NCBI GenBank assembly: GCA_022508565.1
Contig: JAFLUY010000002.1
Location: 32,001 to 96,000 of the forward strand
From: Erysipelotrichales bacterium
Lineage (GTDB): Bacteria; Bacillota_I; Bacilli_A; RF39; UBA660
Direction of reading: 5' to 3'
Length of the DNA stretch: 64,000 bases
The first letter of the stretch is position 1. The number at the start of each line of letters is the position of its first letter. A program made the position numbers and the translations under genes. The notes beneath the pieces are model-generated. The model was not told where the DNA came from. It saw only the letters and a program-made list of their open reading frames with translations, and did not search any database. Positions 1-64,000 of this stretch are shown here, in pieces.

Positions 1-483
1 TTTAGCTATGAAACACTTATATCTCTTATTTTAATATCGGTAGTAATGATCACTATTATATCTGATTGTAAGTATATGGTAATACTAGATGAAGTACTAA
101 TTATGGGAATGGTTTTCTTATTTATTACTATATTTTTTGGTTTTGGAGCTACGTATACATTAAGACATATTTTATCAGGATCTATACTTTTCCTAGTTAT
201 GCTTTGTGTAAAACTTATAGGTGATAAATCATTTAAACAAGAGTCTCTTGGTTGGGGGGACGTCAAACTTTCATTTCTAGCGGGTTTTATATTAGGTTTT
301 AAAATAGGTTTAGTTTATGTTTTCTTAGGTGCTATACTTGCACTTCCGTATGCTTTATATACAACCATAAAAAAGAATAATGGAATGATTCCCTTTGGAC
401 CATTTTTAGCACTAAGTATGTTAATTATATTTTGGAATAGCAATTTAATAATAAACTATATAAACATTTTATTAGGAGTATAA
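1..483 (+). CDS. Prepilin leader peptidase (A24 family), 3' part only
   Basis: The reading frame is open from the first base, so the 5' end lies outside the window; 160 residues remain. Family knowledge: A24 enzymes are membrane aspartic proteases that cut the leader peptide of type IV prepilins and pseudopilins. The two catalytic aspartates can be placed: D22 of the visible part in SDCKYMVILDE, and the GWGDVK motif with Asp near residue 87. The C-terminal signature IPFGPFLA and several hydrophobic helices fit. The DUF2207 gene starts 3 bp downstream, so they are probably co-transcribed. No recognisable pilin is in the window. Confidence 0.85.
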   Translation, partial: FSYETLISLILISVVMITIISDCKYMVILDEVLIMGMVFLFITIFFGFGATYTLRHILSGSILFLVMLCVKLIGDKSFKQESLGWGDVKLSFLAGFILGFKIGLVYVFLGAILALPYALYTTIKKNNGMIPFGPFLALSMLIIFWNSNLIINYINILLGV

Positions 484-486
484 TTT

Positions 487-2076
487 ATGAAAAAGTATCT
501 ATTATTAATCTTTACTTTATTTCTTTTTTCACCTAAAGTTTATGCTCTATCAATGATAAGTAACATGAATGTTAATATTGATATAGAAGAAAATGGAGTA
601 GCAAATTTTAGTGAAGAGTGGCAAATAAGCACTCAAAATAATAACTATTTTGAAAAAGAATTTTATGAAACTAATGATGCAGTTATAACTGATTTAGTTG
701 TTACTGATTCAAACAATTCAGTGTATACTTATCTTGAAAAGTTTGATTCATCAAGAAGTTTAGTCTATAATTTTCAAAATAAAAAAAATAAACAAAAGAT
801 TAGAATAATGACTAATGGTGGAACAACCAATCTTAATGTTAGCTATAAAGTTAGTGGTATTATTACTAAATTTGATGACGTTGAAGGCATAAATTGGTAT
901 TTACTATCAACTACTTCATCTCAAGAAATAACTTTATTAAATATATATATTTCAGGACCAATTGATTTTAGTTCAACTAATACAGCGCTTTATGGTCTTG
1001 GAAATAATGTAACAACTGGTTTTGAAGATGGTAAAATTCATATTACTTCATCAAATGTTAAACCAAATTCAAAAATAAAACTAATGGCTTCGATAAATGA
1101 TTATGAATTTGAAAATCATCAAATAATCTCAGGCACATTAGAAGATAATTACGAAAGTATTTCAAAAGCATCTCCAATACTAGGATATGTTAGAAATATT
1201 TTAGATAATATTGTAATTGTTATATTAATATTGATGGTTATTATTCTATTAATTATCTTTATAATTTATAAACTTCTTAAAAGAAATAAAATGGGTGATG
1301 ACTATAAAAAGATAATAACATACAATAATGAAAAATTTGTCGGTGAGTTAAGTACAGTTCCTTATGTCGACTTTCTTCCATGCAATAATGATCTTTATAA
1401 AATATATTTTATTGCGAACTATTTTAATATTATTAAACATAGGTCATCATTAGTTGGAGCACTTATTTTTAAATGGATAATTTCCGGTTTTATTGATTTA
1501 AAAATTGAAAATGATAAATATCATCTTATCTTAAAAGAAAATGTTAAATTTGAAAGAAACTTAGATCAAGAACTTTATGATATATTATTAAAATCTTCAA
1601 CTAACAATATAATTGATAACAATAAGTTAATCAGATATGCAAAAGAGGAAGATGAAGAGTTTATTGGTTGGTATGATAATGTTATTACATCTGTAATTAA
1701 AGATGAGTATGATAATGGTCATATACAAATTAAAGGAAGTAAAATAATTTTAAATAAAGAAGTATTTAATGAAGGTGTAAATATTCAAGGCTTAAAAAAA
1801 TATTTACTTAACTTCAATCAAGTACCTAGAAAAACTGAATTAACTGAAGATGTTTATAAAAACTTGCTTACAGTTTCTATATTACTAAGGGTAGATGAAA
1901 ACCTATATCAAGAAATATTAAGAAAAAGCCCTGATAATATTAATGCAAAACTTCTAGAGAATTTTTCAAAAGTAAAACCAATATACAATAATATTTATAG
2001 TACTGTATTTGAAGAATTTACTCATAAAAAACATAAAAGAAATTTAAAAATATATAATCCTGAAAAGAATAAGTAA
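487..2076 (+). CDS. DUF2207-type membrane protein
   Basis: 529 residues. A signal peptide ends near residue 20 (PKVYA). An extracytoplasmic beta-rich region of about 210 residues follows and fits the DUF2207 pattern (early NVNIDIEENGVANFSEEW). A strong TM helix lies at about 239-262, and then comes a Lys/Asn-rich C-terminal region of about 265 residues, probably cytosolic. Usual DUF2207 proteins have similar length but often end in a low-complexity tail, absent here. The molecular role of the family is not established. It starts 3 bp after the prepilin peptidase stop, which suggests one operon. Confidence 0.65.
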   Translation: MKKYLLLIFTLFLFSPKVYALSMISNMNVNIDIEENGVANFSEEWQISTQNNNYFEKEFYETNDAVITDLVVTDSNNSVYTYLEKFDSSRSLVYNFQNKKNKQKIRIMTNGGTTNLNVSYKVSGIITKFDDVEGINWYLLSTTSSQEITLLNIYISGPIDFSSTNTALYGLGNNVTTGFEDGKIHITSSNVKPNSKIKLMASINDYEFENHQIISGTLEDNYESISKASPILGYVRNILDNIVIVILILMVIILLIIFIIYKLLKRNKMGDDYKKIITYNNEKFVGELSTVPYVDFLPCNNDLYKIYFIANYFNIIKHRSSLVGALIFKWIISGFIDLKIENDKYHLILKENVKFERNLDQELYDILLKSSTNNIIDNNKLIRYAKEEDEEFIGWYDNVITSVIKDEYDNGHIQIKGSKIILNKEVFNEGVNIQGLKKYLLNFNQVPRKTELTEDVYKNLLTVSILLRVDENLYQEILRKSPDNINAKLLENFSKVKPIYNNIYSTVFEEFTHKKHKRNLKIYNPEKNK

Positions 2077-2213
2077 AGAAAGTAAAATGAATTATCGTTT
2101 TATTGACAATTTATAATTGGCATATATATAATTAATTTATATTGGATAATAAGTTATAATTACTTAGGTTTAACCATATAAAATATAAATAGTAGAAGAA
2201 AAGAGGTAAATAT

Positions 2214-2699
2214 ATGAATTGTAAAAGATGTGGTGCACTGCTAACTCCAAATGATAAATTTTGTTCTGCTTGTGGAGCTCCTGTGACAAATACAAACGCA
2301 GAACCAGCTGTTGTTGCTGAGCCGGAGATTACTCAAGGCATGGAAGTAAATCCAGAACCAATAACAACTGATGTACCAGCAACCGATATTAATGTTCAAC
2401 CAGATATTACTGATGCTCCAGTAGCAACTACTGCGAATATTTTAAATCAACCACCTGAAATTAATCCAGTATCAGAAGTATCTCAAGTATCATCAGCAGA
2501 TATTAATCCTGCAATGGCCCAAATGAACACTAATGAAGTTGTTGAAAATCAAGAGGTTAATGTTGCTCAACAACCTGAAACAACTAATCAACCTGAGGCT
2601 ACTAAGAAAAAAACAATAAATAAAAATTTAGTTTTTGTTTTAGTAGGTTTAATAGCGGTAGTTATTGTGGCTGTTGTTATAACATTAATAACAAAATAG
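2214..2699 (+). CDS. Zinc-ribbon, single-pass membrane protein
   Basis: 161 residues. An N-terminal zinc ribbon has four cysteines, C3/C6 and C17/C20 (MNCKRCG and FCSACG), followed by about 110 residues of Pro/Glu/Val/Thr-rich, probably disordered linker, a KKK stop-transfer cluster and a C-terminal TM helix at about 138-159. This tail-anchored layout puts the zinc ribbon in the cytosol. Such small zinc-ribbon proteins are common in low-GC Gram-positives and usually have no known function. The start is supported by the GAGGTAAAT ribosome-binding site. It has its own terminator. Confidence 0.7.
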   Translation: MNCKRCGALLTPNDKFCSACGAPVTNTNAEPAVVAEPEITQGMEVNPEPITTDVPATDINVQPDITDAPVATTANILNQPPEINPVSEVSQVSSADINPAMAQMNTNEVVENQEVNVAQQPETTNQPEATKKKTINKNLVFVLVGLIAVVIVAVVITLITK

Positions 2700-2756
2700 T
2701 TTAACTATTTAGAAAAATTATAATAAAACAATTGTTATTATAAATATAAATTTAGT

Positions 2757-2790
2757 AGAGAATAGGTTTTTTATCTGTTCTCTTTATTTG
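2757..2790 (+). terminator. Rho-independent terminator
   Basis: An 8-bp stem GAGAATAG (2758-2765) / CTGTTCTC (2775-2782), with one wobble pair, is followed by a T-rich tract. It ends the zinc-ribbon gene transcript. Confidence 0.7.
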
Positions 2791-2846
2791 TCTTTTTTTA
2801 TAAAAAATGGTAAAATAATCCAAGTTTTAAAAAAAGAGGGGTTTTT

Positions 2847-3539
2847 ATGATAGTAAAACATTATGTAGGAAGTTTATTTTGCTTTGATAAAGATGACTTG
2901 GAAAAATCAGTTCAAAATGCGTTAAAAACATTTGGCTATGACTTAGATACTTATTTTTCTCGAGTATATTCATTTTGCAAATTAGTTATGGAACGTGAAG
3001 ATTCTAAGGAGATTAAAGCTGAACTAAGAAGAAAAGATTTAAAACTATTTATAAGTTATTTAGATGTATTTGAACAAATTATTGCCAATACTAGGGGTAA
3101 ATACACTTGTAGAGTTATAAATTATTGTTTTGATATGATGTATAAAACTACAATATTTGCAAAAGATTTTGTTAAGCCAAAAGACTTTGATCCAGCTGCT
3201 ATAAAAGATAGAAGCGAGTTTGCAGATTACGAATACTATTTTAATTGGTTTGGTTATTATTTGTTAGAAGATGAATCATTTTTACAAGAAGAAATATTTG
3301 AAAGATTTGATGAGTTATTTCCTAATTCTTTAAAATCATATAAAAAGAAACTTTATGAAAAACTAAGAGATAATCTTATCAATATAATATATAACTATTA
3401 CTGCATATATATAAGAAGCCTATATAAAGTAGAAAATAGGCTAAAATATGAACAGTTATGGACTTATAAAAATAATATGTTTATTAGTTTGGATCAAAAG
3501 ACTAATCGTAGGCATGGTAGAATCTATTATGAAAATTAA
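2847..3539 (+). CDS. Hypothetical protein, 230 aa
   Basis: Function not recognised. A good ribosome-binding site (GAGGGG) precedes the ATG. The predicted protein is soluble, charged and mostly helical, rich in Tyr, Phe, Lys and Glu, without signal peptide or TM segment. The C-terminal third is Tyr-rich (YNYYCIYIRSLY). No metal or nucleotide motif is visible. It is monocistronic and converges on the next gene, sharing a bidirectional terminator. Confidence 0.6.
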   Translation: MIVKHYVGSLFCFDKDDLEKSVQNALKTFGYDLDTYFSRVYSFCKLVMEREDSKEIKAELRRKDLKLFISYLDVFEQIIANTRGKYTCRVINYCFDMMYKTTIFAKDFVKPKDFDPAAIKDRSEFADYEYYFNWFGYYLLEDESFLQEEIFERFDELFPNSLKSYKKKLYEKLRDNLINIIYNYYCIYIRSLYKVENRLKYEQLWTYKNNMFISLDQKTNRRHGRIYYEN

Positions 3540-3540
3540 A

Positions 3541-3562
3541 AACAAGGAATAATCCTTGTTTT
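3541..3562. terminator. Bidirectional terminator between convergent genes
   Basis: A perfect 8-bp stem AACAAGGA (3541-3548) / TCCTTGTT (3553-3560), A-rich on the left and T-rich on the right, can serve both converging genes. Confidence 0.8.
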
Positions 3563-4433
3563 ATTTTCGAATAGGAACCTTTGGAGCTTCTTCAAAGCTT
3601 CCATGGAACCCAATACTATCTAAGTATTGTCTAAACAACGCTATTTTTAATATCTCATGTCTTCTATAAAATTGATAACATTTATCTTCCGCTAAATATA
3701 ATGCCTCTTGTAAATCACTATTTAAAACCTTCGATATAATTTTCGGCTCAAATAGTTTTTCAAATGTTTCTTTATCAAATACTGCCTTATTAGAAATATC
3801 TATTATTCTATTTTCAATAGCATCATATGTGTAAGAATGATAATACAGTCCAGTGAATAACCTACAACATAGAGAAGTAATTGCATAAAAATCTTTATAT
3901 GTTTCATCATTACCCATAAACCATACATGAGCATGGCACCCAGAATTAATTTTTTTATTTTTTATATATGAAAGCATATCAGGATTATTTTTAAAATAAG
4001 AATTAATTAATTCAAATTCAATACTTCCAAGTGTTTCACTTAGTATTGTGAATTTATCTTTTCCGTTAAAAGTTATATCTAAAATATCTGGAGAACCTAA
4101 ATAGGTTTTTATGACATTTTCATTCTTATTTGGGTCTTTTAAATAAGCTAAATTAAATATGGCTTCTAAAACTTCAGTAGGAAGAAAGTAATTATATTTA
4201 TTTAGTATTTCAAAAAACATTTTTGTATATTCAGTATTGTAAATATGTTTTTTCTTTAATTCTATAAATCTTTGAATACCTGAATCTTCTTTAAGTTCAA
4301 TAGGTAAATTAGTAACACTTAAAAATTCACTTATTACATTACCAGCTATTTGTGCTTCAAGTCTTTTACTTGAATACTCATATTTTTTTAATAGCTCATC
4401 GCCAATATCAAATAAAAGTTTATCTAATGCCAT
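3561..4433 (-). CDS. Hypothetical protein, 290 aa
   Basis: Not recognised. A soluble, mainly helical protein with no signal peptide or TM helix. The start is supported by an AGGAGG-type site just upstream on the minus strand (plus-strand tacctcctt after 4433). A small motif, CHAHVWF, near residue 167 and a nearby CC pair stand out but do not identify a family. The transcript is monocistronic; its 3' end meets the bidirectional terminator. Confidence 0.6.
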   Translation of the reverse strand: MALDKLLFDIGDELLKKYEYSSKRLEAQIAGNVISEFLSVTNLPIELKEDSGIQRFIELKKKHIYNTEYTKMFFEILNKYNYFLPTEVLEAIFNLAYLKDPNKNENVIKTYLGSPDILDITFNGKDKFTILSETLGSIEFELINSYFKNNPDMLSYIKNKKINSGCHAHVWFMGNDETYKDFYAITSLCCRLFTGLYYHSYTYDAIENRIIDISNKAVFDKETFEKLFEPKIISKVLNSDLQEALYLAEDKCYQFYRRHEILKIALFRQYLDSIGFHGSFEEAPKVPIRK

Positions 4434-4599
4434 AATTACCTCCTTGTTGTATTTAATTAAGTCGCATTATATTTTAACATAAATTCTTTAAGAGTTAAAT
4501 AAAAAAACTAGTGATTTTTAAAATAATCTATGTTAAAATAATCTTATAAATTAGAGAATGGTAAAGGGGTTAATTTGTTACATTTCAGGGAGGTAAAAT

Positions 4600-5790
4600 A
4601 TGGACAAATTAACAATTGATGTGGTAGGTATTACTACTACAGATAAAGAGATAATAAAAAATACAACTCTAAAACAACTTGAACTAAATGGAGGTCATTC
4701 AGCAAATATTTGTTATACACAAAAAGATTATGAAGAGATAATAAAAGAGCCAGAGGAAAAAACATTACAGAGAGCTGAAGATAATAAAGGTAATAAACAT
4801 CATTCTGTATTTGGTCATGATACTGTACAATTATATATTAAGGGAATACCAAAATTACTCGTAATGATGTTAAATAATGAAAAAGAATATAATACTTCTG
4901 AAAAATCAGGTAGATATACAATTATGTATGGAGCTGATGAAGAAAATGAATTATATAATGAGTGGAAAGAAATTTTCGAACGTGTAATTAAAGAAACTTA
5001 CCCAAATGAAGAATATTTAACTGATGATATGATTAGTAAAAAAGCAAAAGAAAACGCCAGATATTTATTATCAGTATTTATGAAAACAAAGCTAAAATAC
5101 AGTACATCATTTAGACAATTAAATTATATATATGATTTTACTGAAAAAATGATTAATGAGCCAACAACAAATCCATTAAAAATTGCTCTAAGACCTTACT
5201 TAGAAGAATTTAGAGATGTTTTATATTCAACAGGTTTTATAACAAAAGGTATTAAAGATTATCGTAATAGACATTTCTCATTAATCGAAGATGACAATAC
5301 ATTCGATGATCATTTTAGTAGAAGTTATTCTGTAAACTATGATGCATCAATTCCAGCTTTAGCAGACTTACTAAGACATAGAACACTAGATTATTCTTTC
5401 TCGCTTAAGGAGAAAATGGAATATTTTGTTCCACCAATTATCAGAGATAAACCAGATTTAGTTGATAAATGGTTAAATGATATTTCTAGTTTATCTGATT
5501 TTCCACAAGGAATGATTGTAAATGTTAATGAAACTGGTAAATATGAAGATTTCATACTAAAAATGTATGAAAGAATGTGTACTGCTCCACAACTTGAAGT
5601 AATGCAAATTACAAAAGAGACATTAGCAAAATATATTAAAGCAGTATCAGAATCGCCTAGTGAAAATGATAGAAAGATTTATGAACAATTATTAAGATAT
5701 AATAATGGAGCTCGTTGTACTTTCCCTGGCTTCGTTTGTCCAAAACCTTGTAAGTTTAAAGAGGGAGTAGAACTAAGAAGAAAAATATAA
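4600..5790 (+). CDS. Divergent ThyX-like (FAD-dependent thymidylate synthase-like) protein
   Basis: 396 residues, about twice the usual ThyX length of 210-260. ThyX makes dTMP from dUMP using FAD and methylenetetrahydrofolate. The N-terminal half looks like ThyX: HHSVFGHDTVQLYIKGI followed by SEKSGRY, but the RHR that normally precedes this motif reads NNE. A segment near 165-180 resembles the helix that follows in ThyX. The C-terminal half has a separate LRHRTLDYSFSL near residues 257-268. It may be a duplicated or rearranged ThyX fold; catalysis is uncertain. The start is supported by GGGAGG. Confidence 0.55.
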   Translation: MDKLTIDVVGITTTDKEIIKNTTLKQLELNGGHSANICYTQKDYEEIIKEPEEKTLQRAEDNKGNKHHSVFGHDTVQLYIKGIPKLLVMMLNNEKEYNTSEKSGRYTIMYGADEENELYNEWKEIFERVIKETYPNEEYLTDDMISKKAKENARYLLSVFMKTKLKYSTSFRQLNYIYDFTEKMINEPTTNPLKIALRPYLEEFRDVLYSTGFITKGIKDYRNRHFSLIEDDNTFDDHFSRSYSVNYDASIPALADLLRHRTLDYSFSLKEKMEYFVPPIIRDKPDLVDKWLNDISSLSDFPQGMIVNVNETGKYEDFILKMYERMCTAPQLEVMQITKETLAKYIKAVSESPSENDRKIYEQLLRYNNGARCTFPGFVCPKPCKFKEGVELRRKI

Positions 5791-5800
5791 TTACTAACAT

Positions 5801-5832
5801 AGGAACTTAATATAAGTTCCTTTTTATTTTTT
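5801..5832 (+). terminator. Rho-independent terminator
   Basis: An 8-bp stem AGGAACTT (5801-5808) / AAGTTCCT (5814-5821) is followed by a run of T. Confidence 0.8.
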
Positions 5833-5898
5833 ACTTAAAAGCTTATTTGACTTTAATCTTTCTTATATTTATAATATCAATCAAAAAAAGGAGTTTTT

Positions 5899-6609
5899 AT
5901 GCAATATTATAACCATCATGGACAATTAGTTGAATATGATTCCGGTAAAAGCAATAAACAATTAAGTGGTTGTACTGCAACTGCCTACTTTTTTGATGAT
6001 TATGTCTTTAAAGAATATTTTGATTGTGTAAAAGCTTACCGAATTAAATATAAAATATTTAATCTTATGAACTCTATAAAGAATCGACATATAGCTCGTA
6101 TTGATGAATTATTAATGTACACAGACAAATATCATTCAAATATGAATAGTGAGACAAATTTTTTAATAAATGATGCTGATGCTTACGTTATGCCTGTTTA
6201 TTATTCAGATGGCAGTAATATACTAGATAAGGATATGGAATATAATTTTCAAATGATATCTGAACTAGATCAATTAATTCAGCATCTAACTCATATGAAA
6301 ATATTAATTGCGGATGTTAAAACAGACAATGCCATTATTCAAGAAAATAATATTGTTTTAATTGATTGGGATTTATTTTCTATTTGTGATAATTTCGGTT
6401 TTGAAACTTTATTAGAATACAACCGTGAAAGGTTAAATACATTCTTCTTTGATTTATTTTCAGATTCTTCACCTATATCAAGAGATACAGATATAATTAT
6501 TAACTTAGAAAAAAGTGTAGAAATAAAACAAAGTTTATTATCGCAGGAACAAATTAAAGGATTGAAAAAATATAAAACAATGCGAGAATACTTAAATCAT
6601 TATCAATAA
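5899..6609 (+). CDS. Protein-kinase-fold protein
   Basis: 236 residues, cytosolic. Kinase-fold landmarks are present in order: a glycine-containing N-lobe with a candidate ATP lysine K38 (VFKEYF), a catalytic-loop segment ADVKTDNAII with D139, K141 and N144, and a metal-binding motif DWD at 156-158 in place of DFG. The HRD histidine is missing. This resembles small lipopolysaccharide-kinase or aminoglycoside-phosphotransferase-like kinases more than Ser/Thr kinases with TM domains. The substrate is unknown. It is monocistronic, with a GGAG ribosome-binding site. Confidence 0.6.
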   Translation: MQYYNHHGQLVEYDSGKSNKQLSGCTATAYFFDDYVFKEYFDCVKAYRIKYKIFNLMNSIKNRHIARIDELLMYTDKYHSNMNSETNFLINDADAYVMPVYYSDGSNILDKDMEYNFQMISELDQLIQHLTHMKILIADVKTDNAIIQENNIVLIDWDLFSICDNFGFETLLEYNRERLNTFFFDLFSDSSPISRDTDIIINLEKSVEIKQSLLSQEQIKGLKKYKTMREYLNHYQ

Positions 6610-6738
6610 AAATAATTAAATAACATAAAAATCCGATAGAGATATCAGTTTTTTTACACTAATTATTATTTTTGTATTAAACTTTATTATTTATTATATT
6701 ATAATGTAAATAGTTAAAAATAATAATGGGTTGATTAT

Positions 6739-7971
6739 ATGAAAAACAAAAATGATGAAACAATAATAAAAAATAAACATAGCAAAATGATGATTATTAT
6801 ATCTATAATAATCATATGTTTAGTTGCTTTAGCTTTTTTTATTATGCTTATATCCAATGAAAATAAAGAAAAGTTAGCTAAATATAATAAAGAAATAAAG
6901 AAGATTCAAATTCAAAACAGTAAATCTATTATAGATTTTAATGATACTATTGAGTATAAAACAAAATGGACTTATGAGGAATTATTAAATAATTTAGTTG
7001 ATGAAAGTAAGTTAAGTGATAATACTAAAATTAAGATATTAGTAAATGATGAAGAGTTTAATAACTCATCTATATTAGAATTTGACACAGTTGGTAATTA
7101 TGAAATAGTAATATACTTAACTAAAGAATATAGGTATAAAATAACAAAAGAAATAATTGAAAATATTGAAGTAAAAAAAGAAGTCATTTTAAATGTAGAA
7201 GATACAATCTATCCAGTTATTGAAGGTGTTAGCAATAAAACAATTACTGTTGGGGATACGATTGATTTATTAAACGGAATAAGTGCTACTGATGAAATAG
7301 AAGGAAAGCTAGCTCTACAAATAGAAGGAGAGATAGATACAAATAAAGTTGGAACATATACCATTAAAGTTTTTGCAACAGATGTAAATGGTAACAGAAC
7401 TGATAAAGAATTTACCGTAACTGTTAAAGAAAAGACTACTACTAACAGTGGCTCAAGTAATAGTAAAACAACAACCACAAAAAAGATAACTACAAAAGCA
7501 AGTAGTTCGGGAAGTAGTTCAAGCACTTGTATATATACTAAAACTTTAGGTAAACGAGGATATAACAGAAATGATAAAGATGCTTGTGAAAAAGATAAAC
7601 AGGCTAGTGCTATTGCTAAACAAATAGCCAATTCTATTTTAGCGAAAGGATATAAAACGGATTTAGAGAAGGTTTCATCAGCAGCGCAAGAAGTCGCTTC
7701 TTATTATGTTAGAGAAAATCATACGGAATCCGGATTAGATTATAGGACTCCATATGGATTATTTGTTCTTCATACTGCTTCATGTGCAGGTTGTACAAGA
7801 GCTTTAATTCAAGTTTTAGAGTATATGGGATTTACTAATATAACTCATGCAAATCCTAATAGCTGGACTCATCAATGGGTAAAACTAACTATGGACGGCC
7901 AAGTAGGATACGCTGATGGACAAGTTGGTTGGGCTGGATATGGATGTCATCCGTCAGATGATAATTGTTAA
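6739..7971 (+). CDS. Membrane-anchored protein with DUF5011/Ig-like and transglutaminase-like domains
   Basis: 410 residues. An N-terminal TM anchor lies at about 17-40 with a Lys-rich cytosolic tip. Then come an extracellular spacer, an Ig-like DUF5011 domain at about 155-230 (DTIYPVIEGV to FTVTVK), and a Ser/Thr/Lys-rich linker. The C-terminal domain has a transglutaminase-type triad: C352 (CAGCTRAL), H378 (WTHQWVK) and D393 (GYADGQ). Family knowledge: such domains are Cys proteases, peptide crosslinkers or protein ligases. A wall or surface role is inferred. Extra cysteines (C349 and the C-terminal pair) could form disulfides. Confidence 0.7.
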   Translation: MKNKNDETIIKNKHSKMMIIISIIIICLVALAFFIMLISNENKEKLAKYNKEIKKIQIQNSKSIIDFNDTIEYKTKWTYEELLNNLVDESKLSDNTKIKILVNDEEFNNSSILEFDTVGNYEIVIYLTKEYRYKITKEIIENIEVKKEVILNVEDTIYPVIEGVSNKTITVGDTIDLLNGISATDEIEGKLALQIEGEIDTNKVGTYTIKVFATDVNGNRTDKEFTVTVKEKTTTNSGSSNSKTTTTKKITTKASSSGSSSSTCIYTKTLGKRGYNRNDKDACEKDKQASAIAKQIANSILAKGYKTDLEKVSSAAQEVASYYVRENHTESGLDYRTPYGLFVLHTASCAGCTRALIQVLEYMGFTNITHANPNSWTHQWVKLTMDGQVGYADGQVGWAGYGCHPSDDNC

Positions 7972-7978
7972 ATATATT

Positions 7979-8006
7979 AGAGAGTTCAAATACTCTCTTT
8001 TTTTAT
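7979..8006 (+). terminator. Rho-independent terminator
   Basis: A 7-bp stem AGAGAGT (7979-7985) / ACTCTCT (7992-7998) followed by T7. Confidence 0.8.
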
Positions 8007-8090
8007 TATAGTTTAGTATTAAATTTTAATAATTAAAATAGTATAATTATGTTAAGTAACTTATCTTATGATTTCTTAGGGTGATGGATA

Positions 8091-9263
8091 ATGAGGAATT
8101 TAGAAAAAATATATAAAAAGAATACATTGTTTATAATAATGATGGGAATAACAGGCTTTTGTTTTGGACTTTTAGATTGGGATAGCAATTTAGTTGATTT
8201 ATTTTACTTAAAGTATAATAACGCGTTTTTGGTATCTATCATATCAGCAAATATAGGCACTGCAAAACTTTTAGCGACATTAATTTGTATAAAAATTAAC
8301 ACATCAAATAAACCTAACTTTATTTTTTCAACATGCATGATATTATCTTCATTAATAGCACTAATTACAGCCATATGTTTTGATTATGAATTTATTATAT
8401 TATTTATAATAACTTACCTATTAGAGGTGTTGGTACTGGAAATTTATTCGGGATATAACTACGCATATGCATTTAACTCTTTACCAGAAGAAAGAGCGAT
8501 GGATGCTCATTCCAAAAGAATATCTGTGTTTAAAGTCGTTCAAGCAACAGGCATAGCAGCAGCAGGATTTATTTGCGCAAGATACATTAATAATGCCTTT
8601 TTAATTATATCAATATTAGCGATGGCTGTTTTTGCAATTGCAATTGCTTTGGTTACACAAGTTAAAAATTTTCCTAAAACAAAAGATACAAAGCAAGATA
8701 ACCTTGTAAAAAAGTTAAACATATTTAATTATACAGAATATTTTAGAAAGTGGTTTTTCATCCGTCTATTAGGAAAATTTGCTTTATCATCATTAATAGT
8801 TTTATTATCATTAAGAATTATAGATAATGGACTAAATATTATCACTTTAAAAACTGTTAAAAGTTTAGAATGGATTTTAAGTGGTATAGGATTCTTTTTA
8901 TCAAGCTATTTTATACGAAAAAAGATAATTGTAAAAGGAGATGTTTTCTTAAAATTATCAATAGCAATTCTACTGCCTTTAACTTTCATTTATCCAAATG
9001 TTATATTCGTTATAATATTATTAGATGGAATATTAAATCCGTTTAATACAATGTCTCATTTAGAAATGTTAAGATATGATTCTGATAATATAAATGTTCC
9101 ACAAAAAGATATGCTAATTAATCTGGCTGGATATATTGCAAAAATGATTTCCGCTTACGTTCTGCTAAATATTAATAAAAATATATCTCTAATTGTTATT
9201 ATTACAATATTATTAATAAGTACATTTTTTGAATACAAATTATATAAAACAAAAAAATCTTAA
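8091..9263 (+). CDS. MFS-like transporter
   Basis: 390 residues with about 12 hydrophobic segments and a long polar central loop near 205-220, the usual two-bundle MFS plan. Classical MFS motif A (GxxxDRxGR) is not obvious, so it is a divergent member. No substrate can be assigned. The start is supported by an AGGGTGATGG ribosome-binding site. The AraC regulator that follows 90 bp later in the same direction could control it, but each gene seems to have its own promoter. Confidence 0.55.
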   Translation: MRNLEKIYKKNTLFIIMMGITGFCFGLLDWDSNLVDLFYLKYNNAFLVSIISANIGTAKLLATLICIKINTSNKPNFIFSTCMILSSLIALITAICFDYEFIILFIITYLLEVLVLEIYSGYNYAYAFNSLPEERAMDAHSKRISVFKVVQATGIAAAGFICARYINNAFLIISILAMAVFAIAIALVTQVKNFPKTKDTKQDNLVKKLNIFNYTEYFRKWFFIRLLGKFALSSLIVLLSLRIIDNGLNIITLKTVKSLEWILSGIGFFLSSYFIRKKIIVKGDVFLKLSIAILLPLTFIYPNVIFVIILLDGILNPFNTMSHLEMLRYDSDNINVPQKDMLINLAGYIAKMISAYVLLNINKNISLIVIITILLISTFFEYKLYKTKKS

Positions 9264-9353
9264 TATTAATAGAAGAATGGAATACCATAAATTGAATAAG
9301 CTTTTTTTAAAATGTTTTGTAACTATGATATAATTGTATTTAGGAGATAATTT

Positions 9354-10157
9354 ATGAATATTTTTGAGGCAATTAATAAGGTTACAGATTATATTGAAGA
9401 ACATCTAGAAGAAGAAATATCATATAAAAAACTAGGTAAATTAGCTGGTATGAATGATTATGTTTTAAATAGAGTATTTTCATTACTATGCAATATTTCT
9501 CTTTCTTCTTATATTCGAAATCGTCGTTTAAGTCGTGCAGGTTTTGATTTATATAACCGTGATATGAGTATTATGGATATTGCTATAAAATACGGTTATG
9601 AAAATGCAACGACTTTTTCACGAGCTTTTTATAATTTCCATAACATAAAACCAAGTTTATTAAAGAAGGATAATATAGCGATAAAGAATTATCCTATTAT
9701 TCATTTTAATGAGCAATTATGTAATAATAATTCTATAGAATATAAAATTGTAGAATTAAACTCGTTTAAGTTATATGGAAAATTCATAAATAGTGATGAG
9801 ATTAAGATTAATGATGATGCTCCCAATTTTTGGCAATATATGAATAAGAAATATAAAGATATCCACGGTAATATCGATTATGGTGCAGTTGTAACACTAC
9901 CTAAAACTCATAATATTGAAGAATATGAATATTGGATATTATATAAAAACAAGATTAAAGGTTTTCAAGAACTTACTATTCCTAAATCGAAATATTTAGT
10001 ATTTAGGATAAACCGTGTGGAAGCTGAAGATATACAAAACATGTGCGAAGTTGTTTTTTCTTCTTTTTTACCAAGCAGTAGTTATTCAGTTAATGATGTA
10101 CCTGAATTAGAATACTATCATGATAATATTGTTGACTATTATGTTCCAATTATATAA
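9354..10157 (+). CDS. AraC-family regulator with GyrI-like effector domain
   Basis: 267 residues. The AraC/XylS DNA-binding domain is N-terminal (about 1-105): the first HTH is around YKKLGKLAGMNDYVLNRVF, the second around DIAIKYGYENATTFSRAFY, ending with the typical KPS. The C-terminal region (about 115-267) matches the small-molecule-binding GyrI-like fold found in SoxS/Rob-like or BmrR-like regulators. It probably senses a small hydrophobic or cationic ligand. The target is unknown; the upstream permease is a candidate. AGGAG site, own terminator. Confidence 0.8.
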   Translation: MNIFEAINKVTDYIEEHLEEEISYKKLGKLAGMNDYVLNRVFSLLCNISLSSYIRNRRLSRAGFDLYNRDMSIMDIAIKYGYENATTFSRAFYNFHNIKPSLLKKDNIAIKNYPIIHFNEQLCNNNSIEYKIVELNSFKLYGKFINSDEIKINDDAPNFWQYMNKKYKDIHGNIDYGAVVTLPKTHNIEEYEYWILYKNKIKGFQELTIPKSKYLVFRINRVEAEDIQNMCEVVFSSFLPSSSYSVNDVPELEYYHDNIVDYYVPII

Positions 10158-10162
10158 GTGAC

Positions 10163-10193
10163 AAAACTGGTATTAATAATATCAGTTTTTTTA
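10163..10193 (+). terminator. Rho-independent terminator
   Basis: Stem AAAACTG / CAGTTTT with an AT-rich loop, followed by T7, immediately after the AraC gene. Confidence 0.65.
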
Positions 10194-10229
10194 TATTGGA
10201 TAATGATAATATGAATGTAGGTGAAGTAT

Positions 10230-10967
10230 ATGGAACAATTGATAGATAAGAAATATAATATAGATAATTTAGTGCAATTAAGATTTGCTGTAGGTGATGT
10301 TTCTTTAGTTTGTGATGCTACTGAAATATTATTTCTTAAACTAAACGACAAAGTTGTTGTTAATAAATATTTAAATCATCCAAAGAGATATTTATTTCCT
10401 TTAAGTGATGAACCTGTAAGTAAGGTTGATGAACATACATTATATAATTTTTTATTTGAGTTAGATAAAGACCATATTGTTTATGAAGGACATCCAGATA
10501 AAAATGCAGGCCTTTTATTTCAACTTAACTTTCAAAAAGCTGCAGCAGGAATAAAATATAGCCATGTAATGCTAGAACCAGAAGAACTGAACCCAACACC
10601 TGAAATGGTAAACATAGATAAAATCGATTCTTTCTTTGATTTTAATCAATATGACTCCTTATATATTTTTACTAACGATGGTAATTTATACTTATCTCAT
10701 AATAATAATGATTCTACAAATGATCGTATACCTTTTGGAGGAATGATTGAATTTGAAACTATAGAAGAGTTATCAAAATTTCTTCCTTTAACAATGGTTG
10801 CAAGCAAAGATGGAAAATATGAGATTAAAGATGTTGTCTATTTACCAGTCAATAGTGAAGAATATGCTTTAGTGGAAAGAAAGTATAATTTAACAGAGTT
10901 TAATAATACCCTTTCTGGGGATATTTCTAATGTCCCTGACTCAGCAAGTAATAGTCCAAAACTATAG
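10230..10967 (+). CDS. Hypothetical protein, 245 aa
   Basis: Not recognised. The ATG at 10230 is preferred over the upstream in-frame GTG at 10221 because the GTAGGTGA ribosome-binding site covers that GTG. The protein is soluble and acidic, and appears to have two related alpha/beta halves of about 110 residues (the first ends near the FPLSDEPVS region, the second contains FTNDGNLYLSHNN). A disordered Ser/Asp-rich tail ends the protein. No catalytic motif is seen. Confidence 0.55.
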   Translation: MEQLIDKKYNIDNLVQLRFAVGDVSLVCDATEILFLKLNDKVVVNKYLNHPKRYLFPLSDEPVSKVDEHTLYNFLFELDKDHIVYEGHPDKNAGLLFQLNFQKAAAGIKYSHVMLEPEELNPTPEMVNIDKIDSFFDFNQYDSLYIFTNDGNLYLSHNNNDSTNDRIPFGGMIEFETIEELSKFLPLTMVASKDGKYEIKDVVYLPVNSEEYALVERKYNLTEFNNTLSGDISNVPDSASNSPKL

Positions 10968-11008
10968 AATATTTTTTATCTATTTTTAATATATTAGAAT
11001 AAAAAGCA

Positions 11009-11098
11009 AAATAACAAGAGCATAAATTTTGTGTTCTTGTTTTCTTTATGTATAAATGATAAAATATCATTGATAAAAAGATTTTTGTATAAAGGAGT
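11009..11098 (+). repeat. Diverged copy of the uvrB upstream region (terminator, promoter, RBS)
   Basis: This stretch aligns by eye with 12789-12874, upstream of uvrB: AATAACAAG stem start, TTCTTGTTTTCTTTATGT, an AAAATAT box, TTGATAAAAA, TTTTGTA and a final AAAGGA. It serves as the terminator of the preceding gene (AACAAGA / TCTTGTT) and as the likely promoter and ribosome-binding site of the gene at 11106. It is one arm of a duplication whose other part is the uvrB remnant at 11571. Confidence 0.6.
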
Positions 11099-11105
11099 AA
11101 TATTT

Positions 11106-11498
11106 GTGATTAAAATTAATGATGAAGATTACGAATTACAAGATTTTGATATAAAGTGGGGAAGATTTACAAGAACGATTAATTCAGTTGAGAAAACTGG
11201 AATTGCTCCTCGAGTGTTTTTTTATGTAGGCGATGAAAACAAAGTAAAAGAAGTTATCATAGAACTTACATTTACAAAAGATGAATTTCAAAACATGAAA
11301 ATAAATAAAGAAGTGGATATACAAAAAGAAATTATCGATATTATTTATAATGATGAATCAGGCTGGATTTCTTTAGGAAATACAAATTTTTCATGTAGTT
11401 TAACTAAAGTTGAAGATAGAAAATTTCATGTAAACTTCAATTGCAAAGATACATTTGAAAATATTTCTATTGAAATAGATGAACTGATAATGACATAA
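11106..11498 (+). CDS. Hypothetical protein, 130 aa
   Basis: Not recognised. The frame is open further upstream, but the GTG at 11106 is chosen because AAAGGAG lies 8 bp before it. The protein is soluble and beta-rich, with alternating charged and hydrophobic residues, Cys at two places near the C-terminus, and no signal peptide. Its upstream region is a copy of the uvrB promoter region, and a decayed uvrB 5' end follows it, so it may have been inserted into a duplicated uvrB start. Confidence 0.55.
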   Translation: MIKINDEDYELQDFDIKWGRFTRTINSVEKTGIAPRVFFYVGDENKVKEVIIELTFTKDEFQNMKINKEVDIQKEIIDIIYNDESGWISLGNTNFSCSLTKVEDRKFHVNFNCKDTFENISIEIDELIMT

Positions 11499-11570
11499 AA
11501 TAGTTTGCTCCAATTATAAAGTATAGTTTTTTCAAGGATCAAACAAATTTTAATATATTATCAAATTAAA

Positions 11571-11690
11571 ACTTTTAATGAAATGAAAATCCTATGGCTA
11601 AACTTATTTCAAATTATCATCCTAGCGGGGATAAGTCTAAAGAATTGAAGCTTTAGTTAAATACATCTAAGAAGAAAAAAGAGACTAGAC
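11571..11690 (+). pseudogene. Decayed 5' fragment of uvrB
   Basis: From 11571 the DNA matches the intact uvrB start at about 12857-12973. The shared pieces include AACTTTT, GAAAATC, then ATG (11594) followed by AAACTTATTTCAAATTATCA, CCTAG, GGGGAT or GGTGAT, and later GAAGCTTTAGTTAAA. Its frame begins MAKLISNYHPSGDK, against [14 protein letters not shown] in UvrB. A one-base deletion after about 17 codons and a GAA to TAA change break the frame. The ribosome-binding site has also decayed (AAATGAAAA against AAAGGAAAA). No further uvrB homology is seen. Confidence 0.75.
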
Positions 11691-11761
11691 TTTTTTTATT
11701 TGAAAAAAATTTAATAATATTATATAATATGCAAAACAAATTTTAAGGGGTTGTTGGAATT

Positions 11762-12706
11762 ATGTATAAGAGAAACAAATTTGCTTTAGATAAATGGTCT
11801 AAAGAAATAGAATCTTATGAACGATTAACTATAACAGAAGCTCAAGAATTATATAGCAAAGCTATTTCTACAGAAGATACTGAGTTAAAAAAATCCTATA
11901 TGAATAGATTAATTCTTGGAACTTTATATGTTGTTTGTAATTATATTGAAAGAAATGATTTAATAAAATTATGTACAACAGAGTACGATATGAATGATAT
12001 GATTAATTCTTTTACCGAAGCATGGATAAAAAATATTTATGATGGTAAATTATTAGATATTACAATGTTTTCAAATTTATTACGTCATGGTTTCTTTAGT
12101 GAAGTATATAAAAATCTTGGATGTAGTGAAGTTGTTGTAAATGATCAATTTGATATGTCTTCTAAGTTATTTGTAGATTTATTTTATCGTTATATTGAAT
12201 GTAGAAATAATAATAAAAAGTTTTATTATGAAGATATATTAGGCGATATTGAAACTTACTATGATTCTATTAAAGTTCCAATGATTATGCCTTTATTTGA
12301 AAAAATGTATAATCGTTTAAATATAGATAAAAATGAATCTTTAGCTGTCGTTAAGACTAGACTTGATGACTTTCTAAAATACTATATAAATATTGGTTTA
12401 TGTGGTCATTTAAATCCAAATATCTCTGATGAATGTGATTATGAAGATGAAACTATATATAGAGTTGGTCTTGAACATTTTATTGAAGACGTTGATGCAG
12501 TATTTGAAGATGATCCAAGAAGTAAAGATATGCTTCATTTAGTATATGGTTTAGATGATGATACCCCAATGACTCTCAAAAGTGTAGGAGATATATATAA
12601 TCTATCTAGAGATAGGGTACGCCAAATTAACGGAAATTCACTTAGAAGGTTACGCAGCAATGATAAAATAAGAGAATATAATAGCTTAAGAAGAAATGAA
12701 TTATGA
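11762..12706 (+). CDS. Orphan sigma-70-like factor
   Basis: 314 residues. The C-terminal 60 residues are a convincing sigma region 4: YGLDDDTPMTLKSVGDIYNL, then SRDRVRQINGNSLRRLR, matching the -35-recognition HTH of primary-type sigma factors. The N-terminal half (ITEAQELYSKAI to NRLILGTLYVVCNYI to DMNDMINSFTEAWIKNI) fits a poorly conserved region 1.2/2. The middle (about 130-250) is not like canonical region 3. It may direct RNA polymerase to a special promoter set. No anti-sigma gene is adjacent. It is monocistronic. Confidence 0.65.
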   Translation: MYKRNKFALDKWSKEIESYERLTITEAQELYSKAISTEDTELKKSYMNRLILGTLYVVCNYIERNDLIKLCTTEYDMNDMINSFTEAWIKNIYDGKLLDITMFSNLLRHGFFSEVYKNLGCSEVVVNDQFDMSSKLFVDLFYRYIECRNNNKKFYYEDILGDIETYYDSIKVPMIMPLFEKMYNRLNIDKNESLAVVKTRLDDFLKYYINIGLCGHLNPNISDECDYEDETIYRVGLEHFIEDVDAVFEDDPRSKDMLHLVYGLDDDTPMTLKSVGDIYNLSRDRVRQINGNSLRRLRSNDKIREYNSLRRNEL

Positions 12707-12791
12707 CAAGTAAAGTTATGCTTTAATAATGTAAAAAATTATAATAAAATCAAATAACTAATCATGCAATTGATAACTGTAAAAAAATAAT

Positions 12792-12822
12792 AACAAGGAC
12801 TTATATAAGTTCCTTGTTTTCT
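12792..12822 (+). terminator. Rho-independent terminator upstream of uvrB
   Basis: Stem AACAAGGACTT (12792-12802) / AAGTTCCTTGTT (12807-12818) with one bulged T, followed by TT-rich sequence. It is the better-preserved homologue of the hairpin at 11012-11041. Confidence 0.75.
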
Positions 12823-12879
12823 TTATGTTAAAATGTTAAAATATTTTTGATAAAAAACTTTTGTAGAAAGGAAAATCAT

Positions 12880-14835
12880 ATGTTTAAACTTATTTCAAAT
12901 TATCAACCTAGTGGTGATCAGCCAGAAGCCATTGATGCTTTAGTTAAAGGCATCGAAGAAGGTAAAAGAGATCAAGTTTTGTTGGGCGCAACTGGAACTG
13001 GTAAAACATTCACAATTGCAAATGTTATTGCAAGAGTTAATAAACCAACCCTTGTTTTAGCGCATAATAAAACACTAGCAGGGCAGTTATATAGTGAACT
13101 CAAAGAGTTATTCCCTGAAAACAGAGTAGAGTACTTTGTATCATACTATGATTATTATCAACCAGAAGCATATGTTCCTCAAAGTGACACTTATATTGAA
13201 AAAGATGCGTCAATAAATGATGAAATAGATGAACTAAGACATTCAGCAACGTCAGCACTTTTAACAACAAACGATGTTATAGTTGTCTCAAGTGTTTCTT
13301 GTATTTATGGTATAGGAGATCCAAGTGATTATGAAGATCATATGTTAATTGCAACAGTTGGAGACACGATTAAAAGAAACGACTTATTAAATAAACTAAT
13401 AGATATGAATTATGAAAGAAATCAACTAGATTTCCATCGTGGAACTTTTAGAGTAAATGGAGATATTATTGATATAGTGCCAATTGCTGAAAAGAAAAAT
13501 GGTATTCGTATTGAATTATTTGGTGATGAAGTAGATAGAATAAGTGAATTTGATATTCTCACTGGTGCAATAATAGCTAATAAAAAATCTGCTACGATAT
13601 TCCCGGCAACTCACTTTGTTACCAATAAAGAAAAGTTAGAAGAAGCATGTAATAGAATAGAAGCAGAGATGCATGCACGCTGTAAGGAACTTTTAGAAAA
13701 TAATAAATTACTTGAGGAACAAAGATTAAGAGAAAGATGTGAATACGATCTTGAAATGTTAAGAGAAACAGGTTTCTGTCATGGTATTGAAAATTATTCA
13801 CGTCATTTAGCTTTAAGGAGTGAAGGAGAAACTCCATCAACCTTAATAGATTTCTTCCCTAAAGATTTTTTACTTGTAGTTGATGAGTCACATGTTACTT
13901 TACCACAAGTTCGTGGCATGTATAATGGAGACAGAATGCGTAAAACTACTTTAGTTGAATATGGCTTCCGTCTTCCAAGTGCCTTGGATAACCGTCCTTT
14001 AAAGTTTGATGAATTTAATGACAAAATAAATCAAGCTATTTATGTTTCGGCCACTCCAGGTGATTATGAACTTGAACTTGTTGATAACAAATTTGTTGAA
14101 CAAATCATTAGACCAACTGGATTACTTGATCCAACTATTGACGTTAGAGATTCAGAAGGTCAAATTGATGATTTAATTAATGAAATAAATATACGAATCG
14201 AAAAAGATGAAAGAGTGCTTGTTACAACTTTAACTATTCGTATGGCTGAAGAACTAACAAGTTACTTAAAAAATCTAGGTATAAAGGTAGCTTATCTTCA
14301 CAGTGAAGTTAAAACTTTAGAAAGATTGAAAATAATAAGAGAATTAAGATTAGGTAAATATGATGTCTTAGTTGGTATTAACCTATTAAGAGAAGGAATA
14401 GATTTACCAGAAGTATCTTTAATTGCCATAATGGATGCTGATAAACAAGGATTCTTAAGAAGTGATAGATCACTAATCCAAATAATTGGTCGTTGCGCAA
14501 GAAATGCAAATGGACATGTTATCATGTATGCAAACACAGTCTCAGAAGCAATGGATAAAGCAATTAAAGAAACAAAAAGACGTCGTGAAATTCAAGAGAA
14601 GTTTAATCTTGAACATAATATAGTTCCTAAAACGATTATTAAAGAAATCAGAGAAGTTATTAGTAACATTGAAACTGAAGAAAAGGCAACTGATAAGACT
14701 AAGAAATTATCTAAGAAAGACAAAGAACTAATCATGCTTAATATTGAAAATGAAATGAAAGAAGCTGCAAAAAATCTTGATTTCGAAAGAGCTATGGAAC
14801 TAAGGGATATCTTATTTGAAATGAAAAGTGAATAA
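12880..14835 (+). CDS. uvrB: UvrABC system subunit B
   Basis: 651 residues, close to the family's usual 655-670. UvrB is the damage-verifying helicase of nucleotide excision repair and works with UvrA and UvrC. The start [18 protein letters not shown] is chosen at 12880, with AGAAAGGAAAA before it, rather than the longer frame. Visible features: Walker A GATGTGKT, the beta-hairpin region with SCIYGIG, Walker B VDESH, helicase motifs [16 protein letters not shown] and QIIGRCARN, and a C-terminal UVR motif ([12 protein letters not shown]). uvrA is not next to it. A decayed copy of its 5' end lies 1.3 kb upstream. Confidence 0.97.
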
Positions 14836-14842
14836 ACTCACA

Positions 14843-14872
14843 AAAAAGACTACTAAATAGTAGTTTTTTTCG
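14843..14872 (+). terminator. Rho-independent terminator of uvrB
   Basis: AAAAGACTACT / AGTAGTTTTTTT hairpin with an AAAT loop and a T-run. Confidence 0.8.
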
Positions 14873-14901
14873 TTATAATAAATAATTAAGGAAGTGATGA
14901 T

Positions 14902-15795
14902 ATGTATAAATCTAATACGAATTTTAATTTATACAAGACTTTTTATGATGTTGCAATTTGTGGAAGTATATCAAAAGCAGCTAATATAAATTTCACATCA
15001 CAACCAGCAATTTCTAGAAGTATAAAAACCCTAGAAGATGAACTTAATACAAAATTATTCGTAAGAACTAAAAAAGGTATTGAACTAACAGAAAAAGGTA
15101 AAGAATTATTTTTCTATGTTGAACAAGGATATAATTCTTTTATAACTGCTGAAAGAAGTATTTTAGAAGATAAATCATTATCAAAAGGCAAACTATCGAT
15201 TGGAATTCCATCACACATAGCAACATTCTATTTATTTAATGCAATTGATGAATTCCATAAAAAATATCCTGGAATAGAAATAACAATAATTTCAAAATCC
15301 ACTTCTGCTTTACTAGAATTACTTAGAAGTCACGAAATAGATTTTATGATTGATTCAGAACCAGTTAAGTTTTTAGATAAGAATATTTCAATAAAACATA
15401 TTAAATATTTACATAATGCATTTATTGCATCATCTACTTTTGATACAAGCAATATTAAGTCTTTAAAAGACTTAGAAAATACACCAGTTATAATACCAAT
15501 CAAAGGAACCGCTAATAGAACTGCTCTTGATGAATTTTTAGCGCTTAATAATATAGAGCTTAATAATGTCTTAAATATTCACACATCAGAACTTATTCAA
15601 GGAGCAATAAAAAGAAATTTAGGAGTAGGATACATTATTAAAGAGTTAGTTGCTGATGAAATAAAGAAAGGTAACTTAAAAGAAATTAAATTTGATAATT
15701 TACCTAAGACTGGTATAAGTTTAGTTTACATTAGAGATTTTGTTACTGAAACTCCAAAAATATTTTTATCTGAATACTATAATATTGAGATATAA
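14902..15795 (+). CDS. LysR-family transcriptional regulator
   Basis: 297 residues, the family's normal length. The N-terminal winged HTH (about 8-66) contains FYDVAICGSISKAANINFTS followed by QPAISRSIKTLEDELNTKLF and the VRTKKGIELTEKG wing. A periplasmic-binding-protein-like effector domain occupies about 95-297. The effector and target genes are unknown; neighbours are unrelated or uncharacterised. Strong AAGGAAGTGATGAT ribosome-binding site. Confidence 0.92.
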   Translation: MYKSNTNFNLYKTFYDVAICGSISKAANINFTSQPAISRSIKTLEDELNTKLFVRTKKGIELTEKGKELFFYVEQGYNSFITAERSILEDKSLSKGKLSIGIPSHIATFYLFNAIDEFHKKYPGIEITIISKSTSALLELLRSHEIDFMIDSEPVKFLDKNISIKHIKYLHNAFIASSTFDTSNIKSLKDLENTPVIIPIKGTANRTALDEFLALNNIELNNVLNIHTSELIQGAIKRNLGVGYIIKELVADEIKKGNLKEIKFDNLPKTGISLVYIRDFVTETPKIFLSEYYNIEI

Positions 15796-15881
15796 CATTA
15801 GTGTTATAGTAAATATAACATTTCATTATTATCTAAATTACTCGAACCTATATTATGATTAATATAGAAAGAGGCGATATT

Positions 15882-16166
15882 ATGAAAGTTTATCAATTAG
15901 AATTATTAGATTTAGGTTTTTGTTTAGAACCAGTATTTGCATCAATGGAAAGTGCACAAAAAGTAAGAGAAAAATACCCAAACAGAAAAATAAAAATAAA
16001 AAGTCTGTTTGTTAGTGATATTAAAGATAATATAATTTATCGTATAAAAAATACAGGGTGTGATGGTTATAGTTTAGAGGAATCAATTTTCTCTAATTTA
16101 GAAGCTGCAGAGTCGCATTTAAAGGATAACACCCAGGAAGTTATAAAGGAGCATTTATATGGATAG
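15882..16166 (+). CDS. Hypothetical protein, 94 aa
   Basis: Not recognised. The ATG at 15882 is preferred because AAAGAGGCGAT precedes it; an upstream in-frame ATG at 15855 has no ribosome-binding site. A small soluble alpha/beta protein with three Cys. It overlaps the next gene by 8 bp, so the two are translationally coupled in an operon that probably also contains the gene at 16677. Confidence 0.6.
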   Translation: MKVYQLELLDLGFCLEPVFASMESAQKVREKYPNRKIKIKSLFVSDIKDNIIYRIKNTGCDGYSLEESIFSNLEAAESHLKDNTQEVIKEHLYG

Positions 16167-16644
16167 CAGTGAAGAAGCTAATTATGAAGTTTTAGATAAT
16201 ACAACAGGAAAGAATAAGATTTATATTGTAAGAGATGTAAAAACTTTAGTTTATATAAGTGAAAACGCATTTTTATGTGGAGATACAATTCGTCTAGTTT
16301 TAAATAGCATAGATGAAGAATTAGTTGAAATGTTAATAAGTTTAAATATGCAATTCGAAATAGTTTATGAATTAAAAGAACAATCATATACACCATTTGA
16401 ATTATTAAAAAAGTTTATGCAAGCAACTAATAATAAGGTTTATGTAAGTTATAATATTGATAATAAATCTGAATATGATAAAGTACTAATAGATTATTAT
16501 ATATATTACTATGGAGTAATAGTGTTATTAGAAACTACTGATCGTGCCTTATATAATGAGTGGGTACAAGAATTAACTAGACGTGTTGAAAAGAAATCAA
16601 TAAGAAAACTTAACAAAAGATATGTTGGAGAAAGAAAAGTATAA
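16159..16644 (+). CDS. Hypothetical protein, 161 aa
   Basis: Not recognised. The start has AAAGGAG 7 bp upstream and overlaps the preceding gene. The protein has alternating short beta strands and helices (NKIYIVRDVKTLVYI, then TIRLVLNSIDEELVEMLI), is rich in Tyr near 110-125 (DYYIYYYG), and ends with a basic Lys/Arg tail. The layout recalls a small Rossmann-like fold, but no binding motif supports this. Confidence 0.6.
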   Translation: MDSSEEANYEVLDNTTGKNKIYIVRDVKTLVYISENAFLCGDTIRLVLNSIDEELVEMLISLNMQFEIVYELKEQSYTPFELLKKFMQATNNKVYVSYNIDNKSEYDKVLIDYYIYYYGVIVLLETTDRALYNEWVQELTRRVEKKSIRKLNKRYVGERKV

Positions 16645-16676
16645 GACTAATATACAACCAAGAAAGGATTTAATAC

Positions 16677-17171
16677 ATGACTGAAAGAACAAAAAAAGAC
16701 CTTACATATGTGGCTATTGCAATAAGTGTTGGACTTGCATGGCAAGGATTCACTTGGCACATGGATTATAAACAGGATCAAAAGAACTCGGAGTTCAAAT
16801 ATTATAAACTTGCAGATGGAACTTATCAAGCAAATGAAGAAGTAAAACATAGTGCTGCTGTCAAATGGGTTTTAGTTGAAAGAATAAATCAAGAGGGAAA
16901 TAAAGAACTTTGCATAGCAAATAGAGATGGAATAAATGTTTTAACTAATGAATTTGTAGGCGAGATTAATTTTGCAGGAGAAACTCCTTTTTCTCAAGAC
17001 GAATCTATTTTAAGTGTAGTTAATATTGAACCATATATAGAACAATTTGGAACAAAAGAATACTACTCAGCTCAATATTTTGAAGCACTAATTGATGCAA
17101 TATTAGAAAGTTATGAATGGCACAAAGAAAAAGTGCTAGAAATTAAGATTCCTGAAAACACTACTTTTTGA
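16677..17171 (+). CDS. Hypothetical protein, 164 aa, possible N-terminal membrane segment
   Basis: Not recognised. AGAAAGG precedes the ATG. A short hydrophobic stretch at about 10-26 (LTYVAIAISVGLAWQGF) could be an uncleaved anchor. The rest is soluble and acidic, with NREGI-like and YIEQFGTKEYYSAQYF segments of unknown meaning. It is the last gene of the three-gene operon from 15882 and ends inside a terminator hairpin. Confidence 0.55.
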   Translation: MTERTKKDLTYVAIAISVGLAWQGFTWHMDYKQDQKNSEFKYYKLADGTYQANEEVKHSAAVKWVLVERINQEGNKELCIANRDGINVLTNEFVGEINFAGETPFSQDESILSVVNIEPYIEQFGTKEYYSAQYFEALIDAILESYEWHKEKVLEIKIPENTTF

Positions 17172-17183
17172 GTAGTTTTTTAT
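17160..17183 (+). terminator. Terminator overlapping a gene end
   Basis: ACTACT (17160-17165) / AGTAGT (17171-17176) and T6. The stop codon lies in the loop and second arm. Confidence 0.65.
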
Positions 17184-17220
17184 TTATCATTGAAATGTGA
17201 ATTTAACTAGTAACAAGTAA

Positions 17221-17251
17221 ACTTCTCTTTTATTTACATTAAAAGAGAAGT
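17221..17251. other. Perfect 11-bp inverted repeat in a 232-bp gap
   Basis: ACTTCTCTTTT (17221-17231) and AAAAGAGAAGT (17241-17251) are perfectly complementary. No T-run follows on either strand, so it is not a normal terminator. It lies 150 bp before the repeat-protein gene at 17404. It could be a leader hairpin or a protein-binding site. Confidence 0.5.
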
Positions 17252-17403
17252 AAGAAATACATTGAATCTAAATAACATTTAAGGTTATTATTTTCTCTTG
17301 TAAATTTTACATTTATAATATGTATTTCATTACTAAAAACTTGCAAAATGACTAATGGTTATGTTATTTTTCTTATGAGTATGATAATAGGGAGACATGA
17401 ACA

Positions 17404-19209
17404 ATGAAGAGAAGAAATGTAATAATTTTAATTATACTTATGGTTATAGGTTTTGCAGCAATAGCAAATCAGCTAATTATTAATGGAAAAGCAAGTATAG
17501 GTATAAATTCAAAAGATTTTGATATTTATTTTAGCGAAGCTTTATTAGATGATAATGATATTTCAGCTCAGGCTATATCAACAGATAGAAAAAAAATCAA
17601 ATTTTCTACAAAAATATTAAGTTTAATTAATGATGAAACAACATTAGATTTTGAAGTAACTAATGATTCTAGACAATTTGATGCAACAGTTACTATGTCA
17701 TGTAAATTATCTGAAGAAGCAAAAGAATATGTAAACATGGTTGATTCAATGATAGACCAAGAAATAAAAGCCAAAACAAAAGAAAAGGGCTACATAACCA
17801 TAGCTTTAATTAAGCCAATTACAAATGATGAATTGGAAATTGGCGTTGATTGTGACTTATTAATTAATGCGAAAGAAAGAGATAAAGCTGGTGAAGAAGT
17901 TCAAATAGACGGAAAACCAGACACATATTATAATGTTGGGGTTACTGCTGATACTGGAGGAAGCGTATCTGAAAATATTGAAGTTAGTTATGGTGGAACT
18001 AATACATTTACAGTTACTCCGAGTACTGGTTATTACCTTTCTGATATAGATTGCAGCAGCGGATATACAGCTTCTGGATATCTTACTGGTGTAAATTATA
18101 AAGGCACTCAAAAAGTTACTGTAAAAAACAACGACTATGATGGTGCTGGTTCTTGTAATGTATCATTCAGCGATAAAACTAATTTTGATGTTATAGTCAG
18201 TGCGGGGAGTGGAGGAAGCACATCAGGAAATACTTCTGTAGATTTTGGCAAAAGTAGTACATTTACAGTCTACCCAAATATAGGTTATTATCTTTCTGAT
18301 ATAACTTGTAGCAGTGGATATACAGTTTCTGACTATTTAACTGGCGAATATGCTACGAGTAGTCAAAAAGTTACTGTAAAAAATAATCACACTTCTTCGG
18401 ATGGATATTGCAATGTAACCTTCGCTCCAAAAAAATATAATATTATAATCGTTTATGGTATTGGTGGAACAACATCTGATAATATGTTATCAATTCCATA
18501 TGGAGGAGAAGCTAAATTTACAGTTACTCCAAATACCGGTTACTACCTATCAAGTATAAGTTGCGGTGTTGGGTATACAACTTCTGGCTATTCAACTGGA
18601 TCTTCATATACAAGTAAGCAAACGGTTACTGTAAAGAACAATAACTGGGATGGTAATCTTTCTTGTACAGTGTCATTTGCTGTAAAGAATTATAGTGTTT
18701 CAGTCAGTGTAGGTACTGGAGGAAGTGTATCAGGAATTATATCAGGAAGTTTATCGGTTGATTATAATAGTTCAAATACATTTACTGTTAGCGCCAATAC
18801 CGGCTACTATCTTTCTAGCATAAGTTGTGGAGCTGGTTATTCAGCTTCAGGATTTACAACAGGTACAAATTCATCAAGCAGTCAAACAGTTACTATAAAA
18901 AACAATAGCTATGATGGTAATGGTTCTTGTTCAATATCATTTAGTAAAAAGTCTTATACTCTTAGTGCTTCTGCGTCTCCTAGTTTAGGTGGAAGCGTTT
19001 CTGGTTCATCCGTAAGTTATGGTGGGTCAGTTACACTTTATGTTTCAGCAAGCTCAGGTTATTACCTTTCCAGTGTATATTGTAGTACCGGTTATTCAGC
19101 TTCAGGTTATACAACAGGTAGTTATGCATCAAGTTTTCAATCGGTTACAGTAAAAAATAATAACTGGGATGGTACCGGTTCTTGTACGTTCTATTTCACT
19201 AAAAAATGA
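17404..19209 (+). CDS. Surface protein with TasA/SipW-type N-terminal region and five InlB-like beta repeats
   Basis: 601 residues. An N-terminal hydrophobic signal or anchor (about 4-24) is followed by a beta-rich domain (about 30-170; NSKDFDIYFSEALL, TTLDFEVTNDSRQFDATV) of the kind seen in SipW-dependent or TasA-like proteins. Five tandem repeats of about 82-88 residues start near 177, 260, 345, 429 and 517. Each carries GGSVSG-like, TFTVTPxTGYYLS, CSSGY, TVKNN and SCxVSF pieces, with two or more Cys that probably pair inside a repeat. The repeats resemble the divergent InlB B-repeat family. No LPxTG or C-terminal TM is present, so attachment must be N-terminal or noncovalent. Confidence 0.65.
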   Translation: MKRRNVIILIILMVIGFAAIANQLIINGKASIGINSKDFDIYFSEALLDDNDISAQAISTDRKKIKFSTKILSLINDETTLDFEVTNDSRQFDATVTMSCKLSEEAKEYVNMVDSMIDQEIKAKTKEKGYITIALIKPITNDELEIGVDCDLLINAKERDKAGEEVQIDGKPDTYYNVGVTADTGGSVSENIEVSYGGTNTFTVTPSTGYYLSDIDCSSGYTASGYLTGVNYKGTQKVTVKNNDYDGAGSCNVSFSDKTNFDVIVSAGSGGSTSGNTSVDFGKSSTFTVYPNIGYYLSDITCSSGYTVSDYLTGEYATSSQKVTVKNNHTSSDGYCNVTFAPKKYNIIIVYGIGGTTSDNMLSIPYGGEAKFTVTPNTGYYLSSISCGVGYTTSGYSTGSSYTSKQTVTVKNNNWDGNLSCTVSFAVKNYSVSVSVGTGGSVSGIISGSLSVDYNSSNTFTVSANTGYYLSSISCGAGYSASGFTTGTNSSSSQTVTIKNNSYDGNGSCSISFSKKSYTLSASASPSLGGSVSGSSVSYGGSVTLYVSASSGYYLSSVYCSTGYSASGYTTGSYASSFQSVTVKNNNWDGTGSCTFYFTKK

Positions 19210-19226
19210 TTTTTGTATTTACTGTG

Positions 19227-19258
19227 AAAAAGAGTAAGAAAAATCTTACTCTTTTTAT
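19227..19258 (+). terminator. Strong rho-independent terminator
   Basis: A perfect 13-bp stem AAAAAGAGTAAGA (19227-19239) / TCTTACTCTTTTT (19244-19256). Confidence 0.9.
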
Positions 19259-19334
19259 TTTAAAATAATAACTATAGCACGACTCATAGACTTTGTAATT
19301 TCAATTTGATAAAATATAATTAAGGGTGAGTTTT

Positions 19335-19994
19335 ATGATTGATAGTACATTATTAAAATATTATAGGGAGGCAAATAATCTAACAACAAAACAATTAGCT
19401 AAGAAAATTCGTGTTTCAAAGAGTATTATTGAAAAATGGGAAAATGATGAATTAGAACCACGAGAAGAAGATGTTGAAAAACTATGTAAGTTATATGCTA
19501 TAACAAAAGAAGATTTACTAGTTGTTGAAAAATCACAACCAAGTATAATTATTTCAATACTTTTGTTTATTGCTAGCGCTCTTGTTGGAGTTATTTTAAA
19601 TAATTTTGCTATTGGTATTGTTTTACCAATAGTACTTGTTACAATTTTAAATGTATCTTTTGCTTTAAAATATAATTATGATCTATCCAAGGAGTTAGAT
19701 GGACCAAAAACTGTATTTGGAATATTACTTGAACCTTATGATAATTTAGATAGATATAAATTTTATTTATTAGAATCTATTATTATATCTTCAAGTTATA
19801 TCTTAATTAACATAATTTGTAAGATATTTAATTTCACAAGTTTACTAATTACTATAAATATTACTAATAATGAAACATTTAACTATTTACTTATTTGGTT
19901 GATAACTTTTGTTTTATTAACAATATTTGCATATTTAATTGAATATGTTTTTGGAGAATTAATGATAAAAAAATACTATGGAGGAAAATCATGA
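19335..19994 (+). CDS. XRE-type HTH regulator with membrane domain
   Basis: 219 residues. The ATG at 19335 is chosen because AAGGGTGAG covers the upstream in-frame GTG. An XRE HTH at about 4-60 (LKYYREANNLTTKQLAKKI, then VSKSIIEKWENDELEPREED) is followed by four or so TM helices from about 70 on. Membrane-bound XRE proteins of this type may sense envelope or lipid state. It overlaps the next gene by 4 bp (ATGA), so the partner is translationally coupled. Confidence 0.75.
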   Translation: MIDSTLLKYYREANNLTTKQLAKKIRVSKSIIEKWENDELEPREEDVEKLCKLYAITKEDLLVVEKSQPSIIISILLFIASALVGVILNNFAIGIVLPIVLVTILNVSFALKYNYDLSKELDGPKTVFGILLEPYDNLDRYKFYLLESIIISSSYILINIICKIFNFTSLLITINITNNETFNYLLIWLITFVLLTIFAYLIEYVFGELMIKKYYGGKS

Positions 19995-20326
19995 ATGATG
20001 AAGAAGAAAAAATAATTAATCAAACGATTCTTAATCCAGGTCTTGCACAACCAATTGCTGTTTCAAAAGAAGAAGCAATCGCTAAAGCTCATGAACAAGC
20101 ACAAGAAACTAAAGGAACAGATAATGTGAAATTTGCAGAGATTCAACATGTTACACAAGAAGACTTAGATGAACAGCGTGTTAATGAGGTAAATGATTTA
20201 ATGAAAAATGATTATGTAAAACTAGTAGATGCTAAGTATTCTAAGAAGACATATTTTATTTTATTTGGTGTACTAGCATTTATTATTGTTCTAATAATTA
20301 TTGAAGTAATTCTCTTTACTAGGTAA
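19991..20326 (+). CDS. Small membrane protein coupled to the XRE regulator
   Basis: 111 residues: about 80 hydrophilic residues, probably cytosolic, then a C-terminal TM helix (about 87-109, FILFGVLAFIIVLIIIEVILF). The family is not recognised. The ATGA overlap and joint expression suggest it works with the membrane HTH protein. Confidence 0.6.
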   Translation: MNDEEEKIINQTILNPGLAQPIAVSKEEAIAKAHEQAQETKGTDNVKFAEIQHVTQEDLDEQRVNEVNDLMKNDYVKLVDAKYSKKTYFILFGVLAFIIVLIIIEVILFTR

Positions 20327-20405
20327 GTAGTAGTTCTATAAAAAAAGTATAGGCATATACATATATTAGTAAGTCAAAAAGCACTATATTTGGACACCAG
20401 CCAAT

Positions 20406-20434
20406 TTGCAATTTTTAAAAATTTATGCTATAAT
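20406..20434 (+). promoter_or_regulatory. Promoter of the long ncRNA
   Basis: -35 TTGCAA (20406-20411), 17-bp spacer, and -10 TATAAT (20429-20434) extended by TGC. The expected start is near 20441. Confidence 0.75.
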
Positions 20435-20440
20435 GACTTA

Positions 20441-20952
20441 TATGTGTGGTGCATTATGCTAGTCATTATACTATTTGAAGGTAGGGCTAAAAATCTACCA
20501 ATTGTACAACTGACACTTTGCATATCTGCTTCTTCGGCCCAAGTTGGGGTGGTTATGTAATTTAAAATTTAAGGATGAATTGTAATGGCATACAATTGAT
20601 TAACTCCTTTTATTGAGTCTATTATACAAGATAGTAATAACGTACATGATGTGAGTGGTTATCAGGGATTGAAAATGAAATGATAATTGCAAAAGCATAT
20701 AAGGATAGTCACTATTGTTAGGGAAAACCTCTAGCGTGTACATATTATAAGTATTGGAGTGCGGACTAAGTGGTAATCGAGTCGTTAGCTTGGTGACAAC
20801 TAACTGATCCATTTAAATCGAAAGAGCTCAAGGGTAACTGAGAGTATGAGATTAGAGAAATTCTACTCGACCAAAGCCGTAAAATTGATTTATAATATAC
20901 CATACAATGTTGACTTTAATTCGGGGAAAGAGCCGATTAAAGTTTTTTTTTG
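20441..20952 (+). ncRNA. Candidate long structured noncoding RNA, about 510 nt
   Basis: No credible ORF fills the 660-bp gap, yet a clean promoter and a strong terminator bound it. Several helices can be drawn: GGTAG/CTACC (20480-20499), AATTGTA/TACAATT (20578-20597), GGTTATCA/TGATAATT (20657-20688), a GTGA-tetraloop hairpin GTTAGC-TTG-GTGA-CAA-CTAAC (20784-20804), and a long-range TCGAGT (20777-20782) / ACTCGA (20865-20870). The local G content is higher than in flanking spacers. It lacks the GAGGAAAGTCC core of RNase P RNA and the tRNA-like 3' end of tmRNA. Size and layout recall large ornate RNAs such as OLE or ROOL, but I could not match either. Confidence 0.65.
20913..20952 (+). terminator. 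Terminator of the long ncRNA
   Basis: ACTTTAATTCGG (20913-20924) / CCGATTAAAGT (20933-20943) with one bulged T, then T9. Confidence 0.85.
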
Positions 20953-20989
20953 AGCTTGTTTTTGTTATAATAGTTTTTAAGGTGATGAT

Positions 20990-21511
20990 ATGAAAAATAA
21001 AGACAACTTTATTATTACGATATTTATAATGACATTTGTTTTATCTATAGCGTTTAGTTCTATATCAAATGTAATAGCTGCATCATTTAATGAATTAGTC
21101 CTATTTATCATTATGATTTTAGTTATCGCAATAGGAATTATTTTTGATGCTATAGGTACAGCTGGTATTACTGCTAAAGAATCAACATTTCATTCAATGT
21201 CATCAGCAAAAGTTAAAGGAGCAAAAGAAACACTAACTTTAATAAAAAGTGGAAGTAAAATCTCAAGTATTTGTAATGATGTAGTAGGTGATGTTTGTGG
21301 TATTGTTTCTGGTGGGTTAGGAGCAGTTCTTGCCATTTCTTTATCCACAACATTAAATATCAGTAATACTTTAATTGCCGTAATCTTATCTGCCTTTATT
21401 TCATCACTTACAGTAGGTGGCAAAGCTATTATGAAAAAAATTGCGATGAAAAAAGCGGACTCAATTATTTTTGCAGTCGGCAAATTAAAACACTTATTAA
21501 GGATAAAATAA
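20990..21511 (+). CDS. CorB/DUF21-like membrane protein
   Basis: 173 residues with about three or four TM helices. The segment FDAIGTAGITAKESTFHSMS followed by a KVKGAK stretch resembles the DUF21 membrane domain of CorB/CorC (CNNM) divalent-cation proteins, but the cytosolic CBS and CorC domains are absent. Ion transport is therefore uncertain. An extended -10 promoter (TGTTATAAT, -10 at 20966-20971) just after the ncRNA terminator gives it separate transcription. The PAP2 gene follows after 2 bp. Confidence 0.55.
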   Translation: MKNKDNFIITIFIMTFVLSIAFSSISNVIAASFNELVLFIIMILVIAIGIIFDAIGTAGITAKESTFHSMSSAKVKGAKETLTLIKSGSKISSICNDVVGDVCGIVSGGLGAVLAISLSTTLNISNTLIAVILSAFISSLTVGGKAIMKKIAMKKADSIIFAVGKLKHLLRIK

Positions 21512-21513
21512 AT

Positions 21514-22098
21514 ATGAATAAAAAAATTTTAAGATTAATGTTTTTTATTATCTTTATCATCTTAGGTATACTTGTAAAAAATAATTTGACTTCAGATTTT
21601 GATTTATTCGTTTATAATTTTATAATAAAATTTAAATCTGATACGTTAACTAGTATGTTTAAAATAATAACATATATGGGAAGTACACCTTTTATCATGG
21701 GATTAAATATTCTTATTTTAATGTTAATACTAATAACTAAAAAAGAATATTTATATCTATTTCCAATAAACTCTCTTTTGAGTGTAATATGTAATGAAAC
21801 ATTTAAAACAATTTTTAAAAGAGTAAGACCTAGTATTTTAGTATTGCTTCCGGAAGCAGGATATTCGTATCCTTCAGGTCACACGATGATCTCTGTTTTA
21901 TTCTATGGAACCTTAATCATACTAATTAATTCATTAAATATAAAATATAAGAAACTTATAAATATATTTTTAATGTTAATAATATTATTGATAAGCATTT
22001 CTCGTGTTTACTTAGGTGTTCATTATATAACTGATGTAATAGGCGGATACCTTCTAGCACTCACAGTAATAGTAACCAAAAAGGAGATATTAAAATGA
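21514..22098 (+). CDS. PAP2-family phosphatase
   Basis: 194 residues, about six TM helices. The three PAP2 motifs are visible: KRVRPS (motif 1, shortened), PSGHTM (motif 2), and SRVYLGVHYITD (motif 3, with Arg, His and Asp). The family removes phosphate from lipid phosphates such as undecaprenyl pyrophosphate, phosphatidate or PGP at the outer membrane face. The true substrate is not determined by sequence. It overlaps the following SDR gene by 4 bp. Confidence 0.88.
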   Translation: MNKKILRLMFFIIFIILGILVKNNLTSDFDLFVYNFIIKFKSDTLTSMFKIITYMGSTPFIMGLNILILMLILITKKEYLYLFPINSLLSVICNETFKTIFKRVRPSILVLLPEAGYSYPSGHTMISVLFYGTLIILINSLNIKYKKLINIFLMLIILLISISRVYLGVHYITDVIGGYLLALTVIVTKKEILK

Positions 22099-22847
22099 AA
22101 GCACTAATCACAGGAGCCACTAGTGGTATTGGTAAAGATATGGCAAGATACCTTGCAAGTTTAGGTTATGATTTAATACTTGTAGGTAGAAGAAAACAAT
22201 TACTTACAGAATTAAAAAAAGAATTGGATGTTGATGTTACAATAATGCCTCTTGATTTAGCAGAATTTGATAATGTGGAACTAGTTTATAATGAAGTAAA
22301 AAAACAAAACATTGATATCTTAATTAATAATGCTGGTTTTGGTTTATTTGGTGAGTTTTCAAAAACAGATATAGAAACTGAAATGAAGATGATTAATGTT
22401 AATATTAAACAAGTTCATTATCTTAGCAAGATGTTTTTGAAAGACTTTATCAAAAGAGATAGTGGATACATTTTAAATGTTGCATCTTCTGCAGGATTTA
22501 TGGCAGGCCCTAAATTATCAACTTATTATGCAACTAAAAATTATGTATTAAAATTAACTTTAGCTATCTACGAAGAACTAAGAAGAAATAATAGTAATGT
22601 TCATATAAGTGCTTTATGCCCGGGTCCAGTAGATACAGAGTTTAATAAAGTTGCTAAGGGCGAATTCCATACAAAAGCAGCAACTTCTGAATATGTTGCT
22701 AAATACGCAATTGATAAAATGTTTAAAAACAAACTTATTATTATTCCAACATTAAAAATGAAAATAGCAATATTCTTTACAAGATTTGTTCCAACTAAGT
22801 TACTGTTAAAAATTACTTATAATATCCAAGATAGGAAGACAAAATAA
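22095..22847 (+). CDS. Short-chain dehydrogenase/reductase (DltE/YqjQ-like)
   Basis: 250 residues. Rossmann motif ITGATSGIGKD at about 5-15 (NADP type), NNAG near 78, a catalytic serine in NVASSAGF, and YYATKNY with the Tyr-x-x-x-Lys pair. The C-terminus has a hydrophobic amphipathic stretch (FFTRFVPTKLLLKI), as in membrane-associated SDRs of lipid metabolism. It sits with PAP2, which makes a lipid substrate plausible. Confidence 0.85.
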   Translation: MKALITGATSGIGKDMARYLASLGYDLILVGRRKQLLTELKKELDVDVTIMPLDLAEFDNVELVYNEVKKQNIDILINNAGFGLFGEFSKTDIETEMKMINVNIKQVHYLSKMFLKDFIKRDSGYILNVASSAGFMAGPKLSTYYATKNYVLKLTLAIYEELRRNNSNVHISALCPGPVDTEFNKVAKGEFHTKAATSEYVAKYAIDKMFKNKLIIIPTLKMKIAIFFTRFVPTKLLLKITYNIQDRKTK

Positions 22848-22873
22848 AAGAACTACTTTTGTAGTTCTTTTAT
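22846..22873. terminator. Bidirectional terminator between convergent genes
   Basis: A perfect 11-bp stem AAAAGAACTAC (22846-22856) / GTAGTTCTTTT (22861-22871), TTTT loop. Confidence 0.9.
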
Positions 22874-23253
22874 CTTGTTTTCTCGTTATTAATTCGTTCT
22901 TGTCTATTTTTTATGAATTCTTTTTTAGCGCGAATAAATGAAGGAGCTTGTATAAGAAAAAGTTCTTCATCTGTTAAAGGTTCTACAAAATGAGTTTGAC
23001 CTTCACCTGTTTTTAATAGTTCAATATCTTCTAACTCTCTTATAAAGTTAGCATACTCTATTACAAAAGCTTTGCCTTGTTCAAATATTGATTCATAGAC
23101 AACAACTGCTTCTTCAGGGAAGTCGTTTGACCCTGTATATTCAGGATTAACTGAAACTACTTCGTAGATTTCTTTTTCTAGTAAATCATCACCTTCAAAA
23201 TGCTTAACTATATCGCCTTTTTTTATTTCTATTACTTTATTGTTTTCTGGCAT
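22870..23253 (-). CDS. Small protein with a DUF1653-like segment
   Basis: 127 residues. The ATG at 23253 is preferred to the in-frame GTG at 23262 because AGGTGG lies just before it. The central region (GDIVKHFEGDDLLEKEIYEV, then AVVVYESIFEQGKAFV) resembles DUF1653 (YKHFKG... VVYQALYGD... WVRP). The function of the family is unknown. It follows the slipin gene with only 9 bp between stop and start, so the two are an operon. Confidence 0.55.
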   Translation of the reverse strand: MPENNKVIEIKKGDIVKHFEGDDLLEKEIYEVVSVNPEYTGSNDFPEEAVVVYESIFEQGKAFVIEYANFIRELEDIELLKTGEGQTHFVEPLTDEELFLIQAPSFIRAKKEFIKNRQERINNEKTR

Positions 23254-23262
23254 TGCATCCAC

Positions 23263-24042
23263 CTACTTTTTAGATATTTTATCTACTATATCTTTAACTT
23301 TTTTTGAGTCGCCATCAAAAGCTCTTAATACTTCGATTGGAACTGCAAATATAATTGTGTTAGATTGATCAGATGATACATCATTAAGTGTTGATAAAGT
23401 TCTTAAGTGTAATGCACCTGGGGTAGAAGACATTATCTCAGCAGCTTTAGCTAAATTTATAGCAGCTTCTTCTTCACCTTTAGATTTAGTGATAACTGCT
23501 TGTTTTTCTCTTTCAGCTTCAGCAACTTTAGCAATAACTCTTTGCATTTCTTCAGGTAACTTAATGTCTTTAAGTTCAACGTTTTCAACTTTGATTCCCC
23601 AAGGATCAGTTGCAGCATCAATTATATTACAAATCTCAGTAGATATTTTATCTCTTTCTGATAATAATTCATCTAGTGAAATAGCACCAACAGCATTACG
23701 CATTGTAGTTTGTGCAAGTTGTGATACAGCATATTGATATCTTTCAACAGCTATTACTGCTTTAGATGCATCAAATATTTTATAATATATAACAGCGTTT
23801 ATTCTTACTGATACATTATCTTTTGTAATTGCATCTTGTTCAGGTACATCAACTGCTTTTGTTCTAATATCAACCTTTTGGTAGGATTGAATTATTGGTA
23901 AAACAATATTCCATCCAGGATTCATTATTTTTTTGTATTTACCAAATTGAAATAAGATACCTCTTTCATACTCAGAAATTTGTCTAATTGAACACAAAAT
24001 AATAACTAAAACAACAATTATAATTGGTATGATTAATTCCAT
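23263..24042 (-). CDS. Stomatin-like SPFH/band-7 protein (slipin)
   Basis: 259 residues. An N-terminal TM helix (2-20) is followed by the SPFH domain with ISEYERGILFQFGKY, PGWNIVLPIIQSYQKVDIR, and TKDNVSVRINAVIYYKI, then a helical region with EAEREKQAVITKSKGE. Family knowledge: slipins form membrane microdomain scaffolds or large cages; NfeD-type partners and proteases are common, but none is adjacent here. AAAGGAG ribosome-binding site. Confidence 0.93.
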   Translation of the reverse strand: MELIIPIIIVVLVIILCSIRQISEYERGILFQFGKYKKIMNPGWNIVLPIIQSYQKVDIRTKAVDVPEQDAITKDNVSVRINAVIYYKIFDASKAVIAVERYQYAVSQLAQTTMRNAVGAISLDELLSERDKISTEICNIIDAATDPWGIKVENVELKDIKLPEEMQRVIAKVAEAEREKQAVITKSKGEEEAAINLAKAAEIMSSTPGALHLRTLSTLNDVSSDQSNTIIFAVPIEVLRAFDGDSKKVKDIVDKISKK

Positions 24043-24191
24043 AATTTTACTCCTTTCTAACTATATTCTATAATTAAATATGTTATAATTCAACAAATAT
24101 TGACATTTATTTAAGATTAAAGTACTATTATTTTAGAATTGAAATTGTAGTATTTAATACTATTAAACTATAGAAAAACTTAGGTGATAAT

Positions 24192-25079
24192 ATGAGAATT
24201 ATTAATAATTTAGATGATTATGAAATATTAGATATGGCAAATGGCCAAAAACTTGAAAGATGGAACGAAGTCATACTATCAAGACCAGATCCTCAAATTA
24301 TATGGGGAGTAAAAAGTAGACCAAGTTTATGGGATAGTGCCGATGCAATGTATAAAAGAAGCCATACTGGTGGAGGAGAATGGTATATATATAATAAAGA
24401 TATGCCAACTTCTTGGTGCGTTTCTTGGGAAGATTTAACATTTAATTTAAAATTAATGGGTTTTAAACACACTGGATTATTTCCTGAACAATCTTATAAC
24501 TGGAATATTATTAGAAAAAAGATAATTGCTGAAGGAGATATAAGAGAAGTTAAAGTTCTAAACCTTTTTGCCTATACTGGTGGTGCTTCAGTTGCAGCTT
24601 TATCTGCAGGAGCAAGTGTTGTTCATGTTGATTCATCACGTGGTATCGTTGATTGGGCAAAAGAAAACGTACGTTCTTCTAATTTAGATGATAGACCTAT
24701 AAGGTATATAGTAGATGATGTTGTTAAATTCGTTGAAAGAGAAATAAGAAGAGGCAACAAATATGATATTATCATCATGGATCCTCCATCATTTGGAAGA
24801 GGTTCTAATAAAGAAATTTGGAATATTGAAACAGATTTATTTAATCTTGTTAAATTATGTACTGAGCTTTTATCAGATGATCCAATCATGTTTCTAATTA
24901 ATTCATATACAACAGGTTTATCAATGAATGTTTTATCAAATATTTTAAAACTAACGGTTAGTAAAAAATATGATGGCTTTATTGATTGTGATGAAGTAGG
25001 AATTAAGATGAAAGATTCAAATCTTGTATTACCATGTGGTATATTTGCTCGATGGGAACGTGATAAGTATGAAGATTAA
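24192..25079 (+). CDS. SAM-dependent methyltransferase, RlmI/RlmK-like
   Basis: 295 residues. The SAM-binding core starts at VLNLFAYTGGASVAALSAGA, followed by HVDSSRGIVDWAKEN and the catalytic-type DPPSFGRG. This combination is typical of the RlmI/RlmK-like class I methyltransferases that act on 23S rRNA cytosine or guanine. The N-terminal PUA domain of RlmI is replaced by a different segment of about 100 residues with GGGEWYI. It overlaps NAD kinase by 11 bp. Confidence 0.8.
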   Translation: MRIINNLDDYEILDMANGQKLERWNEVILSRPDPQIIWGVKSRPSLWDSADAMYKRSHTGGGEWYIYNKDMPTSWCVSWEDLTFNLKLMGFKHTGLFPEQSYNWNIIRKKIIAEGDIREVKVLNLFAYTGGASVAALSAGASVVHVDSSRGIVDWAKENVRSSNLDDRPIRYIVDDVVKFVEREIRRGNKYDIIIMDPPSFGRGSNKEIWNIETDLFNLVKLCTELLSDDPIMFLINSYTTGLSMNVLSNILKLTVSKKYDGFIDCDEVGIKMKDSNLVLPCGIFARWERDKYED

Positions 25080-25860
25080 ATTATTTTATAATGAAGAAAA
25101 AGATTCAACTTTTATTAGAAATATTTTAGAAACGCTTCTAACTAAAGCCAATTTTAAGATAACAACTTCAAATAATTTTGATATTGGTATTGCTATAGGC
25201 GGAGATGGAACATTCTTACACATGGTAATGAAATCAAATTTTAATTCTGATGCTTTATATGTTGGTATCAATAATGGTACATTAGGTTTCTTACAAGAAA
25301 TAAAACCAAATGAAATTAAAAGTTTTATAAATAACTTAGCTCATAAGAAATATAAAACTGAAGAATTATCGTATGAAGAAATAATTGTAAAAACAAAAAA
25401 TAAAAAAGTTAAATTTAACTCTTTAAATGAAGTGGTAGTAAGAGATAATAATTTAAAAACTGCTTATTTCGATGTAAGAATTGATGATGAAACTCTAGAA
25501 AAATTTGTTGGTGATGGATTAATGGTATCAACTCCAACTGGATCAACTTCTTATAATTTGAGTAGTGGAGGCGCGATCATCTATAATGGTTTAAATGTTT
25601 TAGAAATAACTCCACTAGCGCCAATTAATAATTACATATATAGAACATTAGGTAATTCAGTAATAATACCAGATAATAAAATAATTAAACTTATACCGAA
25701 TGGTAGAACAACTAGTGTAAGTGTTTTCATAGATGGTATTCTTCATTCATTTGATTCAATAGAGGAAATAGAATTAAAACTATCTAAGAATAAAATTAAA
25801 GTTATTCGTATGAATGAATATGATTATACAAAAGTTATATATAATAAGTTTTTAAAATAA
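25069..25860 (+). CDS. nadK: NAD kinase
   Basis: 263 residues, the usual Gram-positive length. It phosphorylates NAD to NADP. The start is ATG 25069 (MKIKLFYN); the longer upstream frame lies inside the methyltransferase gene. Visible motifs: GGDGT at 44-48 with the catalytic Asp, NNGTLGFLQEI, NE-containing ATP/NAD site LNEVVVRD, and PTGSTSYNLSSGG. It overlaps the methyltransferase end and ends at a shared bidirectional terminator. Confidence 0.95.
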   Translation: MKIKLFYNEEKDSTFIRNILETLLTKANFKITTSNNFDIGIAIGGDGTFLHMVMKSNFNSDALYVGINNGTLGFLQEIKPNEIKSFINNLAHKKYKTEELSYEEIIVKTKNKKVKFNSLNEVVVRDNNLKTAYFDVRIDDETLEKFVGDGLMVSTPTGSTSYNLSSGGAIIYNGLNVLEITPLAPINNYIYRTLGNSVIIPDNKIIKLIPNGRTTSVSVFIDGILHSFDSIEEIELKLSKNKIKVIRMNEYDYTKVIYNKFLK

Positions 25861-25888
25861 AAAGGAAAGTATTTTTTACTTTCCTTTT
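25860..25888. terminator. Bidirectional terminator
   Basis: A perfect 11-bp stem AAAAGGAAAGT (25860-25870) / ACTTTCCTTTT (25878-25888) between convergent nadK and the coiled-coil gene. Confidence 0.9.
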
Positions 25889-26837
25889 AACTTTCTATTG
25901 AATCATCAAATTTGAAGATGTTTTCTAAATCAAGTGTATTTTCTAGTTTATCAGTATTGTTTTCATCTTCTTCATTTATTTCATCAGAAATTTCTATATT
26001 ATTTTCTTCTTCTTTACCTTCATCTTCATTTACTTCATCAAAAGTTTCTTCAACATCAGAAATATCTAAAACTTCTTCTTCAGGTGCTTCCTCAGTAATT
26101 TCATCTTCATCTACAACTTCTTCAGCTATTTTGTCTATAACTTCTTCGAAATTGTTTTCTTCAATTACAACATCCTCATCACTAACTTCATCATCTTCTA
26201 TGCTGTAGTCGTCATCTTTATCATCTTCTGGTGTTTCTTCAACAAAGCTTTTAGCTGAGGAACTTATTTCGTTTATTGCTTTAGCAATGCTATCTTTAGC
26301 ATCTTCGTCTTTATCAAAAAAGCATTGTGATAAGTTATCTTCATTTTCTAAAGAGTATGTGATAACTTGTGAAAGTGCTCTTGTATAGAATTCGTATGAA
26401 TCTAATATTTTTACTAAGCATAATTCTAAAGCTTTCTTTTCAGCAGTTAATTTAACTAATTTATTCTTAGATAGTTCAGCTTTTTCAATAAGACCATTCA
26501 TTGCAATTTTATCTTTTGCAATCTTTCTTTTTCTTTCTGTAACTTTAGCTGAAATTTCTTTATTAGCTGCAATTAAAATATTAGCAAGCTCATCATCTTT
26601 GAATCTATCAACTAGATTTTGATAATCTTGTTCAAAACCTTCAATATCAGCATTCATTTTTTCTATTTTTTGTTTAGCTATAAAGAAGTCTGCTTTATAT
26701 TTTTTAACTTTTTCAAGTTCATTGTTGATTTCTCTTGAACTATGTCTTAGCTTCTTTTCGTATTCGTTTTTTATAGTTGTAAGGCTATCAATTATTTCTT
26801 GAATCCTTGAATTTGTTTCACTAACTAAATTATCCAT
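25887..26837 (-). CDS. Coiled-coil protein with acidic tail
   Basis: 316 residues. The first 170 or so are a long heptad-like coiled coil (N-terminal RIQEIIDSLTTIKNEYEKKL and several helices). The last 110 are an extremely Glu/Asp-rich low-complexity tail. No signal peptide or TM. Such acidic tails are seen in proteins that bind basic partners or act in cell-division or chromosome scaffolds, but nothing here proves this. GGAAGG ribosome-binding site; monocistronic. Confidence 0.65.
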   Translation of the reverse strand: MDNLVSETNSRIQEIIDSLTTIKNEYEKKLRHSSREINNELEKVKKYKADFFIAKQKIEKMNADIEGFEQDYQNLVDRFKDDELANILIAANKEISAKVTERKRKIAKDKIAMNGLIEKAELSKNKLVKLTAEKKALELCLVKILDSYEFYTRALSQVITYSLENEDNLSQCFFDKDEDAKDSIAKAINEISSSAKSFVEETPEDDKDDDYSIEDDEVSDEDVVIEENNFEEVIDKIAEEVVDEDEITEEAPEEEVLDISDVEETFDEVNEDEGKEEENNIEISDEINEEDENNTDKLENTLDLENIFKFDDSIES

Positions 26838-26933
26838 ACATACCTTCCTATTCTCTATTAAGAATTATAACAAAGAATAATTCTTTTGTAAATAAAAGAA
26901 AAACAATATTCGCTAATTTTCTATTTTTGTGAC

Positions 26934-26962
26934 TTGACTTTTATAATTATTAGATATATACT
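26934..26962 (+). promoter_or_regulatory. Promoter of the second ncRNA
   Basis: -35 TTGACT (26934-26939), 17-bp spacer, -10 TATACT (26957-26962). Expected start near 26969. Confidence 0.7.
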
Positions 26963-26968
26963 TTAGGT

Positions 26969-27358
26969 ACTTAGTAAGGTGAACTGCTGGAAAACTGATA
27001 CTTTCAAATATATTTTAATCCAAACTAAAATATATTTTGTATCTTTTATGTATTTTTATTTTTGAAGTAGTATGTTGGCTATTGAATTAGTCAGCATACT
27101 ACTGATGATGAATAATTATACGACATTTCCAGACTATTGATTATATTTTTTCGCTTAACGGGATGTTCGGCACTAAATATAATTGCTACTATTCACCAGA
27201 TGCCATAATAGGTCTTGTCTTAGTACTAAGTATGTGATCACAGGGAGAAAGAAACTCCATATAATAAGATAAGCAGTAGTCATTGAGAACTGACATTTTC
27301 AATAACCACTGATCGTTTCAAACTAGGAAATACATAGTTGTCAGCTATGTATTTTTTT
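26969..27358 (+). ncRNA. Candidate structured noncoding RNA, about 390 nt
   Basis: An ORF-free 600-bp gap with its own promoter and terminator. The pairing is extensive and hierarchical. A closing helix TACTTAGTA (26968-26976) / TACTAAGTA (27224-27232) is perfect over 9 bp. Inside it CTGGAAA (26987-26993) pairs with TTTCCAG (27126-27132). That encloses hairpin 1 (GATAC + AAATATATTTTA at 26997-27017, with partners at 27026-27043) and hairpin 2 (AGTAGTATG-TTGGCT, 27066-27080 / AGTCAG-CATACTACT, 27089-27103). A 3' hairpin ATTGAGAA/TTTTCAAT (27282-27303) precedes the terminator. No RNase P, tmRNA, SRP or 6S signature was found. The family is unidentified. Confidence 0.7.
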
Positions 27359-27359
27359 T
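27328..27359 (+). terminator. Terminator of the second ncRNA
   Basis: AAATACATAG (27328-27337) / CTATGTATTT (27345-27354) and T8. Confidence 0.9.
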
Positions 27360-27382
27360 GTTTATTATTTAACCATAATTTA

Positions 27383-27411
27383 TTGTTATTACTTGCAATT
27401 TTTGTTATAAT
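27383..27411 (+). promoter_or_regulatory. Promoter of Cys-rich cluster A
   Basis: -35 TTGTTA (27383-27388), 17-bp spacer, -10 TATAAT (27406-27411), with TGT before it as an extended -10. Just upstream of the -10 is TTGCAATTTT, which also occurs at the same place before cluster B. Confidence 0.7.
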
Positions 27412-27441
27412 GATATAGAAGATATAAAAGGATAGATGATT

Positions 27442-28161
27442 ATGGCTAAAAAATTATTAATCATACTTTTTTTGTTATTTTCTTACTTTTGCATAACTTC
27501 AAATGTTTATGCAGAAGATAATTCTTGTACTTATAAAGAACAAGCTAATCTAAATAAGCTTGCAGGAAGTGTAGAAGTTTCTTATGATATTCAAAAGAAT
27601 ACTGATGGTACATACATATTTAAAATTTCAATTTATAATCTTACAAGTGACTTATCTGTAACTGTTACAAATGATTATGATGCAACTTTTTTTCTAACAA
27701 TCGTTAGTGAAATGACTAATAATGGTACATATACTTTTGAAGTGAATGATTATACTAACATCATTAAATATAGTTTTGTCGTGAGGGCAACAACATCTCC
27801 ATGTACAAGTGATTTAAAAAAGTTAACTTTAGTTAAACCAAAAAAGAATAAATATCATGATTACAACGAATGCAAACTTGCTGATACTGAAGGATACACT
27901 TACTGTACTGAGTGGATAACTAAAGATATAACATTATCAGAATCTGAAGTGTTAGAAAAAATTCAAGAGCAAAGATCATATGTTAAAAGAATTAAAACAA
28001 CTAAATGTGCAAATTGTTCAACAAATGTTAGAATGTCCGCACGTTTAGAAATGATTATGATGTATAAAAGATTTATCGTCATTGGTCTTTCTATTGGTAT
28101 TGCATTAGATATTATTTATATTTATTTAAAAGTTAGCAATATAAGGAGGTCAGCATTATGA
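27442..28161 (+). CDS. Cluster A small ectodomain protein (A1)
   Basis: 239 residues. The ATG at 27442 is used, not 27436, because AAAGGA lies 9 bp before it. A signal peptide ends at VYAED near 27. A beta-rich extracellular domain with paired Cys (CTYKEQANLNKL early; later SPCTSDLKKLTLVKP, YNECKL, YCTEW and CANCS) follows, and a C-terminal TM helix at about 210-232 ends in a short basic tail. It is a clear paralogue of B1 (32924). Function unknown. The ATGA overlap with A2 couples their translation. Confidence 0.8.
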   Translation: MAKKLLIILFLLFSYFCITSNVYAEDNSCTYKEQANLNKLAGSVEVSYDIQKNTDGTYIFKISIYNLTSDLSVTVTNDYDATFFLTIVSEMTNNGTYTFEVNDYTNIIKYSFVVRATTSPCTSDLKKLTLVKPKKNKYHDYNECKLADTEGYTYCTEWITKDITLSESEVLEKIQEQRSYVKRIKTTKCANCSTNVRMSARLEMIMMYKRFIVIGLSIGIALDIIYIYLKVSNIRRSAL

Positions 28162-29084
28162 TGAAAATCGAAAAAGAACAAAAAATCAAAAGAGAATACA
28201 TTCCTGTTGTTTTAGCTGGACTTATTCTTATTCTTTTTGCAACTTTATTAGTTCTTACAATTAATTATGAACCTGACCTTACTGATGAAATAAATGATAG
28301 CGAAATAGTAGAAAATGAAGATTTAGCTTTAGAAAAAACTGAATCTAAATGTAATACAAAAGAGTTACAAGAGATTGTTAATTCTGCGGCAAAGATAAGC
28401 GCAACTTATTCGGCACAAGAAAAGACAATCCCAGCTCCTGAAGAAATTGCAACAGATCCAAATATGGAACAAGATGAATTTATATATCGCTATTTAGAGT
28501 TGTTAATTAAAGGTATTACTGACGACATTTATATAGAAATAACAAATAATTACAATAACGATAAAAAAGTAATTAAGCCAGAAGAAGCTAATAAAAATGG
28601 AGAATATCGTTATGAAGCTCCAACTATGGACGTTTTAGTGACATATACAGTTTCGGTTTATGCAAACAAATATGATTGTGCTGGCGAAGTTGTAAGGAAG
28701 GTTGTTTTTGATACAAGAATCTATAATTCATTTAAGAATATGTTAGCTTGTGTTATGTATCCAAACTATGAAAAATGTACAACTTTTGTAACTGAACAAC
28801 TATCTTATGATGAATTTTTTAATGGACTTGATAATTATATAGACAAACATAAGGGAACAGAAGATGAAGCAACGGCTAATATTATGAATGCTTTTCTTGA
28901 AGGAAATATTGTTACAGCTGAAGATATTCGAGCTGATGCACTAGTTAGTAACAAAAAAGGTATAAAAAAGGCATTTGAAAAGATAAAGAATAATCTAGAA
29001 TTCATAATAATAGCTGGGGTTATTATTAGTATTGGGGGACTAGTTGTTGTACTACTAATATTCATAAGGAGAAATAAATTATGA
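28158..29084 (+). CDS. Cluster A bitopic protein with the A1-type domain (A2)
   Basis: 308 residues. A TM helix at about 14-35 follows a basic N-terminus, and a second TM helix lies at about 280-303. Between them is an ectodomain whose core (GITDDIYIEITNNYNNDKK, then VSVYANKYDCAGEVVRKVVF, then MYPNYEKCTTFV) matches the A1/B1 domain, so A1, A2 and B1 share one domain family. Strong AAGGAGG site. The stop overlaps the start of A3 by 4 bp. Function unknown; it probably anchors or guides the big secreted partner. Confidence 0.75.
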   Translation: MMKIEKEQKIKREYIPVVLAGLILILFATLLVLTINYEPDLTDEINDSEIVENEDLALEKTESKCNTKELQEIVNSAAKISATYSAQEKTIPAPEEIATDPNMEQDEFIYRYLELLIKGITDDIYIEITNNYNNDKKVIKPEEANKNGEYRYEAPTMDVLVTYTVSVYANKYDCAGEVVRKVVFDTRIYNSFKNMLACVMYPNYEKCTTFVTEQLSYDEFFNGLDNYIDKHKGTEDEATANIMNAFLEGNIVTAEDIRADALVSNKKGIKKAFEKIKNNLEFIIIAGVIISIGGLVVVLLIFIRRNKL

Positions 29085-32000
29085 AGAAGAAGTATATAGC
29101 ATGTTTATTATTATTTATTTTTTCAATGCTAATAGGAAATACAAATGTTTTTGCCGTTAGAGTAAAAACTAAAGTTGGATCATATTCATCTACTGGAATT
29201 CAATATGATCCTCATGGTAGCGGAGCAGAGGTTAACAATTATCGAGATGCAGAAAAATATGTTGTAGTTAATGGGCAAGAATTTATAGCATACTGTGTTG
29301 ACCCTGGTTTACATTTAAATTCAGGAAATGACTATGATTGTACACCTACAAGTGATGCAGGGCTTATATATATAGTTGAACAGGCAAGAAATCTCGATTA
29401 CGTTACAGCCCAATTAAGTGCAAGATTTTATGCTGTATATCGTGGGTTAGGTGGAATTGGCTCAAGTGAAAATACTAATCTAAAAGCATCAATTGCGAGA
29501 TATGCACAATTAAGACTTAAAGGTGGAAATACATTGCAAGCGGCTTGTGAGGCTATGGGAAAAACATGTTCATCCAGTTATAATGACTATTTATTTGGAA
29601 ATACTTCTGTAATTGAAAAAGCATTTGATATATCAGTAGAAGCAAGAAGCATCAGCAAAAGCGTCTCAAATGCAAGTGGAGGCTTAACTTTTACAAAAAG
29701 CGCTGCATCAACAAAGGATAGAATTATTTACACAGTAACTTCTTACCAAAAAGTTGAAAAAATGAAATTTGTTTGCGATGGATGTACAATTATTGGTTCT
29801 GATACAATTGAAGGCAGTTCTGGAACACTTGAAGTAGCACCAGCACCAGATTGTGAACCTTTTACTATCAAGGCTTATTACGTACCTAGTGGTGTTAGTA
29901 TTTGTAAATATTTTAACTCTTCGGTTTCAGAAAATTATCAGTATTTAGTTGCTGATTTTGAAGCGAGCGGATTTGTCGCTGCGGGAAGTGATTCTACTGG
30001 AGGATCTGGCGGAAGTTCGGATATCGATACCTCCGGAGAACCAATGGATGAATATCAAGATACAGGAATAGAATGTAAAGAAGAATGTTGTACTGAAAGA
30101 GATATTGAACCAGGTTATATTATTGGTGAAATAAATAACTGTTGTTACGATGGTACTCATTCATGGGCTAGAGAATATAACTTAAATGAAATGTTCTGTT
30201 ATTCAGATGAATTATTAGTTAATCATTACTGGGAAATGTGTAATACAGAAAGTTATATTGATACAAAGATGCAAGGATACTTAAATGAATATTGTAATAT
30301 TTATTGTACTGAAAGAGTTACAGTTGATATTCCTGGTGCTGTAACAGCAACTTCAGGAAGATACTTTGAACTTACAACAACGAGTTACGGAACTAAATCG
30401 CCTTATGTTCAAGGATTTAAACGTTGCAGAATGCAAATTCATTTCAAAAAATGGCAAGATGACTATCGTAAACAAGTTGAAGAACAAGTTAAACAGTACA
30501 ACTTGTATCAAGAGTATCGTCTAAAACAATATGTATATCAAGAAGCAGTCGATACTAAAAAACAATGCAATCTTCGTATAAAAGTTGTATGTACTGGTGA
30601 AGAAGATAGTGATAGTCGCACATGTAGCAATGGATATCAGTGCAATGTGAAAGCATCAACAAAAAACGTAGATGGTACTCATTTTAATCAATCAAAAGAT
30701 TACTTTCAATATAAATTTGATGGCTACCACAATGGAAAAAACTGGAATACAATTAAGCTTAAAGAACAAGGGTTTAAAGATGCAGCTGACGGGTATTACA
30801 ATTACTATGAAATGATTTATGATAAGAGTATTCCATATACTCATGAATTGTATTCATACTATACGGTTAAAGAAATGATAGAAGAGGCCGAGAGAGTTAA
30901 ATCAGAAAAAGAATCAATTACAGACGTTCAAAGTAATGGATGTTGTACTGCGCGTGCAGGTGTTAAATGTGACCTTGATTGGTATGATTCATGTGGAAAT
31001 CAGCTAGAAGATTTAAAGAATAAAGATGAAGATGTTGAATCAGAACTTGAAAGACTAACTGGCCTAGCAAATACGGCAAAAGCCGCATTTAATGCAGCAG
31101 CTAACAATGCTAAAGAGTTAGAAGAGAAAATTGATAAGTGTGATAAATTCTTTGAAGAATATGAAGGCACAAATGCACAAGATAATTACCCATTTAATGC
31201 TATGTTCTTTGGATTTGAATATACACAAATATATTTAGCAGATTATGGTGATTTAAGAAAAGATGTTATGTTGGTACCTTTCTCAGGATCTCCGGGATGC
31301 CAAATAAGTGGACCTATTTTAGGGCCGGATGCAGAAGATGGTTTGGTTGCACCTCAGTATTCAACTTTGTATCATTCAGATGGTATTACTGAAACAACGG
31401 ACTTTAAAGTTTCAGATCTTGAGTGGGGAGAAGACACTCAATGGTTTAAAAAATATCTAGATGAACTATATGAAGCAGATCAAAAATTTGTTCAAGATGC
31501 TAAATATCAAGCTAATTGTTCTTGGGATGAACCTGATAATACTAAATATACTTTAGTACCAAATGGTAATATTCAAGAAGAAGAATTTAATGTAACCAAA
31601 AATGATAGACAATATCAAATTTATCTTTCTACATTAGAAGGAACTTATGATACTCGTTGGTTATTAAGTGGTTTAGGTGTTACAGCCAATGGTGCCACAG
31701 GTAAATTTGATGCATTCTTTGCTGAAAATGGAGCAGTATGTTCTGGCAAACAAACAGCTGCATCAGACGGTTTATTCCACTGCGGTATAAAGGTTGAATG
31801 GGAAATAATCAATACTGGTAAATGTAATGGTTCAAAAACTACAGTTGATCCATCTGAATGCGAATTAATTACTGGAACAGAATTAGTATTAACATTTAAA
31901 GTTGTTGATCCATCTCAAGTATTTACTTGTTCAAGCTATTCTTCTTGTGGTTATGGATATAACTGGTTTGAAGGAAAGAATGGTTCTGAAACATTAGCTG

Positions 32001-32368
32001 CTATTAAGAGAAAAGGTGAAAATGGATCGACATATGCACCTAGCAGTGTTACATATCAAATTTCATTAAATTCAAGAGATATGCGACATATCAAGAATTA
32101 TAATGAAGAAAGAGAAAATAACAATTATGGTGGATATTCAGACTTCAGTTTATTATGTGATTGCCCAGAAGAATCTGAAAGTTGTAACGCAGTCTCTGAC
32201 CAAACATGTAAGCGTAGCCAAAGTTGTAATAAATGCCGAAGCGTTTTCTTAGAAGATTTATATAAAGGCTATGTTACATATAACGGAACTAAACACTCTG
32301 TTAGTGGAGCTAAAGGTTCAATTGGAACTATTAGAGATTCTGGTTTAGTTCACTGGGCGGAGAGATAA
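29081..32368 (+). CDS. Large secreted Cys-rich protein with possible thioester domain (A3)
   Basis: 1095 residues. A signal peptide ends near VFA (25). The N-terminal part resembles a thioester adhesin domain: FIAYCVDPG with C72, and TAQLSARFYAVY with Q111. From about 330 it is homologous to B3: CC pairs (C336-C337, then NNCC), FCYS, EYCNIYCTERV, then PGAVTATSGRYFEL, a helical coiled-coil region at about 640-700, and a C-terminal part with YQIYLSTLEGTYDTRW and a CNKCRSVF ending. There is no C-terminal TM or LPxTG, so anchoring must come from partners. Dozens of Cys suggest many disulfides. Function unknown. Confidence 0.75.
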   Translation: MKKKYIACLLLFIFSMLIGNTNVFAVRVKTKVGSYSSTGIQYDPHGSGAEVNNYRDAEKYVVVNGQEFIAYCVDPGLHLNSGNDYDCTPTSDAGLIYIVEQARNLDYVTAQLSARFYAVYRGLGGIGSSENTNLKASIARYAQLRLKGGNTLQAACEAMGKTCSSSYNDYLFGNTSVIEKAFDISVEARSISKSVSNASGGLTFTKSAASTKDRIIYTVTSYQKVEKMKFVCDGCTIIGSDTIEGSSGTLEVAPAPDCEPFTIKAYYVPSGVSICKYFNSSVSENYQYLVADFEASGFVAAGSDSTGGSGGSSDIDTSGEPMDEYQDTGIECKEECCTERDIEPGYIIGEINNCCYDGTHSWAREYNLNEMFCYSDELLVNHYWEMCNTESYIDTKMQGYLNEYCNIYCTERVTVDIPGAVTATSGRYFELTTTSYGTKSPYVQGFKRCRMQIHFKKWQDDYRKQVEEQVKQYNLYQEYRLKQYVYQEAVDTKKQCNLRIKVVCTGEEDSDSRTCSNGYQCNVKASTKNVDGTHFNQSKDYFQYKFDGYHNGKNWNTIKLKEQGFKDAADGYYNYYEMIYDKSIPYTHELYSYYTVKEMIEEAERVKSEKESITDVQSNGCCTARAGVKCDLDWYDSCGNQLEDLKNKDEDVESELERLTGLANTAKAAFNAAANNAKELEEKIDKCDKFFEEYEGTNAQDNYPFNAMFFGFEYTQIYLADYGDLRKDVMLVPFSGSPGCQISGPILGPDAEDGLVAPQYSTLYHSDGITETTDFKVSDLEWGEDTQWFKKYLDELYEADQKFVQDAKYQANCSWDEPDNTKYTLVPNGNIQEEEFNVTKNDRQYQIYLSTLEGTYDTRWLLSGLGVTANGATGKFDAFFAENGAVCSGKQTAASDGLFHCGIKVEWEIINTGKCNGSKTTVDPSECELITGTELVLTFKVVDPSQVFTCSSYSSCGYGYNWFEGKNGSETLAAIKRKGENGSTYAPSSVTYQISLNSRDMRHIKNYNEERENNNYGGYSDFSLLCDCPEESESCNAVSDQTCKRSQSCNKCRSVFLEDLYKGYVTYNGTKHSVSGAKGSIGTIRDSGLVHWAER

Positions 32369-32370
32369 TC

Positions 32371-32805
32371 ATGAAAGAGAGTTTATGGGGATATTGGATA
32401 GTAGTGTTAGGAGTATCAATCATGGGAGTGATGATACTACTACAAAACTATACAACAACAAATGAACAAGATTTTTACATGATACATGAAGTGTTAGAAG
32501 CAAGTATGTATGAAGCAGTAGATTATGGATACTATAGAGATACAGGAGAATTAAAGATGAATTCAGAAAAGTTTGTAGAGAACTTCATAAGAAGATTTTC
32601 AGAGACAGTAAATATCAATAAGAACTACACACTAACATTCTATGATATCTATGAAATGCCACCAGCAGCATCGGTATCGATAGCAACAAAGACAAACCAA
32701 AGTGCATTTGGAAAAAATCAAGGAGCAGCAGAAGATTCAGCAGCAGTGGTAAATAAACTAACAGGTATTTTATATACAAATAAAAAATACCAACCTAGAT
32801 TATAA
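32371..32805 (+). CDS. Cluster A single-pass 144-aa protein (A4)
   Basis: 144 residues: TM helix at about 7-26 (WIVVLGVSIMGVMILLQNY) and an ectodomain with no Cys. It recalls short pilin-like or TadE-like minor proteins, possibly DUF5411, but that name is from memory and weak. It begins 2 bp after A3 and ends before a terminator. The nucleotide sequence is identical to the gene at 38353, and its codon choice is unusual for the window: mostly A-ending codons (ACA, GCA, GTA, CTA) instead of the T-ending ones common in neighbours. Confidence 0.8.
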   Translation: MKESLWGYWIVVLGVSIMGVMILLQNYTTTNEQDFYMIHEVLEASMYEAVDYGYYRDTGELKMNSEKFVENFIRRFSETVNINKNYTLTFYDIYEMPPAASVSIATKTNQSAFGKNQGAAEDSAAVVNKLTGILYTNKKYQPRL

Positions 32806-32807
32806 AA
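32371..32807 (+). repeat. 437-bp exact direct repeat, copy 1
   Basis: From the ATG of A4 to two bases past its stop, this copy is identical base for base, by eye, to 38353-38789. Flanking bases differ at once on both sides. Confidence 0.93.
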
Positions 32808-32838
32808 GAAAGTTATAAAAAAACTTTCTTTTTTTTGA
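32806..32838 (+). terminator. Terminator of cluster A
   Basis: AAAAGAAAGT / ACTTTCTTTT stem and T8. Confidence 0.85.
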
Positions 32839-32869
32839 TTGAACTATACTATTTATTTACTTAATTATC

Positions 32870-32898
32870 TTGTATCTCTATTGCAAATTTGTTATAAT
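32870..32898 (+). promoter_or_regulatory. Promoter of Cys-rich cluster B
   Basis: -35 TTGTAT (32870-32875), 17-bp spacer, extended -10 TGTTATAAT (-10 at 32893-32898). Together with the TTGCAAATTT just before, it is nearly the same as the cluster A promoter. Confidence 0.7.
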
Positions 32899-32923
32899 TT
32901 TTATAAGGGTAAAGAGGATTGAT

Positions 32924-33640
32924 ATGAAAAAAATTTTTAGGTTTTTGGTAGTTATCACTTTTTTTACTTGTTTTAGTCTCAATGTTTATGCAGAAGAAGA
33001 CACAACTTGTAACTATTCATCGAAAGCAACCTTGCAAAAGTCAGCCTATAATGTTGATGCTAACTACACAATAAAGAAAGACGAAAACGGTAGTTTCTAT
33101 TTTGAAATATCAGTTTATAACATTACTGATGATATTTATGCAGTTGTAACAAATGATATAAATGGTGAAGAAGTTCAAATATACAATAATATTACTACTA
33201 ATAATAATTACTCATTTAATATCTACGATACAACTACCATAGTTAATTATGTAGTTCATGTAAGAGCAATTAAATATGGATGTAATGATGAACTTAGAAA
33301 AATTAGAATTACTAAACCACGTTATAACGATTTAAGTGAAATAGCGATATGTAAAAATGATATAATGTTAGACTATTCGTATTGTAAGACATGGGTTAAC
33401 AAATATTTCTCTGAAACAAGAGAAGAGGTTATTGAAAAAATCAACAATCAATATAATAAATTTGTAACCGAGCCCACTACAGAATGCATTTTATGTAAAG
33501 CGAGCGTTGAGAACTCTAAAAAAATAAGAAAACAGCTAGCTATGAAAATTGCTATAGTAATTGGTCTAATAGTTGCAATTATTTTAGATATTTTAATAAT
33601 TATATTACTTACTAATAGATTAAAGAGGTATGATATATGA
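32924..33640 (+). CDS. Cluster B small ectodomain protein (B1)
   Basis: 238 residues. ATG 32924 follows AAAGAGG; the longer upstream frame starts inside the promoter. Signal peptide to about VYAEE, a beta-rich domain with the same Cys pattern as A1 (TCNYSSKATLQKS; GCNDELRKIRITKP; ICKND; YCKTWV; CILCKAS), and a C-terminal TM helix at about 207-232. Paralogue of A1 with diverged sequence. It overlaps B2 by 4 bp. Function unknown. Confidence 0.8.
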   Translation: MKKIFRFLVVITFFTCFSLNVYAEEDTTCNYSSKATLQKSAYNVDANYTIKKDENGSFYFEISVYNITDDIYAVVTNDINGEEVQIYNNITTNNNYSFNIYDTTTIVNYVVHVRAIKYGCNDELRKIRITKPRYNDLSEIAICKNDIMLDYSYCKTWVNKYFSETREEVIEKINNQYNKFVTEPTTECILCKASVENSKKIRKQLAMKIAIVIGLIVAIILDILIIILLTNRLKRYDI

Positions 33641-35016
33641 AAAAGATTGAAAGAACAAGAGAAGAAAAGAGAGCAATAAAGAGATTTAAAGCTGAAGAAA
33701 GACAAAAAGTATTAAATAAAGAAAGAAAACCGATAAGAAAAGAACACTTCTATCTTATAGGAGCAATTTTTATTCTTATCTTACTTGTTAGTATTTTAAT
33801 ATATGTAGTATTCTTTGGCAAAAGAAAAGATCTAATTGTTCCAGATTTACCAACATATGAAACTGTTGATGTTGGACTTGTAGATTTTGCTGATAAGTCA
33901 GCAACCAGTGATGACTTAAATAGTAAAAAGACAAGTACATTAGATGTGGACTATAGTATAGTAAGTGACTTTTATAAGAAAGGAATATTACTATCAAATA
34001 CTCAATCAGATTACTTAAATGATGAATTCATTATTACATCTGGTCCTTTATCAGACACATCATTCATATCAAGTATATCTAAAGATGGAAAACTAAAATG
34101 GTTAACGAAACTAGATAATAAAGAATTTGGTAAATATCATATCTATAAAACAGTAACAATAAACAATAATTATTATGTTCTTTCATTAACAGAAAGAGAT
34201 AGTAAATCTTCATTAACAATTGTTAAAATATCTTCTGAAGGTGAGGTACTTTCAACAAGAGTTATTAAAGAAAATGTAACAGATAAAATAAAAGATGTAA
34301 TTACAATAAATGGTAGAATTGCAGTTGTTACATCAAATTCAAAAGATATTAATGTTTATTTTAGTGACTCAGATTTAAATGAAAATAAAACTTCTATATC
34401 ATTAAGTAAAAATATTGATAATACAAACTATCTAAATTATGAAAACGGAAGTGCTAATAATAACACATTATCATTAGTTGTTAGTAATGGGGAAGCCACA
34501 TTTAAAGTATCAATTGACATGAATAGTTATTCAGTAGATGCAGCCTCAATCGAAGAACTTGCAAATCTTAATACAACCGAAACATTAAGAGTAGGAAGTT
34601 ATCTAAATGGTTATACAGCGTATACTAATCAAGTTTTATATAAACTTGATACAGACTATAGATTAATTAATAAATTTGATTATAGTAGTATAAAGCTAGA
34701 AGATGATAAAGCTTTAAAAGAAAAATATAAAGATGAAGAGTTAATCGATGGTGCTGATATGGAAAATAGTATTTATATTGATACTATTAGTAACAATACA
34801 AATTCAATTATTGTTAATACTAAAACACTTTATTCATCAATTTATGATATATATGATGAAAACTTAATAATACAAAAAAGAATTATATTAGATACATTTA
34901 AATATTCTTACGAAGATGGAGTTATATTAAATAGTTTCTATATAGATGGGTCTATTTATGAAATCTATTCTTACGGAACAGAAACACCATCAATAATGAT
35001 AAGCAAGATAGGATAG
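33637..35016 (+). CDS. Cluster B membrane-anchored beta-rich protein (B2)
   Basis: 459 residues. A very basic cytosolic N-terminus (1-36), a TM helix at about 38-59, then a Cys-free extracellular region of about 400 residues made of repeated short strands (SKDGKLKWLTKLDN, SEGEVLSTRVI, then later blade-like repeats), which looks like a beta-propeller. It takes the place of A2 in cluster A but is not homologous to it. It lies between B1 (ATGA overlap) and B3 (10 bp gap). Function unknown. Confidence 0.75.
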   Translation: MKKIERTREEKRAIKRFKAEERQKVLNKERKPIRKEHFYLIGAIFILILLVSILIYVVFFGKRKDLIVPDLPTYETVDVGLVDFADKSATSDDLNSKKTSTLDVDYSIVSDFYKKGILLSNTQSDYLNDEFIITSGPLSDTSFISSISKDGKLKWLTKLDNKEFGKYHIYKTVTINNNYYVLSLTERDSKSSLTIVKISSEGEVLSTRVIKENVTDKIKDVITINGRIAVVTSNSKDINVYFSDSDLNENKTSISLSKNIDNTNYLNYENGSANNNTLSLVVSNGEATFKVSIDMNSYSVDAASIEELANLNTTETLRVGSYLNGYTAYTNQVLYKLDTDYRLINKFDYSSIKLEDDKALKEKYKDEELIDGADMENSIYIDTISNNTNSIIVNTKTLYSSIYDIYDENLIIQKRIILDTFKYSYEDGVILNSFYIDGSIYEIYSYGTETPSIMISKIG

Positions 35017-35026
35017 GAGGTATATC

Positions 35027-38000
35027 ATGAAGAATTTTTACAAATTATTAATTACATTAACATTATTTATGCTAGTACCTACTATTGTATTTGCTACAAG
35101 TGATTCTTCTGGAGAACAAGGCGGAGGGGCAGGAATTGTAAATTCTTGTAGTCCGAACTGTGTTGGTATTCAAAGATCATCATCACTTGCTGGTGTACGT
35201 ATAACGTTCGTTGATGCTAGTGGTAAAGCAGTATCAGCATCAAATGGTTTAAGTTTTGACTTTATGACATACATTAAACCAGGAAAAGAAAATGTTAATA
35301 CAACTTATAATGCATTTAGTGGAGATAGAAATAAGATAGCTCTTGCTGGCGGTGGAAATTATTCAGCAGGGTCAACTAATGCTAGTGCTGTTAAAAAGTT
35401 TAGTGCAGTAGCAGCTGCTTATAACAAATATGCACCACTTGAAGGATCTACTCATTTAACTTCATTAAGAACTAGTGGTAACACAGGTGGTAACTTAAAT
35501 GGAATGAGTAATGAACTTAATTTCTTCTTAGGTTTAACTAGAGCAGGAAATCCAACGTATGCAGCTGATGTTAATTCATTTATTAGAGCAATTGCTGAAG
35601 TAAGTGGTGGATTCAATGCTGATGATTTAATTTATAAAATAGCCGAAGGATGTAATACTGGTGAAGAAATATTCATCGTAATGGAACCAATCTTCTTCTG
35701 GTCAGGAAAAGTCGGTGGCTCTTACCAAAACTATTTTGGTACACTTGCTGATTCATATCATTTCTTTGGAGGAAAGATTATTGGAGCAGTAAGTAACACT
35801 AATAATATGGCTTACTTAATTTATTATGAAAGAGAAATAGCAGCATACCATGGAGCAACTGGTGTTTCAAGAAAAGGGTTCACAATTCAAAGTGGAGCAG
35901 ACCTTTTATCAACTGCTGGATTTGGTATAGCTGTTGACTGGGCAAATGACCCTGGTGAGTATTGTAACTCATGTTCTTATGTAAATGGCAAATTCTCATA
36001 TGATAATAAAATTTACCCAGGTGATTTAAAAATACCTAGTAATTTCAAGAGCATTCAAGAATATGCATTTACTGATAGAGGATCGGGTGGAGCTGGATGT
36101 TGTACTTTACTAGAACCACAAATTAGCTCAATGCCAAAAGAATGGCAAGATGCATATCGTGAGTTATGTAAAGAACCAGAACCTGAATGTTGTACACCAA
36201 GTGTACCAAGTGAACCTCCAGTAATCGATGTTCATAACTGTTGTGCAGATAATGCAGTATCTAAAGTTATAGATTCAGAATTAGATGATTTATTCTGTTA
36301 TGATAGTGAACTACAAGTAGATTTTTATAAAAATAGATGTGAAAACGATCGTTATAAAGAAGAATTAAATGAATATTGTGATATTTATTGTACAGAAAGA
36401 GTTGTAATGGAAGTGCCTGGTGCAATAACAGCAACATCCGGAAGATACTTTAAATTAACAGAAACATCAAAAGGAACAACTTCTCCATATATAGATGGAT
36501 ATAGACGTTGTAGAGTTAGAATTCGTTATAACGAATGGCGTGATGATTACGTTGAAAAAGTTAAAAATCAAGTAGAACAATATAATGAATTCCAAAGACT
36601 TGCTTCAATGGAGAAAAATTACGAAGAGGCAATTCCAACAGAAAATGAAATAAAACGCAGCGGAACAATTACAGCTACATGTTGGGAAAAAGATTCACAA
36701 ACAGGTCATACAAAATCTGATACAGCTACCGCAAATTTTGAATACTCATATCTTGAATATACATTTAGCAATAAATATTATTACTATACAGTAGATTTAA
36801 AAGATGATCATTACTCAAGAGTCGAAATAGTAAATGGTAGTCAAAAGAGAGAAGATCATACACCATTAAGTGTGTATAAATATGAAGAAGCAAAAGCGGC
36901 ATATGAGAAGGCTGTTCGTGAGGCAGAAAGTAAATGTAGATATGGAAATAAGTCATCTAGTGGTCCAGCATTTAGAGAACCTCCACAAGAATTTACAATT
37001 GAAAATCCAAAAGAAGTTGTAGAAACAATTCGTGCATCAAAAGAATCTGCTAAAAAAGCTTATAAGATTGCAACAGAAGAAGCTGCAACATTAGAAGAAA
37101 AAATTGATGAATGTGATTTCTACTTTGATGATTCAAAGAGTCGTCTAGAAGAAAAAGGTTCATATGACGGTAAAGATGCAGAAGCACATTATAGCTTCAC
37201 ACCAGATTTATTATTTAGATATTCTCAAGCATACTTAGGGGAAGATGCTAAAGTAGCAATAGATACTTTAAGTGTTGACTTTGATAGAACATGTAATTAT
37301 GAAATAATCTATGATAGTGAAGAATCTGATGTTGACGAAATCAAACCAGATCGTTATTCAGGAATATATGGTTCTGGTTCAGAAAGAATGCATGATTTTG
37401 ATAAAGATGTTGAACTTGAATATGAAACAGGTTTCAATTTAAATAAATATTACGACTATGAATATAAAGCTGAAAAGATTTATACTACAGATGCTAAATA
37501 CCATGCAGAATGTACATGGACAGAAAAAGATGATGAAACATTTACATTAGTTCCATCAGGATTAGCATCAAACTCAACCGAGTTGAACTATACATCTCAT
37601 AGTAGAGAATATAAAATTTACTTATCAACATTTGACGGAACATATGAAACTTATTGGGATATTAATAACATCGGCCACAAGGGAGGATTTACAGAATTCT
37701 TTAAACGAGGAAGCCAAACTTGTGCTGGTGAAGATCCAACTGAAATAGGAACAACTATTACTTGTAAAATACATGTTCAACATGAACTAGTATCAACAGG
37801 TAAATGTAATGGTTCAAATGGAACTGATACAACGATTTATGAAAAAGATTGTGAACCACAAAAAGAAGGATATGACCTATTTAAATTCAAGATCGTTGAT
37901 GAAGATGATTTCTTCCCAGCAGGAACAGAAGATGAGGGAGAAGGATTTGCATATAACTGGGTAGTTGACGAAAGAGGAAAAGCAGTTATGAAAGAAATCA

Positions 38001-38341
38001 ATGATCGAGCAGCAATAGGCGCAACATATGCTCCAGAAAATGCTACAATCATTATTAGTTTAAATAATAAAGACATGCGTACTATTAAAAATTATAATGC
38101 AAGTAGAGAAGATGAAAATGGTTACAGCGACTTCAATATGCATTGTGAATGTCCTACACAAACTCAAACTAATTCATTAGTTGAAGGAGTAGGATGTACA
38201 CAATGTAAGAGTTACTTTATTGAGAATCTTGAAAAAGGAATTGTTAGATATTCAGGAACAGATCATAAAGTAAACGTTTGGGCTTCGTCAAAGAGTCTTC
38301 AAGATATAAGAAATTCAAATGCAGCCAAGGGAAGATGGTAG
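35027..38341 (+). CDS. Large secreted Cys-rich protein (B3)
   Basis: 1104 residues. Signal peptide to about VFA (24). The N-terminal 350 residues differ from A3: a Gly/Asn/Ser-rich domain beginning GVRITFVDASGKAVS, with FIVMEPIFFWSGK, GFGIAVDWANDPGEYC. From about residue 370 it aligns with A3: ECC, HNCC, FCYD, EYCDIYCTERV, PGAITATSGRYFKL, coiled coil, YKIYLSTFDGTYET, and the C-terminal CTQCKSYF. No C-terminal anchor. AGGAGG start. It is probably the main structural or binding subunit of cluster B; function unknown. Confidence 0.75.
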   Translation: MKNFYKLLITLTLFMLVPTIVFATSDSSGEQGGGAGIVNSCSPNCVGIQRSSSLAGVRITFVDASGKAVSASNGLSFDFMTYIKPGKENVNTTYNAFSGDRNKIALAGGGNYSAGSTNASAVKKFSAVAAAYNKYAPLEGSTHLTSLRTSGNTGGNLNGMSNELNFFLGLTRAGNPTYAADVNSFIRAIAEVSGGFNADDLIYKIAEGCNTGEEIFIVMEPIFFWSGKVGGSYQNYFGTLADSYHFFGGKIIGAVSNTNNMAYLIYYEREIAAYHGATGVSRKGFTIQSGADLLSTAGFGIAVDWANDPGEYCNSCSYVNGKFSYDNKIYPGDLKIPSNFKSIQEYAFTDRGSGGAGCCTLLEPQISSMPKEWQDAYRELCKEPEPECCTPSVPSEPPVIDVHNCCADNAVSKVIDSELDDLFCYDSELQVDFYKNRCENDRYKEELNEYCDIYCTERVVMEVPGAITATSGRYFKLTETSKGTTSPYIDGYRRCRVRIRYNEWRDDYVEKVKNQVEQYNEFQRLASMEKNYEEAIPTENEIKRSGTITATCWEKDSQTGHTKSDTATANFEYSYLEYTFSNKYYYYTVDLKDDHYSRVEIVNGSQKREDHTPLSVYKYEEAKAAYEKAVREAESKCRYGNKSSSGPAFREPPQEFTIENPKEVVETIRASKESAKKAYKIATEEAATLEEKIDECDFYFDDSKSRLEEKGSYDGKDAEAHYSFTPDLLFRYSQAYLGEDAKVAIDTLSVDFDRTCNYEIIYDSEESDVDEIKPDRYSGIYGSGSERMHDFDKDVELEYETGFNLNKYYDYEYKAEKIYTTDAKYHAECTWTEKDDETFTLVPSGLASNSTELNYTSHSREYKIYLSTFDGTYETYWDINNIGHKGGFTEFFKRGSQTCAGEDPTEIGTTITCKIHVQHELVSTGKCNGSNGTDTTIYEKDCEPQKEGYDLFKFKIVDEDDFFPAGTEDEGEGFAYNWVVDERGKAVMKEINDRAAIGATYAPENATIIISLNNKDMRTIKNYNASREDENGYSDFNMHCECPTQTQTNSLVEGVGCTQCKSYFIENLEKGIVRYSGTDHKVNVWASSKSLQDIRNSNAAKGRW

Positions 38342-38352
38342 GTGAGTAGAAT

Positions 38353-38787
38353 ATGAAAGAGAGTTTATGGGGATATTGGATAGTAGTGTTAGGAGTATCA
38401 ATCATGGGAGTGATGATACTACTACAAAACTATACAACAACAAATGAACAAGATTTTTACATGATACATGAAGTGTTAGAAGCAAGTATGTATGAAGCAG
38501 TAGATTATGGATACTATAGAGATACAGGAGAATTAAAGATGAATTCAGAAAAGTTTGTAGAGAACTTCATAAGAAGATTTTCAGAGACAGTAAATATCAA
38601 TAAGAACTACACACTAACATTCTATGATATCTATGAAATGCCACCAGCAGCATCGGTATCGATAGCAACAAAGACAAACCAAAGTGCATTTGGAAAAAAT
38701 CAAGGAGCAGCAGAAGATTCAGCAGCAGTGGTAAATAAACTAACAGGTATTTTATATACAAATAAAAAATACCAACCTAGATTATAA
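38353..38787 (+). CDS. Cluster B single-pass 144-aa protein (B4), identical to A4
   Basis: The protein and DNA are identical to A4 (32371-32805). It is the last gene of cluster B, 11 bp after B3, with its own ribosome-binding site TAGGTGAG. Because A3 and B3 have diverged strongly, the identity means recent gene conversion or replacement, or extreme selection. N-terminal TM helix, Cys-free ectodomain. Confidence 0.85.
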   Translation: MKESLWGYWIVVLGVSIMGVMILLQNYTTTNEQDFYMIHEVLEASMYEAVDYGYYRDTGELKMNSEKFVENFIRRFSETVNINKNYTLTFYDIYEMPPAASVSIATKTNQSAFGKNQGAAEDSAAVVNKLTGILYTNKKYQPRL

Positions 38788-38789
38788 AA
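38353..38789 (+). repeat. 437-bp exact direct repeat, copy 2
   Basis: See 32371-32807. The two copies lie 5,982 bp apart, start to start, in the same orientation. Confidence 0.93.
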
Positions 38790-38815
38790 ACAACTTGTAA
38801 AAAGTTGTTTTTTTC
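38788..38815 (+). terminator. Terminator of cluster B
   Basis: AAACAACTT / AAGTTGTTT stem and T7. Confidence 0.85.
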
Positions 38816-38883
38816 ATATAATAAAGATGTAGGAATACTTAAGTTGCCAATATTTCTATAGACCACCTAAATGGTAGTTCTTT

Positions 38884-38958
38884 TTATATTATGCCAAGCA
38901 TGCTTAGAATTAATATAAGAATAATAATACACTGCAAGAATAATAAAATATCCTTCAT
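38884..38958 (-). CDS. Possible 24-aa hydrophobic peptide gene
   Basis: Minus-strand ATG (38958) with a perfect GGAGG (plus-strand CCTCC 38966-38970) 7 bp upstream. It encodes MKDI, then an almost wholly hydrophobic stretch (LLFLQCIIILILILS) and ends at TAA 38884. Single-TM peptides of this size are typical of type I toxins or small regulatory membrane peptides. Its 97-nt leader would start after a minus-strand TATAAT (39067-39062). It contains two stable hairpins, one a perfect 10 bp (TTTTAATTGA 38988-38997 / TCAATTAAAA 39002-39011). It is too short to prove by sequence alone. Confidence 0.4.
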   Translation of the reverse strand: MKDILLFLQCIIILILILSMLGII

Positions 38959-39199
38959 TGTACAGCCTCCATTAATCTTCAACTGATTTTAATTGAGTAA
39001 TCAATTAAAACCCCTGATGAGTTAATGGTAGCTACGGAAACTTTTGTGTTCCCGGGTGTATATTATAGAGGATATTTTATTCTTTTAAATGGCTTCGGCA
39101 AAAGGAGACAAAACTTTTAATATAAAAGATACAGATATTATAAATTGGTATTAACTATTTATTTTTTCATATATTTAATTAGAAAGGAAAAAAATAAAT

Positions 39200-39460
39200 A
39201 TGGAAATATTAAAAGTATCAAGTAAATCAAACCCTAGTAAAGTTGCAGGGGCAATTGCAAACGTTTTTAGAAGTTTGGGAAGTGTTGAAATCCAAACAAT
39301 TGGAGCCGGAAGTTTAAACCAAGCAATTAAAGCAATTTGTATTGCACGAGGATTTGTAGCTCCTAGTGGAAAGAATTTAATCGTAATACCAGCTTTTTCA
39401 GATATTACAATTGAAGGTGAAGAAAAAACTGCAATTAAACTAATTGTTGAGGCAAGATAA
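39200..39460 (+). CDS. spoVS: Stage V sporulation protein S
   Basis: 86 residues, exactly the family length, with the hallmarks MEILKVSSKSNPSKVAGAIA and the GAGSLNQAIKAICIARGFVA region (an ALBA-like fold). In Bacillus it affects septation and late sporulation; homologues also exist in non-sporulating Firmicutes, so it alone does not show sporulation. GAAAGG ribosome-binding site. The stop codon lies within the terminator loop. Confidence 0.95.
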   Translation: MEILKVSSKSNPSKVAGAIANVFRSLGSVEIQTIGAGSLNQAIKAICIARGFVAPSGKNLIVIPAFSDITIEGEEKTAIKLIVEAR

Positions 39461-39475
39461 GTGCCTCTTTTTTTA
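39449..39475 (+). terminator. Terminator overlapping the spoVS end
   Basis: GAGGCA (39449-39454) / TGCCTC (39462-39467), then T7. Confidence 0.85.
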
Positions 39476-39479
39476 TTAA

Positions 39480-39506
39480 AAAAATATAGATTTTTTATCT
39501 ATATTC
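39480..39506 (-). terminator. Terminator of the capA-like gene (minus strand)
   Basis: An AATATAGAT / ATCTATATT stem around a T-rich loop, with a T-run on the minus strand side, overlaps the 3' end of the capA-like gene. Confidence 0.6.
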
Positions 39507-40685
39507 TTCTGCTATTACATCTTCGTAAGTATACTTTATAAAATCTTTATTTAACCCTAGGTTATAACGAAAATGATTTCTTTCATATTTTTGGATATAA
39601 TCGTCAAATGGAATAAGTAACCAATTGTTCATATTGATATCAAAATAGTTTACTATTGCTTCAGTTTTGATATCAGTTAGTTCTATTCTTTCATCATTAG
39701 TCGCTTTTACTTTTAAAGTAGAAAGTAGACCAATTTGATAAGCATTATCAAATGTTTCTTGGCCCTTAGGTGTTCTAGCTATATCGTCATCGTTTGAAAC
39801 AAAATTACCTAATGAGTAATAAACTAAAGTCTTATGTTCATCGCCAATCATTTCAATGGGTTGGATTGAGTGGGAGTGACTTCCATAAACTATATCAACT
39901 CCGATACTATTTAAAAAATTAGCCATTTCTTTTTGTTCATTATTTGGTGTAAAAGTAAATTCTGTACCCCAGTGCATCATCACAATAATAACATCAACAT
40001 TTTCTTTTAATAAGTCTACATCTTTTTTTATTGCTTCTTTATGTTCATCATCATTTTTATAAAGACCAATCATATTTTTTAAATTATCAGGTACATGGGA
40101 ATTTGTTCCATAAGTATAAGCTAAGAAACCAAATTTAATTCCATTTTTTTCAAGTATTCGTGGGTTTGCTCGATCGGTATCATCTAAGTATGTCCCAACT
40201 GTTAATATATTTGTATTATTAAAATATTCTAAAGTTGATTTTATTCCAGCCTCGCCACGATCAAAGGTGTGATTATTGGCTGTTCCCAGAACTTGAAAGT
40301 CTAGAGAAGATACTAAATCACCAATATATCTTGGTGCGCAGAAATTATACTCGTCCCCACTAACTTGCAATTCATCATTTCCAATTACTACTTCCATATT
40401 TCCTATCGTGATGTCATCATTTAAAAACTTTTCTTTAACTAAACTAAAATAGTTATACATGTCATATCCATTATCTACAGATTTATAAAAAGGAGATTCA
40501 AATAAAAAATCACCAACTAAAGTTAAATTAACTTCTTTTTCGCTTTTTTCTTTCTTTGTCACTTTTTCTTTGATTTCATCTTTTAACTTAGTAACTTGCT
40601 CATTCTTATCCGATGTAATAATCAAATAACTTCCAACTGTGAATAAGAATATAATTAAAAAAATAAAATATACAATCTTTTTTAT
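39495..40685 (-). CDS. CapA-family (PGA_cap) metallophosphatase-like protein with membrane anchor; probable AUA start
   Basis: 396 residues if initiation is at ATA (40683-40685), which gives a basic/hydrophobic anchor IKKIVYFIFLIIFLFTVGSY. An AAGGAAG site lies 7 bp before that ATA. No ATG, GTG or TTG exists between the in-frame stop and the TTG at 40625, which would delete the anchor. The CapA/metallophos-like core shows LTLVGDFLF, GNMEVVIG, TANNHTFDRGE, MMHWGTEF and YGSHSHSIQP. Family knowledge: CapA proteins act in poly-gamma-glutamate or other surface polymer synthesis. No CapB/CapC genes are near, so the role is open. Confidence 0.8.
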   Translation of the reverse strand: MKKIVYFIFLIIFLFTVGSYLIITSDKNEQVTKLKDEIKEKVTKKEKSEKEVNLTLVGDFLFESPFYKSVDNGYDMYNYFSLVKEKFLNDDITIGNMEVVIGNDELQVSGDEYNFCAPRYIGDLVSSLDFQVLGTANNHTFDRGEAGIKSTLEYFNNTNILTVGTYLDDTDRANPRILEKNGIKFGFLAYTYGTNSHVPDNLKNMIGLYKNDDEHKEAIKKDVDLLKENVDVIIVMMHWGTEFTFTPNNEQKEMANFLNSIGVDIVYGSHSHSIQPIEMIGDEHKTLVYYSLGNFVSNDDDIARTPKGQETFDNAYQIGLLSTLKVKATNDERIELTDIKTEAIVNYFDINMNNWLLIPFDDYIQKYERNHFRYNLGLNKDFIKYTYEDVIAEEYR

Positions 40686-40770
40686 AAAACCACTTCCTTA
40701 ACTACTTTCAATTATATAATAACATATTATCAATTAATATGTTATAATTTAAGTGTTAAGGAGACAATTA

Positions 40771-41535
40771 ATGAAAATCGAAAAATATATAAAAGACAAA
40801 CAAAATAAATATAAAGTAGTAATAGATTCTGAAGAATATGTTTTATATGATGATGTCATTATTAAATATAATCTTCTTTTAAAAAAAGAAATAGACGCAA
40901 ATACTTTTAAAGAAATATTAGAATTAAATGATGAACTAACTAGTTATTATGATTCTATTAAATATATAAATAGAAAACTTCGAAGTAAAAAAGAAGTAGA
41001 AGAATATTTAAAGAAAAAAGGAATAACCGCTAAAGTTATAGATAGCACGATTAAAAGGCTGATTGCAACTAATTATTTAAATGATGATATTTATTTTAAA
41101 GCATATATAAATGATCAAATTAATTTAACTAACAATGGTCCAAGAAAAATTCTTAAGAATTTAATAAATCTAGGTTTTGAAGAAAATCAAATTAAAGAAA
41201 AATTAGACGAAATTGATAATAATATATGGTTAGAAAAAATAGGAAGATACATAGAAAAAAAGATAAGTGTTAATCATAACTCATCAAGTAATATGCTAAA
41301 AATGAAAATTGTTAATGATTTAGTCAACCTTGGGTATGATAAAGAGAGTGTTACATCTTTATTAAATAATTATGAGATAAATGATGAAGATGTTTTAATT
41401 AAAGAATATAACAAAGTAAAAAAATCTCTTGAAAAAAAATATTGTGGAAAAGAGTTAAATCAAAAAATAAAAGAAAAGTTATATCGTAAAGGCTTTAAAA
41501 TTAGTAGTCTGGAGGACGTAGTTTATGAAGAATAG
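40771..41535 (+). CDS. recX: Regulatory protein RecX
   Basis: 254 residues, typical of the longer Gram-positive RecX (modulator of RecA filaments). ATG 40771 follows AAGGAGA. Three-helix RecX repeats are visible, best in RKLRSKKEVEEYLKKKGIT and YLNDDIYFKAYINDQI with the following GPRKILKNLINLGF. It overlaps the next gene by 11 bp. recA is not in the window. Confidence 0.85.
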   Translation: MKIEKYIKDKQNKYKVVIDSEEYVLYDDVIIKYNLLLKKEIDANTFKEILELNDELTSYYDSIKYINRKLRSKKEVEEYLKKKGITAKVIDSTIKRLIATNYLNDDIYFKAYINDQINLTNNGPRKILKNLINLGFEENQIKEKLDEIDNNIWLEKIGRYIEKKISVNHNSSSNMLKMKIVNDLVNLGYDKESVTSLLNNYEINDEDVLIKEYNKVKKSLEKKYCGKELNQKIKEKLYRKGFKISSLEDVVYEE

Positions 41536-41884
41536 ATATGAAAGATTAACAAGACAAGAAAAACACGAAGCTATAGAAGAATATAAGAATTCAAATGAAC
41601 ATAATAAGGCATTATATACACGTTTAACAAGATTAAGGGGTATTGGTATAATTGGTATAATTTATTCAATACTTATGTTTACTCTTGATTTCTTAAAAGA
41701 ACAAGGAATTTTTGATTATGGGTTTAATACTTTTGGCAATGTAGTTCTAAATTATATAATTGATGCAGTTCTTTTGATATTATGTTTTGTCTTCGTCTTA
41801 AAAGCACATCAACTATTAAAAGAGCAAGTTAATAAATACTTAATTGAAAAGATGAAAACAAAAGAAGAAAAAAAGAAAAAGTAA
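41525..41884 (+). CDS. Two-TM membrane protein, 119 aa
   Basis: Not recognised by name. Basic N-terminal 40 residues, two TM helices at about 42-61 and 76-97, and a very basic C-terminus (KTKEEKKKK). GGAGG site lies inside recX and the genes overlap by 11 bp. Similar small proteins follow recX in other low-GC bacteria, from general recollection only. Confidence 0.6.
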   Translation: MKNRYERLTRQEKHEAIEEYKNSNEHNKALYTRLTRLRGIGIIGIIYSILMFTLDFLKEQGIFDYGFNTFGNVVLNYIIDAVLLILCFVFVLKAHQLLKEQVNKYLIEKMKTKEEKKKK

Positions 41885-41927
41885 TTAGATAAGTAATTTA
41901 TTTGATATAATAAAGATAGGTGATAAT

Positions 41928-42608
41928 ATGGAAGTTAACAACCCCTTATACAAAAATCAAGGTATACATGTTATAGCAAGTATCTTTACGGTTGATCATG
42001 GTATTGTAAAAATATTATTAATAAAAAGAAATAATAATCCCTTTAAAGATGCCTGGGGTTTAGTTGGAGGCGCACTTTACAATAATGAAGACCTTGAGGT
42101 TGGATTAAATCGTGAAATAAAAGAGAAAACGGGAATTGAAAATATTCCTCTAAAACTTGTAAGTGTTCATGGTAAAGTGGATCGTAGTCCAGTAATGCGA
42201 ATGGTAGCTGTATCCTATTTAGGAGTTATAGATAAAGATCGTGTCAATTTAATTACTAAGACACTAAAGACAAATGATGCAGCTTGGATTGATATAAAAG
42301 AAGTGGAAAATCTTGAGCTTGCATATGATCACTTAGAAATAATTAATTCAACATTTGAAGAATTAAAAAAACAAATACTAAGAAGCAACATCTTAGCTAC
42401 TTTATTTCCAAATGGCTTTACTATGCCAGAAATTCAAAAAGCTTATGAAGCAATTCTTCGAACAACTTTGGATAGAAGAAATTTTAGAAGAAAGTTACTT
42501 AGTTTAAGTCTTGTTGAGGACACAGGTGAGTTTGTAAACTTTGAAGGTAAAAAGCCAGCTAAATTATATAGATTTAAAGATAATGTAGAAGATATAAATA
42601 TTTTTTAG
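41928..42608 (+). CDS. Nudix protein of the NrtR type
   Basis: 226 residues. Nudix domain (about 10-145) with WGLVGGALYNNEDLEVGLNR, then EIKEKTGI: the box REUxEExGU reads REIKEKTGI, so one catalytic Glu is Lys. A C-terminal winged-helix part (about 150-220; FTMPEIQKAYEAIL, RRNFRRKLL) follows. This arrangement, with weak or lost hydrolase activity, is typical of NrtR regulators of NAD metabolism that sense ADP-ribose. nadK is 16 kb away. GGTGATA start. ppa follows 8 bp later. Confidence 0.75.
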   Translation: MEVNNPLYKNQGIHVIASIFTVDHGIVKILLIKRNNNPFKDAWGLVGGALYNNEDLEVGLNREIKEKTGIENIPLKLVSVHGKVDRSPVMRMVAVSYLGVIDKDRVNLITKTLKTNDAAWIDIKEVENLELAYDHLEIINSTFEELKKQILRSNILATLFPNGFTMPEIQKAYEAILRTTLDRRNFRRKLLSLSLVEDTGEFVNFEGKKPAKLYRFKDNVEDINIF

Positions 42609-42616
42609 GAGGATAT

Positions 42617-43102
42617 ATGAATAACGTAATTAATGCAATTGTGGAAATAACACATGGTTCAAAAAACAAATATGAAATAGATAAGAAAACTGGAAGAATA
42701 AGATTAGATCGAGTATTGTCTACTTCGACAGTTTATCCAGCTGAATATGGAATAGTTGAAAATACACTTGCCAGTGATGGAGATCCATTAGATATTGTTA
42801 TATTATCTAATGAAAAAACATACCCAGGATGTGTAGTACCGGCTCGTGTTTTAGGATATCTTGACATGATTGACAATGGAGCACTTGATTATAAATTAAT
42901 AGCAGTTGTTGATGTTGATCCAAGATTTAATGGTATCAACGAACTCAGGGATTTATCAGAAGTAACACTTAGTGAAATCAAAAACTTCTTTGAAAATTAT
43001 AAATCATTAGATAACATTAAAGTTGAAGTTGGAGAATACCACAGCAAAGAAGAAGCACTTCTTTTAATAGAAGAATGTAAGGAAGCTTATCAAGAGTTAT
43101 AA
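42617..43102 (+). CDS. ppa: Inorganic pyrophosphatase (family I)
   Basis: 161 residues. It hydrolyses PPi to two Pi using Mg. The family I active-site pieces are visible: GSKNKYEIDKKTG, YPAEYGIVENTLASDGDPLD (with the DGDPLD Mg-binding signature) and DVDPRFNGI. GGAGG start, 8 bp after the Nudix gene, so probably co-transcribed. Confidence 0.93.
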   Translation: MNNVINAIVEITHGSKNKYEIDKKTGRIRLDRVLSTSTVYPAEYGIVENTLASDGDPLDIVILSNEKTYPGCVVPARVLGYLDMIDNGALDYKLIAVVDVDPRFNGINELRDLSEVTLSEIKNFFENYKSLDNIKVEVGEYHSKEEALLLIEECKEAYQEL

Positions 43103-43129
43103 AATAATAAAACAATAATATAATGTACT

Positions 43130-44164
43130 ATGAAAAAAGTTATATTATTGTTTTTATTTTGTATAATACCAATTAAAGTTAATGCATCTATCTGTGTTAT
43201 GGATATGGACTCTAAAAGACTTCTTTATGGTTCTTCTGAAACACAAGAAAAATTAATTGCATCAACTACTAAAATTATGACTTCTTTAGTAGTAATACAA
43301 AATGTCGATAATCTTGATGAAGAAATTGAAATCACAGAAGCTGTTTTAAAAAGTACAGGCTCAGGTATATATGTTGAAGTTGGGGAACATATAAGTGTTC
43401 TTGATCTTTTATATGGTCTAATGCTAAGAAGTGGAAATGATGCTGCTATCATGCTTGCTGAATATGTTGGTGGATCAATGGAAGGTTTTACTCTTTTAAT
43501 GAATGAATATGCAGCCAACATTGGAATGAAAAATACGAAGTTTATTAATTCATCAGGTTTAGAAGATAATCTAGGAAATGGGAATACTTCTACTTGTTAT
43601 GATATGGCTCTTTTAATGTCAGAAGCTTCCAAAAATGAAATATTAATGAATATTATGGGAACTAAACACCATACAGTTCAAACTGACTATAAGTATTATG
43701 ATTGGTATAACAAAAATAAATTATTAAGTGAATATAAATATACGACTGGAGGTAAAACTGGATATACAAAAAAAGCTTATCGTACTTTAGTTACATCAGC
43801 TACTAAAGATAATAAGAATTTAACAGTTGTAACATTAGATGAGAGAGACGATTTTGAAAAGCATAAAAATAAATATACGGAATACTTTAAAAAATATAAA
43901 TTAGTTAATGTTGTTAATAAAAAAACATTCTTAAAAAAAGAAGGATATGAAGTAAAAAATGATATAAATATGTTGCTTTTAAATTCTGAAATCAAAAAAG
44001 TTAAAGTAGATGTTTATTATACAAGTGATGCAAGAAATAGAGCCGGTTATGTTACAGTCTCCTTAAATGGTGTAGAGTATTTTAAAGAAAATATATATAA
44101 AAGAGAAAAGAAAGTAAATACCTTATCTAAAGTAAAAGACATATTAACAAAATTATTTAATTGA
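43130..44164 (+). CDS. dacF: D-alanyl-D-alanine carboxypeptidase (DacF/PBP5-like)
   Basis: 344 residues. It trims the terminal D-Ala of peptidoglycan stem peptides outside the membrane. Signal peptide to about VNAS (20). Active-site triads: S45-T-T-K48, S101-G-N103 and K209-T-G211. The C-terminal beta domain of PBP5 is short, and an amphipathic C-terminus may attach it. No ribosome-binding site is visible. TATAAT ends about 8 bp before the ATG, which suggests a leaderless transcript. Its presence argues for a real cell wall. Confidence 0.9.
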   Translation: MKKVILLFLFCIIPIKVNASICVMDMDSKRLLYGSSETQEKLIASTTKIMTSLVVIQNVDNLDEEIEITEAVLKSTGSGIYVEVGEHISVLDLLYGLMLRSGNDAAIMLAEYVGGSMEGFTLLMNEYAANIGMKNTKFINSSGLEDNLGNGNTSTCYDMALLMSEASKNEILMNIMGTKHHTVQTDYKYYDWYNKNKLLSEYKYTTGGKTGYTKKAYRTLVTSATKDNKNLTVVTLDERDDFEKHKNKYTEYFKKYKLVNVVNKKTFLKKEGYEVKNDINMLLLNSEIKKVKVDVYYTSDARNRAGYVTVSLNGVEYFKENIYKREKKVNTLSKVKDILTKLFN

Positions 44165-44206
44165 TAAAGACTGAATTATATAATATAATCTTATTTAGGT
44201 GATATC

Positions 44207-44830
44207 ATGAGAACTGTAGTAAAAAAATTTGAAAGACAAGAATTATTTGATCATTACAATTGTAAACAAAACCCATTTAGTTTCGTTACAACTAAGTTAG
44301 ATATAACTAAGGCATATAATTATTCGCGAAAGCATAAAAATTTATATGCAGTTCTTTGTTATACATTTACAGTTGCAATGAATAGAGTTGAGAATTTTAA
44401 ATATACATATGAAGATGGGCAAATAATTAAATATGATCAACTTAATCCAGTTTATACTGAGTTGTTAGATTCAAAAGATGTATCTTTTATTGGATGTAAG
44501 TTGGGTAACTCGCTAGAAGAATTTATTGAATTAAACAAAGTTGCAAAACAAAAATTTAAAGAAACACAAAATGTTGTAGAAATTGATGATAAAGAATGTG
44601 GAGAAATTTGGTTTTCATGTCTTCCTTGGTTTAAGTTTACTGGTGTAGTTCCGCCATACGACCCATCAATAACTATTCCACAAATTATTTGGGATAAATA
44701 TGAAATTGTTGATAATCATGTTTATGTAAATGCGTTGATTATTGCGCATCATGGATTTGTTGATGGATACCATATTGGACAACTTATTGAGTGTATTAAT
44801 GAAGAATTAGATAAAATAAGCGAAGATTAA
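44207..44830 (+). CDS. CAT-like O-acetyltransferase
   Basis: 207 residues, near the size of type A chloramphenicol acetyltransferase (about 215). The signature HHGFVDGYHIGQLI carries the catalytic pair H181/H182 and D186 (HHxxxDG). N-terminal FERQELFDHYN and YAVLCYTFTVAMNR also match. Similar genes that do not give chloramphenicol resistance are common, so resistance cannot be concluded. GGTGATATC start; own terminator. Confidence 0.85.
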   Translation: MRTVVKKFERQELFDHYNCKQNPFSFVTTKLDITKAYNYSRKHKNLYAVLCYTFTVAMNRVENFKYTYEDGQIIKYDQLNPVYTELLDSKDVSFIGCKLGNSLEEFIELNKVAKQKFKETQNVVEIDDKECGEIWFSCLPWFKFTGVVPPYDPSITIPQIIWDKYEIVDNHVYVNALIIAHHGFVDGYHIGQLIECINEELDKISED

Positions 44831-44846
44831 TCTCTTCGCTTTTATT
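44818..44846 (+). terminator. Terminator of the CAT-like gene
   Basis: AAGCGAAGA (44818-44826) / TCTTCGCTT (44833-44841) and a T-rich tail, overlapping the gene end. Confidence 0.85.
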
Positions 44847-44889
44847 TACTAATTATTTTTTTCTTGGTAAAATATACTTAGGTGGTTAT

Positions 44890-45603
44890 ATGGAAAGGTT
44901 ACAAAAAGTTATTGCCGAATCTGGATATTGTTCAAGAAGAAAAGCAGAAGAATTAATTAGTTCTGGAAAAGTTTCAGTTAATGGTAGTATTGTTAGTGAA
45001 CTTGGAACAAAAGTATCTGGAGATGATATAATCTTAGTAGAAAATAATCCAATTAAAAAAGAAGATAAAGTTTATTATCTATTAAATAAACCACGCGGAG
45101 TTGTCTCAACTGTAGATGATGAATTTGATCGAAAAAAAATTACAGATTTAATTGATACAGATAAACGTATTTATCCTGTCGGAAGATTAGATTATGATAC
45201 AACTGGTATAATTATTTTGACTAATGATGGTGAGCTTGCCAATATTCTTATGCATCCCTCTAAAAGTGTCGAAAAAACTTATGTAGCCAAATTAAATAAA
45301 GTAATAACGCCTAAGGATCAAATGATTTTAAAAAGCGGAGTTAAAATCGATGATGTAAAATGTATACCAACAAGAGTTAAAGTAAAAAATGTTGATACAA
45401 AAAAAGATACATGTCTTGTTGAAATAACAATTGTAGAAGGACGCAACCACATTGTAAAAAGAGTATTTGAAAGTCTAGGATATTTAGTAGATAAGCTGAC
45501 AAGAACTGAATATGCATTTTTAAGGCTTGATAATTTAAAAAGTGGAGAGTATAGAGAACTAACAACTAAAGAAGTTAAAAAACTCTATGAATACAAAAGA
45601 TAA
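44890..45603 (+). CDS. rluB: 23S/16S rRNA pseudouridine synthase, RsuA/RluB family
   Basis: 237 residues. N-terminal S4 RNA-binding domain (LQKVIAESGYCSRRKAEELI), then catalytic core with YPVGRLDYDTTGIIILTNDGE, the Asp being the nucleophile, and EGRNHIVKRVFESLG. RluB, RluE and RsuA cannot be told apart surely; RluB-type is commonest in this group. Its stop overlaps the next RNA methyltransferase start, pointing to an rRNA-modification operon. Confidence 0.88.
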   Translation: MERLQKVIAESGYCSRRKAEELISSGKVSVNGSIVSELGTKVSGDDIILVENNPIKKEDKVYYLLNKPRGVVSTVDDEFDRKKITDLIDTDKRIYPVGRLDYDTTGIIILTNDGELANILMHPSKSVEKTYVAKLNKVITPKDQMILKSGVKIDDVKCIPTRVKVKNVDTKKDTCLVEITIVEGRNHIVKRVFESLGYLVDKLTRTEYAFLRLDNLKSGEYRELTTKEVKKLYEYKR

Positions 45604-46787
45604 TGAAAATTGAAAAGTTAGATAATAAGGGAAGAGGAATAACTTACTATAATAATTTAATAACATTTGTTGAAAATGCGTTACCTAGTGAAGATGTTGA
45701 AATTGAAATAAAACAAGAAAACAAGAAATTCTATCTAGCAGAAGCAACATCAATTAAAACAGAAAATAAAAATAGAACAATTCCTAAGTGCCCTTATTAT
45801 AAAGAATGTGGTGGTTGTAATCTTTTACATATAAACTCTGAATATGAAGATGAGTATAAAGAAACTAAAGTGAGTGAAATATTAAAAAAATATGCCAATG
45901 TTGATATGTCTATAAAAACAATTAAAAATGATAAAGAATTATTTTATAGAAACAAAATTAGTTTAAAAATAGAAAATGGCAACTTTGGTTATTATAATAG
46001 TTCAACTCACGAATTATGCTCTATTAATAATTGTTTAATTGCAAGCTCTGCTATTAATGATTTTTTAAAGAAAAAAGAAATATTAAATATAAAAAATGGA
46101 TCTATAACTATTAGGTCTAACTATAAGAATGAATTAATGTTAATAATTACAACAGATGATAAAATGAGTATAGATTTAGAAAATTTACCGAGTAATGTTG
46201 TAAGTGTTATTTTAAATAATAAGTGTTTAACTAAAGATAATTTCTTTTATGATAAAATTGATGATTTTGAATTTAAGGTATCTTATGATTCATTCTTTCA
46301 AGTTAACAACTATATGGCAGGATGTATTTTTAAAATATTAAGAAATAATTTAAGTGGTAAAAATTTACTTGATTTATACTGTGGTGTAGGAACACTAGGA
46401 TTAGCTTTAAAAGATAATTTTAAAAATATTTATGGTATTGAAAAAGTTAAGAATGCTATTATAGATGCAAAATATAATGCTAAAATTAACAATGTTAACA
46501 ATGCCAAATACTATGCAGGAGATACAGTTAGAGTTTTAAAAGATTTGAATGAGACTTTTGATACAGTAGTTGTTGATCCACCAAGAAGTGGACTAAATGA
46601 AGAAACTATAAAGTTATTACTTGAAATAAACCCAAAAACAATTTGTTATGTATCATGTGATCCAATGACTTTAGCAAGAGATTTAAAAATACTAAAAGAA
46701 AATTATAATGTTAAAAAGATTAATGTTTTAAACATGTTTCCTAATACCTATCATGTCGAAACATTAGTTATATTAAATAGAAAATAA
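45603..46787 (+). CDS. rlmD: 23S rRNA (uracil-5)-methyltransferase, RlmD/TrmA family
   Basis: 394 residues. Short TRAM-like start (KLDNKGRGITYYNN), a [4Fe-4S] motif CPYYKECGGC with a later Cys in the LCSINNC segment, SAM motif LLDLYCGVGTLGL, DPPRSGL and the catalytic CYVSCDPMTLARDL. Family members methylate U747 or U1939 of 23S rRNA (RlmCD in Gram-positives). It is somewhat shorter than the usual 440-460. ATG overlaps the RluB stop. Confidence 0.9.
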   Translation: MKIEKLDNKGRGITYYNNLITFVENALPSEDVEIEIKQENKKFYLAEATSIKTENKNRTIPKCPYYKECGGCNLLHINSEYEDEYKETKVSEILKKYANVDMSIKTIKNDKELFYRNKISLKIENGNFGYYNSSTHELCSINNCLIASSAINDFLKKKEILNIKNGSITIRSNYKNELMLIITTDDKMSIDLENLPSNVVSVILNNKCLTKDNFFYDKIDDFEFKVSYDSFFQVNNYMAGCIFKILRNNLSGKNLLDLYCGVGTLGLALKDNFKNIYGIEKVKNAIIDAKYNAKINNVNNAKYYAGDTVRVLKDLNETFDTVVVDPPRSGLNEETIKLLLEINPKTICYVSCDPMTLARDLKILKENYNVKKINVLNMFPNTYHVETLVILNRK

Positions 46788-46800
46788 AGGAGAGATTATT

Positions 46801-47541
46801 ATGTTAGAAGAAAAGGTTGCAATTATAACAGGAGGTACAAGAGGAATAGGGTTAGAAATAGCTCGTGTTTTTTTAGAAAATAAAGCGAAAGTTGTAATAT
46901 TTGGATCCAAGGAAGAAACAGTTAATGCTGCACTTGAAACTTTAAGATGCGAAAATGAAACTTTCAACGTAATTGGATATCATCCAAATTTAACAAACAT
47001 AGAGGAGCTAGAAAATACTTTTAGTGAAATCGAAAAAAGCTTCGGACACATTGATATTTTAGTTAATAATGCTGGCTTATCTTCAAAAACTAAAATACTA
47101 GATTACACTATTGATGAGTATGATAAGATAAGTGATTTAAATATTAAGTCAGTATTTACTTGTTCAAAAGTTGCTGTTAAATATTTGAAAGAGTCAAAAG
47201 GCGTAATACTAAATACAAGTTCAATGGTGAGTATCTATGGTCAACCATCAGGTGTTATGTATCCAGCAAGTAAATTTGCTGTAAATGGAATAACAAAATC
47301 ACTTGCTCGTGAACTTGCACCAATGGGTATAAGAGTTAATGCAGTTGCTCCTGGTATTACTAATACAGATATGGTAGCTGCTTTACCAAAAGAAATGATT
47401 GAACCATTAATTCAAACCATTCCATTAGGTAGAATTGGAGAACCAAGAGATATAGCGAATGCCTTCCTTTTCTTGGCAAGTGATTTAGCAAGTTATATCA
47501 CTGGTGTTGTTCTAAGTGTCGATGGAGCAGCAAGAAGTTAA
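46801..47541 (+). CDS. fabG: 3-oxoacyl-ACP reductase FabG-like SDR
   Basis: 246 residues, exact family length. Rossmann motif ITGGTRGIGLEIA, NNAG, catalytic Y154-P-A-S-K158 and PGITNTDM. FabG reduces 3-oxoacyl-ACP with NADPH in fatty-acid elongation. No other fab gene adjoins it, so a different SDR substrate is possible. GGAGA start 13 bp after the methyltransferase gene; terminator directly after. Confidence 0.8.
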   Translation: MLEEKVAIITGGTRGIGLEIARVFLENKAKVVIFGSKEETVNAALETLRCENETFNVIGYHPNLTNIEELENTFSEIEKSFGHIDILVNNAGLSSKTKILDYTIDEYDKISDLNIKSVFTCSKVAVKYLKESKGVILNTSSMVSIYGQPSGVMYPASKFAVNGITKSLARELAPMGIRVNAVAPGITNTDMVAALPKEMIEPLIQTIPLGRIGEPRDIANAFLFLASDLASYITGVVLSVDGAARS

Positions 47542-47572
47542 AAAAATTCATTTTTATGAATTTTTTTTAATG
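47542..47572 (+). terminator. Terminator after fabG
   Basis: AAAAATTCA / TGAATTTTT hairpin with a T-run. Confidence 0.8.
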
Positions 47573-47615
47573 AATGTATCTTGAAGGTATGTTATAATTT
47601 TATTAGGGTGGTTTT

Positions 47616-48203
47616 ATGAGTAAGCTAAGTAATACCATTACCATGTTGGAACTTTTAAGTACCGGAAAAAAATATAACGTGAATGAACTTGCTGAAATTC
47701 TTGAAGTAACTCCAAGGATGGTTAGAAGTTATAAAGAGGATTTAGAAAAAGCAGGAATTTATATTGATTCTCTTAGAGGTCCATATGGAGGTTATGTCTT
47801 AAACCAAAATATAAAATTACCAAGAAGAAAATTTAAGAAAGATGATTTTGAATTTTTAACTAATTTAAATGTACCTCAAAACGAGCAAAAAAGACTTTTA
47901 GAAATCGCTGATAAAGTAAGAGGTATTTATTTTGGTTCAGAATCAGAAACAGCTGAATTAAATTCTTCAACAAAAAATTATTATAATATTTTAGTTCGTG
48001 CTATTAAGGAAAGAAGAAAAGTTTACCTTAGGTATTATTCTTATAATAAAGGTGAAAATGGAAGAATAATTCATCCATTTGATATGTTTAATACATCATC
48101 TGGTTGGGGTGTATCAGCATATTGTGAATTAAGAAATGATCTTCGTCACTTTGAATTAAAAAGAATTAACGAAATAAAATTATTAGATGATTTTTTTGAA
48201 TAA
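47616..48203 (+). CDS. HTH-WYL transcriptional regulator
   Basis: 195 residues. N-terminal HTH_11 (about 5-60: TMLELLSTGKKYNVNELAEI then VTPRMVRSYKEDLEKAGI), wing, and a shortened WYL-type ligand domain (RKVYLRYYSYN; later HPFDMFNTSSGWGVSAYCEL). The C-terminal extension of larger WYL proteins is missing. WYL proteins bind nucleic acids or small ligands. Extended -10 TGTTATAAT and GGTGG site are visible upstream; it leads the following three-gene set. Confidence 0.8.
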   Translation: MSKLSNTITMLELLSTGKKYNVNELAEILEVTPRMVRSYKEDLEKAGIYIDSLRGPYGGYVLNQNIKLPRRKFKKDDFEFLTNLNVPQNEQKRLLEIADKVRGIYFGSESETAELNSSTKNYYNILVRAIKERRKVYLRYYSYNKGENGRIIHPFDMFNTSSGWGVSAYCELRNDLRHFELKRINEIKLLDDFFE

Positions 48204-48230
48204 AAAACAAAGATAGAAATGGAAGTAGTT

Positions 48231-49001
48231 ATGAAAAAAGATCAACATGTAAAAACATCGATGGCAGACGGTGCAAATTCTTGTATGGAGACATATATAA
48301 GAAATGCCGGAATAAGAAATGTAGATGAAATCACTGTAGTAGATGAATTTAATCCACAAGATCCTGAACCTTTAAATGTTCACGATTACTATTATGAATA
48401 TTTAAGATTTAGGATAAATCAACTTACTACTATTAATGTTGGACTAGAAGTTGTTTTATCTGAAGAAAGTAAAAAAGATATTACAGAAGCTGTATCAAAA
48501 TACAATTTTGATTTAGTTGTTGGTTCTACTGATCCAACCCCAATGTCAGCAACTTGTGAAGATGCATATCAAGAGTATTTAGAAAATGTTTTAGAAAACA
48601 TTAGAATATACAAAGATGAAATCGATGTTATTAGTTCTCAAATTGATATGATAAGCACTGCAACTAATAATCCAAATATTGATTTAAAACCATACCAAAA
48701 TATAATAGATGAAATATTAAAAACTTTGATTGAAAATAATATTGGTATAGAAGTAAATTCATCAACTTTTGAAGATTCAGGTTTAATTAATAATCCATCT
48801 ATCCAAATACTAAAAAGATATAGAGAATTGGGTGGTAACATTATAACTATTGGAAGCTATGCATGTTCAGTAGATGATTTATCATTATATTTTGAACATG
48901 TATATAAAGTACTAGAAAATTTAGGTTTCCAGGCTATAAGCCAATTCCATAAACATAAACCAGAACAAATAGAAATAAAGAGGTTTAGAAGAGCAGTATG
49001 A
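48231..49001 (+). CDS. PHP-fold (histidinol-phosphatase-like) protein with lost metal ligands
   Basis: 256 residues. ATG 48231 has GGAAG before it. The length and strand order match PHP-type histidinol phosphatases, but the metal-binding motifs are altered: N-terminal DxHxH reads D4-Q-H-V-K8, the TEH step is VDE, the GSVH region is GSTDP, and the GSDAH region is GSYACS. The fold can still bind a ligand, but trinuclear catalysis is unlikely. No his gene is nearby. It overlaps the M16-like gene by 4 bp. Confidence 0.55.
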   Translation: MKKDQHVKTSMADGANSCMETYIRNAGIRNVDEITVVDEFNPQDPEPLNVHDYYYEYLRFRINQLTTINVGLEVVLSEESKKDITEAVSKYNFDLVVGSTDPTPMSATCEDAYQEYLENVLENIRIYKDEIDVISSQIDMISTATNNPNIDLKPYQNIIDEILKTLIENNIGIEVNSSTFEDSGLINNPSIQILKRYRELGGNIITIGSYACSVDDLSLYFEHVYKVLENLGFQAISQFHKHKPEQIEIKRFRRAV

Positions 49002-50242
49002 AAAGAGTAAAATTATCAACAGATGTTAAAGTTGTAAAATCTAAAGACATTAACACATTAGAATTTAGACTTATATTTCCAATAAAATACGATAAGGATA
49101 ATCATTTCTTTATCTCTCTTTTGCGTCTTATATTAACAACATATAATCACGAGATTAGAGATTATGGAGCATTTAGAAAAGAAAAATTAAAGAACACTAT
49201 ATTGGACCTTGGTCTATTTGAAAATTCCATTGTTGATAATACTTACTTAGTCTACTGTTTTAGTTTGCCACGTGAAGGATTAATAAGTGATTTTGATTTA
49301 GAAAAATCATTTGAGTTTGCTATTTACTCGCTTTTACATCCTGCATGTGACAATGGCGAATTTGATATCAATATATTCAATTATGAAAAAGAATATATTT
49401 ACAATAAATATCTTTCTTCATTAGACGGTATTTACGCATCTAATGCTAATGCCTTTTATGAGGAAATTGATCCAGAAAATGAACTTGGTAACACTCATGA
49501 ACAAGATGGAGAAGTTTTAAGAAAATTAGATAGTAAGAGCCTTTATGAATTTTATAAAAAGAATATTTTAGATAACACATTCCTTCCATATGTTTATGGA
49601 AATATAAGTGAAGCAAAAGCTAAAAAATTATTTGAAAAATATATACCACAAGAAAAAAAGAGTATTAGCTTTAATATAAATTACTTTAAACCGCTTCCAA
49701 TGAAGGAACAGTCCTATAAAGAAGTAATTACTAACTATAATCAATCTGAATTATTTTTAGAATATCAAATAGAAATGGAAGAAAGAGAAAAAAAATATTT
49801 TTCGACTCTTTCTAATATTTTAAATGGACCAGAAAATAATTTAATTTTTAATGCATTAAGAATTAAGAATAATCTTGTCTATGATTCGAGATTTAGTTCT
49901 TTCTCATCTCGTGCTATGTTTGTAATTATAGCTTTTATTCCAAGTGATAAATATAAAGAGACAAAGAAAATTATTAAAGATATTTTTGTGTGTCTTAAAG
50001 ATAAAGAATATTTAACCAATTGCTTAAATAAGTTAATTAAAGGTTTAGAAGTTGATTTACTAAAAGAACTTGATGGTAATTCTAAACCATTAAATGACGC
50101 AATAAACAAAGATTTAAAAATCATCTCAACTGAAGAATTAATTAAGGACACTAAATCTATTAAGGTTGAAGAATTAATTAGTTTTATTGATCGTCTAAAA
50201 CTAACAAATGAGATGTTCTTTAGAGGTGATAAAAATGATTAA
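48998..50242 (+). CDS. M16-like protein without zinc motif (YmfF-like)
   Basis: 414 residues, the size of one M16 peptidase chain. It has the LuxS/MPP-like fold sequence pattern (DLGLFENSIVDNTYLVYCFS; YNQSELFLEYQIEM; LFNALR-like NLIFNALRIKNNLVYDSRF, which matches the M16 substrate-binding R-Y region), but no HxxEH. In Bacillus, YmfF/YmfH form such an active/inactive pair. It overlaps the active gene by 8 bp. Confidence 0.7.
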   Translation: MKRVKLSTDVKVVKSKDINTLEFRLIFPIKYDKDNHFFISLLRLILTTYNHEIRDYGAFRKEKLKNTILDLGLFENSIVDNTYLVYCFSLPREGLISDFDLEKSFEFAIYSLLHPACDNGEFDINIFNYEKEYIYNKYLSSLDGIYASNANAFYEEIDPENELGNTHEQDGEVLRKLDSKSLYEFYKKNILDNTFLPYVYGNISEAKAKKLFEKYIPQEKKSISFNINYFKPLPMKEQSYKEVITNYNQSELFLEYQIEMEEREKKYFSTLSNILNGPENNLIFNALRIKNNLVYDSRFSSFSSRAMFVIIAFIPSDKYKETKKIIKDIFVCLKDKEYLTNCLNKLIKGLEVDLLKELDGNSKPLNDAINKDLKIISTEELIKDTKSIKVEELISFIDRLKLTNEMFFRGDKND

Positions 50243-51476
50243 ACAAGAGACATTTTTACTTAAAAATAAAACTAGATTAGTTCTATCACAAGATAAGAGT
50301 AAGAATCAAACTTATGCAGAAATTATTATCCATTATGGTAGTATGAATTATAAATATCAAGTAGGTAATAAAAAATATAAGATAAAAGAAGGGATTGCTC
50401 ATTTACTTGAACACTATATTGCTGAAAATAGCATATATGGAAATTTACTAGAATATTTAAATGAATCATATGTTGATTTTAATGCTATTACAAGTGCTAA
50501 ATCAACAGCTTTCTATATTAACACAGTATTTGATTTTGAAGAGCATTTAAAAGAGTTAATTAGAATTGTTAATAGTCCAATCTTTGACAGTGATAGACTT
50601 GAGACTACTAAGAAGCCTATTTTAGAAGAAATTAAGAAAACTAGAGATAGAGCATTTAAAAAGTTTTCAGAAAAAATAAATTACTGTACATATCGTGATA
50701 CTAAATTTCGTGAAACAATAGGTACAGAAAAAACAGTAAATAGTATAACAATAGCTGATTTAAAACAAGTATTTAAAACTTTTTATCAACCAGCTAATCA
50801 AACTATATTTATTGCTGGTAATTTTGATATAAAAAAGATTAGTAAATTGATTGAAGAAACATATGATGAATTAAATATAGATAATTGTGATTACTCTATA
50901 TTGGATAAAAAAGAAACAGCACGTATAGCACATAAGAAAGGACATGTAATTGATCCAGAGTTTGATAGCGTTGTTAATCTTTCATTTAAAGTTGATATTA
51001 GTTCTTTAACTCCAAAAGAAAGAGTAAAAGCAACATTCTATTTAAGTCACTTCTTTGATTATAATTTTAATGATGGTTCAAAAGTGTATAAAGAGTTATC
51101 TCAATCTAAAGATACATGTTATAGTATTACAAAATCATCATCATTCTTTATTAAAGATCTATGTATTATTGATATTGGTATGTATGGCACAAATGTAAAG
51201 AAATTTAAAAAGTTAGTCTTTGATGTTTTAAAGAACAAATATGCTGATAAAGAAATGTTTGAACTTTGGAAAAAAGAAACATTGATTAATTTAATCATAA
51301 GAGAAAACAGAGTTTATACTTCTGGAAGAGCTTATTTAGATAATATTGAAACATTTGAATATTTTTCTAATGATTCAATTGAAGATATAGAAAAATTTAG
51401 TTTCAGTGATTATAAGGAATTCCTAAACAAATTAGACTTCAGTAATTATTGCGTAATAACACAAACAAAAAAATAA
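50235..51476 (+). CDS. M16 zinc peptidase (YmfH-like)
   Basis: 413 residues. ATG 50235 follows GAGGTGATA inside the preceding gene. The inverted zinc motif H56-L-L-E59-H60 is intact (GIAHLLEHYI), with a further acidic ligand in KKPILEEIKKTRD. The C-terminal half lacks the motif, as usual. Predicted heterodimer with the preceding protein; substrate unknown. In Bacillus the pair lies near ymfI/fabG-like and cell-shape genes, as here with an SDR upstream. Confidence 0.8.
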   Translation: MIKQETFLLKNKTRLVLSQDKSKNQTYAEIIIHYGSMNYKYQVGNKKYKIKEGIAHLLEHYIAENSIYGNLLEYLNESYVDFNAITSAKSTAFYINTVFDFEEHLKELIRIVNSPIFDSDRLETTKKPILEEIKKTRDRAFKKFSEKINYCTYRDTKFRETIGTEKTVNSITIADLKQVFKTFYQPANQTIFIAGNFDIKKISKLIEETYDELNIDNCDYSILDKKETARIAHKKGHVIDPEFDSVVNLSFKVDISSLTPKERVKATFYLSHFFDYNFNDGSKVYKELSQSKDTCYSITKSSSFFIKDLCIIDIGMYGTNVKKFKKLVFDVLKNKYADKEMFELWKKETLINLIIRENRVYTSGRAYLDNIETFEYFSNDSIEDIEKFSFSDYKEFLNKLDFSNYCVITQTKK

Positions 51477-51494
51477 ATCTTATGATTTATTTTT
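51471..51494. terminator. Bidirectional terminator
   Basis: A perfect 9-bp stem AAATAAATC (51471-51479) / GATTTATTT (51484-51492) between convergent genes. Confidence 0.85.
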
Positions 51495-52397
51495 TTAATG
51501 CTTATAAAAGTTTCTTGGAACATAAATAATTCGCTGTAAATCTCCAAAGTCTTTTCTTTCTAATTTTTCGGCAGTGGTACCAAACGATAACATATCAATA
51601 AATTTATTTTGAGATTCACTTAGTTTATTAGGGACTTGTTTAGATAGATTAGAAATCTTATTATTAAGTACTGATAATCGCGAATTTGGAATACTTTCCC
51701 TAAGATCATAAAGATATTTACAAATCTCCGTAAAATATTCAGTTACTAATCCTTTCTTCTTTTTGCTTTCATCAAATATGTTTTCTAAACTAAAATATGG
51801 ATTGATTTTTAACATTTGATAAATATATTCTTTTATATACATATAGCAGTTATATGTTCCTTCACAATCTTCTTTTACTTGTTCATCAGAAAAGAATTCA
51901 TCTAAGTAACTAAAGTAGTCAGTACGTTCCATTAATTCTTTAACAAGATTATTTTTTCTGATATCAATAGATGAAGTATACATAGCAGTGTCAGGTTGAT
52001 AAGTATAACCTATATTATATACATCGCTAAAAGTCATCATATTATTAATATTATATACTGCAGATGCTAATTCTTTAACCTCCTTATTAGCATAAATTAA
52101 TACAGACTTATCTAAATTTCTTATATAACTAGGCAGACCTTTATTATTACCTGGTCCTTTAAATCCTAGATCTATTAAGAATTTTAATTCATCTATTTTT
52201 AAATTCTTCGCTATATCTTCATATTTTTCGCGTAGTTCTTCATTAATATATATCTCTCTGCTACTTGAATATAACGGACTATCATTATCACTTAATATAT
52301 TAGCTATACAAGTTAAGAGATTTTGATCTTCACAAACATCTTGTAGAGCCAGTAACTGTTCTTTATTTAAAGTATCCAAAAAATTATATTTTCCCAT
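51495..52397 (-). CDS. Hypothetical protein, 300 aa
   Basis: Not recognised. ATG 52397 (MGKYNFLDTL) is chosen because AAGGAAAG lies just before; the 18 extra codons upstream are unlikely. The first part (LNKEQLLALQDVCEDQNLLTC) may be a small helical domain. The protein is charged, helical and soluble. A repeated pattern of short helices with DxxSVL and LDEFFSDEQV is seen. No catalytic motif. Divergent from the SIS gene, from which it is separated by 119 bp. Confidence 0.55.
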   Translation of the reverse strand: MGKYNFLDTLNKEQLLALQDVCEDQNLLTCIANILSDNDSPLYSSSREIYINEELREKYEDIAKNLKIDELKFLIDLGFKGPGNNKGLPSYIRNLDKSVLIYANKEVKELASAVYNINNMMTFSDVYNIGYTYQPDTAMYTSSIDIRKNNLVKELMERTDYFSYLDEFFSDEQVKEDCEGTYNCYMYIKEYIYQMLKINPYFSLENIFDESKKKKGLVTEYFTEICKYLYDLRESIPNSRLSVLNNKISNLSKQVPNKLSESQNKFIDMLSFGTTAEKLERKDFGDLQRIIYVPRNFYKH

Positions 52398-52516
52398 GAA
52401 CTTTCCTTCTTTTGTAGTTTGTATTATAGGTAAAATAATTTTATTTGTCAATTTATTATATATGGACGATATACTTCCTATTCTCCTTTTATACTTAAAA
52501 TAGGAAGGTGTTAATT

Positions 52517-53431
52517 ATGAACGAAAATATAAGCAGATTAAAGGAAAATATTTTATCGGGAACAAAGAATGTTAATAAGATAATGAAGGGGTTAGAAAGC
52601 ATAAATGGGAACACTATTATAGTTGGCACAGGAGGTAGTAGAGTAGTTGCTGAATTTGCAAGTTCTGTTCTTTCAAAAAAGAACAATATTATAACTAAAG
52701 TGGTTGATTCAAGAGATTTAAGATATATGGATTTAACTAATTATAAAAATATATTTATTGTTTCATACTCTGGGTCAAATTTTGGTGTTAAATCATGCTT
52801 TGATAATGATCTAAAGAAATATTTGTTAACACATCGAAAATCAAAGATTGATAGTGAAGAATTACTTAACTATGAAATGGCTTCAGAAAAAAGTTTTATT
52901 TCAATAAGTTCAAGTTTTGTACCGATGGCTATTCTTTTAAAATATTATTATGAAGATAAATTTGATATACTAATAGAGGATATATTCAATAGAGTTAACA
53001 AGGATCAATATTTAAATATATATGGTGAATATGTTAATATATATTCTGGAATTGATACGAGAGCATCTGCTTCTTTTTTAGAAACAACATTTGCTGAATC
53101 TGGATTATCAGTTCCATTAATTCATGAAAAATATTCCTATTGCCATGGACGCTCAACAATAAATAAGAGTCATGTTGCATCAGCAATCTATTTAGGATTT
53201 AATGGGAGTGACCTTGATATTGCAATTAAAGATGTTTTAGATATTCAAATGAAAGAGTATTTAATGCTTGAGAATATCTATGATGATTCGATTATCAATG
53301 ATTTTTATTTAAGTTTAAACTGTCTTTATTTATTAAAAAATATTGCAGAAGCCAAAAAAATAAATTTAAGTGATATTAAATATGATAAAGATGCAGTAAG
53401 AAAGTTATATTATTTTAAAGGAAGTATGTAA
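52517..53431 (+). CDS. SIS-domain protein
   Basis: 304 residues. ATG 52517 follows GGAAGGTG. Glycine-rich sugar-phosphate loop GTGGSRVVAEFASS (about 35-48) and SYSGSNFG (about 84-91) are hallmarks of a SIS (sugar isomerase) fold; the second SIS half is degenerate. It is followed by a PfkB kinase after 1 bp. SIS plus PfkB is the plan of fructosamine (FrlB/FrlD) and related amino-sugar degradation pathways, which suggests deglycase or isomerase activity on the phosphorylated product. Confidence 0.65.
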   Translation: MNENISRLKENILSGTKNVNKIMKGLESINGNTIIVGTGGSRVVAEFASSVLSKKNNIITKVVDSRDLRYMDLTNYKNIFIVSYSGSNFGVKSCFDNDLKKYLLTHRKSKIDSEELLNYEMASEKSFISISSSFVPMAILLKYYYEDKFDILIEDIFNRVNKDQYLNIYGEYVNIYSGIDTRASASFLETTFAESGLSVPLIHEKYSYCHGRSTINKSHVASAIYLGFNGSDLDIAIKDVLDIQMKEYLMLENIYDDSIINDFYLSLNCLYLLKNIAEAKKINLSDIKYDKDAVRKLYYFKGSM

Positions 53432-53432
53432 T

Positions 53433-54347
53433 ATGAGAATAATTAGTTTTGGAGATTTATTTATTGATTATTATTTAAATAATGATTTAGTATTAGGTAT
53501 TTGTGGAGGAAAAACTAATGCTAATATATTAGCTAACTTAAGTAAGTATTTTGATACTGCTTTCTTTGGTGTTGTCGGAAATGATACACAGGGTCGGGTA
53601 GCGGTTGATTCTTTAAAGAAATTAGGATGTGATATATCGCATATTGAAACGATTGATGAAAAAACAAAAAGTTTCTTTATTGATAATAAAGGTTATTCTA
53701 CAACTTGTCCTTACTGTGGTAGAAAATTATCTTATCATGGATTTAAATTTGAAGAAGAAAGTGTATTAAGTTCAATTAATGATGATGATATGATTGTTGT
53801 TGATAATTTAAATGTATCAACTATGAATATTATAAATAAAGTTAATAATAAAGCATTTTTAGATATAGGCTATTTAGGAAATCTTCTATATATTAGTTTA
53901 GATGAATTAGAAGAATTGCTTGCGAGTAGATTTGAAATTATAAACATGAATGAAAGTGTGTATAAAGTATTAAGGAAGAAATTTCAAATAGATTCAGTTG
54001 ATTTATATGAATTATTAAAACCAAAAATATTAATAATCACTCGTGGTAAAAAAGGTGCAGATATTATCTATGACGGGATTCTCGTTGAAAAAGAAATTGA
54101 AGAAGCAGCTAATGAAGTAGAAATATCAGGAGCAGGAGATTCTTTCTTTTCTGAATTTATAAGAACCCTTATTGAATCCAACTTTGAAGTGAATGAAAAA
54201 ATTATTTCTCTTGCTTATATGCGCGCAAGCTCTATATCGCGTTTTGTAGTAATGAATTATGGAGCCCGTACTCATTTAGAACCTTTATATAAAATTGATA
54301 ATTATCATGAATGCATCTGTAATGATATAGAAGTGAGTAGCGTATAG
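53433..54347 (+). CDS. PfkB-family carbohydrate kinase with a CPYC insertion
   Basis: 304 residues. ISFGDLFIDYYLN, GGKTNANILANLS and FGVVGNDTQG mark the substrate part. GAGDSFF with catalytic D236 is the PfkB signature. An unusual insert has a CPYCGRK segment (C92, C95) in the lid area, like half a zinc ribbon. The kinase probably phosphorylates a sugar or sugar-amine. One bp separates it from the SIS gene, and 46 bp from the ABC gene. Confidence 0.75.
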   Translation: MRIISFGDLFIDYYLNNDLVLGICGGKTNANILANLSKYFDTAFFGVVGNDTQGRVAVDSLKKLGCDISHIETIDEKTKSFFIDNKGYSTTCPYCGRKLSYHGFKFEEESVLSSINDDDMIVVDNLNVSTMNIINKVNNKAFLDIGYLGNLLYISLDELEELLASRFEIINMNESVYKVLRKKFQIDSVDLYELLKPKILIITRGKKGADIIYDGILVEKEIEEAANEVEISGAGDSFFSEFIRTLIESNFEVNEKIISLAYMRASSISRFVVMNYGARTHLEPLYKIDNYHECICNDIEVSSV

Positions 54348-54393
54348 ATTTATAATGTGTATTATTGTATAATATAAGTGCGCGGGTGATAAT

Positions 54394-55950
54394 ATGAAAG
54401 AATTACTTAATATTACAAATAAAAGTGAATGGATACTTATTGGAATTTATAGAGTAACAATTTATATTTGTTGGTTTTTATTTGCTTGTGCTTTTAATGT
54501 TTTTTTAAACGAATCTATAACAGATACAAAGTTAATTCTTTTAGTTTTATCACTAATGATTATATATGGAATAAGATCTTTCTTTAGGCTTCTTTATAAG
54601 AAAAATGCTAGCAATACTTACTACAATATTAAGCATGCGGTTGAAATGCATTACTATAGTAAATTAGGATCAGTTAGTTACCATAATTTAGAAGAAATTG
54701 ATAAAGGAGAACTTTCTAATAAAATATTGGAAGTATCTTTTAAATTTACAAAAATAGTTTCCGATACTTTTGAATATATCATTCCTGGCTTTATTGGTTT
54801 ATTTATTATTTTTATAAAACTTATAGATTTAAATAAGTTATTCGGCATTATTGCTTTTTTATCATTGATAATATTATTAATATATTCATATAACCACTTA
54901 AATGAAGAAGAAGAAGTAATAACAAACTATAATGATTTATTAAAGGAATTTATTGAAAAGATTATGACTATTAAGAAGCTAAATGTATTTTCTTACAGTG
55001 TAAAAAAATTAGATGAAACAAGAGAAAATGACATATGTATATTAAAAAATAATGATACAATTAATGATATTAAATTTACCAATTTTATATTTGTTTTAAT
55101 AAGTATCATTTTAATATCATCTTTTATCTTTGTAAAAAACTCAGTTACTCGCTTAGGTTTAATAATATTCTTTATAATTATTATTTTAAAACTACAAGAA
55201 TTATTATTTAAAATTAGTCCATCTATAAAAAATATGATTAATTTTCAACGTATTAAATATGAACTTGATAGTTATTTTAAAGAAGAAAAGAACAATCAAG
55301 TAAATAAGTCTTGGAAAAAGATAAATATTAAGAATGGTTTAGTAAATTATAATGATACAACTGTTGATATAAAAATTCCATCTTTTGAACTTATGAAAAA
55401 AGACCATATAAGTATCTTAGGTGCATCTGGCCAAGGAAAATCAACAATATTAAACATTTTAAGTGGAATATTTACTTTAGATGAAGGAGATATACTTTTT
55501 GATGGTAATAGTTCAAAGGATATAGTTGATGCATATTATTCAGATATACCATGTGTATTTAATATATCATTACGAGATAATTTAAAATTTTTAAATAAAG
55601 TAAAGGATGAAGTTTTACTTGAACTTATAGATGAAATCGGTTTAACTGAATGGTATAACAAACTTCCAAATGGCTTAGATGAAATATTAAATAATGATTT
55701 AGATTTAGAAGTATCTGAAAAAATAAATATTTTAAGAGCTATAATAAGTGATAAAGATATATACTTCTTTGATGAGCCTACAAGTTACATGGATAATGAT
55801 TCAGTTAATAAAGTTTCCTCATTAATTAAAAAATATTTTAAAGATAAAACTTATATAATAATATCAAAGAAAACAGCATTAACTAATTTATGTAAGAAAC
55901 ATTACTTTATTAAAAATCATACATTGTTAGAAAAAGAACCTTTATTGTAG
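54394..55950 (+). CDS. Degenerate ABC exporter-type protein (TM + ATPase)
   Basis: 518 residues. About five TM helices in 1-290 with an exporter-like intracellular loop (TMD type I), then a nucleotide-binding domain with Walker A GASGQGKST (K349) and Walker B FFDEPTS (D460/E461). The signature LSGGQ is replaced by LEVSE near 443, and the H-loop His by K492 (IISKK). ATP binding is likely; normal hydrolysis with a twin NBD is doubtful. It may be one half of a heterodimer or a regulatory subunit. Terminator overlaps its end. Confidence 0.75.
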   Translation: MKELLNITNKSEWILIGIYRVTIYICWFLFACAFNVFLNESITDTKLILLVLSLMIIYGIRSFFRLLYKKNASNTYYNIKHAVEMHYYSKLGSVSYHNLEEIDKGELSNKILEVSFKFTKIVSDTFEYIIPGFIGLFIIFIKLIDLNKLFGIIAFLSLIILLIYSYNHLNEEEEVITNYNDLLKEFIEKIMTIKKLNVFSYSVKKLDETRENDICILKNNDTINDIKFTNFIFVLISIILISSFIFVKNSVTRLGLIIFFIIIILKLQELLFKISPSIKNMINFQRIKYELDSYFKEEKNNQVNKSWKKINIKNGLVNYNDTTVDIKIPSFELMKKDHISILGASGQGKSTILNILSGIFTLDEGDILFDGNSSKDIVDAYYSDIPCVFNISLRDNLKFLNKVKDEVLLELIDEIGLTEWYNKLPNGLDEILNNDLDLEVSEKINILRAIISDKDIYFFDEPTSYMDNDSVNKVSSLIKKYFKDKTYIIISKKTALTNLCKKHYFIKNHTLLEKEPLL

Positions 55951-55964
55951 GTTCTTTTTTTGGA
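55933..55964 (+). terminator. Terminator of the SIS/PfkB/ABC cluster
   Basis: AAAGAACCT (55933-55941) / AGGTTCTTT (55949-55957) and T7. Confidence 0.85.
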
Positions 55965-56013
55965 CACTTTTTGCCCGAGACAAGAAAAGTGAAATTTGAT
56001 AAATTTAAATAGA

Positions 56014-56105
56014 CACGAGGTGATTTCTTGATAAAAGAGCATTCCCTTAAATTTATTTTGACTGCTTACTTATTTGGGAATGCGAGGACACTCGTGATTT
56101 TTTTT
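56014..56105 (+). promoter_or_regulatory. Two-tier stem-loop followed by a T-run upstream of uraA
   Basis: Outer arms CACGAG (56014-56019) / CTCGTG (56091-56096) and inner arms GCATTCCC (56039-56046) / GGGAATGC (56076-56083) are perfectly complementary; T8 follows. It looks like an attenuator or terminator of a short upstream RNA. It has no PyrR-binding-loop match that I can see. The ORF at 56028 is inside it. Confidence 0.55.
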
Positions 56106-56141
56106 ACTTTTTTCTTGACAATTATATTAAAAATATTATAA
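56028..56141 (+). CDS. Possible 37-aa hydrophobic peptide (TTG start)
   Basis: Reading from TTG 56028, with GAGGTGA four bp upstream, gives a 37-residue peptide with a very hydrophobic C-terminal half (LVIFFTFFLTIILKIL). It runs through both arms of the stem-loop and its T-run, so the apparent ORF could be chance. A leader peptide or small membrane peptide is possible. Confidence 0.25.
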   Translation: MIKEHSLKFILTAYLFGNARTLVIFFTFFLTIILKIL

Positions 56142-56142
56142 A
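56115..56142 (+). promoter_or_regulatory. Promoter for the small ORF/uraA region
   Basis: TTGACA (56115-56120), 16-bp spacer, TATAAA (56137-56142). It is just after the stem-loop and gives a separate transcript for 56169 and uraA-upp. Confidence 0.55.
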
Positions 56143-56168
56143 CTCATTTTAGAGTATATAGGAGAATT

Positions 56169-56300
56169 ATGATGGTAAAACTAAGAGGTAGAATGACAAC
56201 TAAATATAGTATTGATGATGCAGTTAATTCAGCTATTTTCTTTGTTGTTTTATCATTTAATTTTATTGTTGTTTCGTATTTAAGAAGGATAGTCTATTAG
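56169..56300 (+). CDS. Small membrane protein, 43 aa
   Basis: AGGAGAATT precedes two adjacent ATGs (56169 and 56172). The peptide is basic at the N-terminus (KLRGRMTTKYS) and has a TM-like segment (AIFFVVLSFNFIVVSYL) with a basic end. It lies 54 bp upstream of uraA. Not recognised; possibly a membrane or regulatory peptide. Confidence 0.45.
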   Translation: MMVKLRGRMTTKYSIDDAVNSAIFFVVLSFNFIVVSYLRRIVY

Positions 56301-56354
56301 GCCCCTTCTTTTATTATGCTCTTATTATATTCATAAATTTGAAGGAGGAATTTT

Positions 56355-57683
56355 ATGAAAAGCAAAATGACAATTGATGTCAACGAAAAACCACCAGTTG
56401 CAAAATGGATTGTATTAGCAATTCAACACGTATTTGCTATGTTTGGTGCAACTATTTTAGTTCCAATCTTAGTTAATGCAGCAGCTGGCGAAACAGTTCT
56501 TACTATTCCAGTAGCATTAGTAGCATCTGGTGTAGGAACACTTATTTATATTTTATGTACGAAAGGAAAATCACCAGTTTATTTGGGTAGCTCATTTGCT
56601 TTCATTACACCAATTGCTGCCGCTTATTTAAAGGGTAGCGTTTCAGGTGCTATGACAGGTATAATGGTTGTAGGTCTTATCTATATTGTTGTAGCTACTA
56701 TTATTCACTTTGTTGGAAGTAGTTGGTTAAACAAATTACTACCACCAGTAGTAATTGGACCAATGATTATGGTTATCGGTTTAGGACTTGCGCCATCAGC
56801 AATCTCTCAAATGGGATTAGATTCTGCTTCGTCTTTTGATTGGAAATCAGTCTTTGTTGCAGCATTCTCATTCCTAGTAACTGCGCTAGTAATGACAAGA
56901 GCAAAAGGATTCTTAAAAGTAATACCATTCTTAATTGGTATTGCAGCTGGATACGTTGCAGCAATTTTTGTTGGAATAGTAGACTTCCAACCAGTACTAG
57001 ATGCAAAATTCTTTAGTCTTCCAGATTTTGTTATTCCATTTGTTCACTATAAACCAAGTTTTGGAGCATTAATCACAATTGCACCAATTGCGCTTGTTAC
57101 AATGTGCGAACATATTGGTGATCATACATCATTAAGTAACATTATTGGTAAAGACTTACTTAAAGATCCAGGATTAGATAGAACATTATTAGGTGATGGT
57201 GTTGCTACATTCGTAGCTGGAGCACTAGGCGCACCTGCAAATACTACTTATGGAGAAAATACTTCTGTTGTTGGTATGACAAAAGTTGCTTCTGTTTGGG
57301 TAATCGGTTTAGCAGCAATATTTGCAATCTGCATTGGTTTCTTAGGAAAGTTTACAGCACTAGTTGGTACAATACCAAATCCAGTATTAGGTGGTGTATC
57401 ACTATTACTATATGGATTCATTGCCATAAATGGTTTAAAAGTTTTAATTAAAAACCAAACTAATTTTGAAGATCCTAAAAATGTTGTTGTAGCTTCAACA
57501 ATGTTAGTATTAGGATTAGGAGGAGCTGCAATATCAATTGTTAGCGGTGACTTATCAGTAACTATTTCTGGTATGAGCTTAGCTGCTATTATTGGTATTA
57601 TCTTAAACTTCGTATTACCTAATGAAGTAGAAGAAGCTGCTGATGTAAAAAAAGCTCCAAAGAAAACAACAAAGAAAAAGTGA
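56355..57683 (+). CDS. uraA: Uracil permease
   Basis: 442 residues, NCS2 (nucleobase-cation symporter-2) family, imports uracil with protons. About 14 TM segments. N-terminal KWIVLAIQHVFAMFGATILV and the central NTTYGENTSVVGMTKVASV signature match UraA/PyrP rather than xanthine/urate transporters. A basic C-terminal tail (KKAPKKTTKKK) is a little longer than usual. GGAGG start. upp follows 12 bp later, giving an import-and-salvage pair. Confidence 0.93.
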   Translation: MKSKMTIDVNEKPPVAKWIVLAIQHVFAMFGATILVPILVNAAAGETVLTIPVALVASGVGTLIYILCTKGKSPVYLGSSFAFITPIAAAYLKGSVSGAMTGIMVVGLIYIVVATIIHFVGSSWLNKLLPPVVIGPMIMVIGLGLAPSAISQMGLDSASSFDWKSVFVAAFSFLVTALVMTRAKGFLKVIPFLIGIAAGYVAAIFVGIVDFQPVLDAKFFSLPDFVIPFVHYKPSFGALITIAPIALVTMCEHIGDHTSLSNIIGKDLLKDPGLDRTLLGDGVATFVAGALGAPANTTYGENTSVVGMTKVASVWVIGLAAIFAICIGFLGKFTALVGTIPNPVLGGVSLLLYGFIAINGLKVLIKNQTNFEDPKNVVVASTMLVLGLGGAAISIVSGDLSVTISGMSLAAIIGIILNFVLPNEVEEAADVKKAPKKTTKKK

Positions 57684-57695
57684 GGAAGTGCTTAA

Positions 57696-58322
57696 ATGAA
57701 CGCGATAGAATTAAAACATCCGTTAATTGAACATAAATTAGCTATTTTGCGTGACAAAAACACAGGAACAAAAGAGTTCAGAGAATTAGTAAAAGAAATT
57801 TCAATGTTCTTATGCTATGAAGCATTTAAAGATGCTGAACTAGTAAGTACTACAATTGAAACACCGATTGAGTCAATGAAGACTGGTAAATTAGATGAGG
57901 ACAAATATGCTTTTACGCCAATTCTAAGAGCTGGTATGGGAATGCTAGAAGGTGTAATCAACGTTATTCCAAATGCTAAAATTGGTCATATTGGAATGTA
58001 TCGTGATGAAGAAACATATGAACCTGTCAATTACTTCTTTAAAGTACCTAAAGATATTGAAAATAGAGAAGTAATTATACTAGATCCAATGCTAGCAACT
58101 GGAGGTTCTGCAATTGATGCCATTGAACTTTTAAAAAGCAAAGGCGTAAAAAAGATGAAATTCTTATGTATAATTGCCGCACCAGAAGGAATCGATAGAG
58201 TAGAAGAAAAACATCCAGATGTTCAAATCTACTGTGGTAGCATTGATAGCCATTTAAATGAAAATAAATATATTGTTCCAGGTTTAGGAGATGCTGGAGA
58301 TCGTATCTTCGGAACAAAATAA
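57696..58322 (+). CDS. upp: Uracil phosphoribosyltransferase
   Basis: 208 residues, family length. It converts uracil and PRPP to UMP. PRPP-binding motif LDPMLATGGSA, early LRAGMGMLEG and C-terminal YIVPGLGDAGDRIFGT all match. It is coupled with the permease in one operon ending at a strong terminator. Confidence 0.97.
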   Translation: MNAIELKHPLIEHKLAILRDKNTGTKEFRELVKEISMFLCYEAFKDAELVSTTIETPIESMKTGKLDEDKYAFTPILRAGMGMLEGVINVIPNAKIGHIGMYRDEETYEPVNYFFKVPKDIENREVIILDPMLATGGSAIDAIELLKSKGVKKMKFLCIIAAPEGIDRVEEKHPDVQIYCGSIDSHLNENKYIVPGLGDAGDRIFGTK

Positions 58323-58330
58323 AAGATAAA

Positions 58331-58360
58331 AAAACACGAAGAAATATCTTCGTGTTTTTA
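58331..58360. terminator. Bidirectional terminator
   Basis: A perfect 12-bp stem AAAACACGAAGA (58331-58342) / TCTTCGTGTTTT (58347-58358), between convergent upp and ZIP gene. Confidence 0.9.
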
Positions 58361-59140
58361 TATGATTTCTAAAATCATCATAAAAACAAAACCTGCAAGA
58401 GCAATATAAGACATTAAACTTTTAAATTTTGATTCAGCAAATTCTGGAATTAATTCTTCCATGACAACAAATATCATAGCACCAGCTGCAAAAGCAAGCA
58501 AATATGGAAGTATTAATTTTATTTTTAATACAAGTATAACACCGGCAATCGCACCTATTGGTTCAACAATTCCAGTTAATGCTCCAATCGTAAATGATTT
58601 TAATCTAGAATATCCAGCATTTCTAAGTGGTATAGATATAGCAGCACCTTCAGGAAAGTTTTGAATTCCAACACCTATAGCTAAAGATATAGCAGCAGCA
58701 ACAGTTGCTCCATCAAGACCATACATAATAGAACCAAAGGCGCAACCAATGGCCATGCCCTCAGGTATATTATGTAAAACAATTGAGACAATGAGCATTA
58801 AAGTGTTTTTAGAATTTGCTCTTGGAGATAATATATATTTATTAGAAAATTTATCTCCAAATATTAATAAAAGTGAACCTAGCAAAATGCTAATGGAAAT
58901 AATTAATGGTGTATTTAAGTTTAAATTATTTGCTTGTTCAATAGCAGGTAAAAGAAGCGAGAATATTGCAGCCGATAACATTATGCCAGCCGATAATGAT
59001 ATCATTACATTCATTATTTCTTTTTTTACATTTTTAAATAAGAAGACAGTAGCAGCACCTATAACAGTCATAGTGAAGGTTAGCATAGAAGCTATAAGTG
59101 CTTGGTTAAAAACATTTAATTCATAAAAAAAATTAGTCAT
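58358..59140 (-). CDS. ZIP-family divalent metal transporter
   Basis: 260 residues, eight TM helices. ATG 59140 is chosen (GAGGGA before it); the in-frame GTG at 59155 overlaps that site. TM4 and TM5 metal sites are visible as HNIPEGMAIG and NFPEGAAIS (the second lacks the usual His). Imports Zn, Fe or Mn in the family. It lies 48 bp after RNase J in the same direction. Confidence 0.88.
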   Translation of the reverse strand: MTNFFYELNVFNQALIASMLTFTMTVIGAATVFLFKNVKKEIMNVMISLSAGIMLSAAIFSLLLPAIEQANNLNLNTPLIISISILLGSLLLIFGDKFSNKYILSPRANSKNTLMLIVSIVLHNIPEGMAIGCAFGSIMYGLDGATVAAAISLAIGVGIQNFPEGAAISIPLRNAGYSRLKSFTIGALTGIVEPIGAIAGVILVLKIKLILPYLLAFAAGAMIFVVMEELIPEFAESKFKSLMSYIALAGFVFMMILEII

Positions 59141-59188
59141 ACATATATCCCTCACGATATAATATGACTAATATACTATTTTGGTCCT

Positions 59189-60862
59189 TTATTTTTTAAC
59201 TTCCATTATTACTGGTAAAATCATTGGCCTTCTACCAGTTTTTTCGTCAATAAACATATTTAATTCTAATATAACTTGATTCTTTATATCGATAATATTA
59301 TATTTATTATTACTTAAAGTTTTGTTAACAATTTCTGCAACTTTATTTTCAATTTCTTTTATTAAATCAGCATTTTCGTTAACAAGAACGAATCCACGAG
59401 TTGTAATATTTGGTTTTATTAATAACTCATGTTTTTCTGAATCAATATTAAGTATTGTAACTAAGACACCATCATTACTCATGATCTTTCTATCTTTAAT
59501 TACAATAGAACCAATATCTCCAACACGAGAGCCATCTACATATACATCTCCTGCTTGAACACTTTTACCACGATGCACACCTTTATCATCCATGATTAGG
59601 ACATCACCATTTTTACAAATAAATGTATTTTCTTCTAATACCCCACAAGATATAGCAAGATTAGTATGCTCTTTTAACATTCTATATTCACCATGAATTG
59701 GCATTACGTATTCTGGTTTAATTAATCTAATCATCCATTTTAATTCTTCAGCTTTAGCGTGTCCTGAAGTATGAATATCAGATAATTCTGAGTTTGTATA
59801 AACTTTAACACCTTTTAAATATAACTTGTTAATAACTCGATTTATACTTGCTGAATTTCCAGGAATTGGATTAGAAGAGAAGACGATAATATCATCTGGC
59901 ATAAGTTGAACTTGTTTATCTGTTCCATTAGCAATTCTAGATAAAGCTGCTAAAGGCTCTCCTTGAGATCCAGTACATAAAATACATATTTCACTCTTTT
60001 TTAAGTCTTTTGCTTGATTAATATCAATAAGTATTGAAGTATCTTTAATAAGTCCGTTTTTTGTTGCTATTTCAATTGAGTTTTTCATGCTTCTACCAAA
60101 AGTTATAATCTTACGATTATTTTGTCTACATGTTTCAACTATATGTTTAATACGATATATATTTGATGCAAATGTAGCAAGTATAATACGATTAGATGTA
60201 GCTTTTGCAAATACATCGCCTAAAGCTTCGTCAACTATAGCTTCACTGGCAGAAAAACCTGGTGATAAAGCATTTGTACTTTCAGTTAGCAAAAGTTTAA
60301 CTCCTTCATCACCAAGACGTGCCATTTTATGAATGTCCGCCATTGGACCAATTGGTGTTAAGTCAAATTTAAAGTCTCCTGTATGGACGATTGTTCCGTT
60401 TGGAGTTCTAACAACAATTGCATATGAATCTGGAATAGAGTGAGTTGTTCTTATAAAATCCACTTTGATATTTTTAAATTTAATAACTGTATTTTCATCA
60501 TATAGTTCAAGATTCTTATAACCGATATTTTTATCATCTAGTTTTTTAGTAATTAAATCAAGCGCGATACGAGATGCATAAATAACTGGTATATTAACTT
60601 TTTGAAGTAAGAAAGATATACCTCCAATATGATCTTCATGTCCGTGTGTAATAATTAAAGCTTTTATTTTATTTTCATTTTGTTTTAAATAAGTTACATC
60701 CTGAATAACGTAATCGACACCTAAAAGTCCATCTTCTGGAAATATTACACCAGCATCAATGATAACTAGTTCATTTGCGTATTCGATTACATACATATTT
60801 TTACCAACTTCGCCTAAACCGCCAAGGGCAAAAATGGACGTAACACCATTATTGTTTTTCAT
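59189..60862 (-). CDS. rnjA: Ribonuclease J
   Basis: 557 residues, full length. Metallo-beta-lactamase/beta-CASP exo- and endoribonuclease for mRNA decay and rRNA maturation. Zinc motif THGHEDH at 72-78, HTGDFKFD, CTGSQGEPLAALSRIANG and the C-terminal HTSGHA site. The last 100 residues are the J-specific domain. It cannot be decided if it is J1 or J2. AGGAGG start. Confidence 0.95.
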   Translation of the reverse strand: MKNNNGVTSIFALGGLGEVGKNMYVIEYANELVIIDAGVIFPEDGLLGVDYVIQDVTYLKQNENKIKALIITHGHEDHIGGISFLLQKVNIPVIYASRIALDLITKKLDDKNIGYKNLELYDENTVIKFKNIKVDFIRTTHSIPDSYAIVVRTPNGTIVHTGDFKFDLTPIGPMADIHKMARLGDEGVKLLLTESTNALSPGFSASEAIVDEALGDVFAKATSNRIILATFASNIYRIKHIVETCRQNNRKIITFGRSMKNSIEIATKNGLIKDTSILIDINQAKDLKKSEICILCTGSQGEPLAALSRIANGTDKQVQLMPDDIIVFSSNPIPGNSASINRVINKLYLKGVKVYTNSELSDIHTSGHAKAEELKWMIRLIKPEYVMPIHGEYRMLKEHTNLAISCGVLEENTFICKNGDVLIMDDKGVHRGKSVQAGDVYVDGSRVGDIGSIVIKDRKIMSNDGVLVTILNIDSEKHELLIKPNITTRGFVLVNENADLIKEIENKVAEIVNKTLSNNKYNIIDIKNQVILELNMFIDEKTGRRPMILPVIMEVKK

Positions 60863-60996
60863 AAGTTTCCTCCTTAAATAATAAGTTATAAAAAGCTCTC
60901 AGGTAATTAATACTATACTACAATATTTTAATTTTGTCCACAAGATCCGAAAAAATTGACATAAACTGAATATTTAAAAATATATCTTATTAGGAG

Positions 60997-62094
60997 ATGA
61001 TTTTTATAAAAAGAGTAGTTTTATTGTTAATAGGTATATTATTAATAACTGGTTGTGGAGTAAATAAATCTGATACTTTAAAAAGTTTTAAAGATTATAA
61101 TGCCAAGAAAGAGTCTTATGAATTAATCGGAACAATGAAGATAATAAGCAATGAAGACGAATTTACTTATGATATTAATATTGGAGTGGAAAATAATAAA
61201 CATTATAAAGTATCTTTAACTAATAATATTAATAATCATGAGCAAGTAATACTTAAAAACGATGAAGGTGTCTATGTTGTTACACCTGAACTTAATAAGA
61301 GTTTTAAGTTTATGAGTGAATGGCCAAATAATTCTAGTCAAGCTTATTTAATTGAAACTTTAGTTAATGATGTTAATAAAGATGCAAACGCATCAGTAAA
61401 AGATACGGAAAATGGTTATGAAATAACTTCAAAAGTAAATTATCCAAATAATCAAAAATTAGATCATGAAGTAATAACTACAGATAAAGATTTTAATATT
61501 AAACGTGTTGAAGTAAAAGATGTAGACGAAAATGCGATTATTGTAGTAGATGTAAATAAATTAAATTATAAGCCAAGTTTCAGTAATAGTTATTTTGAAT
61601 TAGATGCATTAGTAAAAGAAGAATCTACAACAAAGAAGCCTGAAGAAGATAAAAATAAATATGATGAGGAATGTTTAGCAAGTTGCACTGATACAGAAAA
61701 AAATTGTAAGAATACTTGTATGATTGAATCAACATCTAATATCTTAGAAGATATAATTTATCCTTTATATGTTCCAACCGATACTTATCTTTCAAGCAAA
61801 GACACAGTTTCAACAGATAATGGCAATCGTGTTATTTTAACATTCTCAGGTGTTGACCCATTTATCTTAGTAGAAGAAGTATCTAATGAATATGATGAGA
61901 TGAATATTATTCCAGTTAATGGTGAACCATTATTTCTAGGTTCAACTATTGGAGCTATCTCAGAAAATTCGATTTACTGGACAAGTAATGGGGTTGATTA
62001 TTACCTAACAAGTAAGACTTTAGATGCCTCTGAAATGTTGACAATTGCAGAAAGTGTACAAAATTCATCAAATTTAGTTGCAGGACTAAAATAG
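60997..62094 (+). CDS. GerS/YdcC-like lipoprotein (LolA-type fold); unusual start
   Basis: 365 residues. Lipobox LITGC, so lipidated on Cys21 or so. The LolA/GerS-like region has SFKFMSEWPNNSSQAYLIETL, close to the GerS/YdcC spore-germination family motif SFKFQSDWPxNSSQ. It has a Cys-containing insert (CLASCTDTEKNCKNTC) and a DUF4367-like C-terminus. AGGAG sits right against the ATG at 60997 (no spacing), while an in-frame ATA (61006) has the ideal 9-bp spacing, so the start may be ATA. Confidence 0.75.
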   Translation: MIFIKRVVLLLIGILLITGCGVNKSDTLKSFKDYNAKKESYELIGTMKIISNEDEFTYDINIGVENNKHYKVSLTNNINNHEQVILKNDEGVYVVTPELNKSFKFMSEWPNNSSQAYLIETLVNDVNKDANASVKDTENGYEITSKVNYPNNQKLDHEVITTDKDFNIKRVEVKDVDENAIIVVDVNKLNYKPSFSNSYFELDALVKEESTTKKPEEDKNKYDEECLASCTDTEKNCKNTCMIESTSNILEDIIYPLYVPTDTYLSSKDTVSTDNGNRVILTFSGVDPFILVEEVSNEYDEMNIIPVNGEPLFLGSTIGAISENSIYWTSNGVDYYLTSKTLDASEMLTIAESVQNSSNLVAGLK

Positions 62095-62130
62095 TTGATA
62101 TATAATATATACCCATGAAGAGGTGTAGTT

Positions 62131-62316
62131 ATGAAAAACAAAATAAATAGTATTACTGCTTTGTTATCAGCTTTTGAGTCTCGCAACGAACAACTGCACG
62201 AAGAGATAAAGAAAAATGAAGAAGCAATAGAAGAAATGAAAGAAGAACTTCGTGTTCTTATGGAAGATGAAGTAGATCCAAATTTAGTTGAATCAAAAGT
62301 AAAAATGGTTGCATAA
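62131..62316 (+). CDS. Small coiled-coil protein, 61 aa
   Basis: GAGGTG precedes the ATG. Nearly all of the chain is a charged helix (ESRNEQLHEEIKKNEEAIEE), so probably a short dimeric coiled coil. Not recognised. The terminator overlaps its end (AAAAATGGT 62301-62309 / ACCATTTTT 62318-62326). Confidence 0.6.
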   Translation: MKNKINSITALLSAFESRNEQLHEEIKKNEEAIEEMKEELRVLMEDEVDPNLVESKVKMVA

Positions 62317-62330
62317 TACCATTTTTATTT
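62301..62330 (+). terminator. Terminator of the small coiled-coil gene
   Basis: A 9-bp stem AAAAATGGT / ACCATTTTT, then ATTTTG. Confidence 0.75.
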
Positions 62331-62380
62331 TGTTGTTAAGCGCACGTAATTATGATATATTAGATACGTAGGTGATTTTA

Positions 62381-62929
62381 ATGAAGAAAAAAAATAAACA
62401 AACAGAAATAAAAAGATTTGAAAGTACAGAAATAAAACAAAGTGCATTTATAAATGAAGATTACAAAACTTTTAAGACATTTATTATCGTTCTTATTATT
62501 GTATTAACACTACTTGGGCTGCTATTCTTCTTTAACGCCAAACTAGTAACTAAAGATATGTTTAATGATGAAACAACAACTACTGCACCAGTTTCCTATA
62601 TAGATACAACTATTCTTGCTGATCATATTTTAGGAACTAACAATCCACATTATATGGTATTACTTTATGATACAGAAGATAAAACATCTAATATCTTATA
62701 TGATAGTTTATTTAATAATTATAGTGGTGATGAAGATTTATATGCGGTTGATTTAGCAAATAAGATGAATGCATCTCACTATGATAAAAATCAAGAGAAT
62801 GAAAATAAATCTCCAAAAACTAATGAAGAAATTGTTGTAAGCGGACCAACACTTTTAGTTGTTAAAGAAAATAAAGTTGTTGAATATATAACTGATGCAA
62901 AAAAAATCCAAGAAAAACTAAATAATTAA
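62381..62929 (+). CDS. Membrane-anchored protein with thioredoxin-like fold, no CxxC
   Basis: 182 residues. ATG 62381 follows GTAGGTGA. A TM helix at about 32-53 leads to an extracellular domain. YMVLLYD, then YAVDLANKMN and SGPTLLVVKENKVVEYI fit the thioredoxin-like order, with the cis-Pro (SGPTLL), but the CxxC is replaced (DTEDKTSN), so redox activity is excluded. Function unknown. Own terminator. Confidence 0.55.
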   Translation: MKKKNKQTEIKRFESTEIKQSAFINEDYKTFKTFIIVLIIVLTLLGLLFFFNAKLVTKDMFNDETTTTAPVSYIDTTILADHILGTNNPHYMVLLYDTEDKTSNILYDSLFNNYSGDEDLYAVDLANKMNASHYDKNQENENKSPKTNEEIVVSGPTLLVVKENKVVEYITDAKKIQEKLNN

Positions 62930-62955
62930 GAATACTTTTAATAGTATTCTTATTT
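62928..62955 (+). terminator. Rho-independent terminator
   Basis: A 9-bp stem AAGAATACT (62928-62936) / AGTATTCTT (62943-62951), then ATTTTT. Confidence 0.85.
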
Positions 62956-62958
62956 TTA

Positions 62959-62967
62959 TGTTATAAT
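62959..62967 (+). promoter_or_regulatory. Extended -10 promoter of the S41 protease gene
   Basis: TGTTATAAT, -10 box at 62962-62967, about 20 bp upstream of the ribosome-binding site AAGGAGA. Confidence 0.6.
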
Positions 62968-62986
62968 TTATATAAGGAGAGTCACC

Positions 62987-64000
62987 ATGAAAAAGAACCC
63001 GAGGAATAAAAGAAAAAAGAATAACTTTAAAATAAATAAATTTTCACTTATAGAGGTAATTATTATTACACTAGCATTTTGTTCATTAACAAGTGTTATT
63101 GTTGGATTATCTGTTTATTTACTTAATAATCGCAATTTAATATTAGATAATGAACTTTTAGATATTGTTAATACATATAATAAAATTAAAGATAATTTTT
63201 ATGAAGAAGTAGATAAAAAGGAACTTGCCACTAGTGCTATTGAAGGAATGATGAAAACTTTAAATGAAAAGTATTCAATCTATCTAGATGAAGATAACTC
63301 TTCAGATTTAAATGAAAAACTAGAAGGAGAATATCAAGGTATTGGTGTAACCGTAAGAAAGAGCAACGAGATATTCTCAATCGAAAAAGTTCATGATAAT
63401 ACACCAGCTTATGATGCTGGACTTAAAGAAGGAGATATCTTACTTCAAATAAATGATTATGAAATAAAAGGTACAGATAGTTTAGATTACATAAAATCAT
63501 TAATAAAAAAAGTTGAAAAAGTTACTTTTAAAATTAAAAGAAATGAAGAAATTATATCTATAGATGTTAAAGTTAAAACAATCGAGTATCCATCTATTAG
63601 TTATAAAACATATGAAAGAAATAATAAAAATATTGGATATATCTATATATCAACTTTTTCTAAAACAACTACAAGTCAAGTTAAGGATGCTTTAAAGCAT
63701 TTAGAAGATGATAATATAGAATCTTTAATCTTTGATGTTAGAGGAAATACAGGTGGCTACTTAAATATAGCTGATGATATTTTAAATATGTTTATGAAAA
63801 AAGGAACTATTCTTTATGCAGTAGATGATAATAATGGAACTAAAAAAATCTATGATACAACAAAAGAATCTCGTACATACGATATTGTTGTATTAATAGA
63901 TCAAGCTACTGCTTCTGCTAGTGAAATTCTTGCAACGTCTTTAAAAGAAAGTTACGGAGCAATTTTAGTTGGTGCAAAAACTTTTGGCAAGGGATTAGTT
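62987..64000 (+). CDS. ctpA: C-terminal processing protease, S41 family (CtpA-like), 5' part
   Basis: 338 codons are visible and the gene runs off the window. ATG 62987 has AAGGAGA. N-terminal TM anchor at about 25-48; S41 N-terminal helices (YSIYLDEDNSSDLNEKL); PDZ domain (GIGVTVR to GDILLQINDYE); then the protease core with the nucleophile Ser in ASASEILA and the general-base Lys in TFGKG at the window edge. Family: tail-specific processing of envelope proteins (CtpA/CtpB in sporulation signalling). Confidence 0.93.
   Translation, partial: MKKNPRNKRKKNNFKINKFSLIEVIIITLAFCSLTSVIVGLSVYLLNNRNLILDNELLDIVNTYNKIKDNFYEEVDKKELATSAIEGMMKTLNEKYSIYLDEDNSSDLNEKLEGEYQGIGVTVRKSNEIFSIEKVHDNTPAYDAGLKEGDILLQINDYEIKGTDSLDYIKSLIKKVEKVTFKIKRNEEIISIDVKVKTIEYPSISYKTYERNNKNIGYIYISTFSKTTTSQVKDALKHLEDDNIESLIFDVRGNTGGYLNIADDILNMFMKKGTILYAVDDNNGTKKIYDTTKESRTYDIVVLIDQATASASEILATSLKESYGAILVGAKTFGKGLV

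Follow-up and report, generated by a model that had tools for sequence, protein, structure and literature searches.

Two tandem adhesin-type modules with identical DUF5411 genes as probable parts of a dispersed Tad-like filament system in an Erysipelotrichales bacterium

Computational work of 2022 predicted, in Roseburia, Ruminococcus and Eubacterium, a "secretion" operon that combines DUF5411 with the ATPase CpaF and with PilC; besides this PilC/GspF protein, the operon encodes a large protein of surface type that is remotely similar to internalin B (PMC9523054). A distant group of Gram-positive Tad loci without canonical Flp pilins encodes TadA/CpaF, RcpC, TadZ-like and TadC-like proteins along with uncharacterised genes (PMC3244431). 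Covalent attachment is represented by the class II thioester adhesins BaTIE, SaTIE, EfmTIE86 and TIEpLS20 (PMC6194298, PMC8092201), and by Cpa (Spy0125) of Streptococcus pyogenes, an adhesin that carries a class I thioester domain on a sortase pilus with unrelated machinery.

Here, we report the analysis of a window of 64,000 nucleotides (the whole stretch of DNA under study) from an Erysipelotrichales bacterium (GTDB lineage Bacteria; Bacillota_I; Bacilli_A; RF39; UBA660), taken from the forward strand of contig JAFLUY010000002.1, positions 32,001-96,000, in assembly GCA_022508565.1. Two tandem gene clusters in this window are probably paralogues that each supply an adhesin module to a single Gram-positive Tad-like type IV filament system, the genes of which are dispersed. 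A preliminary description had considered them undescribed; that term is too strong, because an operon of the same type was predicted in 2022 (PMC9523054), and the clusters partly match known systems as the adhesin/DUF5411 portion of a Tad-like machine. The predicted thioester head, the split of the system over several loci and the homogenisation of DUF5411 look new.

Layout of the two clusters

The four-gene clusters A (27436-32805) and B (32924-38787) are diverged except for their fourth genes. All eight open reading frames were found in the gene order and with the tight coupling reported in the preliminary description. The features, in window coordinates, are as follows.

26934..27360, + strand: structured RNA that has a promoter-like site of its own (TTGACT-17-TATACT) and a terminator-like stem
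27383..27411, + strand: promoter-like site of cluster A (TTGTTA-17-TATAAT)
27436..28161, + strand: A1, small secreted domain protein with a signal peptide and a C-terminal transmembrane helix (S family)
28158..29084, + strand: A2, the A1 domain flanked by N- and C-terminal transmembrane helices
29081..32368, + strand: A3, 1095-aa secreted Cys-rich protein with a predicted class II thioester domain (residues 26 to ~293)
32371..32805, + strand: A4, single-pass DUF5411 protein (PF17424), modelled with a pilin-like outline
32888..32898, + strand: promoter-like core upstream of cluster B, TTTGTTATAAT
32924..33640, + strand: B1, S-family protein, homologue of A1
33637..35016, + strand: B2, 459 aa, N-terminally anchored, in the place of A2
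35027..38341, + strand: B3, secreted Cys-rich protein of 1104 aa, with an N-terminal region of 350 aa kept in B-type relatives
38353..38787, + strand: B4, DUF5411, same DNA as A4

The coupling had been attributed to ATGA overlaps, which are present at A1/A2, A2/A3 and B1/B2, but the B2/B3, A3/A4 and B3/B4 junctions are short gaps. A single domain is indeed common to A1, A2 and B1 (E = 1e-33 for A1/B1, 1e-6 for A2/B1 and 4e-4 for A1/A2). Comparison of the cluster protein sequences detected no homology between B2 and A2; B2 has a weak beta-propeller resemblance, below cut-off, and a PDB search with its sequence profile turned up no relative. When A1, A2, A3, B1, B2 and B3 were scanned at full length against Pfam and NCBIfam, none gave a convincing match.

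The notion that both clusters have nearly the same promoter is weak: they do have the core TTTGTTATAAT in common, but it also lies upstream of two other genes of the window, and a promoter specific to both operons is thus unsupported. The structured RNA is conserved at its place upstream of A1 in the genus and may be linked to the operon.

The large secreted proteins and a predicted thioester domain

As first described, the large secreted proteins contain dicysteine pairs and combine a common C-terminal region with unrelated N-termini. Residues 306-1087 of A3 and 353-1097 of B3 align as a body of ~750 aa with 34% identity (E = 9e-116); A3 contains 42 cysteines and B3 contains 30, with three CC pairs in each. 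Both proteins carry an N-terminal signal peptide, and neither has a wall anchor, LPXTG motif or C-terminal membrane helix, the C-termini being HWAER and AAKGRW, respectively. The proposal of a surface assembly with exchangeable tips points in the right direction, given the predicted thioester head of A3, the different head of B3, and the occurrence of A-type modules, B-type modules or both in related species; stabilisation of such a putative assembly by disulfides is plausible. The sequence profile of the B3 head found no relative in the PDB.

Structure modelling, together with conserved Cys72 and Gln287, predicts that the N-terminus of A3 is a class II thioester domain. Thioester-domain structures take all four top places among the matches of the model: BaTIE (6fwv, Z 11.6), EfmTIE86 (6fwy, Z 10.5), Cpa (2xid, Z 9.1) and SaTIE (6fx6, Z 8.7). 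The scores against the three class II structures lie above the rows for unrelated folds. The cysteine and glutamine motifs of class II domains have been defined previously (PMC6194298). Candidate Cys72, in Y71-C72-V73-D74, fits the [YFL]C-hydrophobic-hydrophilic motif and is present in all eight A-type proteins compared. In the literature, the bond-forming glutamine of class II domains lies ~170-205 residues C-terminal to the cysteine; for this reason Gln287 is the candidate, and Gln111 was dropped. Gln287, in YQYLV near the domain end, fits the hydrophobic-Gln-x-hydrophobic-hydrophobic motif, and a glutamine occurs in a similar context in 8/8 A-type proteins (by inspection, with small alignment shifts). 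The TQXX-hydrophobic-W motif is absent from A3, which has TAQLSARF and no Trp at this place; the Gln and Trp of this motif are not essential for the thioester bond (PMC6194298).

No Pfam thioester model matched A3, TED_2 matched weakly in two of 16 relatives (best E = 0.0021), and neither the profile of the A3 head nor that of the whole A3 family found a relative in the PDB. Foldseek alone, run with the A3 model, gave no significant match.

Tad-like genes in relatives and homogenised DUF5411

A4 and B4 belong to DUF5411 (E = 2.4e-53; 180.1 bits against a cut-off of 30). We surveyed 77 DUF5411 loci with an upstream neighbour from other genomes, the relatives being metagenome assemblies. Their order is fixed as small protein, large Cys-rich secreted protein and DUF5411, with the large gene directly upstream of DUF5411 in 73 of the 77 loci and CpaF at most three genes downstream in 56/72. 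The genes that usually follow DUF5411 encode RcpC/CpaB-like, CpaF, TadB/TadC-like, Flp-like, pilin-like and TadZ-like proteins. DUF5411 and CpaF thus share an operon in other genera of the family, where the platform proteins are recognised by position and topology only.

The genus of the window has the system spread over three loci, with a single motor locus and a single pilin locus. The motor locus (G000:C34) encodes RcpC, CpaF, TadB-like and TadC-like proteins, and the pilin locus (G000:C35) encodes an Flp-like protein, two pilin-like proteins and a TadZ-like protein. In the genome of the window, CpaF matches T2SSE (E = 4e-26; 91.9 bits against a Pfam cut-off of 24.9), with the NCBIfam TadA and VirB11 models matching below their own cut-offs, and one of the two RcpC/CpaB copies scores 37.7 bits against a cut-off of 28.8. 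The TadB/TadC-like proteins have the position and membrane layout of a relative's Tad platform, with no significant match to T2SSF in sequence and profile searches. The Flp-like proteins are small and single-pass and contain MK[ED]ATGEL, with Glu directly after Gly; no pilin family matched these or the pilin-like proteins above cut-off, and the usual Glu at +5 is absent. The TadZ-like protein is conserved and matches AAA_31 weakly (E = 0.017). No dedicated TadV was found in this genome (95% complete), and the sole A24 prepilin peptidase found there adjoins a separate type IV pilus cluster.

Because the machine is not adjacent to the clusters in this genus, the case for their use of it rests on the relatives. 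The clusters are complete, tightly coupled units on a contig separate from the motor and pilin genes, as would be expected of stand-alone surface adhesins held by A1, A2, B1, B2 and A4 that had moved out of the operon and become independent of the machine. This is improbable, however, considering that other genera have the same genes and the machine in one operon and that the motor, Flp-like and TadZ-like genes are retained in the genus (the latter two in 9/9 genomes).

Alternatively, CpaF and DUF5411 could form a type II-like secretion machine, with A3 and B3 as exported substrates and not filament parts. The secretion-related operon prediction (PMC9523054), the secretion of proteins by type IV filament machines and the lack of a wall anchor or C-terminal membrane helix in A3 and B3 speak for this possibility. 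Nevertheless, we consider it unlikely, if somewhat less so than stand-alone adhesins: with signal peptides of their own, A3 and B3 do not need CpaF-type export to cross a single membrane, an Flp-like and two pilin-like proteins are encoded in the system, and the A3 head is a predicted adhesin domain.

Several relatives encode DUF5411 in fusion with a D-Ala-D-Ala peptidase, in some cases with SH3, an arrangement that puts the C-terminal side of DUF5411 at the cell wall. Modelling supports a pilin-like outline for DUF5411, with all fold matches below Z 8; profile comparison with other pilin-like proteins found only a 13-residue N-terminus in common.

A4 and B4 are identical over 435/435 bp, a feature absent from the preliminary description, and the identity begins at the ATG and stops 2 bp past the stop codon. 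Within three genomes, the DUF5411 copies are identical at 435/435, 429/432 and 441/441 positions, and in a fourth at 420/420 over the first 420 bp; across the first three species, the proteins are 73-80% identical. In trees, DUF5411 copies group with their partner in the same species, and the large proteins with their counterpart of the same type in another species, at 100/100 for the B3 proteins of two species and 87/77 for the A3 proteins of the same two. Thus, the connector undergoes homogenisation, presumably through gene conversion, as the adhesins diverge. The relatives are metagenome assemblies, in which identical repeats assemble poorly, so that an artefact of assembly, or else a duplication in the very recent past, might be suspected instead of repeated conversion. 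Either is highly improbable, given that four separately assembled species show the same pattern, in one case with three mismatches, and that, by the large-protein tree, the modules duplicated before two of these species diverged.

Proposed model and comparison with known systems

We propose that two adhesin modules serve one Tad-like filament. A3 and B3 would be Sec-exported Cys-rich adhesins displayed on the pilus, A3 with a thioester through which it may attach covalently to an amine of the target, and B3 with a distinct head. The membrane proteins A1, A2, B1 and B2 may hold or chaperone them, and single-pass DUF5411 would connect either adhesin, possibly in alternative use, to the common machine encoded by the motor and pilin loci. 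Shared use of this machine by both modules would explain why gene conversion keeps DUF5411 identical as the heads diverge. More tentatively, and with rather less than even confidence, the heads, one of which would bind covalently, might be interchangeable on one pilus of gut Bacilli, with ongoing conversion making DUF5411 a possible recombination point for head gain and loss.

If so, a domain of unknown function gains a likely role as a pilin-like connector, and thioester adhesins, known from sortase-anchored proteins, become tied to a Tad-like filament. The locus would be a clear natural case of a homogenised common connector with diversifying target-binding heads, and a concrete, testable attachment system for uncultured small-genome gut Bacilli.

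Compared with the operon predicted in 2022 (PMC9523054), the system likewise joins DUF5411 to CpaF, but differs in the predicted thioester head on a Cys-rich protein, the tandem modules apart from the machine and the homogenised DUF5411. Much of the gene complement of the distant Gram-positive Tad loci (PMC3244431) recurs here, but with DUF5411 and Cys-rich adhesin genes added and no dedicated TadV or recognisable Flp motif found. Like Cpa, A3 would carry a pilus-linked thioester head. With the class II thioester adhesins, A3 shares the predicted beta-sandwich head, the YCVD motif and the distal Gln; unlike them, it has no C-terminal anchor, its long Cys-rich body replaces isopeptide repeats, and it is encoded alongside DUF5411 and Tad-like genes.

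Tandem putative adhesin modules and an upstream RNA candidate

All eight genes of the two tandem clusters named in the preliminary description are present, at the positions and in the order it gave.

27436-32805, forward strand: cluster A, genes A1-A4
32924-38787, forward strand: cluster B, genes B1-B4
26934-27360: structured RNA candidate of ~390 nt, between a divergent gene and A1

Sequence comparison confirmed the proposed domain common to the small proteins A1, A2 and B1; A3 and B3, the large secreted Cys-rich proteins, indeed share their C-terminal ~750 residues (34% identity) and have unrelated N-termini. No homology between A2 and B2 was found in the searches made. Overlooked at that stage was the identity of A4 and B4 over all 435 bp, which begins at the ATG and ends 2 bp past the stop codon. 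SpoVS (39200-39460) lies immediately 3' of cluster B, and an 86-aa gene in this position in several relatives may be SpoVS.

A separate promoter-like site and a terminator-like stem accompany the RNA candidate, and an alignment of seven species contains two-sided changes in 39 of the 76 predicted pairs; no Rfam family matched at gathering score. It is present in eight genomes of the genus, 5' of the adhesin locus wherever the neighbourhood was read. Second, weaker copies occur in three genomes (loci L226-L228), near genes that, judged by eye, resemble arylsulfate sulfotransferases. Elsewhere, the window of this low-GC gut Bacilli genome contains an OLE RNA (RF01071; 20430-20919, 218.7 bits, E 3.1e-60); after it come a 173-aa gene, which has no Pfam match, and a gene of the PAP2 family.

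A Tad-like system, divided in the genus

The relatives compared are uncultured Bacilli, mostly of animal-gut origin. Across 77 loci fetched from other genomes, with genes labelled by profiles, a fixed order emerged: an S-family small protein, the large Cys-rich protein, DUF5411 (the family of A4 and B4), RcpC/CpaB-like, CpaF, TadB-like, TadC-like, at least one Flp-like small protein, two pilin-like proteins and TadZ-like. DUF5411 has the large gene as its immediate upstream neighbour in 73 of 77 cases; in 56 of 72, CpaF follows at most three genes downstream of DUF5411. In the window's genus, this set is divided over three loci, namely the adhesin modules and two loci on other contigs:

G000:C34, locus L075: motor locus (two RcpC, CpaF, TadB, TadC)
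G000:C35, locus L205: pilin locus (402-aa Cys-rich protein, pilin-like, Flp-like, pilin-like, TadZ-like)

CpaF and one of the two RcpC copies score over the Pfam cut-offs, and the TadB/TadC-like proteins resemble the Tad platform pair of a relative in membrane layout. Because the latter do not match T2SSF in sequence search or profile comparison, and no pilin family reaches its cut-off for the Flp-like proteins, we call the system Tad-like rather than filing it as a Tad pilus.

As found, there are two adhesin modules versus one motor locus and one pilin locus. The economical reading is that of two alternative adhesin modules and one Tad-like machine, which would serve both, with DUF5411 as the putative connector. 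A 'secretion' operon comprising CpaF, PilC/GspF, DUF5411 and an internalin-B-like protein has been predicted from gene context in Roseburia, Ruminococcus and Eubacterium (PMC9523054), the only paper naming DUF5411 in the literature searched. The main rival to a shared adhesin machine, a secretion machine with A3 and B3 as its substrates, is weakened by the signal peptides that these proteins bear themselves and by the pilin-like genes of the system.

The secreted 402-aa protein (L205, 6244-7452), located 5' of the pilin genes in the genus, ends in a membrane helix and has a cadherin-like match of borderline score. Beyond the pilin locus, two relatives have a number of membrane and ATPase-sized genes (L210, 2758-12000; L211, 10138-15023) that look like a possible set for conjugation or type IV secretion. 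A separate type IV pilus cluster, which has PilC and the sole prepilin peptidase found in the genome, ends at the left edge of the window (1-483; also L084); this peptidase might also serve the Tad-like pilins.

DUF5411 as a candidate connector

A4 and B4 belong to Pfam DUF5411 (E 2.4e-53), which matches over the cut-off in 33 of 37 genomes searched from the window's family; in a sample of the phylum, it is seldom present beyond that family. The predicted model, a 46-residue N-terminal helix followed by two short helices and three strands, has a pilin-like outline. All fold matches of the model fall below Z 8; among the rows listed, those whose alignment starts at residue 1 and reaches the last strand include a pilin and a pseudopilin (6xxd, Z 5.0; 9a1f, Z 4.8), no more than a suggestive match. 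Several relatives have DUF5411 joined to a D-Ala-D-Ala peptidase, in some with an added SH3 domain, which places the C-terminal side of DUF5411 at the cell wall. In one relative, the fusion partner is a Cys-rich region of ~1,040 residues for which no homology to the large protein was detected.

Near-identical DUF5411 copies occur in four two-module genomes (435/435, 429/432, 441/441 and, for the first 420 bp only, 420/420); between the first three species, the proteins are just 73-80% identical to one another's reference A4. In the DUF5411 tree, copies pair by species, whereas in the large-protein tree the B3 proteins of two species group together (100/100), as do their A3 proteins (87/77). 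From these pairings, the module duplication predates the split of those two species, and homogenisation of the DUF5411 copies came later. Tandem modules at two loci in other genera have DUF5411 copies that share 80% and 90% identity. Gene conversion confined to the homologous stretch would account for an identity that ends at or near the gene borders; a need for one shared connector may have favoured such conversion.

The differing heads

The tips differ as the preliminary description guessed: B3's head lacks the YC.DP motif of A3, which also occurs in large proteins from other genera. The B3 head is kept among B-type relatives, and family searches detected no family for it.

The full-length predicted model of A3 (mean pLDDT 78.5) was compared with the PDB by VIA-align and Foldseek. 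Thioester-domain structures fill the top four rows of the VIA-align listing: BaTIE (6fwv, Z 11.6, 138 residues, 3.3 A), EfmTIE86 (6fwy, Z 10.5), Cpa (2xid, Z 9.1) and SaTIE (6fx6, Z 8.7), with unrelated rows beginning at Z 7.5; Foldseek alone returned nothing significant. By the published definition, the thioester bond is formed by a Cys within a [YFL]C motif and by a Gln whose weak motif is close to the domain end, in class II beyond an inserted beta-sandwich (PMC6194298). A3 carries Y71-C72-V73-D74 and Y286-Q287-Y288-L289-V290, and both candidate residues are present in all eight A-type proteins compared. The A3 head, a predicted thioester domain, may bind its target covalently. The Cys-Gln spacing is 215 residues in A3, compared with 204 in EfmTIE86.
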